Below the pieces are notes generated by a model. The model was not told where the DNA came from. It did not search any database and saw only the letters and a list, made by a program, of their open reading frames with translations. DNA of 64,000 nt from Jiangella alba (GTDB lineage Bacteria > Actinomycetota > Actinomycetes > Jiangellales > Jiangellaceae), in assembly GCF_900106035.1 (NCBI RefSeq), contig NZ_FNUC01000004.1, forward strand, positions 2,418,001-2,482,000. Direction: 5' to 3'. This document shows positions 1 to 64,000 of the stretch, in pieces; positions within the stretch are counted from its first letter, which is position 1, and every line of letters begins with the position of its first letter. The translations under genes and the position numbers were made by a program.

Positions 1-804
1 GATGTCGACGGCGCCGCCGATCGCGTCGGTGTAGGCCGTGGTGGTGTCGCTGTAGATGCGGAACGTGATGCCGTCGGCGTTCGGCTGCGGACCCTGGTAG
101 TCCTCGTACCGGGTCACCGCCAGCTGCACGTCGTGTTCCCACGCGCCGTCCATCATGTACGGCCCGTTGCCGACCGGTGCCTCGTTGAACGCGTCGAAGT
201 CGGCGAACGCGACCTCGGGCAGCGGGTAGAAGCCCGGCTGGCCCAGCTTGTACGGGAACTGGCTGTCGGCCGCCTTGAGCGTCACCCGCAGCGTGTTCTC
301 GTCGACCACCTCGACGCCGGACAGCGTGTCGGTGGCGGGGGTGCCCTCGGCCGGGTTCAGCTCGTCCCAGCCGACGATGCCGGACAGCTGGGCGTTGTTG
401 GCCCACGCGTTCGGCCCGTACGCCGTGGCGTTCCAGGCGTCGGCGTAGCTCTGTGCGGTCACCGTCGTGCCGTCGTGGAACGTCCACCCCGGCTTGAGGG
501 CGATGGTCCAGACGATGTTGTCGTCGCTCTCGATCGACTCGGCGTTCAGCATCTGCGGTTCGCTCTGGTCGCCGAACCTGACCAGGCCGGAGAAGAGCGC
601 GTGCATCTCGTCGAACGCGCCCTGGGACCGGCCCGGAAGAAGGGCGTCGGGTTCGTCGATGCCGACGGAGAACGTGCCGCCGGTGCTCTCGCCGCCGCCG
701 TCCCCGCCGGTGTCGGAGGTGTCGTCGGAGCCGCCACCGCAGGCGGTGACGGTGAAGAGAGCAGCACCGACAGCGAGTGCTGCGAGCCGTTGCCACGTGC
801 GCAT
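1..804 (-). CDS. ABC transporter substrate-binding lipoprotein, peptide/nickel (SBP_bac_5) type, 3' end outside window
   Basis: Reading leftward from an ATG at 804, the frame stays open to the window edge (268 codons seen). The N-terminus has two early Arg residues, a hydrophobic stretch and a lipobox (TVTACG), followed by an acidic Gly/Ser linker typical of actinobacterial lipoproteins. The mature part carries OppA-family landmarks: an ALFSGL segment, LKPGWTFHDGT (the usual 'W.F.LR..ARFHDG' region) and a late GNGPYMM motif. Such proteins bind oligopeptides, metals or sugars outside the membrane and deliver them to Opp-type permeases; the ligand cannot be told from this fragment. The permease and ATPase genes would lie to the left, outside the window. 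The gene is divergent from the regulator at 1033. Confidence 0.85.
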   Translation of the reverse strand, partial: MRTWQRLAALAVGAALFTVTACGGGSDDTSDTGGDGGGESTGGTFSVGIDEPDALLPGRSQGAFDEMHALFSGLVRFGDQSEPQMLNAESIESDDNIVWTIALKPGWTFHDGTTVTAQSYADAWNATAYGPNAWANNAQLSGIVGWDELNPAEGTPATDTLSGVEVVDENTLRVTLKAADSQFPYKLGQPGFYPLPEVAFADFDAFNEAPVGNGPYMMDGAWEHDVQLAVTRYEDYQGPQPNADGITFRIYSDTTTAYTDAIGGAVDI

Positions 805-880
805 GGTCACCTCTCGGGGTGTGCCGCGGGCAGTCTCGGTGCCCGATCGCTTGAAGTGTGGGTGAATCTAGTGACACTCT

Positions 881-917
881 GAACTTTCAAGCAAGAGATA
901 TTCTCATCGAACTTTCA
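881..917. promoter_or_regulatory. Direct repeat GAACTTTCA, candidate operator
   Basis: GAACTTTCA occurs at 881-889 and again at 909-917, 28 nt apart, in the unusually AT-rich gap between the binding-protein gene and the divergent GbsR/MarR regulator. Position and spacing suit a binding site for that regulator or for RNA polymerase. This is inferred from position only. Confidence 0.3.
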
Positions 918-1032
918 GAAGTTACTGAGACTTAATCGTAGGCGTCGGAGGGGCGGCACATGCCCCGAACGCCGAATCACCACTGGCGGACCCCGGTGGT
1001 CATGGCCCACCATGTGGGCCGGAGGAGGTGTC

Positions 1033-1527
1033 ATGGCGGACGACCGGGCCAAGCTCGAGTTCTTCGTCGAGGAGCTCGGGCTGCTCTTCGAAGAGATGGG
1101 GGAGCGGCGCATGAACGGCCGCGTCCTCGGCTACCTCATGCTGAGCGCCGACCCCCACGTGTCCACGGCGGAGCTGATGCAGGAGTTGAACGCCAGCGCC
1201 GGCTCCATCTCCGCGGCGACGCGCGCGCTCTCGGCGCCGGGTTTCATCCGCCGCGTGTCGGTCCCCGGCTCTCGCGGCCACTTCTACCGTGCCGACGACG
1301 ACGTGTGGGGCGCGTTCCTCGCGACGGAGCACCGCTACCTCTACAAGCGGCAGCGTTTGGCCGACGAGGTCGTGGCCGCTCTCGGCGCCGAGGACGACAT
1401 CGTCCGGCGCCGGATGGCCAACATGCGCGACTACTTCAACTGGCTCGAGGCCCGGCACCGCACCCTGGGTAACGAGTGGGAGGAGTACAAGCGCCAGCGC
1501 GATGCGGAGCGCGGCGACGCCGGCTGA
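1033..1527 (+). CDS. GbsR/MarR-family transcriptional regulator
   Basis: A 164-aa winged-helix protein. It contains GRVLGYLMLSADPHVSTAEL, then a helix-turn-helix region around SAGSISAATRALSAPGFIRR, then RRVSVPGSRGHFYRAD as the wing, matching the GbsR branch of MarR regulators common in actinobacteria. The ATG at 1033 is preferred over the one at 1012 because GGAGGAGG lies at 1021-1028 with normal spacing. The C-terminal half is a long helix, probably for dimerization. It is divergent from the peptide-type ABC binding protein, so control of that transporter or of itself is likely; the effector is unknown. Confidence 0.85.
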   Translation: MADDRAKLEFFVEELGLLFEEMGERRMNGRVLGYLMLSADPHVSTAELMQELNASAGSISAATRALSAPGFIRRVSVPGSRGHFYRADDDVWGAFLATEHRYLYKRQRLADEVVAALGAEDDIVRRRMANMRDYFNWLEARHRTLGNEWEEYKRQRDAERGDAG

Positions 1528-1546
1528 TCACGCGCGCTCGCCCGTT

Positions 1547-1602
1547 CCATGATCATCAACCATTCGTGTCGTGATGACAGCCCAGATTGCGGATGATCAT
1601 GG
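1547..1602. repeat. 56-bp palindromic repeat, copy 1
   Basis: Perfect 11-bp inverted arms CCATGATCATC (1547-1557) and GATGATCATGG (1592-1602) enclose 34 nt. A second copy of exactly the same length lies at 40528-40583, with 45 of 56 positions identical by manual alignment. This copy starts 20 nt after the regulator's stop codon. It looks like a dispersed palindromic (REP- or MITE-like) element. Confidence 0.75.
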
Positions 1603-2013
1603 CGACGCTGGGCGGGGACCGTGCTCCACCGAACGCGCGGCCGCCCCCGGTTGTGCCGTCGACCGCGCTGGGGCCGCGGGGTAGCGCTCGGCGGCCCGGA
1701 ACCGAACCCTCACGCACCCGGTCCGGCCTGGACGAATCCACCGTCACCGCGGGCTGGCGGCGGAGAATGCGCACGTCAGTGGCCCCACACGGCCGATCCG
1801 TCCGGTCGTCGCCGCCGTTCGCGCAACACATCGTTAACGCGCCGTTCAGGCGTGTCCTATCGCCGGGATCATGCTTGGCAGTAATCTTGGCAGTGGCGGA
1901 CGGTGGGTAGCCGGCCGCTCGGGAGGCCCGTCCTACGTGCTGACACCATGGCGCGAACGGAGGGCCGGCACCCGGCCCAGTGGGCTCGGTCCCGGCACTC
2001 CGCGCGACACAGA
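1603..2013. other. Intergenic region without a convincing gene
   Basis: About 410 bp before the PhoH gene. Short open frames here lack ribosome sites and recognisable products. Two local features are visible: a direct repeat CTTGGCAGT at 1874-1882 and 1886-1894, and a TTCAGGCGTG at 1845-1854 that recurs at 2035-2044 in the PhoH leader. It may hold promoter or operator sites for the downstream gene. Confidence 0.5.
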
Positions 2014-2042
2014 CGCCTGAATAGTCAGGGTGCATTCAGGCG
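2014..2042 (+). promoter_or_regulatory. Hairpin in the PhoH leader
   Basis: CGCCTGAAT (2014-2022) and ATTCAGGCG (2034-2042) form a perfect 9-bp stem with an 11-nt loop. It ends one base before the GAGGGAG ribosome site of the PhoH gene (2044-2050). It could be an operator or a translation-control hairpin. Confidence 0.45.
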
Positions 2043-2056
2043 TGAGGGAGACGGAC

Positions 2057-3397
2057 GTGGCCGCTTCCAAGACTCAGACCCGTCGTCGCACCACCCGGCA
2101 GGAGCCGGCTCGCCGCACCTACGTTCTCGATACGAGCGTGCTGCTGGCCGACCCGTACGCGATACTCCGCTTCGCGGAGCACGACGTCGTGTTGCCGATC
2201 GTGGTGATCACCGAACTCGAGGCCAAGCGCCACCATCCAGAGCTGGGCTACTTCGCCCGAGCAGCATTGCGGCTGCTGGACGAGTTGCGGGTGGAGCATG
2301 GCCGCCTCGACGACCCGATAGCGGTCGGCGATGAGGGTGGCACGGTCCGGGTCGAGCTGAACCACACCGATCCCGAGGTGCTGCCGGCCGGTTTCCGGCT
2401 GGGCGACAACGACTCCCGCATCCTGGCGGTGGCCCGCAACCTGGCCGCCGAGGGGCACGACGTGACGTTGGTGTCGAAGGACCTGCCGATGCGGGTCAAG
2501 GCGTCGTCGGTGGGGCTGCACGCCGAGGAGTACCGCGCCGAGACGGTCATCGAGTCCGGCTGGACGGGCATGGCTGAGCTCGAGGTGGCCGGCAGCCTGC
2601 TCGACGAGCTGTACGAGAACGGGTACGCCGACCTCGAGGAGGCCCGCGAGCTGCCCTGCCACACCGGCCTGGTGCTGCACAGCGAGCGCGGCAGCGGACT
2701 GGGCCGCATGACGGCGGACAAGCGGATCAAGCTGGTCCGCGGCGACCGCGAGGCGTTCGGCCTGCACGGACGGTCGGCGGAGCAGCGCATCGCGCTGGAC
2801 CTCCTGCTCGACGACGAGGTCGGCATCGTGTCGATGGGCGGCCGGGCCGGCACGGGCAAGTCGGCGCTGGCGCTGTGTGCCGGGCTCGAGGCGGTGATGG
2901 AGCGGCGGCTGCACAAGAAGGTCGTCGTGTTCCGGCCGTTGTACGCGGTCGGCGGCCAGGACCTCGGCTACCTGCCGGGCAGCGAGTCGGAGAAGATGAA
3001 CCCCTGGGCGCAGGCGGTGTTCGACACCCTCGGGGCGCTGACCACGCAGGACGTCATCGACGAGGTGGTCGAGCGGGGCATGCTCGAGGTGCTGCCGCTG
3101 ACGCACATCCGCGGCCGGTCGCTGCACGACTCCTTCGTCATCGTCGACGAGGCGCAGTCGCTGGAGCGCAACGTGCTGCTGACGGTGCTGTCGCGCATCG
3201 GCAGCAACTCCCGGGTGGTCCTGACGCACGACGTCGGGCAGCGCGACAACCTGCGCGTCGGCCGTCACGACGGCGTCGTCGCGGTGGCCGAGAAGCTGAA
3301 GGGGCACCCGCTGTTCGCGCACGTGACGCTGACCCGGTCCGAGCGTTCGCCGATCGCCGCGCTGGTCACCGAGATGCTCGAACGGATGCCTGGGTGA
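2057..3397 (+). CDS. phoH2: PIN-domain/PhoH-family ATPase fusion
   Basis: A 446-aa protein with two parts. An N-terminal PIN nuclease domain starts at [10 protein letters not shown], with acidic residues at TELEAK and GDNDSR. A C-terminal PhoH ATPase has Walker [10 protein letters not shown] and Walker [13 protein letters not shown]-PhoH fusions (mycobacterial PhoH2) are ATP-dependent RNA helicase/ribonucleases, and this is the actinobacterial form at its usual length. I chose GTG 2057 because GAGGGAG lies 6 nt upstream; a GTG at 2030 falls inside the leader hairpin and has no ribosome site. Mycobacterial phoH2 has a small antitoxin gene upstream; no such gene is evident here. Confidence 0.9.
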
Positions 3398-3434
3398 GCG
3401 ACGTCTCATTTACTTGATTCGTCAGCTATGTCGG

Positions 3435-3469
3435 GAACTCCCGTGTTGCCTCCGGTGACGCGGGAGTTC
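3435..3469 (+). terminator. Hairpin after PhoH gene
   Basis: GAACTCCCG (3435-3443) pairs with CGGGAGTTC (3461-3469) across a 17-nt loop, 38 nt after the stop codon. There is no U-tract, as is common for actinobacterial terminators. Confidence 0.5.
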
Positions 3470-3644
3470 TCGCAGGTCAGGGCGGTGAGCAGAGGGAACG
3501 GCGACGGCGTGCGCGTCAGGCTCGGCGGGCCGTCCCTGCCTAGCGGCAGAGCGTCACGATGGGCCGTGTGACACGCCGCCGAGTTGGCAACGATCACGTT
3601 TCCATTGCAGTGTGGTGGGGCCCTACAGGAAGGTTCCCCCACTC

Positions 3645-4322
3645 GTGCATCGAAGACGAAGGCGCCTGCGCCGAGTCGCAGCAGGCCTCGGCATCCTCGC
3701 CTCGATCACCGTTCTCGCCACCCTCCTCACCGGGTGGCTCGTCGATTCCACCGGTTCCGGAACCGCCGCCGTGAGCACCCAGCAGCTGACGCTCCCTGAG
3801 GTCGGCGCGAAGGCCCAGTCGCCGGAGCTGCCGTCCCTCGAGGACGACCTCGCCGCGGCCGCCGAGGCCCAGGTGCAGGCCGAGGCCGAAGCAGCGGCCG
3901 CCGCGCAGGCTCAGGCGGAGGCCGAGGCCCAGGCGCAGGCTGAGGCCGAAGCGGCCGCCGCCGCGGAAGCGGCCCGCCAGGCCGCCGCCGAGGAGGCCGC
4001 CCGGTCGCTGGAACGGGCCGTCGAGGACCCGCAGTCCGCCGCCCGCACCCTGATGGCCGACTACGGCTGGGGCGACGACCAGTTCCAGTGCCTCGACAAC
4101 CTGTGGACCCGCGAGTCCAACTGGCGACACACGGCCGAGAACCCGTCGTCGGGCGCGTACGGCATCCCGCAGTCGCTGCCGGCGGACAAGATGTCCCGCT
4201 TCGGCGACGACTACCGCACCAACCCGGTCACCCAGATCGAGTGGGGCCTCTGGTACATCGAGGGCCGGTACGGCGAACCGTGCAGCGCGTGGGCGCACTC
4301 CGAGTCCGTCGGCTGGTACTGA
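3645..4322 (+). CDS. Secreted or anchored lytic-transglycosylase-like protein
   Basis: 225 aa. It starts with an Arg-rich segment (HRRRRRLRR) and one hydrophobic helix (residues about 12-32), then an Ala/Glu/Gln-rich coiled coil of about 60 residues built from AEAQAQ-type repeats. The C-terminal domain has a transglycosylase-like core (QFQCLDNLWTRESNW, NPSSGAYGIPQSLP, QIEWGLWYIEGRYG), with the probable catalytic Glu in TRESNW. Proteins of this shape remodel peptidoglycan outside the membrane. GTG 3645 is preferred to GTG 3612 because AGGAAGG lies just upstream. It converges on fumC, with a strong terminator between. Confidence 0.8.
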   Translation: MHRRRRRLRRVAAGLGILASITVLATLLTGWLVDSTGSGTAAVSTQQLTLPEVGAKAQSPELPSLEDDLAAAAEAQVQAEAEAAAAAQAQAEAEAQAQAEAEAAAAAEAARQAAAEEAARSLERAVEDPQSAARTLMADYGWGDDQFQCLDNLWTRESNWRHTAENPSSGAYGIPQSLPADKMSRFGDDYRTNPVTQIEWGLWYIEGRYGEPCSAWAHSESVGWY

Positions 4323-4337
4323 CCCAAGAACGAACGA

Positions 4338-4374
4338 CGAACCCCCGGCACCGAACGCAGGTGCCGGGGGTTCG
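4338..4374. terminator. Bidirectional terminator
   Basis: CGAACCCCCGGCACC (4338-4352) and GGTGCCGGGGGTTCG (4360-4374) form a perfect 15-bp GC-rich stem with a 7-nt loop. It sits exactly between the convergent transglycosylase and fumarase genes. Confidence 0.9.
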
Positions 4375-4386
4375 CGCTGTCAGGAC

Positions 4387-5784
4387 TCAGGACGGCGGGC
4401 GGGTCATGCTCAGCACGTCGAGCGCTTGGTCGAGCTGGTCCTCGGTGAGCTTGCCGTCGGCGACGTAGCCGCGCTCGACGACGACCTCGCGGATGGTCTT
4501 CCGCTCGGCCAGCGCCTGCTTGGCCACCTTGGCCGCCTCTTCGTAGCCGATGTAGCGGTTCAGCGGCGTGACGATGGACGGCGACGACTCGGCGTACTCG
4601 CGGTTGCGCTCTTCGTTGGCCTCGATGCCGGCGACGCAGCGGTCGGCGAACAGCCGCGAGATGTTGGCCAGCAGCCGGATGGACTCGAGCACGTTGCGCG
4701 CGATGACCGGCAGCATGACGTTCAGCTCGAAGTTGCCGGCGGCGCCCGCGAACGCCACCGTGGCGTCGTTGCCGACGACCTGCGCCGACACCATGCACAG
4801 CGCCTCGGGGATGACGGGGTTGACCTTGCCCGGCATGATCGACGAACCGGGCTGGAGGTCGGGCAGCGCGATCTCGGCCAGGCCGGCACGCGGGCCCGAG
4901 CCCATCCAGCGGACGTCGTTGGAGATCTTGTACAGCGACACCGCGATGGTGCGCAGCTGGCCGGACAGCTCGACCAGGCCGTCGCGCGCGCCCTGCGCCT
5001 CGAAGTGGTTGCGCGCCTCGGTGAACAGCAGCCCGGAGTCGGTGGCGATGCGCCCGATGACGGCGGCGGCGAACCCGGGTGGCGTGTTGATGCCGGTGCC
5101 GACGGCGGTGCCGCCCAGCGGGACCTCCGCGACCCGCGGCAGCACGGCCTCGAGCCGCTCGACGCCGTAGGCGACCTGCGCCGCGTAGCCGCCGAACTCC
5201 TGGCCGAGCGTGACGGGGGTGGCGTCCATCAGGTGCGTGCGGCCGCTCTTGACGACGGACACGAACTCGACGGCCTTGCGGGTGAGCTCGCCCTCGAGGT
5301 GGCGCAGCGCCGGGATGAGGTCTTCGACGACGGCGCGCGTGGCGGCGATGTGGATGGCCGTGGGGAACACGTCGTTGCTCGACTGCGACGCGTTGACGTG
5401 ATCGTTCGGGTGCACCGGCCGGCCCAGCCGCTCGGTGGCGAGCGTGGCGATGACCTCGTTGGTGTTCATGTTGCTGGACGTGCCGGACCCGGTCTGGAAG
5501 ACGTCGATGGGGAAGTGGACGTCGTGGCTGCCGCTCGCGACGTCGTCGGCGGCCTCCTGGACGGCCTTCGCGATGTCGGCGTCGAGCACCCCCAGCTCGG
5601 CGTTGACCTGCGCCGCCGCCCCCTTGATGGAGGCCAGCGCGCGGATCAGCGCACCCTCGATGGGCGTGCCGGAGATCGGGAAGTTCTCGACGGCGCGCTG
5701 GGTCTGCGCGCGGTACTTCGCCGCCGCGGGAACCCGTACCTCGCCCATGGTGTCGTGTTCGATGCGGTACTCCTGCTCGCTCAT
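4387..5784 (-). CDS. fumC: Class II fumarate hydratase
   Basis: 465 aa, the normal length for class II fumarase, which interconverts fumarate and L-malate in the TCA cycle as a homotetramer in the cytoplasm. The family signature [11 protein letters not shown] is at about residues 312-322. [14 protein letters not shown], the [11 protein letters not shown] segment and the [12 protein letters not shown] catalytic-histidine region are also clear. ATG 5784 gives the canonical N-terminus ([12 protein letters not shown]); in-frame codons further upstream would add an unrelated Pro/Arg-rich tail. It transcribes away from the ferritin-like gene at 6010. Confidence 0.96.
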
Positions 5785-5891
5785 GTGCCCATCATCGTCG
5801 ACCGGGCGTACGCGTGGTCTCGCGGGGTACTCCCGCGGGCGGCGCCGTCTCGGGGGTAGATCGGGGGAAAACCCGGGTGACTCAGGGCACA

Positions 5892-5921
5892 TTGCCACGC
5901 ACTATGAGAGGCAGGCATACT
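5892..5921 (+). promoter_or_regulatory. Candidate sigma70-type promoter for the ferritin-like gene
   Basis: TTGCCA (5892-5897) and CATACT (5916-5921) are separated by 18 nt in an AT-richer stretch upstream of 6010. The match is moderate. Confidence 0.35.
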
Positions 5922-6009
5922 CGTTCTATAAAGAATGAGCCTCCGTTTTACGAGGACCTAGGGAGGGACGGGGCGCGGCACCCCCACTCCGCACTCGCCC
6001 CGGCACGTC

Positions 6010-6804
6010 ATGGCCTTCGATATCCGCGACTACACCCGAACGTCTCGAGCCGTGCAGTGGCAGGACCTGCCGCTGGACGAGTTCCGGACCAACCCGCTAC
6101 CGCCCGAGACGTTGCGCAGCCTGCGCTACATGTGCGACGTCGAGTACCACACCGTCTGCTACCTGCGCGACATGCTCGTCACGCCGTCGCACAAGGATCC
6201 GCAGGTCACCGCGTTCATGACGATGTGGAACATGGAGGAGTTCTGGCACGGCGAGGCGCTCGCCGAGGTGCTGAACCTGCATGGGATGTCCATCGACTAC
6301 GACCACCTCAAGGCGACCCGCCTGAAGCTGGGCTGGCGCGACAAACTCGACCCGATCAAGCAGTCGCTGCTGGCCAACGTCGTCGGCCAGGACTTCGTCG
6401 CCGTCCACATGATCTGGGGCGCGGCGAACGAGTGGTCGGCCATCACGGCGTACAACCGGCTGGCCGAGCTGGAACGGCACCCCGTCCTCGCCGAACTGCT
6501 CAAACGCATCGCGAAGCAGGAGGCGCGGCACGTCGCGTTCTACGCCACCCAGGCCCGCGATCGGCTGGCCCGCAGCAAGAAGGCGCAGAAGATCGCCCGC
6601 TTCGCGCTGCGGAAGTTCTGGGGTCCGGTCGGCTCGGGCGTCATGGCCGAGACCGAGGTGCGGCACGTGCTGCGGCACCTGATGAGCGGACCGGACGGAC
6701 GGCGCGCGGCCCGCTCCATCGACGAGCACATCGGGAAGATGCCGGGACTTTCCGGCCTGCGCATCGTCGAGGACGCACTGGAGCTGCGCGGGATCCCGGC
6801 CTGA
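6010..6804 (+). CDS. Ferritin-like diiron protein (acyl-ACP desaturase-like)
   Basis: 264 aa, all-helical. It shows paired metal-binding motifs: E-E-F-W-H around residues 76-80 and E-A-R-H at 171-174, with an earlier Glu/His segment (VEYHTVCYL) near residue 45 and an N-E-W segment around residue 141. ExxH pairs on separate helices are the signature of ferritin-like diiron enzymes such as acyl-ACP desaturases and aldehyde oxygenases. The substrate is unknown, and no redox partner is adjacent. The ribosome site is unclear: a GGGAGGG lies far upstream, about 45 nt from the ATG. Confidence 0.7.
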   Translation: MAFDIRDYTRTSRAVQWQDLPLDEFRTNPLPPETLRSLRYMCDVEYHTVCYLRDMLVTPSHKDPQVTAFMTMWNMEEFWHGEALAEVLNLHGMSIDYDHLKATRLKLGWRDKLDPIKQSLLANVVGQDFVAVHMIWGAANEWSAITAYNRLAELERHPVLAELLKRIAKQEARHVAFYATQARDRLARSKKAQKIARFALRKFWGPVGSGVMAETEVRHVLRHLMSGPDGRRAARSIDEHIGKMPGLSGLRIVEDALELRGIPA

Positions 6805-6834
6805 CCGCACTCTCACGCTGCTCCGACAGCACCC

Positions 6835-7087
6835 GTCGCGCGGCTGTGCCATGGGTACCTGGGCGCACCGCTCGGGGGCCGGGGCGTGGGCGGCGTACCT
6901 GTTGCGCGGCTGTGCCATGGGTACCTGGGTGCACCGCTCGGGGGCCGTGGCGTGGGCGGCGTACCTGTCGCGCGGCTGTGCCATGGGTACCTGGGTGCAC
7001 CGCCCAGCAGCCGTGGCGTGGGCGGCGTACCTGTCGCGCGGCTGTGCCATGGGTACCTGGGCCCACCGCCCAGCAGCCGCGGCGCGG
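6835..7087. repeat. 66-bp tandem repeat array (3.8 units)
   Basis: Units begin at 6835, 6901, 6967 and 7033, each starting near G(T/T)CGCGCGGCTG and containing CCATGGGTACCTGGG. The first three are full 66-bp units and the fourth breaks off near 7087. Differences are mostly single bases, so the array is recent. The period is a multiple of three, but no ribosome site or leader is present, so a minisatellite is more likely than a gene. It lies between two convergent genes. Confidence 0.9.
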
Positions 7088-7116
7088 TGGTGCGTCATGG
7101 TGCTCATTGCAAAGCG
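7087..7116. repeat. Half copy of the GCTCATTGCAAAGCG repeat
   Basis: This 30-nt stretch matches the right half of the inverted-repeat element at 60173-60240 (28 of 30 positions against 60210-60239). No left arm is found here: the 66-bp tandem array directly abuts it. Confidence 0.7.
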
Positions 7117-7165
7117 CACCGCACGCCATCCTCCGAGGGGCGACCCGGCCGCGAGATCGGGGGCG

Positions 7166-7846
7166 TCAGGCGGTGCGGCGGGCGACGTAGACGTGGTAGT
7201 CGACGTCGCGGCTCTCGCGCCGCACCGTCCGCACCACCTGCTCCACCTCGCCGACGGCGCCGGCCAGCACACCGGCCAGCGCCGGCGCCGGCGTCGCCGA
7301 CCAGACCGCCAGCAGGCCGCCCGGACGCAGCGCCCGGGCGGCGGCGGAGAGCAGCGGCCGCTCGTACACTTCGGCGTTCGCCTGGTGCACGAGGAAGTGC
7401 GGCCCGTTGTCGACGTCGAGCAGGATGCCGTCGTACGCCGACGGCGGCGCCGCGCGCAGCATGGCGCGCACGTCGTCGACCACCACCCGCACCCGCGGGT
7501 CGGCGACGACGGCCTCGAGCCCCGGCACGACGCCGCGCCGCAGCACGTCGACCAGCGTCGGCTCGATCTCGACGACGTCCACCCGCCGCACGCGGTCGTC
7601 GGCCAGCAGCGCCCCGGCGGTGAAGCCGAAGCCGAGCCCGGCCACCAGCACGGCCGCCGGCGACGGGTGCCGCTCCAGCAGCAGGCCGGCCAGCAGCCGC
7701 TCCGTCGACGTCTCGGCGGTGTCCATGAGGAACGTGCCGTTGACGATCAGTTCGTAGACCGGGCCGTCGGGCCCGGACCGGCGGCGGACGACCACCTCGC
7801 CGTCGACGCCGTCGTGGCGGACCAGCGTCTGCGGGGTGTCGAACAC
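7166..7846 (-). CDS. Spermidine-synthase-like protein (Rossmann methyltransferase fold)
   Basis: 226 aa. An N-terminal beta segment (YELIVNGTFLMDTAET) resembles the start of polyamine aminopropyltransferases. The nucleotide-binding core follows (LVAGLGFGFTAGAL, then VDVVEIEPTLVDV), then the YDGILLDVDNGPHFLVH segment where aminopropyltransferases hold catalytic acids. Proteins of this small actinobacterial type are usually annotated as spermidine synthase, but activity is often unproven. The start is GTG 7846, with GAGGA about 13 nt upstream; this start is only moderately sure. It is divergent from the trehalose importer. Confidence 0.75.
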   Translation of the reverse strand: MFDTPQTLVRHDGVDGEVVVRRRSGPDGPVYELIVNGTFLMDTAETSTERLLAGLLLERHPSPAAVLVAGLGFGFTAGALLADDRVRRVDVVEIEPTLVDVLRRGVVPGLEAVVADPRVRVVVDDVRAMLRAAPPSAYDGILLDVDNGPHFLVHQANAEVYERPLLSAAARALRPGGLLAVWSATPAPALAGVLAGAVGEVEQVVRTVRRESRDVDYHVYVARRTA

Positions 7847-7930
7847 GAGAACACCGTATGTCCTCGACCGGGGGCACCGGATGTCGTAGGTTCGACTCAC
7901 ACCATGACGCTCCGATGCCGTAGCGGTCAC

Positions 7931-7952
7931 CTGGAGCGACCATCTGCTCCAG
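7931..7952 (+). promoter_or_regulatory. Hairpin/operator in the lpqY leader
   Basis: CTGGAGC (7931-7937) and GCTCCAG (7946-7952) form a 7-bp inverted repeat with an 8-nt spacer. The right arm runs into the AGGGAGG ribosome site (7951-7957). It may be a repressor operator or a translation-control hairpin for the importer. Confidence 0.45.
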
Positions 7953-7961
7953 GGAGGCGAT

Positions 7962-9248
7962 GTGGGCAGAAGGACCGTCAGCGTCGCCGCGGCCGCCGTC
8001 CTCACGGTGGGACTGGCAGCCTGCGGCAGCAGCGATTCCACCCCGACACTCACGTGGTACATCAACCCCGACAACGGCGGCCAGGCGGAACTGGCCAAAC
8101 GGTGTACCGAAGCGGCAGGCGGCGAGTACCGCATCGAGACGTCGCTGCTGCCGCGTGAGGCGTCGGCGCAACGCGAGCAGCTGGCCCGCCGGCTGGCCGC
8201 GAACGACTCGTCCATCGACATCATCAGCCTCGACCCGCCGTTCATCCCGGAGCTGGCCGAGGCCGGGTTCCTCGCCGAGATCCCCGACGACGTCGCGCAG
8301 GCGGTCACCGAGAACGTCGTGCAGGGCGCCATCGACGGCGCCACCTGGCGCGACGAGCTGGTCGCGGTGCCGTTCTGGGCCAACACCCAGCTGCTCTGGT
8401 ACCGCAAGTCCGTCGCCGAGGCGGCCGGGCTGGACCCCGAGAACCAGCCGGTGACCTGGCAGCAGATCATCGACGCCGCGCAGTCGCAGGAGAAGTACCT
8501 CGGCGTCCAGGGCATCCGGGCCGAGGCGCTGACGGTGTGGATCAACGCGCTGGTCACGTCGGCCGGCGGCGAGATCATCGACAACCCGGAGGCGCCGGCC
8601 GACCAGGTGCAGCTGGGCCTCGAGACCGACGCCGGCCGCGAGGCCGCGCAGATCATCGAGGACATCGCCCGCAACGGCCTGGGCGGGCCGGGCCTGGCCA
8701 ACGAGGACGAGAACGCGTCGATGCTGCAGTTCCAGGGCGACCGCGGCTCGTTCATGGTCAACTGGCCGTTCGTCTGGGCGGCCACGCTGGCCGGCGTCGA
8801 GGCCGGCAACCTCGACCAGTCGCTGGTCGACGACATCGGCTGGGCACAGTACCCGGCGGTCGCCGAGGGCGAGGACTCCCGTCCGCCGTACGGCGGCATC
8901 AACCTCGGCATCGGCGCGTTCAGCGAGCACACCGACTTCGCCCTCGCGGCCGCGCAGTGCATCGTCCAGCCCGACAACCAGGCCTACTACATGGTCACCA
9001 ACGGCAACCCGGCGTCGAACACCGAGGCGTACGAGAACCCGGACGTCCAGGAGGCCTTCCCGATGGCCGACCTCATCCGCGAGTCGCTGGAGGCGGCGGC
9101 GCCCCGGCCGCAGACCCCGTACTACAACGAGGTCTCGACCGGCCTGCAGAACACCTGGCATCCGCCGATCTCCGTCACGCCTGACTCCTCGCCGGAGGAG
9201 GCCACCACGCTGATCACCGAGGTGCTGAAGGGGGAGAGGCTGCTATGA
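7962..9248 (+). CDS. lpqY: Trehalose-type ABC importer, binding lipoprotein LpqY
   Basis: 428 aa. Signal peptide with lipobox GLAACG, then a family-1 sugar-binding fold. Segments match mycobacterial LpqY as I remember it: RCTEAAGG...LPRE, QLARRLAANDSSIDIISLD, NTQLLWYR, VWINALVTSAGG, VNWPFVWAATL and a late YPAVAEGE. LpqY captures trehalose at the cell surface for SugABC. The GTG start at 7962 has AGGGAGG just upstream. It is first gene of a four-gene operon and overlaps sugA by 4 nt. Other disaccharides remain possible as ligands. Confidence 0.85.
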   Translation: MGRRTVSVAAAAVLTVGLAACGSSDSTPTLTWYINPDNGGQAELAKRCTEAAGGEYRIETSLLPREASAQREQLARRLAANDSSIDIISLDPPFIPELAEAGFLAEIPDDVAQAVTENVVQGAIDGATWRDELVAVPFWANTQLLWYRKSVAEAAGLDPENQPVTWQQIIDAAQSQEKYLGVQGIRAEALTVWINALVTSAGGEIIDNPEAPADQVQLGLETDAGREAAQIIEDIARNGLGGPGLANEDENASMLQFQGDRGSFMVNWPFVWAATLAGVEAGNLDQSLVDDIGWAQYPAVAEGEDSRPPYGGINLGIGAFSEHTDFALAAAQCIVQPDNQAYYMVTNGNPASNTEAYENPDVQEAFPMADLIRESLEAAAPRPQTPYYNEVSTGLQNTWHPPISVTPDSSPEEATTLITEVLKGERLL

Positions 9249-10183
9249 GCGCCACCGAAGCCGCCGACGGCGGCAAGGCCTCGGTCACCGACCGCGCGCG
9301 GTCCGAGCGGCGGCTCGGGTGGTGGCTGGCCGGTCCGGCGTTCGTGGTGATGCTGCTGGTCACCGCCTACCCCATCGTGCAGGCGTTCTACGAGTCGCTG
9401 TTCAAGTACCGGCTCACCGACCCCGGCGCCCGCGAGTTCACCGGGCTCAACAACTACGTCGTGGTGCTCGGTGACCCGATCTGGTGGCAGGCGGTCGGCG
9501 TGACCGTGCTGATCACCGTCATCACCGTCGCGATCGAGGCGGTGCTGGGCTTCGCCCTGGCGCTGGTGATGCACCGCGCGCTGAAGCGGCTGCGGCCGAT
9601 CCTGCGCACGGCGATCCTGATCCCGTACGCCATCATCACCGTCGTGTCGGCGTTCGCGTGGTTCTACGCGTTCGACATCAACTCCGGGTTCGTGAACTCG
9701 TGGTTCGGCTGGGCGCCGGGCATCAGCGAGAACACCAACTGGTTCGGCGAGTTCGGCACGTCGGTGTTCGTCATCATCGCGTCGGAGATCTGGAAGACGA
9801 CGCCGTTCATCTCGCTGCTGCTGCTCGCCGGGCTGGCGCAGGTGCCGGAGGATCTGCAGGAGGCGGCCAAGGTCGACGGCGCCACCTGGTGGCAGCGGAT
9901 GTACAAGGTGACGATCCCGAACATGAAGGCCGCCATCATGGTGGCGCTGCTGTTCCGGACCCTCGACGCGTTCCGCATCTTCGACAACGTCTTCATCATG
10001 ACCCAGGGCGCCAACAACACCGAGGTCGTCTCGTTCCTGGCGTACAGGCAGACCATCAGCCGGTTGGAGATCGGCCTCGGCTCGGCCGTCTCGGTGCTGC
10101 TGTTCCTCTGCGTCGTGCTGATCAGCTTCGTGTTCATCAAGTTGTTCAAGGTCGATCTGGCCAGCGCGAGAGGGGAGCGGTGA
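9245..10183 (+). CDS. sugA: Sugar ABC transporter permease SugA
   Basis: 312 aa, MalF-type permease. A soluble N-terminus of about 22 residues is followed by six predicted membrane helices. The EAA loop that docks the ATPase is clear ([24 protein letters not shown]). It pairs with SugB to form the channel. The ATG overlaps the lpqY stop (ATGA), implying coupled translation. Confidence 0.9.
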
Positions 10184-11031
10184 TGGACGAGGGTCAGCTC
10201 TCCCGCGGCACCAAGGTCTGGTGGTGGGTCGCCGGCATCGCCGTCATCGTCTACGCGCTGTTCCCGGTGGCGTGGATCGTCTCGCTGTCGTTCAAGACCC
10301 CGAGCGACCTGGCGACGGGGGAGTTCCTGCCGACGAACTGGGTCGGCGACAACTACGACAGCATCCTGCGCGGCGACGCCCAGGATCTCTTCCTGTCGTC
10401 CCTGCGCAACTCCGTCGGCATCTCGCTGATCGCCACGTTCATCTCGGTGGTGCTGGCGATGTTCGCGGCCTACGCCATCGCCCGGCTGGACTTCCCGGGC
10501 AAACGGCTGATCCTGACGACGGCGCTCGCGGTGGCGATCTTCCCGGTCATCTCGATCGTCACGCCGCTGTTCAACCTGTGGCGCAACATCGGCCTGTACG
10601 ACACCTGGCCGGGCCTGATCATCCCGTACCTGTCGCTGACGCTGCCGATCTCGATCTGGACGATGTCGGCGTTCTTCCGGCAGATCCCGTGGGAGCTCGA
10701 GCAGGCCGCGCAGGTCGACGGCGCCACCACCTGGCAGGCGTTCCGCAAGGTCATCGTGCCGCTGGCCACGCCCGGCGTGTTCACCACGGCGATCATCTCG
10801 TTCTTCATCGCGTGGAACGACTTCATCTACGGCATCTCGCTGACGTCGACCGAGAGGGCCCGGCCGGTCCCCGCGGCACTGGCGTTCTTCACCGGCGCGT
10901 CACAGTTCGAGGAGCCCACGGGGGCCATCGCGGCCGCCGCCGTGGTCGTCACCATCCCCGTCGTGATCCTCGTCCTGTTGTTCCAACGCCGGATCGTGTC
11001 CGGCCTGACCCAGGGCGCCGTCAAGGGCTGA
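10183..11031 (+). CDS. sugB: Sugar ABC transporter permease SugB
   Basis: 282 aa, MalG-type permease with six hydrophobic helices. The EAA motif is at [20 protein letters not shown], followed by the usual VPLATPG. GGGGAG lies 5 nt before ATG 10183, and the start overlaps the sugA stop by one base (TGATG). It forms the second half of the trehalose channel. Confidence 0.9.
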
Positions 11032-11059
11032 CCTGCATAACCGGGAGGAATGATCCCCA

Positions 11060-12298
<1,239 letters not shown>

Positions 12299-12371
12299 TC
12301 CTTCTTCAGGGGTAGATCTCCGGGCTTTCTCCTCCGTCCGGACGGCCCGGTGATTGCTAAGGTCGTCAGTT

Positions 12372-13004
12372 GTGGACGAGACAAGCGACCAGCGGGCCAT
12401 GCGGGCTTCCGACGCCGACCGCGAACAGGTCGCCGACGTCCTGCGCCAGGCGGCGTCCGACGGCCGGCTGAGCCTCACCGAGCTGAACGACCGCATCGAG
12501 GCGCTGTACGCCGCGAAGACGTACGCCGACTTCGAGCCGGTCATCGCCGACCTCCCCGGCGACCTCCCGCTGCCGCCGTCCGCCGCCCTCGCGCGCCGGG
12601 CCGCCGCGGCGCCGTCGCCGAGCCCGTCCGCCCGCGTGGGTGGCGTGCCGTCGTCGCGCAGCGCGAAGGTCGTGTTCAGCGGCATCCAGCGGCGCGGCGA
12701 CTGGGTCGTGCCGCAGTACTACCGCGTCAAGGCCGTGTTCGGCGGCGCCGACCTCGACCTGCGCGAGGCCACGCTCGAGACGGCGGAGGTCGAGATCGAC
12801 ATCAAGGCGGTCTTCGGCGGTGTCAACATCCTCGTGCCGCCCGATCTCCGGGTCCAGGTCGACGGCGACGGCGTCTTCGGCGCGTTCAACGACGACACCA
12901 CCCGCGGCCCGCAGCCGGGCCCGGGCGCACCGGTCGTCCGCATCACCGGCAAGGCCGTCTTCGGCGGCGTCAACGTCCAGCGCAAGGCGGCGGGCGAACG
13001 ATGA
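12372..13004 (+). CDS. DUF1707 protein with C-terminal beta-repeat domain (LiaF-like)
   Basis: 210 aa. An N-terminal DUF1707 helix bundle (MRASDADREQVADVLRQAA, GRLSLTELNDRIEALYAAKT) is followed by a Pro/Ala/Ser linker and a C-terminal beta-solenoid-like part with three VFGG(V/A) repeats, as in LiaF-type cell-wall stress proteins. No membrane helix is seen. The start is GTG 12372 with no ribosome site: the -10-like TAAGGT (12358-12363) ends 8 nt before it, so the mRNA is probably leaderless. The stop overlaps the next gene, a diverged paralogue. Confidence 0.8.
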   Translation: MDETSDQRAMRASDADREQVADVLRQAASDGRLSLTELNDRIEALYAAKTYADFEPVIADLPGDLPLPPSAALARRAAAAPSPSPSARVGGVPSSRSAKVVFSGIQRRGDWVVPQYYRVKAVFGGADLDLREATLETAEVEIDIKAVFGGVNILVPPDLRVQVDGDGVFGAFNDDTTRGPQPGPGAPVVRITGKAVFGGVNVQRKAAGER

Positions 13005-13762
13005 GCGAGGTCCCCGACGAGCCGAAGCCGGCGCCCGCTCCCGCGCCGCCCGCACCCGGCGCCGACTACCCCGACGTCCGCAGCGCCGCCGACCTGCGCT
13101 GCTCCGACGTCGATCGTGAACGGGTCGCCGAGGCGCTGCGCCAGGCCGCCGGCGACGGCCGCCTCACGCTCACCGAGCTGGAAGAGCGGCTCGAGGCGAC
13201 GTTCAAGGCGCGCACGTACGGCGAGCTGCAGCCGATCACCCGCGACCTCCCGCAGGGCCCGTACCCGGTGCCCGGCGGCAACCCGGCGGCGAACTGGCAG
13301 GCCGGACGTCCGGGCGCGGCGGGGGTGGCGCCCGTGGCCGGCGCGGCCGGCGCCGGCGTGCAGCCGCCGCTGCCGCCGTCCGGTGGGCCGGTCCGCCCGT
13401 CCGAGCGCATCACCAGCGTGCTCGGCAACGAGAAGCGGCAGGGCCGCTGGGAGGTGCCGGCCCGCATCGACGTCACGTCCATCCTGGGCGAGGTCGTCCT
13501 CGACTTCACCGAGGCGGTCGTGCGCACCCCCGAGGTCGAGATCCAGACGTCGATCGTGCTGGGCAGCCTCACCATGATCGTGCCCGAGGGCATCGACGTC
13601 CGCATCGACGAAGGCACCAACATCCTCGGCGAGCGGAAGATGAAGCTGCGCGAGCCGGTCACGCCGGGTGCGCCGGTCTACCGCGTGCGCGGCTTCGTGC
13701 TGCTGGGCGAGGTCACCGTGCGCCCGCCGCGCGACAAGCGCCGTTCGCTGCTCGGCCACTGA
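13001..13762 (+). CDS. Second DUF1707/LiaF-like protein
   Basis: 253 aa. It starts with a Pro/Ala-rich leader (PKPAPAPAPPAPG), then a DUF1707 domain (LRCSDVDRERVAEALRQAAG, GRLTLTELEERLEATFKART), a 60-residue Gly/Ala/Pro linker and a beta-rich C-terminus (DVTSILGEVVLDF, IVLGSLTMIVPEG, VRGFVLLGEVTVR). It is a diverged tandem duplicate of the preceding gene and overlaps it by ATGA, so the pair is likely co-translated. The function of DUF1707 is unknown; envelope-stress sensing is a guess from the LiaF-like part. Confidence 0.8.
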   Translation: MSEVPDEPKPAPAPAPPAPGADYPDVRSAADLRCSDVDRERVAEALRQAAGDGRLTLTELEERLEATFKARTYGELQPITRDLPQGPYPVPGGNPAANWQAGRPGAAGVAPVAGAAGAGVQPPLPPSGGPVRPSERITSVLGNEKRQGRWEVPARIDVTSILGEVVLDFTEAVVRTPEVEIQTSIVLGSLTMIVPEGIDVRIDEGTNILGERKMKLREPVTPGAPVYRVRGFVLLGEVTVRPPRDKRRSLLGH

Positions 13763-13784
13763 CCGACGTCCGGGGGGAACCGTC

Positions 13785-13955
13785 GTGGGTGATCATGCAT
13801 CGACGAGCCTGCTCGTCGCCGTCGTCGCCGAAGCTCAGCCCGACGACAGCTTCGGCTGGGGCCCGTCCGGCGTCGTCTGGGCCGGCCTCGGCTGGCTCGC
13901 CCTGGTCCTCCTCACCGCCATCCTCCTCCGCCGCCGAGCGTCCCGCCGCCGCTGA
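13785..13955 (+). CDS. Small single-pass membrane protein
   Basis: 56 aa from GTG 13785, with GGGGGG 7 nt upstream. One membrane helix (VVWAGLGWLALVLLTAILL) is followed by an Arg-rich C-terminus (RRRASRRR), giving an N-out/C-in topology. It follows the two DUF1707 genes and may belong to the same transcript. The function is unknown. Confidence 0.55.
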   Translation: MGDHASTSLLVAVVAEAQPDDSFGWGPSGVVWAGLGWLALVLLTAILLRRRASRRR

Positions 13956-14282
13956 CCGATCGGACGCACCGCTGAGTCGACGCCAGCGGCTTCACGATGC
14001 GCTTCATACCACGGTGCGGGCGCATTCGACGGGGCGTCGCCGAGTCGCGGGCTACGAGCCGCTGAACGAACTCTCCCAGGCTCTCGGCCGATCTGGCCGA
14101 TGCCGTGGCCTCGGGCTGGGCGAGCGCGAGTGGCAGGCGAAGTACTGGCCGGAGGTCCAGGAAGGGCGGGTCTGGTCATCCCGTACTGCTCGAGGACTGT
14201 GCGATCCCGACGCTGCTGCGCACCAGGTGCGGGCTGACCGATCTGCGGCTCACACGACGTAGCGGCGCCGCAGGTGCGGGTC
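13956..14282. other. Intergenic region without a convincing gene
   Basis: About 330 bp between the small membrane protein and the molybdate module. Open frames here show no familiar domain and no ribosome site. It may contain a gene remnant or only the promoter for the molybdate genes. Confidence 0.5.
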
Positions 14283-14295
14283 TATGCTGTCCGTT

Positions 14296-14700
14296 GTGCC
14301 GCAATTTCGGATCGCCGATGCCGCTCGCCTGCTGGGGGTGAGCGACGACTCGTTGCGACGGTGGGCCGACGGCGGGCGGTTGCGGCTCGACCGCGACGAC
14401 GCCGGGCGCATGGTGGTCGACGGGGTGGAGCTGGCGCGGGTGGCGCGGGACATCGGGCCCGACGAAGCCGCCCTGCCGACGCCGCGCGAGTCGGCGCGCA
14501 ACCACTTCCCCGGCATCGTCATCTCGGTGAAGAAGGACGGAGTGATGGCTCAGGTGGAGATCCAGGCGGGTCCGCACCGCGTCGTGTCGCTGATGAGCCG
14601 CGAGGCCGCCGACGAGCTGGGGCTCGACGTGGGCGTGGCGGCCATCGCGTCGGTCAAGGCCACGACCGTCGTCGTCGACCTGCCGGCGGGCCGGGCATGA
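14296..14700 (+). CDS. HTH-Mop molybdate-binding regulator or chaperone
   Basis: 134 aa. An N-terminal MerR-like helix-turn-helix (FRIADAARLLGVSDDSLRRWAD) is joined to a C-terminal Mop/TOBE domain (ARNHFPGIVISVKKDGVMAQ, then MSREAADELGLDVGVAA) that binds molybdate or tungstate. It leads the modABC operon with a 4-nt overlap, so it probably senses molybdate and controls or buffers its uptake. Start GTG 14296: the hexamer TATGCT (14283-14288) ends 7 nt before it and no ribosome site is present, fitting a leaderless start. ATG 14284 would lie inside that -10. Confidence 0.85.
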   Translation: MPQFRIADAARLLGVSDDSLRRWADGGRLRLDRDDAGRMVVDGVELARVARDIGPDEAALPTPRESARNHFPGIVISVKKDGVMAQVEIQAGPHRVVSLMSREAADELGLDVGVAAIASVKATTVVVDLPAGRA

Positions 14701-15506
14701 GGCGCGCACGGCTGACGTTCGCCGTCGCCGCGGCCGCGCTGCTCGCCGTCGCCTGCGGGGGAGACGACGGCGGCGACGACACGGCGGCGCCCGCCGGTAC
14801 GGCGACGACCGAGCCGGCCGACGACGCGCCGTCCGGGACGGTGACGGTGCTGGCGGCGGCGTCGCTGACGGAGTCGTTCGAGACGCTGTCCGACCAGCTG
14901 GCCGATCAGTACCCCGACCTCGAGATCGTCTACTCGTTCGGCCCGTCGTCGGGCCTGGTCGAGCAGGTGCTGGCCGGCGCGCCCGCCGACGTCCTGGCGA
15001 CGGCCGACACCAAGACCATGGACGAGGCGGTGGCGGGCGGCGTGGTCGACGGCGAGCCGTCGGTCTTCGCCCGCAACACCCTCGCGCTGGCCGTCCCGGC
15101 CGGCAACCCGGGCGGCGTCACCGGGCTGGCCGATCTCGCCAACCCCGACCTCCGCATCGCGATCTGCGAACCGCAGGTGCCGTGCGGCGGCGCGGCGCAG
15201 CGGCTGCTCGACGCGGCCGGGGTCACGGCGGCGCCGGACACCCTGACGACGGACGTGAAGGAGGCGGCGTCGCTGGTCGCGCTGGGCGAGGCCGACGCGG
15301 CGCTGATCTACCTCACCGACGCCGCGGCCGAGGGCGACGCCGTCGAGACCGTCGACGTCCCCGAGTCGGACAGCGTGGTCAACGACTACCCGGTCGCCGT
15401 GCTGACCGACGCGCCGAACCCCGATGGCGCGCAGGCGGTCCTCGACGCGATCACCGGCGAGCCGGGCCAGAGCATCCTCGGCGAGGCCGGCTTCCTCTCG
15501 CCGTGA
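14697..15506 (+). CDS. modA: Molybdate-binding lipoprotein ModA
   Basis: 269 aa. Signal peptide with lipobox (LLAVACG) and an acidic linker, then the ModA core: VTVLAAASLTESFETL, YSFGPSSGLVEQVLAGAPADV and DVKEAASLVALGEADAALIY. The Ser residues in AAASL and GPSSG are the usual oxyanion contacts. It delivers molybdate or tungstate to ModBC. The start overlaps the regulator's stop (ATGA). Confidence 0.92.
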   Translation: MRRARLTFAVAAAALLAVACGGDDGGDDTAAPAGTATTEPADDAPSGTVTVLAAASLTESFETLSDQLADQYPDLEIVYSFGPSSGLVEQVLAGAPADVLATADTKTMDEAVAGGVVDGEPSVFARNTLALAVPAGNPGGVTGLADLANPDLRIAICEPQVPCGGAAQRLLDAAGVTAAPDTLTTDVKEAASLVALGEADAALIYLTDAAAEGDAVETVDVPESDSVVNDYPVAVLTDAPNPDGAQAVLDAITGEPGQSILGEAGFLSP

Positions 15507-16303
15507 GCCGGCGGACCGCGGACCTGCGGGTCCCGGCGGCGTTGCTGATCCCCGCGGCGCTCGGCGTCGCGATCCTGGTGCTGCCGATGGCCGGGCTGAT
15601 CGTGCGGGCGCCGTGGGGCGACCTGTCGTCCATCCTGACCTCCGACGAGGTGCTGACGGCGCTGCGGCTGTCGCTGGTCACGGCGACGGTGGCGACCGGC
15701 GTGGCGCTGGTGTGCGGGGTCCCGGTCGCGTGGCTGCTGGCCCGGACGGCGCTGCCCGGGCGGGCCGTGCTGCGCGGCCTGGTGACGGTGCCGCTGGTGC
15801 TGCCGCCGGTGGTCGGCGGCGTCGCCCTGCTGATGGTGTTCGGACGGCGTGGGCTGGTCGGCGGCTGGCTCTACGACACGTTCGGCATCAGCCTGCCGTT
15901 CACCACCGAGGCGGTCGTGCTGGCGCAGGTGTTCGTCGCGATGCCGTTCCTCATCGTCGCGGTCGAGGGCGCGCTGCGCACCGCCGACCGCCGGTACGAG
16001 GACGTCGCGGCCACGCTCGGCGCGACGTCCTGGACGACGTTCCGCCGGGTCACGCTGCCCGCCGTCATGCCGGGCGTGCTGGCCGGCGCGGTGCTGTGCT
16101 GGGCCCGGGCGCTGGGCGAGTTCGGCGCGACCGTGACGTTCGCCGGCAGCTTCCCTGGCACCACCCGCACGCTGCCGCTGGAGGCGTACGTGGCGATCAA
16201 CGCCGGCGACAGCGACGTCGCCATCGTGCTCAGCCTGCTGATGATCGCCGTCTCGGTGACCATCCTGATCGGGCTGCGCGAACGCTGGATCGGGACCGCA
16301 TGA
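15503..16303 (+). CDS. modB: Molybdate ABC transporter permease ModB
   Basis: 266 aa with about six membrane helices. It has the ModB-type cytoplasmic loop YEDVAATLGATSWTTFRRVTLP, which contacts ModC, and the GEFGATVTFAG segment typical of molybdate and sulfate permeases. GTG 15503 overlaps the modA stop by 4 nt. Confidence 0.92.
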   Translation: MSRRTADLRVPAALLIPAALGVAILVLPMAGLIVRAPWGDLSSILTSDEVLTALRLSLVTATVATGVALVCGVPVAWLLARTALPGRAVLRGLVTVPLVLPPVVGGVALLMVFGRRGLVGGWLYDTFGISLPFTTEAVVLAQVFVAMPFLIVAVEGALRTADRRYEDVAATLGATSWTTFRRVTLPAVMPGVLAGAVLCWARALGEFGATVTFAGSFPGTTRTLPLEAYVAINAGDSDVAIVLSLLMIAVSVTILIGLRERWIGTA

Positions 16304-17352
16304 GCCTGTACGCCGACCTCACGCTGCGCCGCGGTGATCTCGAGCTGCGGGCCGCGCTCGCGGTCGCCCCCGGCGAGGTGGTCGCGCTGCTCGGGCCGAA
16401 CGGCGCGGGCAAGTCGACGGCGCTGCAGCTGCTGGCCGGCATCCTGCCGCTGGACGCCGGCCGGGTCGAGCTGGACGGCGTCACGCTCGACGACCCCGCC
16501 GAGGGGGTGCACGTCCGGTCGCGGGACCGGCGGGTCGGCATGGTCGTCCAGGACTACCTGCTGTTCCCGAAGATGAGCGTGCTGGAGAACGTCGCGTTCG
16601 GGCTGCGCTCGCGCGGCGTGCCCCGCGACCGTGCCCGGGCCGAGGCGAGCGAGTGGCTGGTGCGGATGGGCCTGGACGGCTACGGGCGACGGCGTCCGGG
16701 CGAGCTCTCCGGCGGGCAGGCGCAACGGGTCGCGCTGGCCCGTGCGCTGATCGTCGAGCCGCGGCTGCTGCTGCTCGACGAGCCGCTGGCCGCGCTCGAC
16801 GCGGGCACCCGCCCGGCTGTGCGGGCGGAGCTGCGCCGGCACCTCGGCGGCTACGACGGCTGCACGCTGGTCGTCACGCACGACCCGCTGGAGGCGATGG
16901 TGCTGGGCGACCGCGTCGTCGTGCTGGAGCGCGGCCGCGTCGTCCAGCACGGCGAGCCGGCCGAGGTGGCCCGCCGGCCGCGCACCGACTACGTCGCCCG
17001 CCTCGTCGGCCTGAACCTGCTGACGGGCACGGCGTCGGGCCGCAGCGCGCAGCTGCCGTCCGGCGCCGTCGTCGCCCTGGCCCACGACGCCACCGGTCCG
17101 GTGCACATCGCGTTCGCGCCGGTCGCGGTCACGCTCAGCCCGCGCCGGCCGGAGGGGTCCGCGCGCAACGCGTGGCCGCTGGTCATTGCCGACCTCGAGG
17201 CGCACGGCGACCTCGTCCGGGTGACGGCGGACGGCGCGGTGCCGGTGCTCGCGGACGTCACCCCGCTCGCCGTCGCCGACCTCGGCCTGGAACCGGGCGG
17301 GCAGGTGTGGGCGTCGGTGAAGGCGAGCGAGATCAGCGTCTATCCGGCGTGA
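16300..17352 (+). CDS. modC: Molybdate ABC transporter ATPase ModC
   Basis: 350 aa. Walker A GPNGAGKST (32-40), Q-loop VVQDYLLFPK, signature LSGGQAQRVALARA, Walker B LLLLDEPLAALD and switch VTHDP are intact. A C-terminal TOBE/Mop-like region of about 120 residues follows (VHIAFAPVAVTLSP, VWASVKASEISVY), suggesting feedback by bound oxyanion. ATG overlaps the modB stop. Its last 20 bp overlap the 3' end of the convergent response-regulator gene. Confidence 0.92.
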   Translation: MSLYADLTLRRGDLELRAALAVAPGEVVALLGPNGAGKSTALQLLAGILPLDAGRVELDGVTLDDPAEGVHVRSRDRRVGMVVQDYLLFPKMSVLENVAFGLRSRGVPRDRARAEASEWLVRMGLDGYGRRRPGELSGGQAQRVALARALIVEPRLLLLDEPLAALDAGTRPAVRAELRRHLGGYDGCTLVVTHDPLEAMVLGDRVVVLERGRVVQHGEPAEVARRPRTDYVARLVGLNLLTGTASGRSAQLPSGAVVALAHDATGPVHIAFAPVAVTLSPRRPEGSARNAWPLVIADLEAHGDLVRVTADGAVPVLADVTPLAVADLGLEPGGQVWASVKASEISVYPA

Positions 17353-18022
17353 GCCGGTAGTTCAGCTCCGGCCGCCCGGCGCCGCCGTGCCGCGCCTCGC
17401 GCTCGACCCGGCCGAGGTCGTGCAGGTGCTCGAGGTACCGGCGCGCCGTCACCCGCGACACCGACAGCTCGGCGGCCACCTCGCGGGCCGACGCGCCGTC
17501 CTGCTCGCGCAGCACCGCGACGACCTGGTCGAGGGTGTCCTCGGCCAGCCCCTTCGGCAGCCGGGAGAGGTCGGGCGCGCGCAACGTGCCGAGCAGGCGG
17601 TCGATCTCGTGCTGGCTGGTCGCCTCCGACTCCGCGCTGGTCCGGGCCCGGTAGGCGGCGTAGCGGGCGAGGCGGTCGGCCAGCATCGCGAACGTGAACG
17701 GCTTGATGACGTACTGGACGATGCCCAGCGACACCGCGGCGCGCACCATCGCGAGGTCGCGGGCCGCCGTCAGCGCCATGATGTCGGTGCTCAGCCCGGC
17801 GGCGCGGAGCCTGCGGCAGACGTCCAGGCCGTGCAGGTCGGGCAGGTTCATGTCCAGCAGCACGAGGTCGACCGGCTCGCGTGACAGCACGGCCAGCGCC
17901 TCGCGTCCGGACGGCACCACGGCGGCCAGCTCGAAGCCCGGCACCCGCTCGACGTAGGTCGCGTGGGCGGCCGCGGCGATCGGCTCGTCCTCGACGACGA
18001 GGGTGCGCAGCGGCCCGCTCAT
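17333..18022 (-). CDS. CitB/DcuR-type response regulator
   Basis: 229 aa. Receiver domain with the acidic pair E11/D12, phospho-acceptor D57 (LVLLDMNLPD) and a K in VIKPF. The C-terminal part has a helix-turn-helix of the CitB type (GASAREVAAELSVSRVTARR, then YLEHLHDLGRVERE). Such regulators respond to external di- or tricarboxylates through a partner kinase. The ATG overlaps the stop of the kinase gene (ATGA), so the two are co-translated. It is the last gene of a four-gene dicarboxylate operon. Confidence 0.9.
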   Translation of the reverse strand: MSGPLRTLVVEDEPIAAAAHATYVERVPGFELAAVVPSGREALAVLSREPVDLVLLDMNLPDLHGLDVCRRLRAAGLSTDIMALTAARDLAMVRAAVSLGIVQYVIKPFTFAMLADRLARYAAYRARTSAESEATSQHEIDRLLGTLRAPDLSRLPKGLAEDTLDQVVAVLREQDGASAREVAAELSVSRVTARRYLEHLHDLGRVEREARHGGAGRPELNYRLTPDRR

Positions 18023-19653
18023 GCCGGCTCCGCGACGGCCGCCGCCGGCAGGGTGACCCGGAACAGCGTCGCGCCGTCGTCGCCGGCCAGCTCGATCTCG
18101 CCGTCCAGGCGCCGCACCACCTGTGCGACCAGCGCCAGCCCCAGGCCCTGGTGCGCGCCGGCGCCGTCCTTCGTCGACCAGCCGCGGTCGAAGACGCGGT
18201 CGCGGTCGGCGCTGTCGACGCCCGCGCCGGAGTCGCCGACCTCGACCACCAGCCCTTCGGTGGCGTCGAGCGCGACGTGCACCCAGCGTGGCGACGGCCC
18301 CGCACTGGCGGCGTCGACGGCGTTGTCGACCAGGTTGCCGACCACCGTGACGAGGTCGCGTGCGGCCACGCCGGCCTCCTGCGCCGACCCGGCCGCCTCG
18401 ATCGTCAGCGCGACGCCGCGCTCGTCGGCTTGCGCGATCTTGCCGAGCAGCAGCGCCGCCAGCACCGGCTCGTCGATGGCGGCGACGACGCGGTCGGCCA
18501 GCGCCTGCGTGGTGGCCAGCTCGGTGGTCGCCAGCTCCAGCGCGGCGTCGGAGCGGCCCAGCTCCAGCAACGAGACGACGGCGTGCAGCCGGTTCGCCGA
18601 CTCGTGCGCGTGCGCCCGCAGCGCGTCGGAGAAGCTGGTCGCGGAGTCCAGTTCGCGGGCCAGCCGTTCCAGCTCGGTGTGGTCGCGCATCGTCACCACC
18701 GCGCCGCTGCGGCCGCGGCCCGCGGCGGAGTCGTCCGTCCGGGCCGGCATGCGGCTCACCACGATGACCCGCTCGTCGGTGAGCACGAGCTCGTCGACGG
18801 TGCTGCCCTCGCCGGTCAGCGCGTGGACGACGCCGGGCGAGAGGTCGACGTCGTCGAGGGTGAGGTCCGGCGGCAGCGGCCGGGGCAGCCCGAGCAGCCG
18901 GATCGCCTCGTCGTTGGCCAGCACCACGCGGCCGTGCTCGTCCAGGATCAGCAGCCCTTCCCGGATCGCGTGCAGCACCGACGCGTAGTACGCGAGCGTG
19001 CGGGTGACCTCGGCCGGGCCCATGCCGCCGGTGACGCGGTGCAGCCGGCGCCCGATCACCACCGACCCGGCGACGCCGAGCAGGGCCGCCGCCAGCGCCG
19101 TCAGCACGATCCACGGCACCTGCTCGGCCACCCGCTCGCCGACGTTCTCGATGGTGACGCCGACGGCGACCAGCCCGACCACCGCGCCGCCGTCGGGGCC
19201 GGAGCGCACCGGCACGACGGCGCGCACCGACGGGCCGAGCGTGCCGGAGAACGTCTCGCGCAGCGTGCCACCGGACGGCGCGTCGCCGACGTTGCCGAGG
19301 AAGGTGCCGCCGATCTGAGCCGGGTCCGGATGGGTGTAGCGGACGCGGTCGGGCGACATGATCGTGATGAAGTCGACGTCGGCGCCGGCCCGGACCTGCT
19401 CGGCATACGGCTGCAGGTGCGCGCTGGGATCGTCGGAGCCGAACGCCGAGATGACCGACGGCGCCGTGGCGATGGCCCGCGCCACCGACAGCGACCGGTC
19501 GCCCGCCGCCTCACGGGTCTCGCGCTGGGCGTTCACCACCACCATCGCCGCGACGGCCGCGACGATGCCCAGCACGACCGTCAACTGGATGACGACCGTG
19601 CTGCGCACCAGGCTCCAACGTCGCCACGGCCTCGTGAGCGACCCCATCATCAC
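18019..19653 (-). CDS. CitA/DcuS-type sensor histidine kinase
   Basis: 544 aa. It has two membrane helices (near residues 17-40 and 180-203) flanking a periplasmic PAS-type sensor domain, then a cytoplasmic PAS domain (AIREGLLILDEHGRVVLAND), the HisKA variant with H350 (AHESANRLHAVVSLLEL) and a HATPase domain (NLVDNAVDAA, DSGAGVD, HQGLGLALV). This is the layout of citrate, malate and fumarate sensors. It sits behind a DASS carrier and a dehydrogenase, so it probably senses the carrier's substrate. The start is one of GTG 19653, ATG 19650 or ATG 19647. Confidence 0.9.
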   Translation of the reverse strand: MMMGSLTRPWRRWSLVRSTVVIQLTVVLGIVAAVAAMVVVNAQRETREAAGDRSLSVARAIATAPSVISAFGSDDPSAHLQPYAEQVRAGADVDFITIMSPDRVRYTHPDPAQIGGTFLGNVGDAPSGGTLRETFSGTLGPSVRAVVPVRSGPDGGAVVGLVAVGVTIENVGERVAEQVPWIVLTALAAALLGVAGSVVIGRRLHRVTGGMGPAEVTRTLAYYASVLHAIREGLLILDEHGRVVLANDEAIRLLGLPRPLPPDLTLDDVDLSPGVVHALTGEGSTVDELVLTDERVIVVSRMPARTDDSAAGRGRSGAVVTMRDHTELERLARELDSATSFSDALRAHAHESANRLHAVVSLLELGRSDAALELATTELATTQALADRVVAAIDEPVLAALLLGKIAQADERGVALTIEAAGSAQEAGVAARDLVTVVGNLVDNAVDAASAGPSPRWVHVALDATEGLVVEVGDSGAGVDSADRDRVFDRGWSTKDGAGAHQGLGLALVAQVVRRLDGEIELAGDDGATLFRVTLPAAAVAEPA

Positions 19654-19669
19654 GCCAGTCTGCCCGCCA

Positions 19670-20731
<1,062 letters not shown>

Positions 20732-20735
20732 GCCG

Positions 20736-22346
20736 TCACCCGCCCAGCCCGAGCACGCTCACCATGACGGGGAGCAGCAGCAGGATCAGGATCGCGCCGA
20801 GCACGTCGAACGAGGCGCCGGAGCGGATCATCTTGGTGATCGGCACGACGCCGGACCCGTAGACGATCGCGTTCTGCGGCGTCGACACCGGCAGCATGAA
20901 CCCGAACGACGCGCCGAACGTGGCGGCCAGCGCCGGGACGAACGGGTTGACGCCCGCGGCGACGGCGATCGGGATGATGATCGGCACCACGACGGCGGCC
21001 GCGGCGGTGTTGCTGGTGGTCTCCGAGATCACGATCGCCAGCAGCACGGCGAACGCGGTGATGGCGAACGTGCTGGTCAGGCCCATGGAGTCGAAGGCGC
21101 CGCTGCCGATCGTCTCGGCCAGGCCGGTCGACTCCAGCAGCGAGCCGAAGATGATGCCGGTGCCGAACAGCACCACGGTGCCCCAGTCGATGCGGGCCGC
21201 GTCGCTCCAGCGCAGCGTGTACTCGCGCCGCTTCCAGTCGGTCGGCAGCAGGAACAGCAGCGACGCCCCGACGACGGCGACGACGCCCTCGTTCAGGCGG
21301 CCGCTGACGGTGCTGTACAGGTCCGACTCGGTGCCGGCCACGACCGCGATGACGCCCGGGAAGATCCACAGGGTGACCGTCACGCTGAACGCGATCAGCG
21401 TGTTCTTCTCGGCCTGCGAGAACCGGCCGAGCGCCGCCTTCTCCGTCGCCACCCACTCCGCGACTCCCTCGAGGTGCTTGATCTCCGGCCGGTTGAGCAG
21501 CAGCAGGACGATGGCCAGCGCCACGAACATCAGTGCGCAGATCGGCAGCGCGAGCATCATCCAGTCGAGGAACGAGATGGTCTCGCCGGTCGCCTCCTCG
21601 ATCAGCCCGCGGCCGATCAGGTTCGGCGGCGACCCGACCGGCGTCAGCAGCCCGCCGACGCTGGCCCCGTACGCGAGCATCAGCATCAGCGCCGCCCCGA
21701 CACGCAGCCGCAGCGGGTCGAAGTCGCTGGCCACGAGGCCCTTCGCCTGCAGCAGCTTGGCGATGACGGTGAGGATGCCGATCGCCGTCGGCAGCAGCAT
21801 CGCCACCGTCGCCGTGTTCGACACGAACGCCGACAGCAGGCACGTGATCAGCCCGAACACGATGATGACCCGCGTCGTGGACGAGCCGACGCCGGGCAGG
21901 TTGAGCATCCACATCGCGAACCGTTTCGCGAGGCCGTGCTTGAGCATCGCCTGCGCCAGGATGAACGCGCCGATGAACGTGAACACCGTCGGCGAGCCGA
22001 ACGGCGCCAGCGCCTCCGCCGCCGGCACGACGCCGAGCAGCACGATCGCGCCGATGCCGATGAACCCGCCGACCGGGATCGGCACCGGTTCGGTGACCCA
22101 GAGGACGATGACGCCGAGCAGGATCGCCGCAAGCGTGTGCTGCTGGTCGTCCAGGCCGAGCGGCAGCAGCAGCGCGATCACGGTGACCAGCGGCGCCAGG
22201 AACAGGCCGGCGGTGCGGCGGCCGCGCTCGAACCGTTCCTCGGCCGGGCTCAGCTGCTGCTCGCCGAGGCTGCGGTAGGTGGCGTGGCCGAGGAACGCCT
22301 TGTCGACGTCGGTGGGCGGCGGTGTCGGCCGGTCGATGACGGACAC
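20736..22346 (-). CDS. DASS-family dicarboxylate/sodium symporter
   Basis: 536 aa with about 11-12 membrane helices. It carries the two SNT/ETTSNT substrate motifs of divalent-anion:Na+ symporters (AFVSNTATVAMLLP and SETTSNTAAAAVVVP) and the SVGGLLTPVGSPPNLIGRG segment. It imports malate, tartrate, succinate or similar acids. GTG 22346 is chosen because GAGGAG lies 6 nt upstream; starts further back have no ribosome site. It is the first gene of the operon with the dehydrogenase and CitAB-type sensor pair. Confidence 0.9.
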   Translation of the reverse strand: MSVIDRPTPPPTDVDKAFLGHATYRSLGEQQLSPAEERFERGRRTAGLFLAPLVTVIALLLPLGLDDQQHTLAAILLGVIVLWVTEPVPIPVGGFIGIGAIVLLGVVPAAEALAPFGSPTVFTFIGAFILAQAMLKHGLAKRFAMWMLNLPGVGSSTTRVIIVFGLITCLLSAFVSNTATVAMLLPTAIGILTVIAKLLQAKGLVASDFDPLRLRVGAALMLMLAYGASVGGLLTPVGSPPNLIGRGLIEEATGETISFLDWMMLALPICALMFVALAIVLLLLNRPEIKHLEGVAEWVATEKAALGRFSQAEKNTLIAFSVTVTLWIFPGVIAVVAGTESDLYSTVSGRLNEGVVAVVGASLLFLLPTDWKRREYTLRWSDAARIDWGTVVLFGTGIIFGSLLESTGLAETIGSGAFDSMGLTSTFAITAFAVLLAIVISETTSNTAAAAVVVPIIIPIAVAAGVNPFVPALAATFGASFGFMLPVSTPQNAIVYGSGVVPITKMIRSGASFDVLGAILILLLLPVMVSVLGLGG

Positions 22347-22490
22347 GTGCGGCTCCTCTCGCGGGGGCGGTCGTTTGACGCCCGAGTGTGAGCCAGCCCA
22401 CATCGACGTGTCACCGTTGCGTAACTTGAGTACATCGATCGGGTGGGGCCGCCGCGTCCTGGCGGGCGGCGACCTGCGACGATGGCGTAC

Positions 22491-23027
22491 GTGGCAGCCA
22501 CCTCGACTCGCGGCAACCCCTCGCTGGGCGACATCTTTCGCAGCGTGGGGGTACTGGCGGGCGTGATCGCCGCGATCGCGCTCGTGTTCAACCTGCTGAA
22601 CGACCCCGAGCCGCGGCTGCCCGACCCCGTCGACTACCAGCCGGCGCTGGCCGTCGCGCGCGAGGAGTACGCGTACCCCGTCCTCGCGCCCGAGCCCGTG
22701 CCCGACGGCTGGCGCCCCACCAGCGTCGACTTCGCCCAGGAGGAGTCCGGCGACCGCTGGAAGCTGGGCTTCCTCATCGACGAGGGCGACGCGTTCGTCG
22801 GCCTCGAGCAGACCGACGGCGAGATCCAGAGCTACCGCGACGACCGCCTGGCCGACTTCGCCGCCGAAGGCGAGAGCACCATCGACGGCGTCACCTGGGA
22901 ACGCCTCCTCGAGGACGACGACCAGCCCGACCGCGCCCTCGTCCGCGTCGACGGCGGCGCGCTCACCATCGTCCGCGGCACGGTCTCGTACGAGGAGCTC
23001 GAGGACTTCGTGCGGCTGCTGCGCTGA
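22491..23027 (+). CDS. DUF4245 membrane-anchored protein
   Basis: 178 aa. A short N-terminus and one membrane helix (VGVLAGVIAAIALVFNLL) precede an extracytoplasmic domain with the DUF4245 pattern (YPVLAPEPVPDGWRPTSVDF, WKLGFL, FVGLEQTDG, GALTIVRGTVSYEEL). In many actinobacteria this gene sits near xseAB, glpX and fumC, as it roughly does here. The start is uncertain: GTG 22491 has GACGAT 7 nt before it (a weak leaderless -10); ATG 22482 is the alternative. Its last 171 bp region is duplicated downstream at 24305-24475. Confidence 0.82.
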   Translation: MAATSTRGNPSLGDIFRSVGVLAGVIAAIALVFNLLNDPEPRLPDPVDYQPALAVAREEYAYPVLAPEPVPDGWRPTSVDFAQEESGDRWKLGFLIDEGDAFVGLEQTDGEIQSYRDDRLADFAAEGESTIDGVTWERLLEDDDQPDRALVRVDGGALTIVRGTVSYEELEDFVRLLR

Positions 23028-23039
23028 CGCCCGTCACAA
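22869..23039 (+). repeat. 171-bp direct repeat, left copy (3' end of DUF4245 gene)
   Basis: This stretch covers the last 53 codons of the DUF4245 gene plus 12 nt after its stop. It matches 24305-24475 with no gaps and only four base differences that I could find, two of them silent. The two copies flank the AbiF-like gene. Confidence 0.95.
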
Positions 23040-23074
23040 GGCGGCGTGGGACGATCTTCGTCGCTGCCTCGTGC

Positions 23075-23135
23075 TATGCTGATTTCACTACATCCCCCAC
23101 GCCTCTCCACGATGCGCACTTGGGGGATTTTCTCT
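23075..23135 (+). ncRNA. Candidate structured RNA upstream of the AbiF-like gene
   Basis: TATGCT at 23075-23080 is a good -10. About 12 nt later ATCCCCCA (23092-23099) pairs with TGGGGGAT (23121-23128), with an inner CGC/GCG pair and an 11-nt loop, followed by TTTTCTCT. The structure could be a short RNA with its own terminator, or an attenuator for the gene at 23159. AbiF-family genes are known to be preceded by a conserved structured RNA; whether this is one needs a covariance-model search. Confidence 0.4.
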
Positions 23136-23158
23136 GCCCCGGGCCAGGAAGGGCGCCG

Positions 23159-24208
23159 ATGTCCCGACCACTGCGGCCACGCGGCTCGCTCCATTACGAT
23201 AAGCCGTCGTTGAGTCTCGACAAGCTCGTCGGCCGCCTCGCCGAGCGCGGTCTGAAGATCCCCGATGAAGGCAGAGCCGCCAGGTATCTCCGCCACATCG
23301 GCTACTACCGGCTCTCGCCGTACACGATCCCCTTCCAGCAAAACCGTTCTGACCACCTTCTCCGCGAGGGAATCGTGTTCGATGACGTGCTTGACCTCTA
23401 TGCCTTCGACCGCGCTCTGCGGTTGCTCGTCATCGACGCGCTGGAGCGGGTCGAAGTCGCCGTGCGTGCGGCACTCACTGATCACATGTCGACGACATAC
23501 GACGATCCGCACTGGTACATGGGTGCGGCGCACTTCCGACACCGCGGCAAGCACGAAGGTCTCTTGCGGATCGTCCGGGAGACCTCGGAAGCACGTCTCA
23601 GCGGAGCGCCGGAGCTGACGGGCACATCATCGGAGGCAGAGCATGATGAGCACGAGCTGAAGGGTGGCGAGCTCACATCGGACGACGTTGCTCCGATCCA
23701 TCGCTCGGCCCTCGAGCACTACCTGACGACTTATGGCACGCCCGACCTGCCGCCCTCGTGGCTCATGATGGAGACCCTGACCCTCGGGCAGCTGACCAGC
23801 ATGTACCGCAACCTGGACCGACGGTCCGATAGGACCGCGGTCGCGACGAGCATCGGCCTGACCGCGCCGGTGCTGGAGTCCTGGATGCAGACCTACGTCC
23901 GCGTCCGCAACATATGCGCGCACCACGGTCGGCTGTGGAACGTCGGCCTCGGCGTCTACCCCGCGATCCCGACCTCGCCTGCGATTTCATGGCTGCGGGG
24001 GACGGACGCTCTGCCGGAACGATCCCGGAAGCGCCTCTACCCGGTGCTGGTGTCGCTGCAAGCTGTGCTCGCAACCGTGTCTCCGCGCAGTAGCTGGACA
24101 CGCCGACTCCACGAGCTGGTGAGCACACGTCCACCGATGAACCTCGCGGGTATGGGTATCCCAGCGAACTGGGCAGACGATGACTTTTGGAGTCGGCAGA
24201 TCCGGTAA
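23159..24208 (+). CDS. Abi_2 (AbiF/AbiD-like) HEPN abortive-infection protein
   Basis: 349 aa. It matches the Abi_2 pattern: SLHYDKPSLSLDKLVGRLAERG, YLRHIGYYRLSPYTIPF, YAFDRALRLLVIDALERVEVAVRAAL and late RVRNICAHHGRLWN. The last holds the HEPN RNase motif R-x4-H at R250 and H255. Members act as toxins or RNases in phage abortive infection. ATG 23159 has AGGAAGG 5 nt upstream. The gene has lower GC than its neighbours and lies alone between duplicated gene ends, pointing to transfer. No partner protein is encoded beside it, so any antitoxin may be the leader RNA. Confidence 0.88.
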   Translation: MSRPLRPRGSLHYDKPSLSLDKLVGRLAERGLKIPDEGRAARYLRHIGYYRLSPYTIPFQQNRSDHLLREGIVFDDVLDLYAFDRALRLLVIDALERVEVAVRAALTDHMSTTYDDPHWYMGAAHFRHRGKHEGLLRIVRETSEARLSGAPELTGTSSEAEHDEHELKGGELTSDDVAPIHRSALEHYLTTYGTPDLPPSWLMMETLTLGQLTSMYRNLDRRSDRTAVATSIGLTAPVLESWMQTYVRVRNICAHHGRLWNVGLGVYPAIPTSPAISWLRGTDALPERSRKRLYPVLVSLQAVLATVSPRSSWTRRLHELVSTRPPMNLAGMGIPANWADDDFWSRQIR

Positions 24209-24304
24209 CCGGGACCGGTGTCGGGAGAACAACGGAGCCTGCGGTGTCGGTTCAGGACATCGTTCGCCCCGGAGGGCGAGCCAACACGGTCCGTCGAGGA
24301 CGAC

Positions 24305-24463
24305 GGCGAGAGCACCATCAACGGCGTCACCTGGGAACGCCTCCTCGAGGACGACGACCAGCCCGACCGCGCCCTCGTCCGCGTCGACGGTGGCGCGCTG
24401 ACCATCGTCCGCGGCACGGTCTCGTACGAGGAACTCGAGGACTTCGTGCGGCTGCTGCGCTGA
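24305..24463 (+). pseudogene. Duplicated 3' fragment of the DUF4245 gene
   Basis: It encodes the last ~53 residues of the DUF4245 protein (GESTINGVTWERLLEDDD through VRLLR) with one Asp-to-Asn change, then a stop at 24461. The sequence before 24305 is unrelated to DUF4245. The fragment has no plausible start and is best read as a relic of the insertion event that brought in the AbiF-like gene. Confidence 0.85.
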
Positions 24464-24475
24464 CGCCCGTCACAA
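24305..24475 (+). repeat. 171-bp direct repeat, right copy
   Basis: Partner of 22869-23039. Identity begins at GGCGAGAGCACC and ends at CGTCACAA in both copies; flanking bases differ on both sides. Confidence 0.95.
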
Positions 24476-24503
24476 CTCCGCGTCGGCCGGCACCTTCGCC
24501 GGT

Positions 24504-25610
24504 GTGGCGGGCGATGACGGCAGCGGGCCGATCCGGCGGGCCTTGACCGGCCTGCTCGACGCCTGGCTCGATCTCGACCGCGGCAGCGCACCGGCGCTCG
24601 GCCGGGCGCGGGAGCAGGCGGCCGTGGTCGCGCGGGCCGTGGGTCCCAGACATGGGGCGCTGGCCGAGCAGGTGCCCGCGAAGATCGCCCTCGGCGCGTC
24701 GGCGGCCTCGGACGCGCTGGCCGACCTGACTCGGGTGTTCGCCGACGAGGCGGGCGCGTTGGTGTCGCTGCTCACGGGTGTGGCCGGGTCCGTCACCCCG
24801 GCCGCCCTCGGCTCCGGCCCCGGCGCCGTCGTCGACGCCTTCCCGTCCGGCGCCGCGCGCCACTACGTCGCCGACCTCGTCACCGACGCCGCCCATGACC
24901 ACCGGCAGCCGTCGTCTGCCGCCGAGCAGGTGCCCGCCGTCAACGCGATCTCGCTGTCCGTGGCCGCCGGCGTGCGGGCCGCCTTCGACGGATCGGTGGG
25001 CGAGGCCATGCTGGCGATGGTGTGCCACCCCCGCGGCCACGCCGTCCAACTGCACGGCCCGGACGTGCCGGACGAGGCGCTGATGGCCCGGGTCAGCTGG
25101 AAGAAGGACCCCATGGGCCGCACCGACACGAAGAACTCCTGGCGCCGCGACGCCGACGGCACGGTCCACACCAAACACGCGCTCGGCCACGTCGCAGGCA
25201 AGTTCACGACGGTGGAGGCGCTGGTCAAGCCCCTCCGGGCGCTGCTCGCCCACGCCGGCGGCACGATCGAGGGCCTGCACGCCTACCTCGACCGCAACGC
25301 CCCCGCCGGATTCGCGCGGATCTTCGTCGCGGCCGACGACGCCGGTCTGGCACCGGGCGACTCGACCGGCTTCCGCGGCGCCGGCACCTCGACTGCCAGC
25401 ATGGCCGACCATTGGTTCCGGGCCAGGCGCGATGCCATGGCGAGCGGCGGCGGGCCGATGCCGATCGTGCGCACCGACCAGATCGCTGACAACGACGCGC
25501 CCGGGGCTGCGATGATCCTCCGGAAGGTCGACGGAGACTGGATGATGATCACCTGCTATCCCGACAGTGCCCAAGGTGATGAGTTCATGCGGATGGGAGC
25601 CGAGACGTGA
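24504..25610 (+). CDS. Unknown protein, candidate toxin of a toxin-immunity pair
   Basis: 368 aa, not recognised. The first ~180 residues are Ala-rich helices. The second half is a distinct, more polar region (SWKKDPMGRTDTKNSWRRDA, then GKFTTVEALVKPLRALLAHAG) ending in a compact stretch with MADHWFRARRD and DGDWMMITCYPDSA. An end of the 'TxYP' kind, with nearby His and Arg, is reminiscent of BECR-type RNase toxin domains, but this is only a visual resemblance. No signal peptide is seen. GTG 24504 has no good ribosome site and lies 28 nt after the right gene-end repeat, so the 5' end may be truncated. The next gene overlaps its stop by 4 nt. Confidence 0.6.
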   Translation: MAGDDGSGPIRRALTGLLDAWLDLDRGSAPALGRAREQAAVVARAVGPRHGALAEQVPAKIALGASAASDALADLTRVFADEAGALVSLLTGVAGSVTPAALGSGPGAVVDAFPSGAARHYVADLVTDAAHDHRQPSSAAEQVPAVNAISLSVAAGVRAAFDGSVGEAMLAMVCHPRGHAVQLHGPDVPDEALMARVSWKKDPMGRTDTKNSWRRDADGTVHTKHALGHVAGKFTTVEALVKPLRALLAHAGGTIEGLHAYLDRNAPAGFARIFVAADDAGLAPGDSTGFRGAGTSTASMADHWFRARRDAMASGGGPMPIVRTDQIADNDAPGAAMILRKVDGDWMMITCYPDSAQGDEFMRMGAET

Positions 25611-26134
25611 CCGAGCGGACCACCAACTTCAGGCGTTGGTTCGGCAACTGGTTCGCCGGTGTCGACAGCTACCCGGACGGCTACACCGAGGGCTGCGAGA
25701 CAGTCGCCCAGTGGGAGGCGGACGCGGAGCTCGGTGAGAGCTTCGCCGCGTTCAAGGACGAGGTGGCGGCCCACCTCCGTGACTCCTCGCTGCGACCGGT
25801 CGGCACGAGTGAGGCGCAGTGGCTGAACGACGAGTGGTTGCGCAACCTCTGGTACGACCTGTTCGGACCCGAACCGGCCCCGGGCGACCCGTACCCCGTC
25901 CCGGCCGAGGACTGGGGCCACCCGCGCGAGACCCCGTACATCATGCACGCCGTGGGCGAGAGCGACGACGATGCGACCGATGGCGAGCGGGCGTGGCTCG
26001 CGCAGCGTGGGCTGACCCATGCCGGCATCCAGCGCGGCCACCCCTGGCGGAGGACGGCGCCCGAGGGCTACGCGGACCGGCTGGCCCGGCTCACCGCGGA
26101 GGGCAGGCGCACCGCCTACGACGGCGAGGTGTGA
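25607..26134 (+). CDS. Unknown small acidic protein, candidate immunity partner
   Basis: 175 aa, acidic and Trp-rich (FRRWFGNWFAGVDSYPDGY, QWEADAELGESFAAFKDEV, LNDEWLRNLWYDLFG). No membrane helix or known motif was found. GTG 25607 overlaps the preceding stop (GTGA), so the two are translationally coupled. An acidic cytosolic partner directly after a larger polymorphic protein is the usual toxin-immunity arrangement; this is inference from context. Its 3' end overlaps the convergent xseB gene by 19 bp. Confidence 0.6.
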   Translation: MTERTTNFRRWFGNWFAGVDSYPDGYTEGCETVAQWEADAELGESFAAFKDEVAAHLRDSSLRPVGTSEAQWLNDEWLRNLWYDLFGPEPAPGDPYPVPAEDWGHPRETPYIMHAVGESDDDATDGERAWLAQRGLTHAGIQRGHPWRRTAPEGYADRLARLTAEGRRTAYDGEV

Positions 26135-26334
26135 TCGGCCTCGTCGGCGGCGCTGGCGGCGTCGAGCTTGGCGCGGGCGCCGTCGAGGTAGCGCTCGCAC
26201 AGGGCGGCCAGCTCTTCACCGCGCTGCCACAGCGCCAGCGACTCCTCCAGCGTGGTGCCGCCGGCCTCGAGCTTCGCGACGATCTGGATGAGCTCGTCGC
26301 GGGCCTCTTCGTACGTGGGTTCGGCGGCCTGCAT
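26116..26334 (-). CDS. xseB: Exodeoxyribonuclease VII small subunit
   Basis: 72 aa. Matches XseB: PTYEEARDELIQIVAKLEAG, then TTLEESLALWQRGEELAALCERYLDGARAKLD. Several XseB helices bind one XseA to make exonuclease VII, which degrades single-stranded DNA. It lies 11 nt after xseA on the same strand. The 3' end overlaps the candidate immunity gene. Confidence 0.93.
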   Translation of the reverse strand: MQAAEPTYEEARDELIQIVAKLEAGGTTLEESLALWQRGEELAALCERYLDGARAKLDAASAADEADHTSPS

Positions 26335-26345
26335 GGGAAGCCAAC

Positions 26346-27551
26346 CTACCGGATCTCGGCGCCGATCTCGCCGCCCGCCACCAGCAGCCGGACGTTGTCG
26401 CCGGCGACCACGTCGGCGGGTTGCCGCACGACGGTGCCGTCGTCCTTCTGCACGACGGCGTAGCCGCGCTCCAGCGTGGCGGCCGGCGAGAGCGCCCGGA
26501 TGCGGGCCCGGGTGTGGTCGACCTCGACGGCGGCGCGGTCCAGCGCGTGCCGCACGGTGCGCCGGGCCCGCTGCACGAGGGCGTCCAGCTCGGACGCGCG
26601 CAGTCGCAGGCCGTGGTGCGGGTCGGCCAGCGCGGGCCGCGACCGCAGCGACGTCAGACCGTGCCGCTCGCGGTCGAGCCGGTGCCGGACGGCGGACCGG
26701 ATGCGCTCGCGCGCCCGCCCGACCCGCTCGGCCTCCTCCGCGACGTCGGGCACGACCCGCTTCGCCGCGTCGGTCGGCGTGGACGCGCGGACGTCGGCGA
26801 CGAGGTCGAGCAGCGGGGTGTCGGCCTCGTGCCCGATGGCGCTGACGACCGGCGTCGTCGCCGCCGCGACGGCACGCACCAGCGCCTCGTCGGAGAACGG
26901 CAGCAGGTCCTCGACCGACCCGCCGCCGCGGGCGATGATGACGACGTCGACCTCGGGGTCGCGGTCGAGCACCCGCAGCGCGTCCATGACCTGGCTGACG
27001 GCGTTCAGTCCCTGCACCGCGACGGTCTCGACCCGGAATCGCACCCCCGGCCAGCGCCGCCGCGCGTTCTCGAGCACGTCGTGCTCGGCCTTGGAGTCGC
27101 GCCCGCAGATCAGCCCGACGACCCGCGGCAGGAACGGCAGCGGCCGCTTGCGCGCGTCGGCGAACACCCCCTCGGTGGCCAGGATCTTCCGCAGCCGCTC
27201 GATGCGCGCCAGCAGGTCGCCCAGCCCGACGGTGCGCAGCTGGTCGGCGGCCAGCGACAGCGTGCCGCGGGTGAAGTACCACGACGGCTTCGCGTGGACG
27301 ACGACCCGGGCGCCGTCGGCCAGCGGCGCCTCCAGCGTGTCCAGCAGCCCCACCGGGCAGGTGACGGTGACCGACACCTCGGCGTGCGGGTCGCGCAGCG
27401 TGAGGAACGCCGTCGACGTGCCCGGGCGGCGGGAGTACTGCGCCACCTGCCCCTCGACCCAGACCGGGCCGAGCCGGGCCACCCACTGGCCGATCAGCTG
27501 CGAGATGACGCGGACCGGGGCGGGCTTCTCCGGGGATGTGTCGAGGGCCAC
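26346..27551 (-). CDS. xseA: Exodeoxyribonuclease VII large subunit
   Basis: 401 aa. An N-terminal OB-fold ([25 protein letters not shown]) is followed by the exonuclease core with [45 protein letters not shown] and [19 protein letters not shown], then a coiled-coil region rich in Arg and a C-terminal beta strand ([12 protein letters not shown]). The GTG at 27551 is preferred: TACGGT ends 7 nt upstream, a leaderless arrangement; GTG 27560 would fall within that -10. An IS982-type element ends 31 bp upstream of this start, so the -35 region is no longer the original one. Confidence 0.93.
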
Positions 27552-27630
27552 GATGGGCACCGTACCCGCTGGCTCCGACTAGATGACCTATTCCAAGTGG
27601 TCGCGCGCGTGTCATGAGCCGGTGACGTGG

Positions 27631-27679
27631 GCGAGGGTGTCCAAGATCAGTTTGTGAGAACAAACCTGGACACCCTCGC
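27631..27679 (+). promoter_or_regulatory. Hairpin masking the transposase start
   Basis: GCGAGGGTGTCCA (27631-27643) pairs with TGGACACCCTCGC (27667-27679), and inside it GTTTGT pairs with ACAAAC around a GAGA loop. The GTG start (27654-27656) lies in the inner stem-loop, so a transcript entering from outside would hide it. Confidence 0.6.
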
Positions 27680-28571
27680 GACTGCACTGTACGTGACGGT
27701 CGATGACCTGTTGATCGATTCTCCGCACCTGGCGCCGTGGCGGCCCAGGGTCGGGATCGAGCCGAGGATCAGCGACGCGGAGTTGGTGACGCTGGCGGTG
27801 ATGCAGGCCCTGCTGGGGTTCACCTCTGAGGCTCGCTGGCTGCGCTACGGACGCGCTCACCTGCGGCATCTGTTCCCATACCTGCCCCAGCAGCCCGGCT
27901 ACAACAAGCGGCTGCGGCGCCTCGGCGCCACGATCGCCCAGCTGGTCGGGGTGCTGGCCCGGGACACGAGCATGTGGACCGATGACGTCTGGGTGGCCGA
28001 TTCCACCCCGGTCGAGTGTGCCCGATCACGGGAGACGGCGCGGCGCTCGGACCTGGCCGGGTGGGCCGAGTACGGCTACTGCGCCTCGCATTCGAGGTTC
28101 TTCTGGGGACTGCGGCTGCACCTGCTGTGCACACTGCACGGCCTGCCGGTCGGGTTCGCCCTGACCGGCGCGAAGGCCGACGAACGCCAGACGCTGCTCG
28201 GGATGCTCGATGCCGACCCCGAGCTCACCGGTCCCGGGCGGGCCGGGCAGATCGTGATCGCGGACAAGAACTACTACGGCCGCGAGTTCGAGACCACCCT
28301 CACCGACGCCGGCGTGGACCTGCTGCGCCCGGCCCGCAAAGGCGAACCCCAGCGGGCCGGGACCGAGTTCTTCAAACCGTTGCGGCAGGTCATCGAGTCG
28401 ATCAACGACACCCTCAAGGGCCAGCTCGATCTCGAACAGCATGGCGGACACACCCCGGCCGGAGTGTGGGTCCGCGTCACTCAACGCATCCTGGCCCTCA
28501 CCGCGGCAATCTGGCACAACGACCACACCGGTCAGGCGACCAAGCGATCCCTCCTGGCCTACGACCACTGA
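27654..28571 (+). CDS. IS982-family transposase
   Basis: 305 aa DDE-type transposase. Typical segments are NLDTLATALYVTVDDLL, RISDAELVTLAVMQALLGF, VWVADSTPVECARSRETARR, AEYGYCASHSRFFWGLRLHL and IADKNYYGREFE, close to actinobacterial IS982 members. GTG 27654 gives the standard N-terminus; an upstream GTG at 27627 would be extra and sits outside the hairpin. The reading frame has no breaks. Confidence 0.92.
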   Translation: MRTNLDTLATALYVTVDDLLIDSPHLAPWRPRVGIEPRISDAELVTLAVMQALLGFTSEARWLRYGRAHLRHLFPYLPQQPGYNKRLRRLGATIAQLVGVLARDTSMWTDDVWVADSTPVECARSRETARRSDLAGWAEYGYCASHSRFFWGLRLHLLCTLHGLPVGFALTGAKADERQTLLGMLDADPELTGPGRAGQIVIADKNYYGREFETTLTDAGVDLLRPARKGEPQRAGTEFFKPLRQVIESINDTLKGQLDLEQHGGHTPAGVWVRVTQRILALTAAIWHNDHTGQATKRSLLAYDH

Positions 28572-28603
28572 CCACCTTGGAATCGGTCATCTAGGCGCGC
28601 GCC

Positions 28604-28609
28604 TACCAT
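28604..28609 (+). promoter_or_regulatory. ispH: -10 element of ispH, next to the IS end
   Basis: TACCAT (28604-28609) ends 7 nt before the ispH ATG, fitting leaderless transcription. The IS right end is only 10-14 bp upstream, so any -35 for this promoter now lies in IS sequence; TTGGAA at 28577-28582 is present but with a long 21-nt spacer. Confidence 0.55.
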
Positions 28610-28616
28610 GGGACAC

Positions 28617-29582
28617 ATGACTGATTCGGGCCGAGTCCTGCTCGCCGCACCCCGGGGCTACTGCGCGGGTGTCGACCGCGCCGTCGTCACCGTCGAGAAG
28701 GCGCTCGACCACTACGGCCCGCCGGTCTACGTCCGCAAGCAGATCGTGCACAACAAGCACGTCGTCGAGACGCTCGAAGAGCGCGGCGCCATCTTCGTCG
28801 AGGAGCTGTCCGAGGTGCCCGAGGGCGCGCTCGTCGTCTTCTCCGCGCACGGCGTGTCGCCCATGGTGCACGCCGAGGCCACCGACCGCGGCCTGCGCAC
28901 CATCGACGCCACCTGCCCGCTGGTCACCAAGGTGCACAACGAGGCCCGCCGGTTCGCCAAGGACGACCTCGACATCGTGCTCATCGGCCACGCCGGGCAC
29001 GAGGAGGTCGAGGGCACCGCCGGTGAGGCGCCCGAGCACATCCAGCTGGTCGAGAGCCCCGACGACGTCGACAAGGTGCAGGTCCGCGACCCGTCCCGGG
29101 TCGTCTGGCTGTCGCAGACCACGCTGTCGGTCGACGAGACGTACGAGACCGTCGGCCGGCTGCGCGAGCGGTTCCCGGCACTCATCAGCCCGCCCAGCGA
29201 CGACATCTGCTACGCGACGCAGAACCGCCAGGTCGCCATCAAGGAGGTCGCGGCCGAGTCCGAGCTGGTGCTGGTCGTCGGCTCGGCCAACTCGTCGAAC
29301 TCGGTGCGGCTGGTCGAGGTCGCCCTCGACGCCGGCGCCGACGCCGCCTACCGCATCGACAACGCGTCCGAGATCGACGACGCCTGGCTCGAAGGCGTCA
29401 CCACGGTCGGCCTCACCAGCGGCGCGTCGGTGCCCGAGGACCTCGTCGACGGCGTCGTCACCTACCTCGGCGAGCGCGGCTTCCCCACCGTCGAGGAGCA
29501 CCGCACCACCGAGGAGTCGCTGATCTTCTCGCTGCCGCGCGAGCTGCGTCGCGACCTCAGATCGTCGGCGACCTCCGACTGA
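28617..29582 (+). CDS. ispH: 4-hydroxy-3-methylbut-2-enyl diphosphate reductase
   Basis: 321 aa. IspH/LytB catalyses the last step of the MEP isoprenoid pathway, making IPP and DMAPP with an iron-sulfur cluster. The three conserved cluster cysteines are C16 ([11 protein letters not shown]), C100 ([11 protein letters not shown]) and C198 ([10 protein letters not shown]); HGVSP and the GSANSSNS motif are also present. ATG 28617 is preferred over ATG 28608, which overlaps the -10. The pathway is usually essential, so the IS insertion just upstream must still allow expression. Confidence 0.96.
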
Positions 29583-29588
29583 CGGCGG

Positions 29589-30038
29589 TCAGCTCTTCTT
29601 GTCCTTGCTGCCGCCGAGGCCGGCGATCAGCAGGATCAGCCCCCAGATGCCGAGCGGCCAGATGGGCCAGAACCGCTGCAGCTCGCCCGAGGCGATGCTG
29701 CTGATGCCCCAGATGCCGATCATGATGACGGCGGCGCCGGCCCACCCCTGCCACTCGTCGAGGTACTCGCGCAGTTCGCGCTTCTTCCGTTCGGCGACGG
29801 CCTGCTCCTCCTGCTCCTCGGCCTGACGGCGTTCGCGCTGCAGCGGCTGCGGCAGGTCGGCCGTGAGGCGGTCGAGGTCGCCGTAGGTGCGTGACTGCCA
29901 CACCGCCTGGATGCGGCGCTCGTACTCGTCGTCGTCGAGCCGCCCCTCGCCGAAGGCGTCGCGCAGGTCCTCGGCCACCAGCTCGCGATCGGCGTCGCTC
30001 GCCCGCTGTTCCGGCCGCCGCGCGGGCAGGTCGCTCAT
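29589..30038 (-). CDS. DUF1707 protein with two membrane helices
   Basis: 149 aa. DUF1707 domain (RASDADRELVAEDLRDAFGEG, DDDEYERRIQAVWQSRTYGD), then a charged coiled coil (RERRQAEEQEEQAVAERKKR) and two C-terminal membrane helices (AAVIMIGIWGISSIA and WPLGIWGLILLIAGLGG). GAGAGGAG precedes the ATG. This is the third DUF1707 protein in the window and the only one with a membrane anchor. It converges on ispH with a gap of 6 nt. Confidence 0.82.
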   Translation of the reverse strand: MSDLPARRPEQRASDADRELVAEDLRDAFGEGRLDDDEYERRIQAVWQSRTYGDLDRLTADLPQPLQRERRQAEEQEEQAVAERKKRELREYLDEWQGWAGAAVIMIGIWGISSIASGELQRFWPIWPLGIWGLILLIAGLGGSKDKKS

Positions 30039-30186
30039 CCCGGCGTTCTCCTCTCGTGTGTCCGAGCAAGAATACGACCGGAACCGGGCCGGAGCGGTCA
30101 CCTGGAACGACCACGGCGGACTTCCGGCGCATGTGGCGGGACCTTGGTCCCTGGCCGCCCGGGTCCGGCCTGTGGAATCTGAAGGT

Positions 30187-30618
30187 GTGGACGCACTTGC
30201 CCGTGCCGATTCCCCCGGCCTCGAGAACCTCGGACGGTCGGACTGCTTCGCCCTGCTGCGGTCGGTGCCGATCGGGCGCATCGTGTTCACCGAGGCCGCG
30301 CTGCCGGCGATCCAGCCGGTGAACTTCGTGCTGGACGGCGACGACGTGATCATCCGGACGGGCATGGGGTCGAAGCTGGCCGCCGCGACCCGCTCCGCCG
30401 TCGTCGCGTTCGAGGCCGACGAGTACGACGAGGACGCGCTGACGGGCTGGTCGGTGGTGCTGGTCGGCCGGGCCGAGGCGGTCGTCGACGAGGCCGAGCG
30501 GCGCGAGCTGGCGACGCTCGGGCTGACGCCGTGGGCGCTGGGCGAGCGGCCGCACTACATCCGGATCCGCCCGGAGATCGTCCGGGGCCGCCGGATCCGC
30601 CGTCCGGCGGCGCTCTGA
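30187..30618 (+). CDS. Pyridoxamine 5'-phosphate oxidase-family flavin-binding protein
   Basis: 143 aa split-barrel protein. It shows the pattern of small actinobacterial PNPOx-like proteins: LRSVPIGRIVFTEAALPAIQPVNFVLDGDDVIIRTG, then KLAAATRSAVVAFEADEYDE, TGWSVVLVGRAEAV and YIRIRPEIVRGRRI. Such proteins bind FMN or F420 and may have a redox role; the true substrate is unknown. The start is uncertain: GTG 30187 (possible leaderless) or GTG 30172. It is divergent from the DUF1707 membrane gene. Confidence 0.82.
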   Translation: MDALARADSPGLENLGRSDCFALLRSVPIGRIVFTEAALPAIQPVNFVLDGDDVIIRTGMGSKLAAATRSAVVAFEADEYDEDALTGWSVVLVGRAEAVVDEAERRELATLGLTPWALGERPHYIRIRPEIVRGRRIRRPAAL

Positions 30619-30739
30619 CCCGGTTCAGGACCAACGTCCCATCGACTGGCGACCTTTGCCAGCGGCGCCCGGCGCCGCGTCGCGATGGACTGGAGTCAGC
30701 GCCGGAGAGGCCGGCGAAACTCCAGAAGGAGACGGGACG

Positions 30740-31306
30740 ATGACCACGTCCAGCAGTCACGACGCGCCGATCAGGGCCACGGGGCCCGCGGCCGCCGAGC
30801 CCGTCACGACCCCCGACGTTCGTCCGGTCGCGCTCCAGTACGTTCTGGGCCTGCTGCGGTTGGCTCTGGGCTGGACCTTCCTCTGGGCGTTCCTGGACAA
30901 GACGTTCGGCCTGGGCTACTCGACTCCGAGCGAGAACGCGTGGATCGACGGCGGCAGCCCCACCAGCGGGTACCTGTCGGGTGTCGAGGGCCCGTTCAAG
31001 GACTTCTTCACCAACCTGGCCGGTGACACCTGGGTCGACTGGCTGTTCATGATCGGTCTGCTCGGTATCGGGCTGGCGCTGATCCTCGGTATCGGGATGC
31101 GGGTGGCGGCCGTGGCCGGTGTGTTGATGCTCGCCATGATGTACATGGCGTCGCTGCCGCTGGAGACCAACCCGTTCATGGACGAGCACCTCATCGAGGC
31201 GCTCGCGATCGTGGTGCTGGCGCTGACCTTCTCGGGCCGCTACCTCGGGCTGGGGCGGCTGTGGGAACGGATCCCGTTCGTCCAGAAGAACCGCTGGCTC
31301 ATCTGA
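30740..31306 (+). CDS. DoxX-family membrane protein
   Basis: 188 aa with four membrane helices. It has the DoxX-type first helix (YVLGLLRLALGWTFLWAFLDKTFG), an extracytoplasmic loop with GPFKDFFTNLAGDTWVDWLF, and a C-terminal EALAIVVLALTFSGRYLGLGRLW. AAGGAG lies 8 nt before the ATG. DoxX relatives work in oxidative or thiol stress and quinone chemistry; the role here is unknown. Its stop overlaps the 3' end of the convergent PAP2 gene by 8 bp. Confidence 0.85.
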   Translation: MTTSSSHDAPIRATGPAAAEPVTTPDVRPVALQYVLGLLRLALGWTFLWAFLDKTFGLGYSTPSENAWIDGGSPTSGYLSGVEGPFKDFFTNLAGDTWVDWLFMIGLLGIGLALILGIGMRVAAVAGVLMLAMMYMASLPLETNPFMDEHLIEALAIVVLALTFSGRYLGLGRLWERIPFVQKNRWLI

Positions 31307-31964
31307 GCCACTGATCGTTCTGCCCGCGCCGGGTCCCACCGAGGGGCCCGGCGCGGACCCACGTCACGGCGGCCGCCGCCAGCGCCGTCACCCCGACCCC
31401 GAGCGCCGCCCCCGCGAGCACGTCGTGCAGGTAATGGACGCCGCCGGCCACCCGCGCGAGCGCGATGGCCGCCGCGACCGGCACCACCAGCGGCCACACC
31501 GGCGGCACGACGAGGACGCAGGCGGTCGCGAGCGCCGCGGCGATGGTGGCGTGGTTGCTCGGCCAGGACCAGTCGCCCGGTGACGGACAGCCGAGCACCG
31601 TCTCGACCGCCACGGCGCGGCACGGTCGCTCCTCGGCGACCACGACCTTGAGCAGTTCGCTGGCGCCGTAGGCGAGCACCGCACCCACACCGGCCGCGAC
31701 CGTCAGCGCGAACCGTCCCCACTCCCGGCGCACCGCGACCACCGCGGCGATCGCCAGCGCCGCCGCGACGAGCGCCAGCAGACCCCGCCCGGCGGCCAGC
31801 TCGACCACGTCGCGCAGCCAGGGCGGCGCGTCCAGCGCGGTCCCGGCGATGTCGCGGTAAACGGGCTCTCGAACGGGGACGGCGGCGGCGCCGACCGCGC
31901 CGAGACCGGCCGTGAGGACGACGGTCCGGCGGCCGGGCCGCGCTTCCAGCTGGGTGTCGATCAT
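31299..31964 (-). CDS. PAP2-superfamily phosphatase
   Basis: 221 aa, about five to six membrane helices. The three PAP2 motifs are present: K-x6-R-P (KVVVAEERP), P-S-N-H (WSWPSNHAT, a variant of PSGH) and R-x5-H-x3-D (ARVAGGVHYLHD). Such enzymes dephosphorylate lipid phosphates (undecaprenyl-PP or phosphatidate type). ATG 31964 has TAGCGT ending 7 nt upstream and no ribosome site, again a leaderless pattern. Confidence 0.85.
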   Translation of the reverse strand: MIDTQLEARPGRRTVVLTAGLGAVGAAAVPVREPVYRDIAGTALDAPPWLRDVVELAAGRGLLALVAAALAIAAVVAVRREWGRFALTVAAGVGAVLAYGASELLKVVVAEERPCRAVAVETVLGCPSPGDWSWPSNHATIAAALATACVLVVPPVWPLVVPVAAAIALARVAGGVHYLHDVLAGAALGVGVTALAAAAVTWVRAGPLGGTRRGQNDQWLR

Positions 31965-31977
31965 CCGGTCAACGCTA

Positions 31978-32799
31978 GGAACGCGCAGGCCAGGGCACAT
32001 CTGACCAAGGTCGGCGCCGCCCCTGCGACGTTCGGCGTACTTGGGGCGTGGCGGGGTGGACGATGGTCGTATCCGGCCCCGCGTGCGTGTGGGCGGGTGG
32101 GCGCTCGCGGCCGTGGCCACGCCCGCCGCCGCGTTATCGGTCCGCCACCCGCGGCAGATCGCCGCCGCCTCGTCGGTTCGGCACCCGTGCCGGCCGGTTG
32201 CCGGCCGCCGCCGGGTCATCGGTCCGCCACCCCGGCCGGTGCCCGGCCGCCGCGTCGTCCGTCGGGCACCCGTGCCGGCCGCCGCGTCGTCCGTGCGGCA
32301 CCCGCCGCAGCCGCGCTTCGTCCGCCCGGCACCAGCTGCGGCCGTGCGTCCGTCCGGCCCCTGCGCCGGCCGGACGCCGGACGCCGCCGCTTTCGCCCGT
32401 CCGGCACTCGCCGCGGCCGCTCGCCGGGCGCCGCGTCGTCTGTCGGGCACCCGCCGCGGCCGCGCGTCCGTCCGGCACCCGCCGCGGCCGCTCGCCGGCC
32501 GCCGCGTCGTCCGTCCGCCACCTGCCGCGGTTGTGACGTGGTCCTGACAACTGGTCATAGGCCCCTTGGCAGACCACCACGCTTCTGCTAACTTTCTTTC
32601 CAATTCGATTCGAGGCCATTCCGGCGCAATGTTCCGATGGCTGGGAATCGGCCGATCCGCGTCGGCCGATCACCAGTCGCGTCGGCGAGTCATACCCCTA
32701 GTCAATGGTGCGCGACGGCCTGCGTGCGCCCTCGTGGAGGTGACCGCGTCACCGCGATCGGATCCCCGCACGGACGAGCCTCTCGCAAGGAGTCAGCCC
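31978..32799. other. 820-bp intergenic region upstream of the chitinase gene
   Basis: No convincing gene. The middle (about 32135-32532) is a degenerate GC-rich repeat block. The last 230 bp become AT-richer (CTAACTTTCTTTCCAATTCG near 32588) and probably carry the chitinase promoter and leader. Long open frames on both strands arise from the GC-rich repeats and have no start signals. Confidence 0.6.
32135..32532. repeat. Degenerate 25-bp-core repeat block
   Basis: About 11 versions of a core like CGTCCGTCCGGCACCCGCCG recur at irregular 29-48 bp spacings from about 32135 to 32532, often joined by GGCCGC(T/C)CGCCGG. The copies are diverged, in contrast to the tidy 66-bp array at 6835. Confidence 0.65.
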
Positions 32800-35511
32800 A
32801 TGAAGACACGATGGCGTACCGCGGTGGCGTACGGCGCCGCCGCAGGCCTGCTGGTCACGAGCGTCGCGGCGGCGTTTGCCGGCCAGCCGTCGCGACCGGA
32901 CGGCGATCCGGCGGCGGCGTCGGAGCCGGCGCAGACGCGCGGCGCCGCCGCGGCCGAGAACGGTTACCGCAACGTCGGCTACTTCACCCAGTGGGGGATC
33001 TACGGCCGCGACTTCCTGGTCCAGGATCTCGACCTCACCGGCGCGGCGTCCGACCTCACCCATCTCAACTACGCGTTCGCCAACATCCACCCGGACACGC
33101 TGACCTGTTTCGAGGCCAATCGTCCGAACGGGCCCAAGGACTCGCCGGCCGAGGGCGACTACGCCGGCGACGCGTGGGCCGACTACGGCCGCGGGTTCGC
33201 CGCCGGCGACTCCGTCGACGGGGTCGGCGACACCTGGGACCAGCCGCTGGCCGGGAATTTCAACCAGATCAAGGAACTCAAGGCGAAGTACCCGCACCTG
33301 AAGGCGCTGGTCTCGATCGGCGGCTGGACGTGGTCACGGCACTTCTCCCGGGCCGCCGCCACACCGGAGAGCCGCGAGCGGTTCGTGTCGTCGTGCGTCG
33401 ACCGGTTCCTGCGCGGCGACCTGCCCGTGATCGACGGACGGGGCGGCCCGGGCGCCGCGGCGGGCGTGTTCGACGGGTTCGACATCGACTGGGAGTGGCC
33501 CGGCGTGCCGGAGGACCTCCAGCACCCCGGCAACCACTGGTCGCCGAACGACAAGGAGAACTTCACCGCGCTGCTGGCCGAGTTCCGCCGTCAGCTCGAC
33601 GCACTGGGCGCCGAGACCGGTGCGGCGTACGAGCTGAGCGCGTTCCTGCCGGCGAACCCCGTCCTCGTCGACGCCGGCTGGGACGTCACGCAGATCTTCG
33701 ACTCCCTCGACTTCGGCAACGTGCAGGGCTACGACCTGCACGGCACCTGGCGGCCGGACCTCGCCGGGCACCAGGCCAACACCTACGACGACCCGGCGAA
33801 CCCGCTGGCCGACGGGCAGCGCTTCAGCGTCGACGCGGCGATGAGCTACTACGTCGACCGGGGCGTGCCACCGTCGCAGCTCACCGTCGGCATCCCGCTC
33901 TACGGCCGGGGCTGGACCGGGGTCGCGGACGGCGGGACGCACGGGGCGTGGCAGCCGGCCACCGGCGCCGCGCCGGGCGAGTTCCCCGAGGAGCCGGGGA
34001 CCGACCGCTACCGCAACCTGCGCGGCGGCCAGATCTTCCACGACGAGCAGGTGCTGGCCTCGTGGTCGTACGACGGCACCGAGTTCTGGTCGTTCGACGA
34101 CCCGTGGCTGGTGGACAAGAAGGCCGACTACATCACCGCCGGCGGCTTCGGCGGCGCGATGTGGTGGGACCTCGCCGGCGACTACCAGAACGAGCTGGTC
34201 GGGCTGATGGGCTCGCGGCTGGCGACCGGCGGGCCGGGCGACCCGGGTGGCGGCGACGTGTCCGGCGGCGACGTGTCCGGTGGTGACGTCTCGGGCGGCG
34301 ATGTGTCGGGCGGCGAGGGCGGCGGGCCGGAGGGCTGCACGGAGCCGGCCTGGGACCGGGCGACGGTGTACGTCGGCGGCGACCGGGTCTCGTACGACGG
34401 TCACCACTGGACCGCCCGGCACTGGACCCAGGGCGACACCCCGGCCCCGAGCGAATGGGGTCCCTGGCGCGACGACGGCGCCTGCTCCGGCGGGACGGAC
34501 ACCGGTGCCGACACCGGTACCGACGTCGGCGCGGTCGCCGGTACGGAGACCGGCACCGAGACGGGCGGCGACGCCGGCTCGGAGACCGGCACCGAGGACG
34601 GCGGCGATCCCGGCGGCCCGGGCGATCCCGGCCACCGCTGGCTGACCGGCTACTGGCACAACTTCGACAACGGCTCCACCGTGCTGCGCGTCTCGCAGGT
34701 GCCGGCCGCGTACAACCTGCTGGCCATCGCGTTCGCCGACAACCTGGCGGGCACGCCGGGCGGCATCACGTTCAACCTCGACACCGGCGGGCTCGGCGGC
34801 TACACCGTCGACCAGTTCAAGGCCGACGTCGCCGCCCGGCAGGCCGCCGGCGGCTCCGTCGTCATCTCGGTCGGCGGCCAGAACGGCCACGTCAACGTCA
34901 CCAACGCGACCGAGGCGGCCAACTTCGCCCAGACCACCTGGGCGCTGATGCAGGAGTACGGCTTCGACGGCGTCGACATCGACCTGGAGCACGGGATCAA
35001 CGCGACGTACATGGAGCAGGCGCTGCGGCAACTGCGGTCGCTGGCCGGCGCGGACCTGATCGTCACCATGGCGCCGCAGACGATCGACTTCCAGGCGCCG
35101 ACGTACGAGTACTACAAGCTGGCGCTGGCGATCCGCGACATCCTCACCATCGTCAACATGCAGTACTACAACTCCGGCACGATGATGGGCTGCAACCAGC
35201 AGGTCTACGCCCAGGGCACGGTCGACTTCCTGACCTCGCTCGCCTGCATCCAGCTCCAGGCCGGACTCGCGCCGCACCAGGTCGGGCTCGGCCTGCCGGC
35301 GACGTCACAGGCGGCGGGCGGCGGCCACCAGTCGCCGTCGAACGTCACGGCCGCCCTCGACTGCCTGGCGACGGCGACGCGCTGCGGCAGCTTCGTCCCG
35401 GCCGATCCGTGGGGTCCGATCGGCGGGGCGATGACCTGGTCGGTCAACTGGGACGCGACGAACGGCTACCAGTTCGCCAACACGCTGGGCGCCTATCTCG
35501 GGACCGGCTGA
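32800..35511 (+). CDS. Secreted two-domain GH18 chitinase with internal carbohydrate-binding module
   Basis: 903 aa, exported. Signal peptide at residues 1-28. First GH18 domain (about 45-480): SxGG motif ALVSIGGWTW and DGFDIDWEWPG with catalytic E232. A linker with four GGDVS repeats, then a CBM5/12-type chitin-binding module (about 513-562; AWDRATVYVGGDRVSYDGHHW). A Thr/Gly/Glu/Asp linker follows, then a second GH18 domain (about 610-903): SVGGQNG and DGVDIDLEHG with catalytic E730. Two active GH18 domains of different subtypes in one chain suggest combined endo and processive attack on chitin. AAGGAG lies 7 nt before the ATG. No regulator gene is adjacent. Confidence 0.93.
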   Translation: MKTRWRTAVAYGAAAGLLVTSVAAAFAGQPSRPDGDPAAASEPAQTRGAAAAENGYRNVGYFTQWGIYGRDFLVQDLDLTGAASDLTHLNYAFANIHPDTLTCFEANRPNGPKDSPAEGDYAGDAWADYGRGFAAGDSVDGVGDTWDQPLAGNFNQIKELKAKYPHLKALVSIGGWTWSRHFSRAAATPESRERFVSSCVDRFLRGDLPVIDGRGGPGAAAGVFDGFDIDWEWPGVPEDLQHPGNHWSPNDKENFTALLAEFRRQLDALGAETGAAYELSAFLPANPVLVDAGWDVTQIFDSLDFGNVQGYDLHGTWRPDLAGHQANTYDDPANPLADGQRFSVDAAMSYYVDRGVPPSQLTVGIPLYGRGWTGVADGGTHGAWQPATGAAPGEFPEEPGTDRYRNLRGGQIFHDEQVLASWSYDGTEFWSFDDPWLVDKKADYITAGGFGGAMWWDLAGDYQNELVGLMGSRLATGGPGDPGGGDVSGGDVSGGDVSGGDVSGGEGGGPEGCTEPAWDRATVYVGGDRVSYDGHHWTARHWTQGDTPAPSEWGPWRDDGACSGGTDTGADTGTDVGAVAGTETGTETGGDAGSETGTEDGGDPGGPGDPGHRWLTGYWHNFDNGSTVLRVSQVPAAYNLLAIAFADNLAGTPGGITFNLDTGGLGGYTVDQFKADVAARQAAGGSVVISVGGQNGHVNVTNATEAANFAQTTWALMQEYGFDGVDIDLEHGINATYMEQALRQLRSLAGADLIVTMAPQTIDFQAPTYEYYKLALAIRDILTIVNMQYYNSGTMMGCNQQVYAQGTVDFLTSLACIQLQAGLAPHQVGLGLPATSQAAGGGHQSPSNVTAALDCLATATRCGSFVPADPWGPIGGAMTWSVNWDATNGYQFANTLGAYLGTG

Positions 35512-35528
35512 CCTCCAGGACCAGGCGA

Positions 35529-35564
35529 CGGGTGAGTGCCACGGCCCCACCGGGCGCTCACCCG
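35529..35564. terminator. Bidirectional terminator hairpin
   Basis: CGGGTGAGTGCC (35529-35540) pairs with GGCGCTCACCCG (35553-35564), a 12-bp stem with one G-T pair and a 12-nt loop. It is placed at the converging ends of the chitinase gene and the unknown gene on the other strand. Confidence 0.7.
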
Positions 35565-36793
35565 CCGCCGTCCGGTCCGTCGCCGTCGACCGGTCCGCCG
35601 CCTGGTCCCTCGTCGCGGCCATGCGGGCTCAGCCGCGTGCGGGCGCGGTCGAGCGAGAAGATGCTCGACGCGGTCATGGTGCCGGTCGTCATCAGCGCGG
35701 TCAGCTCGGGCCCGTCGAACGGCACGAACTCGATGCGCGGCCCGCCGGCCGTCGCCGATTCCCAACTGCCGCGCGCGGTCAGGCCGAGCTCGTGGGCGTA
35801 CTCGGGCGAGGTGAAGTGGGCGAGGACGGCCAGCACGATGCTGCCGTCGCTGATGTCGATGGCGGCGCCTGTGCAGCGCAACCACAGCCGGCCCGCGTCG
35901 AGCTCGGTGACCAGGCGTCGGCCGTGCTCGCTGCGGAAGATCCAGTCGGGGTGCGCGGCCCCGGGCTGGTCGGCGGCGCGCGTGAGCTCGTCCTCGTCGA
36001 AGAACTCTTCCAGGATCTCCTTCAGCACGTTGTACGTGACCAGCCCGAACCGGCTGCGTGAACTGCCGAGCACGTTCGGTTCCAGCCCGAACACCGGGGC
36101 GACGGCGTACATGCCGCGTGCGGTGACCACGCGGTCGGAGCGCCGCTGCAGCGCGACCTCGCGGCGACCGTCGCCGGTCTCGAAGACGCAGGTCGCCGTC
36201 GCGGAGATGACGACGGGGCGCAGCGTGCCGGCGACAGCTTCGTCGAATCCGCGGAAGGTGCCGAGCAGCAGTGGCTTGGCGCCGTCGGGCGCGTCGGACT
36301 CGTGCAGGATGCGGTCGCCGAGGTCGACGTAGGCGAAGTAGTTGCACACACCCACCGCGAGCCCGTCGTCGGTGACCGGTTCGCCGAGCGCATAGAGCAG
36401 CGAGCCGTCCCAGAGCGTGACGCCGCCGCGCTGCTGGCGTTCGATGACGGTGCGCCGGTACGGGAACTCGACCCGTTCGGGCTGCAGCAGCCGCAGCGGC
36501 GCGTCGGATTCGGGCGCGATGTCGCCGACGAACCGGTCGCCGTGGTCGACCAGCAGCGGCAGAAGCACCGGGACGCGAGTCGTGGTGGTGCGGACGAGCT
36601 GGTCGGCGAGGTCATTGGCGCGGAAGATCTCGAGCAGATGCGCCGTGTGCCGCACCGGGTCGGCCGACCGTTCCAGCCGCTGGCGCGATCGTCCCGCTCG
36701 CCGTGCCGACACCCGCGACTTGAGGAACGAGTAGCCTTCGTCGCCGGCGATGCCGAGGACCACGCCGACCAGGATCAGCGCCAGCTCACCCAT
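35558..36793 (-). CDS. Unknown membrane-anchored protein with Nudix-like segment
   Basis: 411 aa. One N-terminal membrane helix (LALILVGVVLGIAG), a basic stretch (RVSARRAGRSRQRLERS), then a large soluble domain. Visible segments include TLWDGSLLYALGEPV, REVALQRRSDRVVTARGMYAVAPVFGLEP and NVLKEILEEFFDEDELTRA. The last two resemble a Nudix fold start and helix, but the canonical G-x5-E-x7-R-E-x2-E-E sequence is absent, so this is tentative. The C-terminus is Gly/Pro/Asp-rich and low complexity. AGAGGGG precedes the ATG. It lies downstream of rmuC on the same strand, with a repeat between. Confidence 0.65.
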   Translation of the reverse strand: MGELALILVGVVLGIAGDEGYSFLKSRVSARRAGRSRQRLERSADPVRHTAHLLEIFRANDLADQLVRTTTTRVPVLLPLLVDHGDRFVGDIAPESDAPLRLLQPERVEFPYRRTVIERQQRGGVTLWDGSLLYALGEPVTDDGLAVGVCNYFAYVDLGDRILHESDAPDGAKPLLLGTFRGFDEAVAGTLRPVVISATATCVFETGDGRREVALQRRSDRVVTARGMYAVAPVFGLEPNVLGSSRSRFGLVTYNVLKEILEEFFDEDELTRAADQPGAAHPDWIFRSEHGRRLVTELDAGRLWLRCTGAAIDISDGSIVLAVLAHFTSPEYAHELGLTARGSWESATAGGPRIEFVPFDGPELTALMTTGTMTASSIFSLDRARTRLSPHGRDEGPGGGPVDGDGPDGGG

Positions 36794-36842
36794 GCCCGCC
36801 CCTCTGTCGGCTGCCAGTCGCCGGCCCTGCCCGGCGCATCGG

Positions 36843-36939
36843 CTTCGCCCGGAGCGCCGGCCTCGCTCGTCACGCCCGCCGCGCCTGCCTCGCCGGGAGT
36901 GCGTGCTTCGCCCGGAGCGCCCGCCTCGCTCGTCACGCC
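36843..36939. repeat. 34-bp duplicated segment, 63 bp apart
   Basis: CTTCGCCCGGAGCGCC begins matching 34-bp segments at 36843-36876 and 36906-36939 (one mismatch). They lie in the gap between rmuC and the downstream gene. It is a short local duplication. Confidence 0.7.
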
Positions 36940-36966
36940 TGTCCCGCCCGCCGTGCTCTGCCGCCG

Positions 36967-38445
36967 TCAGCCGTCGGTGCCGCTGCGCCGCCGCGAGCGC
37001 GACCCCTTCCCGGTGGCCGGGCCGAGACCGAACCGGGGATCGACCTGGATGTCTTCGAGGGCGATGAGCGCGTCGTCGACCATCTCGGGCGCCTGCAGCT
37101 GGCGCGCCGCCCGCTCGACCTGCGGCGGCGCCTCCAGCTCCTCGTCGACGACCTTGAGGTCGGCCATCTTGCGGGCGCTGACCAGGACCCGGCTCTCCAG
37201 CGAGCTGACGCCATCGTTGTAGGCCTTGACCGCGCCGTCGAGCTGACGGCCGAGCCGGGCGAGGTGACCGCCCATGGTCGCCAGCCGGGAGTGCAGCTCG
37301 CGGCCGAGGGTCAGCACGTCCTGCGCGTTCTGCGCCAGCGCCTCCTGCCGCCAGGTGTAGCCGACCGTGCGCAGCAGCGCGACCAGCGTGGACGGCGTCG
37401 CGATGACGACGTTGCGCTCGAAGGCGTGCTCGAACAGCGTGGGGTCCTGCTCCATGGCGGCGTTGAGGAACACGTCGGACGGCACGAACATGACCACGAA
37501 CTCGGGCGTGGGGGTGAACTGCTCCCAGTACTGCTTGCCGGCCAGCGAGTCGATGTGGGTCTTCAGGTGCCGCGCGTGCGCCGCCAGCCGCTTGTCGCGC
37601 GTCGCCTCGTCGCGGGCCTCCTGTGCTTCGAGGTAGCCGTTGAACGCCACCTTCGCATCGACGACGACCTTCTTGCCGCCGGCGAGGTTGACCAGGAGGT
37701 CGGGGCGCAGCTTGCCGTCGGAGGTGTCGGCGGTGGCCTGCTCGGCGAAGTCGACGTGCTCGACCATGCCGGCCGCCTCGACCACCCGGCGCAGCTGCAG
37801 CTCGCCCCACCGGCCGCGCACCTGCGGCGCGCGCAACGCCGTGACCAGCTGCTGGGTCTCGAGTCGCAGCTGGTCGGAGCTCTTGCCCATGGTCTCGAGC
37901 TGGGTGCGCAGCTCGCCGTAGGCCGTGGCGCGCGCCTTCTCGAGCTCGTTCGCGTGGTCGGTGACCTTGTTCAGCTGGTCGTTCAGCGGCCTCACCATGG
38001 CCTCGACGGCCAGCCGGCGGTGCTCGAGCTCGGTCTTGACCCGCTCTTCCGAGCCCTTGAACTGCTCCGTCGCCAGTTCCAGGAAGTCGGCGCGGTTCTG
38101 CCGCAGCGCGTCGGTGGACAGCCGCTGGAACTCCTGCGTCAGCCGCTCCTGCTCGGCCCGGAGCATGGCCAGCTTCTCTTCGCCGCTGCTGCGCGCGTGC
38201 GCCAGCTCGGTCTCCAGCCGGGTCTGCTCGGCCTGGGCGTCGAGCATGCGCTCGCGGTCGACCTCACGCTCGGCCTGCAGGTCGGCCTTCTCGCGCCGGA
38301 CGGAGTCGAGCTCGGCCCGCGCGGCGTCGCGCTCGGCGGCCACCGTGGCGGCGGCGCCGGCCGTGCGGACGCGGACGAGCAGCGCGCCCACGACGCCGCC
38401 CAGGAGGAGGGCGACGAGGGCGACGAGGACGCTGGAGACGTTCAT
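36967..38445 (-). CDS. rmuC: RmuC-family DNA recombination protein
   Basis: 492 aa. An N-terminal membrane helix (VLVALVALLLGGVVGALLV), a long coiled coil (about residues 35-200, Arg/Glu/Gln-rich), then the RmuC nuclease-like domain: GRWGELQLRRVVEAAGM, LLVNLAGGKKVVVDAKVAFNGY, YWEQFTPTPEFVVMFVPSD and ATPSTLVALLRTVGYTWRQE. RmuC limits recombination at short inverted repeats. ATG 38445 gives the membrane-helix start; CAAAGT ends 7 nt upstream, a possible leaderless -10. Confidence 0.92.
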   Translation of the reverse strand: MNVSSVLVALVALLLGGVVGALLVRVRTAGAAATVAAERDAARAELDSVRREKADLQAEREVDRERMLDAQAEQTRLETELAHARSSGEEKLAMLRAEQERLTQEFQRLSTDALRQNRADFLELATEQFKGSEERVKTELEHRRLAVEAMVRPLNDQLNKVTDHANELEKARATAYGELRTQLETMGKSSDQLRLETQQLVTALRAPQVRGRWGELQLRRVVEAAGMVEHVDFAEQATADTSDGKLRPDLLVNLAGGKKVVVDAKVAFNGYLEAQEARDEATRDKRLAAHARHLKTHIDSLAGKQYWEQFTPTPEFVVMFVPSDVFLNAAMEQDPTLFEHAFERNVVIATPSTLVALLRTVGYTWRQEALAQNAQDVLTLGRELHSRLATMGGHLARLGRQLDGAVKAYNDGVSSLESRVLVSARKMADLKVVDEELEAPPQVERAARQLQAPEMVDDALIALEDIQVDPRFGLGPATGKGSRSRRRSGTDG

Positions 38446-38575
38446 GGGGGCTACTTTGCCGGGGACCTCCGACAAAGTCGGGGAGGCGCGGCGGGAACCG
38501 GTCCGGAACAGGGCTTTCGTCGCACTTCAAGATCCGCTTCGTCGCCGGCCGCCGGGCCACGTACCCTTTGCACCT

Positions 38576-39649
<1,074 letters not shown>

Positions 39650-39691
39650 GCTTTCGCCTCGACGGCGGACGGGGCGAGCCGACCTGTGGCT

Positions 39692-40078
39692 TCATTCGTC
39701 CGCGTCGAGGTCGGGAAGGGGCGCGTATTGGCGTGCCCTGCCGTCACGGATCATCCAGACCCGGAACGCACCCTGTTCTTGATCTTGGACGAAGAGTTGA
39801 GCGAGCGCCGGAGCGCGCCAGTCGATGGTTCCGAATCGTTGGACGACGACGGGGATGTCGGCATGGTTGAGCACACCGGCCCAGAGCAGTGTTTCGGGAA
39901 ACTTCCAGCCGCCCCATGCGCCCGGGCTGTTGTGCAGGGCCCGGAGAGAACCGACGCCTTGGACGTCGGGCTGACCTCGCCGTGGGGCCTTGGTCTGCAG
40001 CCAACGGTCGAAGTCGTGCACGAGCGCTCGGTCCTCGGCCGTATCGACCGACAGCAGTACGTTGGTCACCCAGCTCAT
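39692..40078 (-). CDS. Hypothetical protein
   Basis: 128 aa. Starts SWVTNVLLSVDTAEDRALVHD, then RWLQTKAPRRG, a Trp-rich segment (GAWGGWKFPETLLWAGVLNH) and an acidic end. This start resembles small actinobacterial proteins of unknown role; no fold is recognised. ATG 40078 is chosen because it begins 4 nt after the upstream HNH gene's stop, whereas the longer frame (from 40123) would overlap that gene. Confidence 0.6.
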   Translation of the reverse strand: MSWVTNVLLSVDTAEDRALVHDFDRWLQTKAPRRGQPDVQGVGSLRALHNSPGAWGGWKFPETLLWAGVLNHADIPVVVQRFGTIDWRAPALAQLFVQDQEQGAFRVWMIRDGRARQYAPLPDLDADE

Positions 40079-40082
40079 GCCG

Positions 40083-40481
40083 TCATCGTCCAGCAGACTC
40101 GGACCTTCGGCCTGGGCGTACATTGGCGAGGGGTACGGCGTTCGCGGCCGCCCGGGCGATCTCGACCTGACGGACGAGGAAGGCCTGCTCGTCCAGCTTC
40201 TTGCGGCGCATCCAGGTGGTGACCTCGACGTTGCATTTGCTCGCGTTGCAGGAGCGGCAGGCGGGCACGACGTTCGTCAGGGTGTAGCGGCCGCCGCGGG
40301 AAATGGGCAGCATGCAGTCCTTCTGCAGCTTCGGCTGCGGCTCCGGAGCGCCGCAATAGGCGCACCCGCCCCAGGCGGCGACGAGGGCCGACCACTGGTC
40401 TTCGGTGAGATCGTGCTCGACCTTGCCCATGCGGCGCTTCCGGCGACGCGCGTAGGTCGCGGCTCGGCTGCGGGACGGCAC
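40083..40481 (-). CDS. HNH endonuclease
   Basis: 132 aa. Basic N-terminus (RRRKRRMGK), then an HNH/zinc-ribbon core: CAYCG and CRSCN cysteine pairs surrounding LPISRGGRYTLTNVVPA, with the His/Asn nuclease residues in LTNVVP. HNH proteins of this size cut or nick DNA and are often phage or mobile-element genes. GTG 40481 has TACGCT ending 6 nt upstream. It lies in a block of broken and unknown genes. Confidence 0.82.
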   Translation of the reverse strand: MPSRSRAATYARRRKRRMGKVEHDLTEDQWSALVAAWGGCAYCGAPEPQPKLQKDCMLPISRGGRYTLTNVVPACRSCNASKCNVEVTTWMRRKKLDEQAFLVRQVEIARAAANAVPLANVRPGRRSESAGR

Positions 40482-41116
40482 GTTCCGAGCGTACGGCCGG
40501 GGAGCGCCCGATCCGGGTATTGAGCGGCCATGACCATCCAGGATTCGGGTCGTGATAGCAGCCCAGATCTTGGATGATTATGGTGACCCATAGCGTGATC
40601 GCGGAGCCAGGCCACGTGGTGTTCGGTCGTGGCCTTCAGCTCGGGCGGGCAGAGATCGATCATCCGAGCCAGCGCGGCGTCGAGCCCTGGCTCGGGACCG
40701 CCTTCGGTGAGCAGGATCGCCTCGGCTCGCGCGAAGAAGAAGTCGTCGCCGGACCGCGCCTTCAGATAGCCGAGGTCGCCAGAGCGCACCTGCGCCAGCA
40801 TCGCGTCACGGTTCGGGAGTCGTTCCAGGATCGGCCAGCCATCGGCCGTCAGCTGGTGCAGTATGTCCGAAGCCGCAGCGCTCGTCGTCGCAGGCTCGTC
40901 GATCCGCCACCACGGCGACGGTACGAGCGCGACGCCGATCACGCAGCGGAGCTCTTCACTCGAACTCCACATCGAGGAGCTGACGGTCACGACCGCGCAG
41001 TCGCCGAACTCGTTGGTGTGCCGCCAGGTCGCGCCGGATCCCTTGTAGCCGTGCTCTCTGGCCGCTGGCCCGACGACGCCGCGCAGCACCTCGCGGAGCG
41101 CGAGCTGGGCGGACAA
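40277..41116 (-). CDS. DUF4304-like protein with a rearranged 3' end
   Basis: The first ~180 residues look like a real small cytosolic protein (VVGPAAREHGYKGSGATWRH, ALVPSPWWRIDEP, DFFFARAEAILLTEGGP) resembling DUF4304, a family often seen beside toxin/immunity genes. After HVAWLRDHAMG the frame runs into the 56-bp palindromic repeat and then through the HNH gene in another frame to a stop at 40277. The natural C-terminus seems to have been lost when the repeat arrived. The start is TTG 41116, probably coupled to the broken gene upstream. Confidence 0.5.
   Translation of the reverse strand: MSAQLALREVLRGVVGPAAREHGYKGSGATWRHTNEFGDCAVVTVSSSMWSSSEELRCVIGVALVPSPWWRIDEPATTSAAASDILHQLTADGWPILERLPNRDAMLAQVRSGDLGYLKARSGDDFFFARAEAILLTEGGPEPGLDAALARMIDLCPPELKATTEHHVAWLRDHAMGHHNHPRSGLLSRPESWMVMAAQYPDRALPGRTLGTCRPAAEPRPTRVAGSAAWARSSTISPKTSGRPSSPPGAGAPIAALRSRSRSCRRTACCPFPAAAATP
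40528..40583. repeat. 56-bp palindromic repeat, copy 2
   Basis: Arms CCATGACCATCCA (40528-40540) and TGGATGATTATGG (40571-40583), with two mismatches, enclose 30 nt. It equals copy 1 (1547-1602) in length, and the inner GTCGTGAT and CAGCCCAGAT blocks are conserved. It lies within the open frame of the DUF4304-like gene, near its original end. Confidence 0.75.
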
Positions 41117-41120
41117 GGAG

Positions 41121-41391
41121 TCACGCGTCCTCGACGTCGAGGTCGGGGGGTGGGAGGAGGCCGATAACCTTCAGCAGCTGGCCGACCGTCTCCTCGACGA
41201 AGATGTCCTCGGGCTCGTCGCCGTCGGGGGAGGCGAGGAGGGGGAGGATCTCGTCGGACGTGGCGAGCAGGCCGGTCACGTCCGCGGCCCAGGCGATCAG
41301 CGCGTCGGTCTAGACCGCGAGGTCGACGGGCTTGTTGGCCGAGTCGTCCTCGAAGTAGTGGCGGGCTCGTAGCCGGGACCATTCACGTGAA
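41121..41391 (-). pseudogene. Small gene broken by an in-frame TAG
   Basis: Translating this strand gives REWSRLRARHYFEDDSANK then a TAG at 41310-41312, followed in the same frame by DALIAWAADVTGLLATSDE and a smooth acidic C-terminus to a stop at 41121. No start codon is apparent at the front. The next gene begins 5 nt after this stop. The sense of the translation on both sides of the TAG suggests a recently inactivated gene; a short restart after the TAG is possible. Confidence 0.6.
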
Positions 41392-41395
41392 ATGA

Positions 41396-41430
41396 CCGCG
41401 ACGCAGCACCGGTGTGGGACTGCGTCGCGG
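41396..41430. terminator. Terminator hairpin
   Basis: CCGCGACGCAG (41396-41406) and CTGCGTCGCGG (41420-41430) form a perfect 11-bp stem with a 13-nt loop. It lies downstream of the CGNR gene, which ends at 41490, and before the broken gene block. Confidence 0.7.
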
Positions 41431-41489
41431 CCTACCGGCATCAAAGGTGGTGGAAGCACCTCCACCGGCACGGCCCAGCATACCCAACC

Positions 41490-42065
41490 TCAGGCGGTGG
41501 TGGCGCGCTGACGGTGGCCGCGGACCTTCGCGAGGTTGCCGCAGCGCTGCATCGAGCACCACCGCCGCTTCCCGGGCCGGGACGTGTCGACGAGCAGGAG
41601 TCCGCACGTCTCGGACGCACAGACGCGGATGCGCTCGGCGAGCGGCCCGGCGAACAGGTCGACGGCGTCGCGGGCGATCGACGAAAGTGCGGCGGCGGTC
41701 GTCGGCGCCACCCATCCGGCGCCGGCGCCGACGACGCCGAGTGCGGGCACCAGCGGGGGCGCGGCCGCCGCGGCGTTGATCGTTGCGATGTCGGAGGCCC
41801 GGGCGGAGCTGCCGGCGGCCAGCGACCGGGCGGTGTCCGTGATGGCGGTGCGCAGCGGCCGCATCGCCTCCAGGTCCATGGGCCCGGCGGTCAGCCCGTC
41901 GACGCCGAGGATGACGCCGAGCCAGTGGGCGAGGTCGGCGGGGGTGTGGACGATCTCCCACCGCGCCGACTCGCCCTCGCCGCCGGTGTGGCTGAGGTCG
42001 AGCGACACCCGGCCGGTGAGGAACCGCACGCGGACTGAGAGGGGGAGATCCTCGCGGCGTTGCAT
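41490..42065 (-). CDS. CGNR zinc-finger protein (ABATE-domain regulator)
   Basis: 191 aa. An N-terminal ABATE-like domain (LSVRVRFLTGRVSLDLSHTGG, RWEIVHTPADLAHWLG) is followed by a C-terminal zinc finger with C-x4-CG and C-x3-CGN (RVCASETCGLLLVD, WCSMQRCGNLAK). Such proteins are putative stress-linked transcription regulators in actinobacteria. TATAGT (minus strand, 42077-42072) ends 6 nt before ATG 42065, so the mRNA is likely leaderless. Only 30 bp separate it from the divergent ridA start. Confidence 0.88.
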   Translation of the reverse strand: MQRREDLPLSVRVRFLTGRVSLDLSHTGGEGESARWEIVHTPADLAHWLGVILGVDGLTAGPMDLEAMRPLRTAITDTARSLAAGSSARASDIATINAAAAAPPLVPALGVVGAGAGWVAPTTAAALSSIARDAVDLFAGPLAERIRVCASETCGLLLVDTSRPGKRRWCSMQRCGNLAKVRGHRQRATTA

Positions 42066-42071
42066 GAAACC

Positions 42072-42089
42072 ACTATAACCGGTTACGTT
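42072..42089. promoter_or_regulatory. Overlapping divergent promoters with TAACCGGTTA palindrome
   Basis: The CGNR -10 (ACTATA on this strand, 42072-42077) and the ridA -10 (TACGTT, 42084-42089) are 6 nt apart. The perfect palindrome TAACCGGTTA (42076-42085) overlaps both. Each promoter's expected -35 lies in the other gene's start region, so polymerase can probably use only one side at a time. Confidence 0.6.
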
Positions 42090-42095
42090 GACGCC

Positions 42096-42500
42096 ATGAC
42101 GCTCATCACGCACATCAACCCCGAGTCCATGCACGCCAACCCCGCGTTCAGCTGGGCCGTGCGCGTCGCCGCGGGCGCCGACCTGGTCTTCATCGGCGGC
42201 CAGAACGGCGTCGACGCCAGCGGGCAGGTCGTCGGGCCGGACATCGCGAGTCAGACCCGGCAGGCCCTCACCAACCTGCTGACGGTGCTCGACGCGGCGG
42301 GCGCGCAGCCGGAGGACGTCGTGAAGTGGACGATCCTCATCAAGGAGGGCGCGTCGCTGCAGGAGGGCTTCGCCGCGTTCGGCGAGGTCTGGGGGCAGCG
42401 CGCGAACCCGCCGGCCATCACCGGGGCGTTCGTCGCCGGGCTGGCCGTGCCCGGCGCGCTGGTCGAGATCGAGGCCGTCGCGGCGGTGCCCGCGGGGTAG
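42096..42500 (+). CDS. ridA: RidA/YjgF/YER057c/UK114-family protein
   Basis: 134 aa. The RidA fold shows SWAVRVAAGADLVFIGGQNGVD, DIASQTRQALTNLLTVLDAAG, VVKWTILIKEG and a late PAITGAFVAGLAVPGALVEIEAVA. RidA deaminates reactive enamine/imine intermediates; the key Arg before the C-terminal glycines is not evident here (TGAFVAGL), so it may belong to a non-deaminase subgroup. The start lies 6 nt after TACGTT, a leaderless arrangement. It is divergent from the CGNR regulator. Confidence 0.85.
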   Translation: MTLITHINPESMHANPAFSWAVRVAAGADLVFIGGQNGVDASGQVVGPDIASQTRQALTNLLTVLDAAGAQPEDVVKWTILIKEGASLQEGFAAFGEVWGQRANPPAITGAFVAGLAVPGALVEIEAVAAVPAG

Positions 42501-42510
42501 CGTCGCCACC

Positions 42511-43086
42511 ATGCCGGATGAGAAGGACACCCTCAAGCGCTACCTCCAGGCCCAGCGCGGCGCCCTGCTGTGGAAGCTCGACGGGCTCAGTGAGCGCGAC
42601 GCCCGCTGGCCGATGACGCCGACGGGGACCAACCTGCTCGGGCTGGTCAAGCACGTCGCGAGCATGGAGGTCGGCTACTTCGGCTACGTCTTCGGCCGGC
42701 CGGCGCCCGAGCCGACGCCGTGGCTCGACGACGACGCCGAGCCGAACGCCGACCTCTGGGCGACGCCCGAGCAGACGATCGAGTGGGTGACGGACTTCTA
42801 CCAGCGCACGATCGCGCACTCCGACGCCACCATCGACGCGCTCGCGCTGGACGACACCGGTACGGTGCCGTGGTGGCCCGCGGACCGGAACACCGTCACG
42901 CTGCACTGGATCCTCGTGCACGTGATCGCCGAGACCGCCCGGCACGCCGGCCACGCCGACATTCTCCGCGAGACCATCGACGGCGAGGTCGGCCTGCGCA
43001 AGGACGTCAGCAACCTGCCCGACCAGGACGCCCAGGTCTGGGCAGACTACGTGGCGAAGCTCAGGCGCGTCGCCGAGGAGTTCTAG
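42511..43086 (+). CDS. DinB-family protein (DUF664)
   Basis: 191 aa four-helix-bundle protein with the metal-binding histidines expected of DinB-like enzymes: one in LVKHVASMEVGYFG and two in LHWILVHVIAETARHAGHAD. Members include thiol-dependent transferases (mycothiol or bacillithiol). ATG 42511 has TAGCGT ending 7 nt upstream; that -10 includes the ridA stop codon. Its 3' end overlaps the convergent ABC exporter gene by 4 bp. Confidence 0.88.
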   Translation: MPDEKDTLKRYLQAQRGALLWKLDGLSERDARWPMTPTGTNLLGLVKHVASMEVGYFGYVFGRPAPEPTPWLDDDAEPNADLWATPEQTIEWVTDFYQRTIAHSDATIDALALDDTGTVPWWPADRNTVTLHWILVHVIAETARHAGHADILRETIDGEVGLRKDVSNLPDQDAQVWADYVAKLRRVAEEF

Positions 43087-44828
43087 CCCGCCCCGCCGTG
43101 CCACGACCGCCAGAGCGACGCGTACGCGCCGCCCGCGGCCACGAGCTCGTCGTGCGGGCCGAGCTCGACGATGCGCCCGGCCTCCATGACGGCGATCCGG
43201 TCGGCGTCGTGGGCGGTGTGCAGGCGGTGCGCGATCGCGACCACCGTCCGGCCGGCCAGCACGGCGGCCAGCGACCGCTCCAGGTGCCGGGCCGCGCTGG
43301 GGTCGAGCAGCGACGTCGCCTCGTCGAGGATCAGGGTGTGCGGGTCGGCCAGCACGAGCCGGGCCAGCGCGAGTTGCTGCGCCTGCGCCGGTGACAGCTC
43401 GGCTCCGCCGGAGCCCACGGCCGCGGACAGCCCCAGCGACGACGCCCACGCCCAGGCGTCGACGGCCCGCAGCGCGGCTTCCACGGCGGCGTCGGGCGCC
43501 GACGGCCGTCCCAGGACGACGTTGTCGCGCACCGAGCCGCGGAAGACGTGGTGCTCCTGGGTGACGAGCGCGACCTCGGTGCGCAGCCGGTCCAGCGGCA
43601 GGGCGGAGACGGGGACGCCGCCGACGGTGATGGCGCCGGTCCGCGGGGCGTGGACGCCGGCCAGCAGCTTGCCCAGCGTCGACTTGCCGGCGCCGGACGG
43701 CCCGACGACGGCGAGCCGCTCACCGGGCGGGATGGTGAGCGAGACGTCGTGCAGGACGTCGTGGCCGGGCCGGTAGGCATGGCTCACCCCGCGGACCTCG
43801 AACCCCTTTGATTCGACGGTATCGGTGCGAGGCGCTGCCCGCTCACCCTCGAAGGGGACCGGATCGCGCCGCACTCCCCGCAACCGTGCCATCGCCGCCC
43901 CGCCGATCTGCAGTTCGTTCAGCCAGAACAGCAGCGTGTCGACGGGCGCCAGCAGTTGCTGCGTGTACAGGGTCGCGGCCGTCACCGCGGCCAGCGTCAC
44001 CATCCCGTCGAGGTACAGCAGCCCGCCGATCACCAGCGTCGCGAACACCGGCAGCACGAACGCGACGTCGATCGTCGGCAGGTACACCGTGCGCAGCCGC
44101 AGCGTCGCCCGCTCCGCCGCGTACGACGTCGCGATGTCGTCGTCCATGCGCGCGGACCGCCGTCCGCCGAGCCGCAGCGCCTCGACCGTCCGCGCGCCGT
44201 CGACCGTCTCAGCAAGGCCCTCCGCCAGCCGCGAGTACGACGCGTTCTCGCGCAGGTAGGCGTCGCGGGCCCGGCGCAGGTACCAGCGCGACGCCGCCCA
44301 GAGCACCGGCACCCCGACCAGCGCCGGCAGCGCCAGCACCGGCCCGAGCAGCACCAGCCCGCCGAGCGTCAGCACGATGGTGACCGAGCTGATCAGCGTG
44401 TCCGGGATCGCGTAGCGCACGGCACGGGCGAGCAGGTCGACGTCGCGGGTGGTGCGGGTAACGAGGTCGCCGGTGCCGGCCTCCTCGACGGTGCCGAGCG
44501 GCAGCGCCAGCACGTCGCCGACGAACTCCTCCCGCAGCTGCGCCAGCACCTTCTCGCCCAGTCGCGCCGACACGAACATCGCCACCGCGGTCAGCCCGGC
44601 CTGCAACGTGACGAACAGGCATATCAGCAGCGTGATCCGGGTGACGTCGTCGACTCCGGCGGTGACGTCCTGGACCAGCCCGCCGAGCAGCCACGGCCCG
44701 GCCAGCCCGGAGGCCGCGCCCAGCGCGTGCAGCGCGGCGGCGCCGGCGACCCAGCGGCGTTCCCGCAGCGCCAGGCGGCGGGCGTGCCGGCGCACGTCGC
44801 GCGCCGACGCGACGGGGAGTCCGCTCAT
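43083..44828 (-). CDS. Heterodimeric ABC exporter, half with intact Walker motifs
   Basis: 581 aa: six membrane helices (about residues 20-310) plus an ATPase domain. Walker A GPSGAGKST, Q-loop VTQEHHVFRG, Walker B TLILDEATSLLD and H-loop IAHRLHT are intact, but the signature is ELSPAQAQQ rather than LSGGQ. Together with its partner (44825-46522), which keeps the signature but lost Walker A, it forms a transporter with one working ATP site. ATG 44828 overlaps the partner's stop (ATGA). Drug or lipid export is the family default; the substrate is unknown. Confidence 0.9.
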   Translation of the reverse strand: MSGLPVASARDVRRHARRLALRERRWVAGAAALHALGAASGLAGPWLLGGLVQDVTAGVDDVTRITLLICLFVTLQAGLTAVAMFVSARLGEKVLAQLREEFVGDVLALPLGTVEEAGTGDLVTRTTRDVDLLARAVRYAIPDTLISSVTIVLTLGGLVLLGPVLALPALVGVPVLWAASRWYLRRARDAYLRENASYSRLAEGLAETVDGARTVEALRLGGRRSARMDDDIATSYAAERATLRLRTVYLPTIDVAFVLPVFATLVIGGLLYLDGMVTLAAVTAATLYTQQLLAPVDTLLFWLNELQIGGAAMARLRGVRRDPVPFEGERAAPRTDTVESKGFEVRGVSHAYRPGHDVLHDVSLTIPPGERLAVVGPSGAGKSTLGKLLAGVHAPRTGAITVGGVPVSALPLDRLRTEVALVTQEHHVFRGSVRDNVVLGRPSAPDAAVEAALRAVDAWAWASSLGLSAAVGSGGAELSPAQAQQLALARLVLADPHTLILDEATSLLDPSAARHLERSLAAVLAGRTVVAIAHRLHTAHDADRIAVMEAGRIVELGPHDELVAAGGAYASLWRSWHGGAG

Positions 44829-46522
44829 GCCGCACCCTCCTCGCGGGCGACCAGCGCCCGGTACCGCGGCTCGGCCAGCAGCGACGCGTGCGTGCCGGTC
44901 GCGACGACGGCGCCGTCGTCGACCAGCACCACGTGGTCGGCGTGGTCGAGCAGGATCGGGCTGGTCGCGAACACGACGGTGGTCCGGCCGGCCCGCGCGG
45001 CGGCCAGCCGGGCGGCGATTCGGGCCTCGGTGTGCGCGTCGACGGCGCTGGTCGGCTCGACCAGCACGAGCACGTCCGGGTCGGCCAGCACGGCGCGGGC
45101 CAGCCGCAGCCGCTGCAGCTGGCCGCCGGAGAACTCCTTGCCGCCCGCCGCCACGACGGTGTCCAGCCCGCCGGGCAGCGCCTCGAGGACGTCGGCGGCC
45201 GACGCGACCTCCACCGCGGCCAGCACCCGCGCGTCGTCGTCGGCCCCGTCGACCGCCAACTCCGCCCGCAACGAGCCCGCGAACAGCCGCGCCTCGTTGC
45301 CGGACACCAGGATCCGCCGCCGCACCTCCGCGACCTCCACGCGGCCCAGCGGCACCCCGCCGTACGTCGCCTCGGACGCCGTGTACCGGCCCAGCCGGTC
45401 GGCCAGCACCGCCGCGTGGCCCGGCGCCGCGCACACGACCGCCGTGAACCGTCCGCCCGCGGCGACCAGCCCGGACGCCGGGTCCACCAGGTCCCCGCCC
45501 GCCGGCGCCGCCGAGCCGCCGGCCTCGATCTCCGGCCGCAGCGCCAGCAGCGTCACCACCCGCCGCGCCGCCACGTACGCCTTCATGAACGCGCTCGCCC
45601 CGATGCTCAGCCGCCGCACCGGCGTCGCCAGGAACACCGCGTAGCCGTAGAACGCGACCAGCTGGCCGCCGGTGAGGTCGCCGGCCAGCACCTGCCGGGC
45701 GCCGAGGAACACGATCAGCGCGACCAGCAGGCCGGGCAGCAGCATGCGGGCCGCCTCCAGGGCGGCCTCGGCGCGGGCGAGGTGCACGCCGGCCCGCCGG
45801 ACCCGCTGCGACTCCGCGTCGTAGCGCCGTCCGAACAGCTCCTCGCCGCCGATGCCGCGCAGCACCCGCAGCCCGCCGACGATGTCGACGGCCTGCGCGG
45901 TGAGCTCCGCCTGCAGCGAGCGCAGCCGGGCCTGGCGGTCGTGCAGCGGGCGCAGCAGCAGCGCGACCGCCCACACCATGAGCGGCACGCCGGCCAGCAC
46001 GACCAGCCCGAGCCGCCACGACGTCGCCAGCATGATGGCCGCGACCACGACGATGGAGGCGGCCGAGCCGATGGTCCGCGAGCTGAAGTCCAGCGCCCGC
46101 CCGATCTGCGTGACGTCGGCGACGCCCACGCTGAGCACCTCGCCCGCCGACGTCTTCCGCGGCAGCGTCGCGCCGAGCCGTGCCGCGTGCCGCGTCACCA
46201 GCTGCAACGTCCGGTACCGGGCGCCGAGCGCGTTGGTCAGCGCGCACCGGTCCTGCAGGATGCCGGTGGCCGCCTGGAGCACGCCGAGCGCCAGCACCAC
46301 GCCAGCCCACAGCAGCAGGTCGCCGCGGTCGCGTCCGGTCAGCCCGTCGTCGATGGCCCGCCCGACGGCGTACGGCATCAGCGCCTGCGCGGTCGGCCAG
46401 ACGATGCCGTAGAACGCGCCGAGCAGGACGACGCCGAGCTGGGCGCGGGCCAGCCAGAGCAGATAGCGGCCGGGGGTGAGGCGGCTCGGTTCGCCGGGAT
46501 CGGGATCGGGAAAGCGCCGCAC
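44825..46522 (-). CDS. Heterodimeric ABC exporter, half with degenerate Walker A
   Basis: 565 aa: six membrane helices, then an ATPase-like domain with an intact signature (EFSGGQLQRLRLARAVL). The Walker A site is replaced by CAAPGHAAVLAD, lacking the GK(S/T), and Walker B reads VLVLVEPTSAVD without its Asp. This half cannot bind ATP normally but supplies the signature to its partner. The start is uncertain; GTG 46522 is preferred because TAGGGT lies about 10 nt upstream. A far-upstream TTG (46561) would only add a Cys/Ala/Arg-rich tail. Confidence 0.85.
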   Translation of the reverse strand: MRRFPDPDPGEPSRLTPGRYLLWLARAQLGVVLLGAFYGIVWPTAQALMPYAVGRAIDDGLTGRDRGDLLLWAGVVLALGVLQAATGILQDRCALTNALGARYRTLQLVTRHAARLGATLPRKTSAGEVLSVGVADVTQIGRALDFSSRTIGSAASIVVVAAIMLATSWRLGLVVLAGVPLMVWAVALLLRPLHDRQARLRSLQAELTAQAVDIVGGLRVLRGIGGEELFGRRYDAESQRVRRAGVHLARAEAALEAARMLLPGLLVALIVFLGARQVLAGDLTGGQLVAFYGYAVFLATPVRRLSIGASAFMKAYVAARRVVTLLALRPEIEAGGSAAPAGGDLVDPASGLVAAGGRFTAVVCAAPGHAAVLADRLGRYTASEATYGGVPLGRVEVAEVRRRILVSGNEARLFAGSLRAELAVDGADDDARVLAAVEVASAADVLEALPGGLDTVVAAGGKEFSGGQLQRLRLARAVLADPDVLVLVEPTSAVDAHTEARIAARLAAARAGRTTVVFATSPILLDHADHVVLVDDGAVVATGTHASLLAEPRYRALVAREEGAA

Positions 46523-46582
46523 GAGACATCGGACCCTAGCGGCCGCCGCGCACGGCGGCAACGCGATTTCCGGCCCGCCCCC

Positions 46583-46611
46583 TTGACCGCTCGCTCACCG
46601 GCGTCGACCAT
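46583..46611 (+). promoter_or_regulatory. Promoter of the KTSC gene
   Basis: TTGACC (46583-46588) and GACCAT (46606-46611) are separated by 17 nt, and the -10 ends 7 nt before the ATG. This is the clearest complete -35/-10 pair of the leaderless type in the window. Confidence 0.65.
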
Positions 46612-46618
46612 CGACGCG

Positions 46619-46843
46619 ATGGGCAGGATCAGACGCTGGCCGGTGTCGTCGTCCGCGGTGCGCTCCGTCGGCTACGACCCGCAGACGTGGACGCTCGAGG
46701 TCGAGTTCGACTCCGGCGCCATCTACCGCTACCTCGACGTCGAACCCCTGGACGTCGAGGCGATGTTCGCGGCCGACAGCCTGGGCGCGTACCTCAACGA
46801 GGAGATCAAGCCGCACTACGAGGCCGTGCAGGTCGAGCAGTAG
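46619..46843 (+). CDS. KTSC-domain protein
   Basis: 74 aa. The whole protein is one KTSC domain: PVSSSAVRSVGYDPQTWTLEVEFDSG, then IYRYLDVEP and an end with YLNEEIKPHYE. The function is unknown; this domain is often found alone or fused to RNA-binding or ligase domains. It ends 1 nt from the convergent kinase gene. Confidence 0.85.
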   Translation: MGRIRRWPVSSSAVRSVGYDPQTWTLEVEFDSGAIYRYLDVEPLDVEAMFAADSLGAYLNEEIKPHYEAVQVEQ

Positions 46844-46844
46844 C

Positions 46845-47369
46845 TCACGCCTGGCCGAGCGTCCGCTGCACCAGCCGCGCGACTTCCTCGACGTCGACGC
46901 GACCCGTGGTGTCCACCCGGACGGTAGGTCCCACGCCGAGCGGCTCGGCCCGCGCCGCCCACTCGTCCCAGGCGTGTTCCAGCCGCTGCTGGTCGTCGTG
47001 CACCGGATGGCGGCGCCGGGCCGCGTAGCGCCGCCGCGCGATGTCGGGCGGTACGTCACACCAGACCTCGACCATCGCGTTCGCGGCGCATCGGCCCAGA
47101 CCGGTCCGGACGTAGCCGAGGTCGCGCGGCCGGAACCACCAGGACTCGACGACGACCAGGCCGGGCAGCGCGGCCGCGATACTCCACGCGGCCTCCATGG
47201 CGACCGGCCCCAGGGCCGAAGCCGGGGCAGCGCCGACGACGTCGGCCAGGGCCTCCTTGATGGCGTCCTTCGACAGCAGGGGAGCGGTCAGTGCGGGAGC
47301 GAGCTGCGTGGCCAGCGTGGTCTTGCCCGCGCCGGGCAGCCCGTTCACCAGGACGAGGTAGTCGGCCAC
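46845..47369 (-). CDS. Small P-loop kinase
   Basis: 174 aa. Walker A GLPGAGKTT (residues 9-17), a DAIKEAL segment after LLSKD, and a lid-like Arg cluster (RRRYAARRRHP) suggest a small-molecule or zeta-toxin-like phosphotransferase. The acidic residue in VVVESWWF is near the expected catalytic position. The substrate is unknown. GTG 47369 has GACCAT ending 6 nt upstream. No antitoxin gene is adjacent. Confidence 0.75.
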   Translation of the reverse strand: MADYLVLVNGLPGAGKTTLATQLAPALTAPLLSKDAIKEALADVVGAAPASALGPVAMEAAWSIAAALPGLVVVESWWFRPRDLGYVRTGLGRCAANAMVEVWCDVPPDIARRRYAARRRHPVHDDQQRLEHAWDEWAARAEPLGVGPTVRVDTTGRVDVEEVARLVQRTLGQA

Positions 47370-47404
47370 CGGGGCATGGTCGCAGACCGGAGCCGGCCGG
47401 TGCG

Positions 47405-48313
47405 TCAGGGCGACGGGGTGAGGGGTTCCAGGGCCGCGAGGCCGGACGCGACCAGCGGGGACGGGGGAGCGGACTGCGGCGGCGTGGCCCGGAAGGCGCT
47501 CGGCGCGAGGCCGTAGACGGCGCGGAAGCGGCGGGAGAAGTGGTAGGCGTCGGCGAAGCCGCACTGGACCGCGATGGCCTGCAGCGACAGGTTGCTCATC
47601 CACAGCAGCGGCTCGGCCCGGGCCAGTCGCAGCCGCTCCAGCGCGGCCACCGGCCCGAGCCCGAACCGGCGCTGGAACGCCCGGCACAGCGTCGACACCG
47701 ACACCCCGGCGGCGGCCGCCAGCCGGTCCAGGCCGACCGGCCGGGCGACGCCGTCGGACCAGGCGGAGCGGACGGCGGACATGGCGGCCACGATCGGCGA
47801 CGGCAGCCCGCCGGAGGCGTCGTCCGCGGCCGCCGGCAGCGGCGCGAGGAACGTCAGCACCAGCAGCCGCAGCGTCTCGGCGGCCTGTTCGCGCCAGCCC
47901 GGCGGGCAGCCGGCGCCCAGCCAGAGCAGGTACTGGCACAGCGCGCCCATCGGGTCCGGCCGGCCGCCGAGGTCGCGCACGATCGGCCACGACGCGCCAA
48001 GGCTGGCCGTCCCGGCCAGCGTGAAGTGCACGTACGCGTGCCGCGTCGGCCGCCGCGGGTCCCACCGGAACGTGTCGCGCATGCCCGGCCGCACCAGCAG
48101 CAGCGTCCCCGGCGTGAGCGGCACCGTGAGGTCGTCCCAGTGCCAGGTCGCGCTGCCGGACAGCAGCCAGACGAACTCGTAGGTGCGGGCGTCGCGCGGG
48201 CCGAACGTGGAGCCTGGCGGGTAGTCGGCGACGGCGGGCCCGAGGCGGGGGACCAGCCCCACCTCGAACCCGCCGGCGAGCGCGGCGTGGGCGGCGTCAG
48301 CGGTCACAGCCAC
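47405..48313 (-). CDS. AraC-family transcriptional regulator
   Basis: 302 aa. N-terminal cupin-type sensing domain (TYEFVWLLSGSATWHWDDL, TPGTLLLVRPGMRDTF) and a C-terminal pair of helix-turn-helix motifs (LDRLAAAAGVSVSTLCRAFQRRFG; LSLQAIAVQCGFADAYHFSRRFRAVYG). Such regulators answer sugars. The start (GTG 48313 or GTG 48307) overlaps the 3' end of the PhyH gene, so the two are co-transcribed. The divergent LacI-led cluster begins 1 kb away, and it may be a second regulator of that pathway. Confidence 0.9.
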   Translation of the reverse strand: MAVTADAAHAALAGGFEVGLVPRLGPAVADYPPGSTFGPRDARTYEFVWLLSGSATWHWDDLTVPLTPGTLLLVRPGMRDTFRWDPRRPTRHAYVHFTLAGTASLGASWPIVRDLGGRPDPMGALCQYLLWLGAGCPPGWREQAAETLRLLVLTFLAPLPAAADDASGGLPSPIVAAMSAVRSAWSDGVARPVGLDRLAAAAGVSVSTLCRAFQRRFGLGPVAALERLRLARAEPLLWMSNLSLQAIAVQCGFADAYHFSRRFRAVYGLAPSAFRATPPQSAPPSPLVASGLAALEPLTPSP

Positions 48314-49166
48314 CGTCGCGGTCGGGCCGGATCCGCGGCTGGCGCAGCTGCTCGATCCCCTTGTAGGCGTACGGGTCGCGCCCGGCGACGAGGACGACGT
48401 CGCGGAAGTCGGCCTGCGCCATGTTCTGGCCCTCGTGCGGCAGCGCCCACGGCAGCAGCGACTCGGCGCTCATGTAGTGGTTGGCCAGCGCGCGCCGGTA
48501 GCCGTGCCGCCCGCTGTTCGGCAGCGACTTGTGCAGCAGGTAGCCGTTGAACAGCAGCACCGACCCGGCGGTCAGCTCGACCGGCACGGCGTCGTCGTCG
48601 GTCCAGGGGAAGTCGAAGGACTCGACGGTGCAGTCGTAGCGCGGGTCGTCGTGCTCGCGGTTGGGGTAGATGACGCCGTCGCGGTGCGAGCCGGGCAGCA
48701 CCCAGAGGCAGCCGTTCTCGACGGTGGCGTCGTCGAGCGCGATCCACGCGGCGGTGAGCGAGCGGTCGCGGGTCGGGATGAACATCTCGTCCTGGTGCCA
48801 GGCCTGGCCCGGCTTCCCCTCGGCCTTGACGAACAACATCGACTGCATCGCCTTGACGTTCGGGCCGACGATCCGGGTCAGCGCCTCGACGACGGCGGGA
48901 TGGCGCATCGTGTCGAGCATCAGCGACGACAGCTTGTGCGGGTAGTGGACGCAGAGGAACCGGCGGATCACCTCGTCGTCGGACTCGTCCGGCGACGACG
49001 CGACGGCGCCGTCGATGGCGCCGAGCTCGCCGCGGCAGATCCGGGCGGTCTCGGCGAGCAGCGCGGCCACTTCGGCGCTGTTCAGGGCGTCTTTCAGGAC
49101 GACGAACCCGTCCTCGGCGTAGCTGTTCTCCAGCGTGGTCGACGGGGTGTCCGGTGCGATGGTCAT
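48297..49166 (-). CDS. Phytanoyl-CoA dioxygenase-family Fe(II)/2-oxoglutarate oxygenase
   Basis: 289 aa. Iron ligands H124 and D126 (AWHQDEMF) and the distal H212 (LLHKSLP) fit the PhyH facial triad; R224/R225 (GYRRAL) would bind 2-oxoglutarate. GGAGAGA precedes ATG 49166. Such enzymes hydroxylate small molecules, sugars' aglycones or lipids. The gene is divergent from the LacI-led transport cluster and shares its regulatory region, so it probably acts in the same pathway. The substrate is unknown. Confidence 0.88.
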   Translation of the reverse strand: MTIAPDTPSTTLENSYAEDGFVVLKDALNSAEVAALLAETARICRGELGAIDGAVASSPDESDDEVIRRFLCVHYPHKLSSLMLDTMRHPAVVEALTRIVGPNVKAMQSMLFVKAEGKPGQAWHQDEMFIPTRDRSLTAAWIALDDATVENGCLWVLPGSHRDGVIYPNREHDDPRYDCTVESFDFPWTDDDAVPVELTAGSVLLFNGYLLHKSLPNSGRHGYRRALANHYMSAESLLPWALPHEGQNMAQADFRDVVLVAGRDPYAYKGIEQLRQPRIRPDRDGGCDR

Positions 49167-49294
49167 GGCTCTCTCCACGGGCGACGAGGCGGGCGGTCGA
49201 GCCCAGCGTGCCGTCGCGCACGTCGTCGAGGCCATGGCTCCACCGCGCTGCCTGATGGCGAATCCTGTCACAGCGAGCCGGCAGTCGCCACGTC

Positions 49295-49349
49295 TTGACG
49301 GTTCCGGAAAAGTGCGCGTAGTGTCATCGACACATTTCCTAATACGTAT
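49295..49349 (+). promoter_or_regulatory. Promoter and candidate operators of the LacI-led operon
   Basis: TTGACG (49295-49300) and TAGTGT (49319-49324) are 18 nt apart, a strong promoter. The inverted repeat GTGTC-ATC-GACAC (49321-49333) overlaps the -10 and start point, and a palindrome ATACGTAT (49342-49349) follows 8 nt later. Both are placed well for autoregulation by the LacI protein. Confidence 0.65.
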
Positions 49350-49366
49350 GAAGTGGAGATCCGAAC

Positions 49367-50443
49367 GTGCCACCCCAGGGGCGACGACGCCGGCCGACGC
49401 AGGTCGACATCGCGCGCCGCGCCGGCGTCTCGCAGGCCACCGTCTCGCTGGTCATCAGCGGCGGTGCGGCCAGCGACCAGATCGCCGAGACGACGCGGCA
49501 GGCCGTGCTCGCCGCCGCCGCCGAGCTGGGCTACTCGGCCAACGTGGCGGCGCGCAGCCTCAAGGGCGGGCGCAACCACCTGCTCGGGCTGTACACGTTC
49601 GAGCCGGTGTTCCCCACCGACCAGCGCGACTTCTACTACCCGTTCCTGCTCGGCGTCGAGGAGGAGACCGCGGCCCAGGGCTACGACCTGCTGCTGTTCA
49701 GCTCGGTCAGCTCGGGAGCCGACCGGTCCATCTACGCCGGCGGCGCGAACCGGCTCAAGCTCGCCGACGGTTGCGTCCTGCTCGGCCGCAACGTCCGTCG
49801 CGAAGAGCTGAACGCGCTGGTCCAGGAGGACTTCCCGTTCGTCTTCATCGGCCGCCGCGAGGTCGACGAAGGCGAGGTCAGCTACGTCGGGGCCGACTAC
49901 GTCGCCGCCACCAGTGCGATGGTCGCCGAACTGCACCGGCAGGGCCACGAGCGCATCCTCTACCTGCGCGCCATCGAGGACACCGAGCCCACCCGCGACC
50001 GCGAGCGGGGCTACCGCGAGGGCCTGGCCGCCGCCGGCCTCGAGGTGGACGAGCGGCTGATCCAGGGCCTGGCCGACCCCGCCGACCTGTCCGCCGAGCA
50101 CGTCCTGCACTGGATCGGCAGCTACGGCGTCACCGCCATCCTGGTCGAGCCGACCGAGGACAACCGGCTGATCGACGCGCTGACGGCGATGACCGACAGC
50201 GAGCGGGTGCGCTTCCCTGAGGACTGCTCGATCGCCCTGCTCGGTGAGCCGCCGTCGTGGACGCCGGAGCTGCGCGACTGGACCCGGTTCTCGCTGCCGC
50301 GCGCCGACATGGGCCGCGCCGCCGTGGGCATGCTGGTCGGCCTGCTCGGTGACGCGCAGCCGGCGGCGCGGCAGGTCACCATCCCGTGCACGTTCGTCCC
50401 CGGCGACTCCATCGGCCCCGCGCCACGGGACGGCGCGGCATGA
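49367..50443 (+). CDS. LacI-family transcriptional regulator
   Basis: 358 aa. N-terminal LacI helix-turn-helix and hinge (TQVDIARRAGVSQATVSLVISGG, TTRQAVLAAAAELGYSANVAARSLKGG) and a periplasmic-binding-protein-like sensor domain. GGAGAT lies about 7 nt before GTG 49367. It leads an operon with an ABC importer and catabolic enzymes, and its stop overlaps the first permease (ATGA). It probably represses the cluster until the substrate is present. Confidence 0.93.
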   Translation: MPPQGRRRRPTQVDIARRAGVSQATVSLVISGGAASDQIAETTRQAVLAAAAELGYSANVAARSLKGGRNHLLGLYTFEPVFPTDQRDFYYPFLLGVEEETAAQGYDLLLFSSVSSGADRSIYAGGANRLKLADGCVLLGRNVRREELNALVQEDFPFVFIGRREVDEGEVSYVGADYVAATSAMVAELHRQGHERILYLRAIEDTEPTRDRERGYREGLAAAGLEVDERLIQGLADPADLSAEHVLHWIGSYGVTAILVEPTEDNRLIDALTAMTDSERVRFPEDCSIALLGEPPSWTPELRDWTRFSLPRADMGRAAVGMLVGLLGDAQPAARQVTIPCTFVPGDSIGPAPRDGAA

Positions 50444-51369
50444 TCAAGATCGTCCTCCGCCGCCTGCTCATCGGCCTCTTCGTGATGTGGGGCGCCGCCT
50501 CGCTGATCTTCGTCATCGTCCGCGTCGCGCCGGGCGACCCCGCCACCGTCATGCTCGGACCGGACGCCGACCCCGAGCAGATCGCCCGGCTGCACGAGAC
50601 GCTCGGCCTGGACCGGCCGATGTTCGCGCAGTACCTGAGCTTCCTCGGCGACGCGGCCCGGCTCGACTTCGGCGACTCGCACCGGCTCGGCCGGCCGGCG
50701 ATGGAGGCGGTGTTCGACCGGCTCCCGGCCACGATCGAGCTGACCCTCGCGGCCACGGCGATCGCCGTCGTCGTCGGCCTGACGCTGGGCCTGGTGGCCG
50801 GCGGCCGGCCGGGCGGCGTGGTCGACCGCGTCGTGTCGGCGGCGACCATCGCGCTGCAGTCGTTCCCGACGTTCTGGGTCGGCATCATGCTGATCCTGGT
50901 GTTCGCGCTCGGGCTGCGGCTGCTGCCCAGCGCCGGTGTCGGCACGCCACAGCACATGGTGCTGCCGGCGATCACGCTGGCGCTGCCGTTCACGGCCATC
51001 GTCGCCCGGCTGACCCGCAGCTCCGTCGCCGAGTCGATGCGCGAGCCGTACGTGCAGACCGCCCGGTCCAAGGGGCTGACGGAGCCGCAGGTGCTGCTCG
51101 GGCACGCCCTGCGCAACTCGCTGATCCCGGTCGTGACGGTGGTCGGCCTGCAGATGGGCGCACTGATGGGCGGCGCCGTCATCGTCGAGAACGTGTTCGC
51201 CTGGCCCGGACTCGGGTCGCTGGTCGTCGACGCCGTCGCCAACCGCGACTACGCCGTCGTCCAGGCCGTGACGCTGCTGATCGCGGGCATCGTCATGGTG
51301 CTCAACCTGGTCGCGGACCTGCTGTACACCCAGCTCGATCCGCGCATCCGCATGGAGGGGGCGTCGTGA
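50440..51369 (+). CDS. Peptide/nickel-type ABC permease (DppB/OppB)
   Basis: 309 aa, six membrane helices. DppB landmarks: LRRLLIGLFVMWGAASLIFVI, VRVAPGDPA, the EAA-type loop (YVQTARSKGLTEPQVLLGHALRNSLIPVV) and the C-terminal LGSLVVDAVANRDYAVVQ. ATG overlaps the lacI stop. Though this family is named for peptides, many actinobacterial members import oligosaccharides or glycosides; given the enzymes here that is likely. Confidence 0.92.
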   Translation: MIKIVLRRLLIGLFVMWGAASLIFVIVRVAPGDPATVMLGPDADPEQIARLHETLGLDRPMFAQYLSFLGDAARLDFGDSHRLGRPAMEAVFDRLPATIELTLAATAIAVVVGLTLGLVAGGRPGGVVDRVVSAATIALQSFPTFWVGIMLILVFALGLRLLPSAGVGTPQHMVLPAITLALPFTAIVARLTRSSVAESMREPYVQTARSKGLTEPQVLLGHALRNSLIPVVTVVGLQMGALMGGAVIVENVFAWPGLGSLVVDAVANRDYAVVQAVTLLIAGIVMVLNLVADLLYTQLDPRIRMEGAS

Positions 51370-52244
51370 CCGCCGCCGTCACCCTGGACACCTCGATCGC
51401 CACCACCCGGCGCCGCCGCGGCGGCTGGCTGGGCAAGATCCCGTACGTCGTCATCGGGCTGTACGTGCTGGTCGGGCTCGTGGGGCCGCTGCTCCTGGAC
51501 TACGACCCCGTCCACACGCCGCTGGAGGACCGGCTGCTGTCGCCGGGCTCGACGACGGCCGACGGCGGCACGGCGTGGCTCGGCACCGACGATCTCGGCC
51601 GCGACGTGCTGGCCCAGATCGTCTACGGCGCCCGCACGTCGGTGCTCATCGGTGTCGCGACGGTGGGCATCGCGAGCGTCGTCGGGCTGCTGCTCGGCGC
51701 CGTCGCCGGGTACGCCCGCGGCTGGCTGGACGCCGTCCTGGCCCGCATCTTCGACGTGCTGCTGGCGTTCCCCGCCATCCTGCTCGCCATCGTCATCGCC
51801 GGGGCGTTCCAGCGCAGCGTCCTGCTGGTGGTGGTCGCGCTGTCGGCCACCGCGTGGATCTCGTTCGCCCGGGTCACCCGCAGCGTGGCCCTGTCGCTGC
51901 GGGAGCGGGCCTGGGTCGACGCGGCCCGCGTGCTCGGCGTGCCGCAGCGCGCCATCCTGTGGCGGCACATCCTCCCGTTCACCGCCGGGCCGATCGTCGC
52001 GCTGGCGACGCTGGAGTTCGCGCTGGTGGTGCTGGCCGAGGCGGGTCTGAGCTTCCTCGGCATCGGGCTGCCCGCGTCGACGGTGTCGTGGGGGCAGACC
52101 ATCGCGAACGGCAAGGCCTATCTCGAGACGGCGTGGTGGATCTCCACCCTCCCCGGCATCGCGCTGTCGCTGTTGATCATCAACGTCGGGATCCTCGGCG
52201 ACCAGCTGACCGCCCGGTACGGGCGCGGCCGCCGCGACGCCTAG
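51366..52244 (+). CDS. Peptide/nickel-type ABC permease (DppC/OppC)
   Basis: 292 aa. DppC landmarks: cytoplasmic N-terminus (RRRRGGWLGK), WLGTDDLGRDVLAQIVYGARTS, the EAA loop (WVDAARVLGVPQRAILWRHILP) and LGIGLPASTVSWGQTI. GTG 51366 overlaps the preceding stop. It pairs with the DppB-like protein. About 80 bp separate it from the binding-protein gene. Confidence 0.92.
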   Translation: MTAAVTLDTSIATTRRRRGGWLGKIPYVVIGLYVLVGLVGPLLLDYDPVHTPLEDRLLSPGSTTADGGTAWLGTDDLGRDVLAQIVYGARTSVLIGVATVGIASVVGLLLGAVAGYARGWLDAVLARIFDVLLAFPAILLAIVIAGAFQRSVLLVVVALSATAWISFARVTRSVALSLRERAWVDAARVLGVPQRAILWRHILPFTAGPIVALATLEFALVVLAEAGLSFLGIGLPASTVSWGQTIANGKAYLETAWWISTLPGIALSLLIINVGILGDQLTARYGRGRRDA

Positions 52245-52324
52245 CTCCCAGAGCCGACCGCGAGGTCCCAAGCGGCGGCGAGTCCCACAAGCGAATAGAA
52301 GACCAGCCACGAAGGAGCCATCCC

Positions 52325-53869
52325 ATGACCCGATTCAGGGGCCGCCGTCTCGCGACGACCGTCGCCGCGGCCGCCGCGCTGCTGCTCGCGGCCTGCTCGA
52401 CGACCTCCGGCGGCGGTGACGACACCTCCGACGCGGGCGACTCCGGCGAGGCGACCGGCGGCGACGTCGTCGCGGCCGGCACGTACCCGATCGAGAGCCT
52501 CGACCCGCACGGCGCCCAGGGCGCCTCGACCGGCACCCAGTTCGCCGGCCAGGCGGTCTTCAGCCGGCTGCTCCGCCCGTCGGCCGACGGCTCGCTGGTC
52601 GGCGACCTCGCCGCGGAGTGGACGGCGAACGCCGACGTCACGCAGTGGACGTTCACCCTGCGCGACGACGCCACGTTCAGCGACGGCGAGCCGGTCACGG
52701 CCGAGGACGTCGTGGCGTCGTTCGACCGGATGATCGCGCTGGACGGCCCCAACGCCGGCAACTTCCCCGAGTACACGATGACCGCCGCGTCGGACACCGA
52801 GGTGACCATCACGTCGCCGGCGCCCGACGCCGCCGTCCCGGGCAAGCTGCTGATCTTCTACGTCATCCCGGCCGGCGTCGCGCCCGACGACACCGCGTTC
52901 TTCACCGCACCCGTCGGCTCCGGCCCGTTCACCGTCGGCGCGTTCACCCCGGGCGACTCGCTCGAGCTGGTGCCGAACGAGAGCTACTGGGGCGACGTGC
53001 CGCAGGTCGACACCGTCACCGTCCGGAACATCCCGGAGCTGTCGGCGCGCCTGACCGCGCTGCGCACCGGCGAGGTCGACGTCGTCTGGGGCATCCCCGA
53101 CGACCAGCTGGGCGCGCTGCAGGGCGAGGACACCCTCACGGTCGAGACCGTGCAGAGCACCGCCGTCTACACGATGTGGTTCAACTCCTCGATCCCGGCG
53201 CTGACGACGCCGGAGGTGCGGCGGGCGCTGTGGCAGGCGGTCGACTTCGAGACGATCATCTCGACGCTCTACCCGGAGACCGGGGCACTCGCCGACGCGC
53301 CGGTGTCGCCGCTGGTGCTCGGCTACTCGCCGCAGGAGCCGGTCGGCCACGACCCCGAGGCGGCCCAGGCGGCGCTGACGGCGGCCGGCTTCGACTTCTC
53401 GCAGACGCTGCGGCTGCAGTTCGCCAACGCCGAGTTCCGCCCGTTCATCCAGGCCGTCGTGTCCGACCTCGCCGAGATCGGCGTCACCGTCGAGCCGCTG
53501 GAGAAGGAGCAAGCCGTCTTCACCGAGGACCTGCTGGCGCTGAACTGGGACGTCAACTTCCAGCAGCTGGCCACCCCGACGTACGACGCGGCCAGCAACC
53601 TCGGCCGCCTCTACACCTGCGCGGCCGGCCGCAACGGCTACTGCAACCCGGAGCTGGACGCGCTGCTCGCCGCCGCCAGCGCCACCAGCGACGAGGCCGA
53701 GCGGACCGACCTCTACGGCCAGGCCAGTGAGATCATCTGGCGCGACGCGGTCGGCATGTACCCGATGGCGGTCAGCCTGGCCTACGCCTGGAACAGCGAC
53801 CTCGAGGGCTTCACCCCCGACCCGAGCGGCCTGCCCGACTTCTCGACGGTGACGGTCTCGGGCTCGTGA
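52325..53869 (+). CDS. ABC substrate-binding lipoprotein (SBP_bac_5 type)
   Basis: 514 aa. Signal peptide with lipobox LLLAACS and an acidic linker (GGGDDTSDAGDSGEATGG), then family-5 binding-protein landmarks: WTFTLRDDATFSDGEPVTAEDVV, GSGPFTVGAF, VDVVWGIPDDQL and the late SLAYAWNSDLEGFTPDP. GAAGGAG is positioned before the ATG. It captures the importer's substrate outside the cell. The short distance to the first enzyme genes suggests a glycoside or oligosaccharide. Confidence 0.92.
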   Translation: MTRFRGRRLATTVAAAAALLLAACSTTSGGGDDTSDAGDSGEATGGDVVAAGTYPIESLDPHGAQGASTGTQFAGQAVFSRLLRPSADGSLVGDLAAEWTANADVTQWTFTLRDDATFSDGEPVTAEDVVASFDRMIALDGPNAGNFPEYTMTAASDTEVTITSPAPDAAVPGKLLIFYVIPAGVAPDDTAFFTAPVGSGPFTVGAFTPGDSLELVPNESYWGDVPQVDTVTVRNIPELSARLTALRTGEVDVVWGIPDDQLGALQGEDTLTVETVQSTAVYTMWFNSSIPALTTPEVRRALWQAVDFETIISTLYPETGALADAPVSPLVLGYSPQEPVGHDPEAAQAALTAAGFDFSQTLRLQFANAEFRPFIQAVVSDLAEIGVTVEPLEKEQAVFTEDLLALNWDVNFQQLATPTYDAASNLGRLYTCAAGRNGYCNPELDALLAAASATSDEAERTDLYGQASEIIWRDAVGMYPMAVSLAYAWNSDLEGFTPDPSGLPDFSTVTVSGS

Positions 53870-54885
53870 GCGAGGTGCGGACGGCGCGAACCGAAGGCGC
53901 CCCAGTGGCCCAGCACGAGGCGTTGCTGCGGGTCGACGGTCTGACCGTCGACCTGCCGGGGACGCGGGGCGACGTGCGGGTGGTCGACGGCGTGTCGTTC
54001 GACGTGCCGGCCGGCACCACGGTCGGCCTGATCGGGGAGTCCGGCAGCGGCAAGACGATGACCGCCAACGCGATCATCGGGCTGCTGCCGGACGGCGCCC
54101 GTACCGGTGGCCGGCTGCTGTGGCGGGGCGAGGACCTGCTGCACGCCGACGGCGCGCGTCGCCGGAAGGCCCGCGGCCACGAGATCTCGATGATCTTCCA
54201 GGACCCGCTGGCCGCGCTGAACCCGACGCAGCGGATCGGCCGCCAGGTCGGCGAGATCCTGCGCCGCGACGGCGTCGGGCGGGCCGAGGTGCGCCGTCGC
54301 GTGGTCGAGCTGCTGGACCGCGCCGGCGTGCCGGACCCGGCCGAGCGGGCGAACCGCTACCCGCACGAGTTCTCCGGCGGCCTGCGGCAGCGGGCGATGA
54401 TCGCGCTGGCCCTGGCCGGCAGCCCGTCGCTGCTGCTGGCCGACGAGCCGACGACGGCGCTCGACGTCACCGTCCAGGCCCGCATCCTGACGCTGCTCCA
54501 GACGATCCAGCAGGACGAGGGGCTGTCGGTGCTGCTGGTCAGCCACGACCTGCGGGTGGTCGCGAACGTCGCCTCGGAGGTCGTCGTCATGTATGCCGGG
54601 CGGGTCGCCGAGCGCGGCCCGGCGCCCGTCGTGCTGCGCCGTCCGGCCCACCCGTACACGAAGGCGCTGGTCCGCAGCGTGCCGGCGGTCCGGACGAAGA
54701 CGGCGCTGGCCGACCCGCTGCCCGGCGCGCCGGCCACCCCGGCGAACCGGCCGGCCGGCTGCCCGTTCCACCCGCGCTGCCCGATCGCCCGCGATCGCTG
54801 CCGCACCGAGGTTCCCGCGGTGCGCGAGGTCGCCCCCGGCCGGGCCGCCGCCTGCCACTTCGCCGAGGAGGTGCTCGCCCCATGA
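53866..54885 (+). CDS. Oligopeptide-type ABC ATPase (OppD/DppD)
   Basis: 339 aa. Walker [11 protein letters not shown]-loop [11 protein letters not shown], signature [16 protein letters not shown], Walker [13 protein letters not shown] and VSHDL. The C-terminal OppD tail ([18 protein letters not shown]) holds the Cys cluster that binds an iron-sulfur centre in this family. GTG 53866 overlaps the binding-protein stop. Confidence 0.94.
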
Positions 54886-55670
54886 CGCTGCTGGAGATCC
54901 GCGACCTGCGGGTGACGTTCGGCCGCCGCCGCAACCCGTTCGTGGCCGTCGACGGCGTGAGCCTCGACGTCGCCGCCGAGGAGACCGTGGGACTGGTCGG
55001 CGAGTCGGGGTCGGGCAAGACCACCGTCGCGCGCTGCGTCGCCGGGCTGCAGCGGCCCGACGCGGGCACCGTCACGTTCGAGGGCCGGCCGCTGGAGCGG
55101 GTCGGGCGCCGCCCGGCCGAGCTGCAGCGCGCCGTGCAGATGGTGTTCCAGGACCCGCGGTCGTCGCTGAACCCGCGCATGAGCATCGCCGCCATCATCG
55201 GCGAGGCCTGGCGCACGCACCCGTCGGCGGCGCCGGACGGCGACCGGCACGAGGCGGTCACCGCGCTGCTCGCCGACGTCGGCCTGGACGCCGACGTCGC
55301 GTCCCGGCGGCCCGGCGACCTGTCCGGCGGGCAGTGCCAGCGGGTCAGCATCGCCCGCGCGCTGGCCGTCAAACCGCGGCTGCTGGTCTGCGACGAGGCG
55401 GTGTCGGCGCTGGACGTCAGCGTGCAGGCGCAGATCCTGCGGCTGCTGGTGGACCTGCGCCGCACCCACCACCTGGCCATGCTGTTCATCTCGCACGACC
55501 TCGGCGTCGTGCACCAGATCGCCGACCGCGTCGCCGTCATGCGCCGCGGGCAGATCGTCGAGGAGGGCCCGGCCACCGAGGTGCTGGCGGCGCCGAAGCA
55601 CGAGTACACCCGCGCGCTGCTGGACGCCGCCCTCGACCTCGACGACGCCGGACCGGCGGTGACGGCATGA
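54882..55670 (+). CDS. Oligopeptide-type ABC ATPase (OppF/DppF)
   Basis: 262 aa. Walker [11 protein letters not shown]-loop [11 protein letters not shown], signature [16 protein letters not shown], Walker [13 protein letters not shown] and ISHDL. It lacks the Cys-rich tail of its OppD partner, as usual for OppF, and is a little shorter than average. It overlaps the preceding stop by 4 nt. Confidence 0.94.
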
Positions 55671-57640
55671 CGGTCCCCGACCCACGCGGCTGGAACACCT
55701 GGGACGTCCGCACCCACACCAGCATGACGCACCTGCCGTCCGGGCTGCGCGTCCGGTTCGGCCTGCTCGACGCCGCCGGGGCGCCCGTGCTGGACGGCTT
55801 CACCTGGCGCGACGGGCTGGTCCGGCTCGGCCACCACACCGTCGACGGCTCGTTCGCCGAGGTCACGGTCGAGGCCGGCGGTATGGAGCTGCGGCTGACG
55901 ATGGCCGGCGGGCCGGGCGACGAGCTGTACGTGCGGGCCGAGTCCGCGGGGACCGTCGTCGTCGACTGGCCGGACGCGACCGGCTGGCGGCTGGACCGCA
56001 GCGGCGACGACGTCCTGGTGGCGCCGGCCGACTCGGCGGCGACGGTGAACGAGGTCGCGGCCGTGCTCGAGCAGCGCCGGGCCGCCGCCGACGCCGTCCG
56101 GCCCACGTCCGGCGGCTGGTACCGCGACGCCGCCGACGCGCTGACCCGGGCCGTCACCTGGAACACCATCCACGCGCCGGACCTCGACCGCGTCATCACC
56201 CCGACCTCGCGCGACTTCGTCAGCGTCGAGCGGCAGGGCTTCTACGGCACCTGGGCGCTGCACGCCTGGGACACCTTCTTCACCGGGCTGGTGGCGAGCG
56301 TCGTCGACCGCGACTACGCGCGCGGCATCCTGGCCCAGATCCTCCCGTTCGCCGACGCCGCCGGGATGATCCCGAACCGCGTCAGCGACGAGCGCGGCAC
56401 CACCTGGGACCGCTCGCAGCCGCCGGTCGGCGCGCTGACCGTGCTGTCGGCGTACCTCGCCGGGGGACTGTCGGACGAGACCCGCGACCACCGGCTGCTG
56501 GAGGCGACCTTCCCCGCCCTGCTGGCCTGGCACGACTGGTGGTCGGCCCACCGCATCGGCCCGCACGGCCTGCTGGCCTGGGGCTCGGACCCGGTCGACG
56601 GCGACCCGGAGTCGGCCACGCTGGACCGCACCAAGCGCGAGTCGGGCCTGGACGACTCGCCCATGTACGACGAGGCGGCCTACGACCCCGCGACGCACAC
56701 CATGGACCTCGCCGACGCCGGCCTCAACGCGCTGCACGTCGCCGACGCCGAGGCGCTGGCCGTCATGGCCGGCCGGCTCGGCGACGACGCGACCGCCGCG
56801 CGGCTGACCGCCGAGGCCGACGACGCACGCGCCAAGGCGGCGAAGGCGTTCTGGGACGACGACGCGCACGCCTACCGCAACCTGCGCGCCGACGGCAGCC
56901 ACGACCCACACGTCTCGCCGACGCTGCTCTACCCGCTGCTCGGCGGCTTCCCGACGACGGCCGAGACGGCGCGGGAGATCGCCGACGCGCTGCTCGCGCC
57001 GGACGTCCTCGGCGGCGACCGGCCGCTGCCCAGCGTCGCCCGCAACGACTCCGGCTTCGCCGCCACCTACTGGCGCGGCCGCATCTGGGCGCCGATGGCC
57101 TACCTCGCCGTCCAGGGGCTGCGCCGCTACGACCTGCGCGACCACAGCCGCGCGGTGAGCGGCGCGCTGCTGGAGCTGTTCCTCGCCGAGTGGGAGACGC
57201 ACAGCGCGGTCCGGGAGAACTACCCGGCCTTCGACGGCGAGGACCTCACCGGGTTCCAGCAGCGCTCGGACGGGCTGATGGCGTGGGGCGGGCTGCTGGC
57301 CCACCTGGCCTTCGGCGAACTGGCCGAGGCCCGGCCGGACGGCTGGCGCTTCGCCCATCCCGGGCACGCGGCCGAGCTGGCGAACCTGCCGCTCGGCGAC
57401 GGCCGGCTGACGGTGACGGCGGGCGACCGCCTGGTCGTCACGCTCGACGGCGCCGTCCTGCTCGACGCCGGCCCGGGCGTCGTCGTCACCGCGTACCGGC
57501 GTACGTCCGACGAGGTCAGCGCCACCGTCTCCGGCACCGGGGACATCCGCATCACCGGCACACAAGGCGAGCCGCAAGCCGTCACCGTCGACGGCGGCAC
57601 CCGGCACGTCCAGTTCGTCAGAGAGGGAACACCCGCGTGA
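55667..57640 (+). CDS. GH63-like (MGH1-type) glycoside hydrolase
   Basis: 657 aa cytosolic (no signal peptide). It has an N-terminal beta-sandwich region of about 140 residues, then an (alpha/alpha)6 barrel with [54 protein letters not shown] and [19 protein letters not shown], the pattern of GH63/mannosylglycerate-hydrolase-like enzymes; acidic residues in WDTFF, DDSPMYD and [10 protein letters not shown] are candidates for catalysis. It would split an imported glycoside. ATG overlaps the OppF stop. The sugar is not identifiable by eye. Confidence 0.8.
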
Positions 57641-59250
57641 GCAGTGAGACGGCAACGACGACCGACATCCTCGTGGTGGGCGGTGGGCTCGGCGGCGTCG
57701 CCGCGGCCCTCGCGGCACTGCGGCGAGGCAGGTCCGTCCTGCTCACCGAGGAGACCGACTGGATCGGCGGCCAGCTGACCAGCCAGGGCGTCCCGCCGGA
57801 CGAGCACACCTGGATCGAGCGGTTCGGCAGCACCCGCAGCTATCGCGAGCTGCGCGAGAACATCCGGGCCTACTACCGCACCTGGTACCCGCTGGCCGAC
57901 TGGGCCCGCGAGGCGCGCGACCTCAACCCCGGCCAGGGCCGGGTCAGCCGGCTGTGCCACGAGCCGCGGGTGGGCGCCGCCGTGCTGGAGGCGATGGTGG
58001 CGCCGTGGATCGCGGCCGGCCGGCTGCGCGTCCTGTACCGGCACCGCCCGGTGGCCGCCAGCGTCGACGGCGACCGCGTCACCGCCGTCGTGGTGGAGGG
58101 CCCGGACGGCGACCGGCTGGAGGTGCGCGCCCTGTACGTCCTGGACGCGACCGAGCTGGGCGACCTGCTGCCGCTCACCGGCACCGAGCACGTCACCGGC
58201 TTCGAGTCGCGGCACGACACCGGCGAGCCGAGCGCGCCGGACGAGGCGAAGCCGGACAACATGCAGGCGTTCTCGTGGGTGTTCGCGGTCGACCACCGGG
58301 CCGGCGAGGACCACACCGTCGACCGGCCGGCCGGGTACGCCGCCTGGCGCGAGTACCAGCCGCCGAAGTGGCCGAACCCGCTGATCAGCCTGCGTGCGCC
58401 GGACCCGCGGACGCTCCAGCCGTTCGAGCGGGCGTTCCTGCCCAACGGCGACACCGGCCCGGTCGTGGCCGACCAGTCCAAGGACCCCGGCGACCGCGAG
58501 CTGTGGGCGTTCCGGCGCATCGTCGCGCGGTCGGTGTTCCGGCCCGGCTTCGCCGACAGCGACGTCACCGTCGTCAACTGGCCGATGATCGACTACCTGC
58601 CCGGCCCGCTGATCGGCGTCAGCGACGAGGAGCGCGACAAGCACCTCGCCGGTGCCCGCGAGCTGTCGATGTCGATGCTCTACTGGCTGCAGACGGAGGC
58701 GCCGCGGCCCGACGGCGGCACCGGCTGGCCCGGGCTGCGGCTGCGCGGCGACGTCATGGGCACGACGGACGGGCTGGCGAAGGCGCCGTACATCCGCGAG
58801 TCGCGGCGCATCCTGCCGCGTCGGCGCGTGGTCGAGCAGGACCTGTCGCTGGCGGTCCGCGGCGACGCCGGAGCGGTGCAGTACCCGGACTCCGTCGGCG
58901 TCGGCATGTACCGCATCGACCTGCACCCGTCGACCGGCGGCGACACCTACATCGACGTCGCCAGCAGCCCGTTCCAGATCCCGCTCGGCGCGTTGCTGCC
59001 GCAGCGGGTGCGCAACCTGCTGCCGGCCGGCAAGAACATCGGCACGACGCACATCACCAACGGCTGCTACCGGCTGCACCCGGTGGAGTGGAACGTCGGC
59101 GAGGTGGCCGGCGCGCTGGCCGCGCACTGCCTGGCCGGCGGGCTGGAGCCGGGTCAGGTGCACGAGTCCGGCGACCGGCTGGCCGCGTTCCAGGACGAGC
59201 TGGCGACCGACGGCGTCGAGCTGGCCTGGCCGCAGGTGAAGGGGTACTGA
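57637..59250 (+). CDS. FAD-dependent oxidoreductase
   Basis: 537 aa. N-terminal Rossmann motif VVGGGLGGVAAALAALRRG (glycines at 15-20), then TEETDWIGGQLTSQGVPPDEH, VLDATELGDLLP and a C-terminal NIGTTHITNGCYRLHPVEWNVGEVAGALA, typical of large FAD_oxidored proteins often found beside polysaccharide-degrading genes. No signal peptide. GTG 57637 overlaps the glycosidase stop. It probably oxidises a sugar or aglycone in the pathway; the substrate is unknown. Confidence 0.82.
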   Translation: MSSETATTTDILVVGGGLGGVAAALAALRRGRSVLLTEETDWIGGQLTSQGVPPDEHTWIERFGSTRSYRELRENIRAYYRTWYPLADWAREARDLNPGQGRVSRLCHEPRVGAAVLEAMVAPWIAAGRLRVLYRHRPVAASVDGDRVTAVVVEGPDGDRLEVRALYVLDATELGDLLPLTGTEHVTGFESRHDTGEPSAPDEAKPDNMQAFSWVFAVDHRAGEDHTVDRPAGYAAWREYQPPKWPNPLISLRAPDPRTLQPFERAFLPNGDTGPVVADQSKDPGDRELWAFRRIVARSVFRPGFADSDVTVVNWPMIDYLPGPLIGVSDEERDKHLAGARELSMSMLYWLQTEAPRPDGGTGWPGLRLRGDVMGTTDGLAKAPYIRESRRILPRRRVVEQDLSLAVRGDAGAVQYPDSVGVGMYRIDLHPSTGGDTYIDVASSPFQIPLGALLPQRVRNLLPAGKNIGTTHITNGCYRLHPVEWNVGEVAGALAAHCLAGGLEPGQVHESGDRLAAFQDELATDGVELAWPQVKGY

Positions 59251-59251
59251 C

Positions 59252-60166
59252 ATGAATGGCCGAGACCTCCTCGGCGGCGTCATGGTCCCGCTGGTGACGC
59301 CCATGAGCGCGCCCGGCGAGCCGTCTGCCGCCGCGGCCTACGACCTGCTCGACGCGCTGGCGCAGGCCGGCGCGCGCAGCCTCATGCTGTTCGGCAGCAA
59401 CGGCGAGGGCCCGCTGCTGCCGACGTCGTCCCTGACGGAGTTCGCCGCCGGTGTCGCTGCGCGCTGGCGCGAGCTGACCGGCGACGGACCGGTGCTGGTC
59501 AACGTGACGGCGGCCGGCACCGCCGAGGCGCTCGAGCGGGCCGCCGCCGTGCGCCTGGCCGAGCCGGACGCGCTCGTCGTCAGCCCGCCGATCTACTTCA
59601 AGCACCGCGACGACGAGGTGGTCGCCCACTTCGCCGCGTTCGCCGATCTCGGCATACCGGTGGTCGCGTACAACGTGCCGAGTTACAGCGTGCCGATGAC
59701 GCCCCCGGTGCTCGACGAGGTGCTGGCGATGCCGCACGTCATCGGCATCAAGGACAGCTCCGGCGACCTCGCGCTGCTGGGCCACCTGGTCGCCGCGGCC
59801 CGCCGCCGCCCCGACGTCGGGGTCAGCCAGGGCTCGGAGACGCAGCTGGTCGCCGGGCTGGAGGCGGGCGCCGACGGCATCGTGCCCGGCATCGCGAACC
59901 TCGCGCCGGTGCTGTGCGTGGAGCTGTACGACGCGTACCGGGCCGGGCGCACTGCCGCCGCCGACGCCGCGCAGGAGACCTCCGACCGCGTGCTCGCGCT
60001 GCACACCGTCCGCCGGGGCGTGCCCGCCGTCAAGGCCGTCCTCGCCGCCCGCGGCCTGTGCCCGCCGCACGTCGCGGCCCCGTTCGTCCCCGCGAGCCCG
60101 GCCGAACGCGCCGGGCTGCTGGACCTGCTCCGCCCGCTCGACGCCCACCTGATCGCCCCCCGTTGA
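59252..60166 (+). CDS. DapA/NanA-family class I aldolase
   Basis: 304 aa TIM-barrel lyase. The Schiff-base lysine is K167 (IGIKDSSGD) with Y140 (VAYNVPSY) beside it, and the carboxylate-binding loop is GSNGEG (48-53). The family includes dihydrodipicolinate synthase, N-acetylneuraminate lyase and keto-sugar-acid aldolases. A biosynthetic DapA would not normally be in a sugar operon, so cleavage of a keto acid made in this pathway is more likely. It starts 1 nt after the oxidoreductase stop. Confidence 0.85.
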   Translation: MNGRDLLGGVMVPLVTPMSAPGEPSAAAAYDLLDALAQAGARSLMLFGSNGEGPLLPTSSLTEFAAGVAARWRELTGDGPVLVNVTAAGTAEALERAAAVRLAEPDALVVSPPIYFKHRDDEVVAHFAAFADLGIPVVAYNVPSYSVPMTPPVLDEVLAMPHVIGIKDSSGDLALLGHLVAAARRRPDVGVSQGSETQLVAGLEAGADGIVPGIANLAPVLCVELYDAYRAGRTAAADAAQETSDRVLALHTVRRGVPAVKAVLAARGLCPPHVAAPFVPASPAERAGLLDLLRPLDAHLIAPR

Positions 60167-60172
60167 CCCCCG

Positions 60173-60240
60173 CCGCTTTGCAATGAGCACACATACGCAC
60201 CGGCCCGCAGTGGTGCGTAGTGGTGCTCATTGCAAAGCGG
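60173..60240. repeat. 68-bp inverted-repeat element
   Basis: Perfect 18-bp arms CCGCTTTGCAATGAGCAC (60173-60190) and GTGCTCATTGCAAAGCGG (60223-60240) flank 32 nt, within which ACGCACC pairs with GGTGCGT. It starts 6 nt after the aldolase stop and precedes the sialidase-like gene. A half copy lies at 7087-7116. The transcript would form a long stem, so it may cut or control expression of the last gene. Confidence 0.8.
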
Positions 60241-60270
60241 GCCGGAGCGACTCGACCAAAGGAGCTCGCC

Positions 60271-61905
60271 ATGGAAGGCACTTCGATCAGCCGTCGCACC
60301 CTCGTTCTCGGCACCGCCGCCGCCGGCGTGCTGGCCTCGGCCACGCCGTCGTTCGCCGCCGCCGGCCCCGCCGAGGGCGAGTTCCAGGAGTCGCTGGTGT
60401 TCCAGGCCGGCGACGACGGCCTGGCCGTCTTCCACGTCTTCGGCCTGACGACGACGGTGGCCGGCTCCGTGCTGGCCTTCGCCGAGGCCCGCATCGGCCC
60501 GCACGACTCCGACCCTCACCATCTCGCCGTCCGCCGCAGCCGCGACGGTGGCCGGACGTGGGGCCCACTCGGCTACGTGCGCCGCTCCGACGGCGTCCAG
60601 TCCTTCATCAACCCGACGCCGCTGGTCGACCGCGAGTCCGGCCGGATCTTCCTGTTCCACGCCGAGTGCTTCCGCGACGCCGGCAACACCGGCGGATCCC
60701 CGGACAGCTCCCGGTTGTACGTCGTGACCAGCGACGACGACGGCGAGACGTGGTCCGAGCCCACCGATCTGACCCACTTGTTCGACGGCGACCCGAACGG
60801 GCAGACGCTGCACATGCCCGGCCCCGGCCACGGCCTGCAGCTGGCCGACGGCCGCCTGATGCTGCAGGTCTGGCACCGCCGCGCCATCGCGTTCCCGGTC
60901 GCCGAGCGGCGCTACGGCGTCACCGTCATCCACAGTGACGACGGCGGCGCCGGCTGGCAGGCCGGCGGCGGCGTCCCGCTGGACGGCGCCTACCCGCTGA
61001 ACGAGGCGCGGCTGATCGAGCGGCCGGACGGCGCACTGGTGGTGCTCGGCCGGTACGCCTCCGGCGGCACGCACCCGCGCATCGTCTCCGTCAGCACCGA
61101 CCGCGGCGCCACCTGGTCGCCGCCGGTGCTGGACGCGGCGACCCGGCCGGTCAACGCGATCGACACCGGCATCGCCCGGCTCACCGGGCTGGGCGCGCGG
61201 GAGGACAGCCGCCTCGTGTTCTCGCGCACCGACTCGCCGACCCGGCGGAACATGACCGTCTCGATCTCCTACGACGAGGGCATGAGCTGGCCGTACAGCC
61301 GGGTCCTGACCGAGGGCCCGGCGTCGTACTCCGACACCGTCGCGCTGCCCGACGGGCGCGTCGGCGTGCTGTACGGGCGCGAGCACGTCCCGGGCGTGAC
61401 GACCAGCTTCTCGCGCGACATCGTGTTCGCGACGTTCGACCTCGCCTGGCTGACGTCCGGCGCCGACACCGGCCGCCGCGGCCCGGCGACGCGGCTGTCG
61501 TTCGAGGTCGAGTCGCTGCCGCTGACCGCGACGCCCGGCGTCACCGTCAACCGCCCGGCCGACCCGAACGCCAGCGGCGGCGCCCGCGTCGAGGTGCTGG
61601 CCACCGACTACGACCAGTACGTCGAGGCCACCATCGAGATCACGCGGGGCGGCCAGTACGACCTCGACGCGCGGTTCCGGCACCTGCCCAACGGCGGGGT
61701 CGTCGTCATCGACGTCGACGGCACCCGGCTGGGCGGCCCGATCGACACGTCGACGGTGTCGGTGCGGTCCTTCCGGACCGAGCGGGTCGGCCGGGTCGCG
61801 CTCGGCCGCGGCCGGCACACCGTCCGCTTCACCGTCGTCGACAAGCAGGTCGACTCCAGCGGTGTCCGGTTCAGTCCCGACCTCATCGGGCTGGTGCTCG
61901 CGTGA
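60271..61905 (+). CDS. Tat-exported sialidase-like (BNR/Asp-box) protein
   Basis: 544 aa. Twin-Arg signal (ISRRTLVLGTAAAGVLASA). Six-bladed propeller of the sialidase superfamily with Asp boxes at SRDGGRTW (90-97), SDDDGETW, SDDGGAGW, STDRGATW and SYDEGMSW, and the GSVLAFAEAR segment. The usual R-I-P triad before that segment is replaced by FHVFGLT, so a catalytic arginine is missing and true sialidase activity is in doubt. A beta-sandwich domain (about residues 405-544) follows, probably carbohydrate-binding. AAAGGAG precedes the ATG. It likely works outside the cell on the substrate imported by the cluster. Confidence 0.82.
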   Translation: MEGTSISRRTLVLGTAAAGVLASATPSFAAAGPAEGEFQESLVFQAGDDGLAVFHVFGLTTTVAGSVLAFAEARIGPHDSDPHHLAVRRSRDGGRTWGPLGYVRRSDGVQSFINPTPLVDRESGRIFLFHAECFRDAGNTGGSPDSSRLYVVTSDDDGETWSEPTDLTHLFDGDPNGQTLHMPGPGHGLQLADGRLMLQVWHRRAIAFPVAERRYGVTVIHSDDGGAGWQAGGGVPLDGAYPLNEARLIERPDGALVVLGRYASGGTHPRIVSVSTDRGATWSPPVLDAATRPVNAIDTGIARLTGLGAREDSRLVFSRTDSPTRRNMTVSISYDEGMSWPYSRVLTEGPASYSDTVALPDGRVGVLYGREHVPGVTTSFSRDIVFATFDLAWLTSGADTGRRGPATRLSFEVESLPLTATPGVTVNRPADPNASGGARVEVLATDYDQYVEATIEITRGGQYDLDARFRHLPNGGVVVIDVDGTRLGGPIDTSTVSVRSFRTERVGRVALGRGRHTVRFTVVDKQVDSSGVRFSPDLIGLVLA

Positions 61906-61917
61906 TGTGATGGTGGG

Positions 61918-62502
61918 GTGGCGAAGCCGACGCGCTGGTTGTCCGAGACCAAAGAGGGCCACTCGCAGTGGTACATCGAGCGGTTCCGCAAGCTCGCGGC
62001 CGACGGCGCCGACCTCGCCGGTGAGGCGCGGCTGGTCGACGCCATGCTGCCGCGCGGCGCACGTGTCCTCGACGCCGGCAGCGGCACCGGGCGCATCTCC
62101 GCCGCCCTGCACGAACGCGGTCACATCGTCGTCGGCGTCGACGTCGACCCCGCGCTGATCGAGGCGGCGCGGACCGACTATCCGGGTCCGCGCTACCTCG
62201 TCGGCGACCTCTCCGAGCTGGACCTCGGCGAGACCTTCGACGGCGCCGTCCTGGCCGGCAACGTGCTGGTGTTCGTCGCCCCGGGGACGGAGACCGAGGT
62301 GCTGCGGCGGGTCGGCGCGCACGTCGTGCCGGACGGCTTCGTGGTGGCCGGCTTCCACACCAACCGGCACCTCGCCCTGGCCGACTTCGACCGCTACGCC
62401 GCCGACGCCGGGCTGCGGCTGGAGCACCGCTTCGCCACCTGGGACCTCCGCGCCTGGCACGACGACGCCGACTTCGCCGTCAGCGTGCTGCGGCACGCCT
62501 GA
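61918..62502 (+). CDS. Class I SAM-dependent methyltransferase
   Basis: 194 aa. SAM-binding motif I VLDAGSGTGRIS, with VVGVDVDPALIEAA (motif II), and a short GDLSELDLGETFDGAVLAGNVL region. Small actinobacterial members of this type are common; the substrate is unknown. The start is GTG 61918, 12 nt after the sialidase-like stop. It converges on the SDR gene with almost no gap (1 nt). Confidence 0.85.
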   Translation: MAKPTRWLSETKEGHSQWYIERFRKLAADGADLAGEARLVDAMLPRGARVLDAGSGTGRISAALHERGHIVVGVDVDPALIEAARTDYPGPRYLVGDLSELDLGETFDGAVLAGNVLVFVAPGTETEVLRRVGAHVVPDGFVVAGFHTNRHLALADFDRYAADAGLRLEHRFATWDLRAWHDDADFAVSVLRHA

Positions 62503-62503
62503 A

Positions 62504-63262
62504 CTAGACCTGGATGCCTCGGGTCAGGGCGCCGTCGACGACGAGGTTGGCGCCGCTGACGCGGCCGGCCACAGGGCTGGCGAGGAAGACCACCGGCGCG
62601 GCGATCTCCTGCGGCGTGCCCATGTGGCCGGTCGGGTTGAGGCCCACCGCCGTCTGGTAGAGGCCGGGGTTGCCGGTCTCGATGCTCGCCCAGACACCGC
62701 CGTCGAAGTAGGTGTTGCCGGGCGACACGGCGTTGGCGCGGATGCCCTTCTCGGCCAGCTGCAGGGCCAGCCCGCTGACGTAGCCGAGGATGGCGGTCTT
62801 GGCCGTGCCGTACGGCCCGGAGGCGAAGTCGGACTCGCGGCCCGACACGCTGGAGATGGCGATGATCGACGGCATCGACGAGCGCTCGAGGTGCGGGAGC
62901 GCCGCCCGGACCAGCCGGACCGTGTGCATGACGTCGACGTTCAGGCTGAGCTGCCAGTTCTCCTCGGTGTCGGGGATGGCCAGCGCGCTGACGTTCGCCA
63001 CCACGGTGTCGAGGCCGCCGAACGCCGCGGCCGACCGGTCGACCCACGCGGCGAGCGCCTCGCCGTCGCCGACGTCGACCACGCTGCCGGTGACGTCGCC
63101 GCGGCCGGCGAGCGCCTGCTGCGTGGCGCTGACGGCGTCGGCGTCGCGCGCGCAGAAGCCGACCGTGGCGCCTTCGTCGAGGAACGCCTCGACGATGGCC
63201 CGGCCGATGCCGCGGGTGCCGCCGGTGACGAGGACGCGAGCGCCGTTGAGCTGCAGATCCAT
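62504..63262 (-). CDS. Short-chain dehydrogenase/reductase (SDR)
   Basis: 252 aa. Cofactor motif TGGTRGIG (residues 13-20), NVSAL (the NAG-like segment), catalytic S138, Y151 and K155 (SSVSG ... YGTAK), and the PG motif (SPGNTYFDG). AAAGG lies upstream of ATG 63262. The substrate is unknown. It follows the acetamidase-family gene on the same strand, with a 13-nt gap, so the two likely share an operon. Confidence 0.93.
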   Translation of the reverse strand: MDLQLNGARVLVTGGTRGIGRAIVEAFLDEGATVGFCARDADAVSATQQALAGRGDVTGSVVDVGDGEALAAWVDRSAAAFGGLDTVVANVSALAIPDTEENWQLSLNVDVMHTVRLVRAALPHLERSSMPSIIAISSVSGRESDFASGPYGTAKTAILGYVSGLALQLAEKGIRANAVSPGNTYFDGGVWASIETGNPGLYQTAVGLNPTGHMGTPQEIAAPVVFLASPVAGRVSGANLVVDGALTRGIQV

Positions 63263-63275
63263 GGCAGGCCTTTCG

Positions 63276-64000
63276 TCAGTGGAGGGTCAGAGCGCGGGTC
63301 CGCAGGTCGGCGTGGATGCCGCCGAACGCGTCGGCGGCCGGCAGCAGCGCCTTCGCCGCCTTGACCACGACGCTGTAGTTGGCGTCGACGACGTTGGCGA
63401 TGGGCGCCTCGGCCAGCTGCGAGCACAGCTGGTAGGCGTCCATGGTGTGCAGGCCGTACAACTCGGCGACCCAGTGCACCAGCTCGGCGTTACCGATGCG
63501 CCAGGAGTCTTCCAGCGGGCGGCTCGACCCGACCGTCATCCAGTGCGCGTCGTCCTCGAGCCGCGGCCAGCCCGGCGCACCGCCCTTGACGAGGTCGACG
63601 ATGAGCGTCGTGGTCATGGCGCCCTCGACGGCGGTGCCGCAGGCCTCGCCCTCGCCCTGGCGGTAGTGGCCGTCGCCGACGGAGAACAGCGCCCCCTCGA
63701 CGTTCACGCCGAGGAAGACCGTGGTGCCGGCCCGCATCTGCGGGGTGTCCATGTTGCCGCCGAAGCGGTCGGGCACCAGCGACGAGCGCACCTCGCCGCC
63801 GGCCGGCGCCACCCCGACGGTGCCGAGCATGGGCGCGACCGGCAGCTCGATGCGGTGGTCGCTGTGCCGGGCCACGAACGCCACGGTGTCGCGGTCGCGG
63901 TCGAGCTCGTAGATCCAGGTGGTGTCGGGCAGCGCCTCTTGCAGCGTGACGACGCGGTCGGTGCTGGTCATGCCGCCGAAGAACGGGATGGCCGCCGACG
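63276..64000 (-). CDS. Acetamidase/formamidase-family protein, 5' end outside window
   Basis: The frame is open to the right edge; at least 241 residues are present. FmdA/AmdA features include ELPVAPMLGTVGVAPAGGEV, FGGNMDTPQMRAGTTVFLGVNVEGALFSVGDGHYRQGEGE and DDAHWMTVG. These zinc-type amidohydrolases split small amides. A start at the internal ATG 63971 would remove about a third of the usual length, and SAAIPFFGG before it reads as coding, so the gene continues beyond the window. Confidence 0.88.
   Translation of the reverse strand, partial: SAAIPFFGGMTSTDRVVTLQEALPDTTWIYELDRDRDTVAFVARHSDHRIELPVAPMLGTVGVAPAGGEVRSSLVPDRFGGNMDTPQMRAGTTVFLGVNVEGALFSVGDGHYRQGEGEACGTAVEGAMTTTLIVDLVKGGAPGWPRLEDDAHWMTVGSSRPLEDSWRIGNAELVHWVAELYGLHTMDAYQLCSQLAEAPIANVVDANYSVVVKAAKALLPAADAFGGIHADLRTRALTLH

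Follow-up and report, generated by a model that had tools for sequence, protein, structure and literature searches.

The stretch of Jiangella alba DNA analyzed here, 64,000 nucleotides of contig NZ_FNUC01000004.1 (positions 2,418,001 to 2,482,000; hereafter the window), contains a complete DUF4245 gene whose 3′ end is present twice (Table 1). The repeated block comprises the last 159 bp of the gene, including the stop codon, and 12 bp past the stop; alignment of its two 171-bp copies is gapless, with exactly four mismatches (22884/24320, 22955/24391, 22964/24400 and 22997/24433). Between the copies lies a 1265-bp cassette that is lower in GC than the window as a whole (64.7% versus 72.3%), and a GC content this low was found in 1 of 628 segments of equal size. 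The sole gene recognized in the cassette matches Pfam Abi_2 (PF07751; E = 5.5e-48), and its leader is the Rfam abiF RNA (RF03085; 41.3 bits, cut-off 37). No recombinase was recognized between the copies among open reading frames or profile matches, and the nearest one identified is an IS982-family transposase that starts at 27627. The downstream copy of the gene end is headless and is covered by a single 81-aa open frame. All of this agrees with the original prediction, which described a gapless 171-bp repeat with four differences around 1.27 kb of lower-GC DNA, an AbiF-like gene with a leader, no transposase or integrase, a DUF4245 gene that stays complete and a headless second copy.

Table 1. 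Features of the DUF4245 locus, numbered from the first letter of the window
Feature	Position	Strand	Evidence
Host gene DUF4245 (PF14030), complete	22482..23027	+	Profile match; orthologue in all 11 congeners examined
Repeat copy 1 (gene side): last 159 bp of DUF4245 with stop, plus 12 bp	22869..23039	+	Alignment
Inserted cassette, 1265 bp, GC 64.7%	23040..24304	+	Missing at the site in 11/11 congeners
−10-like TATGCT upstream of abiF RNA	23075..23080	+	Similar site in most aligned relatives, by eye; putative function
abiF RNA (RF03085)	23093..23128	+	Rfam match; fold z-score −3.85
AbiF/AbiD-type Abi_2 HEPN gene, 349 aa, RVRNICAHH (Rx4H) motif	23159..24208	+	Profile, motif
Repeat copy 2 (far side): stranded, headless end of DUF4245, followed by native downstream DNA	24305..24475	+	Alignment, congeners
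Two-gene module (368 and 175 aa) that natively flanks the insertion on its right	24504..26134	+	Directly after DUF4245 in 6/11 congeners, absent in 5

In this genome, a direct repeat alone is no rarity. A search of 344 kb, window included, returned 47 direct-repeat pairs of at least 60 bits spaced 0.3–5 kb apart, 34 of them from one 20-kb stretch. Four such pairs lie within the window, and the pair of DUF4245 ends is the strongest.

Since an abiF RNA, a HEPN motif and a promoter-like site are all present, the cassette likely encodes an RNA-restrained HEPN ribonuclease. Its protein also matches the PADLOC model AbiD and has a related solved structure, 8vz6, named Abi family protein. The RVRNICAHH-type motif recurs in 38 of 40 AbiF relatives, RF03085 matched in all 12 relatives scanned, and the RNA core is found in 40 of 41 AbiF loci, window included. 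In Clostridioides difficile, the abiF RNA is reported to neutralize the AbiF toxin by direct contact, in the manner of type III toxin-antitoxin systems (PMC12373285). The window resembles this RCd22-AbiFCd system in having an Abi_2 gene with abiF RNA upstream, although one RNA motif is detected in the window compared with two in RCd22-AbiFCd, and a chromosomal gene end takes the place of a prophage lysis module (PMC12373285). By analogy, the cassette may be toxic and may act in phage defense. The main text of PMC12373285 makes no mention of integrase, direct repeat, insertion site, att site, Actinomycetota, actinobacter or inserted.

Among 396 genomes of the phylum, searched for close relatives of the protein at E values up to 1e-40, only the window itself matched, and distant Abi_2 proteins (32–47% identical in matched parts) occur elsewhere in 5 of 22 genomes of the family, J. 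alba included. A relative that is 72% identical is encoded on a Rhodococcus plasmid. Viral contigs contained no stretch matching the patterns of the close AbiF family, and the 18 phage records with AbiF relatives are all below 60% identity.

How did the cassette come to lie at the end of DUF4245? Our genus sample consists of 12 genomes including that of the window, and all 11 other congeners have a single DUF4245 end and no cassette sequence up to 1.5 kb away from it, in line with the predicted insertion at a gene 3′ end that leaves the gene whole. After the gene, six congeners continue directly into the two-gene module and five go straight to xseB. Joining the flanks of the window at the repeat yields a 565-bp restored site that aligns to congener G010 over bases 1–563, interrupted by a single 1-nt gap; with the remaining five congeners that have the right flank, the alignments cover 501–561 bases and contain small gaps. 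The congeners lack AbiF at this site, and the full 171-bp repeat matches nowhere else in the 7.68-Mb genome (next best match, 55 bp at 77% identity), so neither outcome named beforehand as damaging to the gene-end insertion was found.

As had been proposed, the two repeats were also compared with the empty sites. Copy 1 is closer than copy 2 to 10 of the 11 congeners and ties for one, and copy 2 is therefore the more drifted; one of its four differences is present in none of the 11. Copy 1 has no coding base that is missing from all 11, and every coding base on which the two copies agree occurs in at least one of them. The only part peculiar to the window is the 12 bp past the stop, which are identical in both copies in a form unseen among the congeners. 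At the level of the genus, then, neither copy appears foreign. One of them may have come from a sister species, but of 159 coding bases, four separate the two copies and four separate copy 1 from its nearest congener, G010, and these equal distances neither establish such a donor nor speak against it.

The original prediction also pointed to other cargo between repeated DUF4245 ends, and here the search disappointed: although the last 53 residues matched in 103 of 393 class genomes, only J. alba has two such ends close together, and no second DUF4245-end element was seen in this set.

The same layout does recur at the ends of other genes. A scan of GTDB species genomes gave 79 AbiF loci, of which 40 actinobacterial loci (L068–L107) form our main count; L108–L110 were also scanned, outside this count, and L111–L146 lie outside the repeat scan. 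Upstream and downstream flanks were compared directly for a direct repeat of at least 60 bits around AbiF within 2.5 kb. With the window excluded, such a repeat brackets AbiF in 7 of 40 loci; of 149 sham positions taken from these loci, 4 are bracketed (p = 0.002), and all four sham matches are long, weakly similar (69–73%) stretches of L071 and L077. Among these 40 loci there are 14 direct-repeat pairs of at least 60 bits, 0.3–5 kb apart, seven of which are the ones that bracket AbiF. Six of the seven bracketing repeats are gene 3′ ends: those of a 2-hydroxyacid dehydrogenase (L081), a fragmentary integrase-family gene (L082), mutM (L083), a histidine kinase (L086, where the 98% identical repeat stops short of the stop codon), a thiamine-binding protein (L090, Sinomonas) and a CGNR zinc-finger gene (L092). 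In the seventh, L087, the repeat is a gene 5′ end, and by eye the gene resembles a serine recombinase. We also enter L084 (SpoU methylase 3′ end) among the gene-end cases because the two translated ends look similar by eye, although its repeat reaches only 35.6 bits and stays outside the 7/40 count. Thus 3′ ends are duplicated around AbiF in 7 of the 40 loci other than the window (L084 in, L087 out), and with the window and L084 nine of 41 loci are bracketed, eight of the nine by a protein gene's 3′ end and, on the opposite side, its headless copy. A more distant AbiF locus, L155, has a 99-bp bracketing repeat in a stretch without a gene name. In the other 32 of the 40 loci no bracketing repeat was recognized.

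The bracketed units are alike in size. From copy to copy the cassette measures 1144–1365 bp in 8 of the 10 bracketed loci, L155 included, and about 3 kb in L082 and L083. In the four cases where the copies are at least 90% identical and the stop codon lies inside the repeat, the outer repeat edge falls 4–12 bp beyond the stop codon, which is not what randomly placed blocks would give (combined p = 0.009, or 0.016 when L090 is added), in a small test that assumes uniform placement and leaves out L086, whose repeat ends before the stop. The right edges of the minimal cassettes lie 4–227 bp past the AbiF stop, and inspection of the ten bracketed loci by eye found no shared sequence at the cassette edges. 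Integrases were sought in the genomes of L081, L084, L086, L087, L090 and L092: the nearest match to L081 is more than 300 kb away on one chromosome, assuming that handle and record coordinates agree, and the contig of L090 (C14) has none.

L090 allows a second comparison with unoccupied sites. Its thiamine-binding gene is present in 26 of 28 genomes searched, its own included, and an L090-type cassette is absent from all 14 other loci examined. In 11 of these 14 the gene is followed within approximately 130 bp by the same native neighbor (75–87% identical); L248 has a weak match to this neighbor and two loci have none. The duplicated block in L090 reaches beyond the gene through native intergenic DNA and stops 3 bp short of the following start codon. 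Where the two copies of L090 differ outside coding sequence, at three positions, the nearest relative has the base of the far copy each time (by eye), so it is the far copy that looks native.

A further setting is mutM, which adjoins AbiF in 6 of the 40 loci (L073, L074, L080, L081, L083 and L096), with a mutM-end remnant in that place in L106. Microbacterium luticocti (L073, G751) and Metallococcus carri (L074, G752), which belong to different families by their tree labels, share a 43.8-kb stretch at 99.7% identity that carries AbiF at its mutM edge and many metal-resistance-like genes, as read from protein starts. At one junction of this island the final ~130 bp of mutM are the same in both hosts; the far junction is an identical point, beyond which each host retains a diverged mutM end of its own, with 164 and 176 bp remaining to the stop. 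This exact exchange of gene ends is the mark of site-specific, gene-end-replacing integration. No integrase was found in either island, in which a profile search gave no PF00589 match and the single hit per island to a serine-recombinase motif, at the corresponding position in both, was implausible. In Arsenicicoccus (G753), a 40-kb stretch contains four mutM ends, and an AbiF with an internal deletion precedes one of them; we read this array as tandem accretion.

Are bracketing repeats peculiar to AbiF? For comparison we took the 30 best-scoring AbiEii loci from 296 class genomes, which are not a random draw, and dropped L208 because its flanks overlap at a contig edge (raw count, 5/30). Bracketing repeats were present in 4 of 29 AbiEii loci, compared with 6 of 39 AbiF loci when the same test is limited to repeats within 1.5 kb (p = 1), a set that includes the window and skips L088 and L099 for short flanks, so we reject a special link to AbiF. 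In L226, AbiE is the sole cargo (1651 bp), with a tRNA-Met gene on one side and a 38-bp duplicate of that gene's end on the other, and in L209, AbiE and an integrase-like gene (PF00589, 24.8 bits, just below the cut-off) lie between copies of a tRNA-Ser end (2.6 kb). The repeat of L225 contains part of AbiEi itself, and that of L227 is nameable only by eye. Since AbiE loci are bracketed about as often as AbiF loci, gene-end mini-islands, with or without an integrase, may be general carriers of small defense operons in actinobacteria.

We infer that the cassette in the window moves either by recombination or by the enzyme of another element, as originally suggested. The reading that we favor, to which we give a probability of roughly one half, is a CIME-like mini-island: a unit flanked by attachment sites that has no recombinase of its own and is moved by one from elsewhere. 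The unit would consist of promoter, abiF RNA and AbiF gene between attachment-type direct repeats of the target gene's 3′ end. The cassette and a DUF4245 3′ end would travel together as a circle, which a recombinase supplied elsewhere would join to the end of the chromosomal gene; DUF4245 would take the end of the circle and stay whole, and its previous end would be stranded on the far side, where it decays. Once in place, the HEPN toxin would be kept in check by the abiF RNA and set free when phage infects the cell or the locus is lost.

Several observations favor the CIME-like reading: the empty sites in all 11 congeners, with a restored site that aligns with the six sharing the right flank; the eight of 41 AbiF loci, window included, that sit between duplicated 3′ ends; the excess of bracketing over sham positions, the similar cassette sizes and the edges near the stop; the mutM islands, which swap the gene end exactly with no integrase found inside; and the AbiE units of the same kind at tRNA-Ser and tRNA-Met ends. 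It is weakened by the failure to find a second DUF4245-end island, by a copy 1 that is not visibly foreign and 12 bp past the stop that are common to both copies, by the lack of a shared edge sequence together with the scatter of the right edges, and by a length, 171 bp, that is long for an attachment core. The 32 of 40 relatives without a recognized bracketing repeat also weaken it, as do L086, which falls outside the edge test, L087, which is a 5′ end, and L155, whose repeat has no gene name. In L090, the three non-coding mismatches all set the gene-side copy apart from its nearest relative, a pattern also expected from plain duplication and later drift. Ten PF00589 matches lie elsewhere in the J. 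alba genome, and we know of no integrase that recognizes DUF4245.

The comparison with CIMEs, as set out in PMC5704250, rests on their gene-end direct repeats, the lack of an integrase and a target gene that stays whole, and on tandem accretion resembling the G753 mutM array. The window has the flanking direct repeats and an empty site, and the role of the repeats as attachment sites is putative. The unit here differs in being a single 1.27-kb defense cassette, and no parent element was found for the site in 393 class genomes. IMEs at gene 3′ ends (SGI1 in trmE, MGIs in yicC and GIsul2 in guaA) are listed with a tyrosine recombinase; unlike these, the window cassette has no recognized recombinase. 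An integrative and mobilizable element was rejected because neither an integrase nor a relaxase of its own was recognized between the repeats, and a transposon with defined ends because no conserved terminal sequence is visible by eye in the ten bracketed loci. On balance, the window locus is most likely a real, recurring and unusually small form of CIME-like island.

Because neither copy looks foreign, two other explanations remain serious rivals for the window. The foremost, which we nevertheless judge unlikely, is homologous recombination: the cassette could have arrived with a DUF4245 end on a circle or plasmid from the same or a near species by a single crossover within the 171 bp, or strains could swap the locus through flanking homology. 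No recombinase is needed, 171 bp of near-identity is available and should suffice for recombination, both copies have the same 12 bp past the stop, and the 72% identical AbiF on a Rhodococcus plasmid fits such a vehicle. The swap version has a precedent in the minimal mobile elements of Neisseria, small gene cassettes that are exchanged at a fixed site with no mobility gene; to our knowledge, a duplicated gene end is no part of their description. However, homologous recombination leaves unexplained why the cassette is repeatedly joined to gene ends at different genes with edges near the stop, and the mutM islands show exact shared junctions rather than scattered crossovers.

It is also possible, if improbable, that a foreign cassette was captured at a staggered break or by a template switch, duplicating a block of host DNA, and that the blocks look like gene ends because only insertions that spared the gene survived. 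Such a repair-type event would account for two native-looking copies in the window, for the Sinomonas block that extends into native intergenic DNA almost to the next start codon, and for cassette edges in which no common sequence is seen. The clustering of edges at the stop runs against it, as do the recurrence of the same kind of unit at similar size, the tRNA ends among the AbiE repeats and the mutM islands, which put foreign sequence in place of the gene end. Last and very unlikely is an immobile remnant, a larger integrative element at DUF4245 deleted down to AbiF and two attachment sites: CIMEs are described as arising from decayed ICEs or IMEs (PMC5704250), and AbiF sits at the gene-side edge of the large mutM islands and is internally deleted in the G753 array, but eight cassettes of near-equal content at different sites would require repeated near-complete deletion, and no leftover of a larger element was recognized in the window cassette.

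Defense genes turn over fast, yet many sit alone without a visible vehicle. The similar layouts at other genes suggest that small defense systems can spread without carrying their own insertion enzyme. A broader and doubtful proposal is that single defense modules such as AbiF and AbiE, 1.1–1.7 kb in size, circulate among actinobacteria as self-sufficient cargo that picks up the 3′ end of the last host gene as its next landing site, and so change targets without a recombinase of their own. Direct repeats of a neighboring gene's end would mark the edges of integrase-free mini-islands, which are easily missed where islands are sought by their integrase, and the locus in the window supplies defined candidate attachment sites. 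Among the titles and abstract openings retrieved on related islands and gene-end insertions, no title describes this pattern, which is weak evidence because many journals lie outside the coverage of the search.

Finally, we note some smaller features of these loci. Short inverted pairs occur at two junctions, AATGTCA/TGACATT about 21 bp apart in the mutM island and CCGTCGA/TCGACGG 20 bp apart in the window; no shared inverted repeat was seen by eye at the junctions of L081, L086 and L090. In L156 and L157 no copy of a tRNA end was found beyond AbiF, and neither is counted as bracketed; their abiF RNAs lie 75 and 92 nt, respectively, behind a tRNA gene. In L110, a 44-bp repeat lies approximately 2.5 kb behind the AbiF gene.

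The gap between DUF4245 and xseB looks like a small hotspot. When this gap was compared across the genus, the two-gene module that it holds in the window (see table) was present in 6 of the 11 congeners and missing from the other 5, and a GTCACA motif lies 3′ of the DUF4245 stop codon in the congeners with the module. A Pfam search with the two genes gave no significant match, the best being YnaL (E 0.061). Near the upstream side of xseA is an IS982-family transposase.

Features and their coordinates
Feature	Location	Details
Two-gene module	window 24504-26134	368 aa + 175 aa; between DUF4245 and xseB
IS982-family transposase	window 27627-28571	173.6 bits (cut-off 130)
AbiE mini-island	L226, 1345-3108	beside tRNA-Met
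Gene adjoining AbiF	L079, 3736-4503	Pseudonocardia kujensis
mutM array	G753:C5:83.7-123.8 kb (L196-L198)	Arsenicicoccus

Gene ends also bracket cargo elsewhere. Microbacterium luticocti and Metallococcus carri, which represent two actinobacterial families, share a 43.8-kb island (99.7% identity; L193-L195, L199-L201) in the mutM 3′ end; its cargo is probably metal-resistance genes, and no integrase was found in it in either genome. The Arsenicicoccus array contains four mutM 3′ ends, with AbiF, its reading frame mostly deleted, at one junction. At L226, an AbiE operon is the only cargo between a tRNA-Met gene and a 38-bp repeat of that gene's 3′ end; no integrase was recognised in this AbiE mini-island.

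At two AbiF loci, abiF RNA lies downstream of tRNA genes (tRNA-Met, tRNA-Ala), at 75 nt in L156 and 92 nt in L157; a search beyond AbiF in both loci found no copy of the tRNA end. L157 has a broken AbiF reading frame; L156 yielded no HEPN motif. By eye, the start of the gene adjoining AbiF in P. kujensis resembles a tyrosine integrase, a putative assignment.

Elsewhere in the J. alba genome, a single 20-kb stretch (L166; G000:C3:500001-520000) contains 34 direct-repeat pairs, each scoring at least 60 bits.
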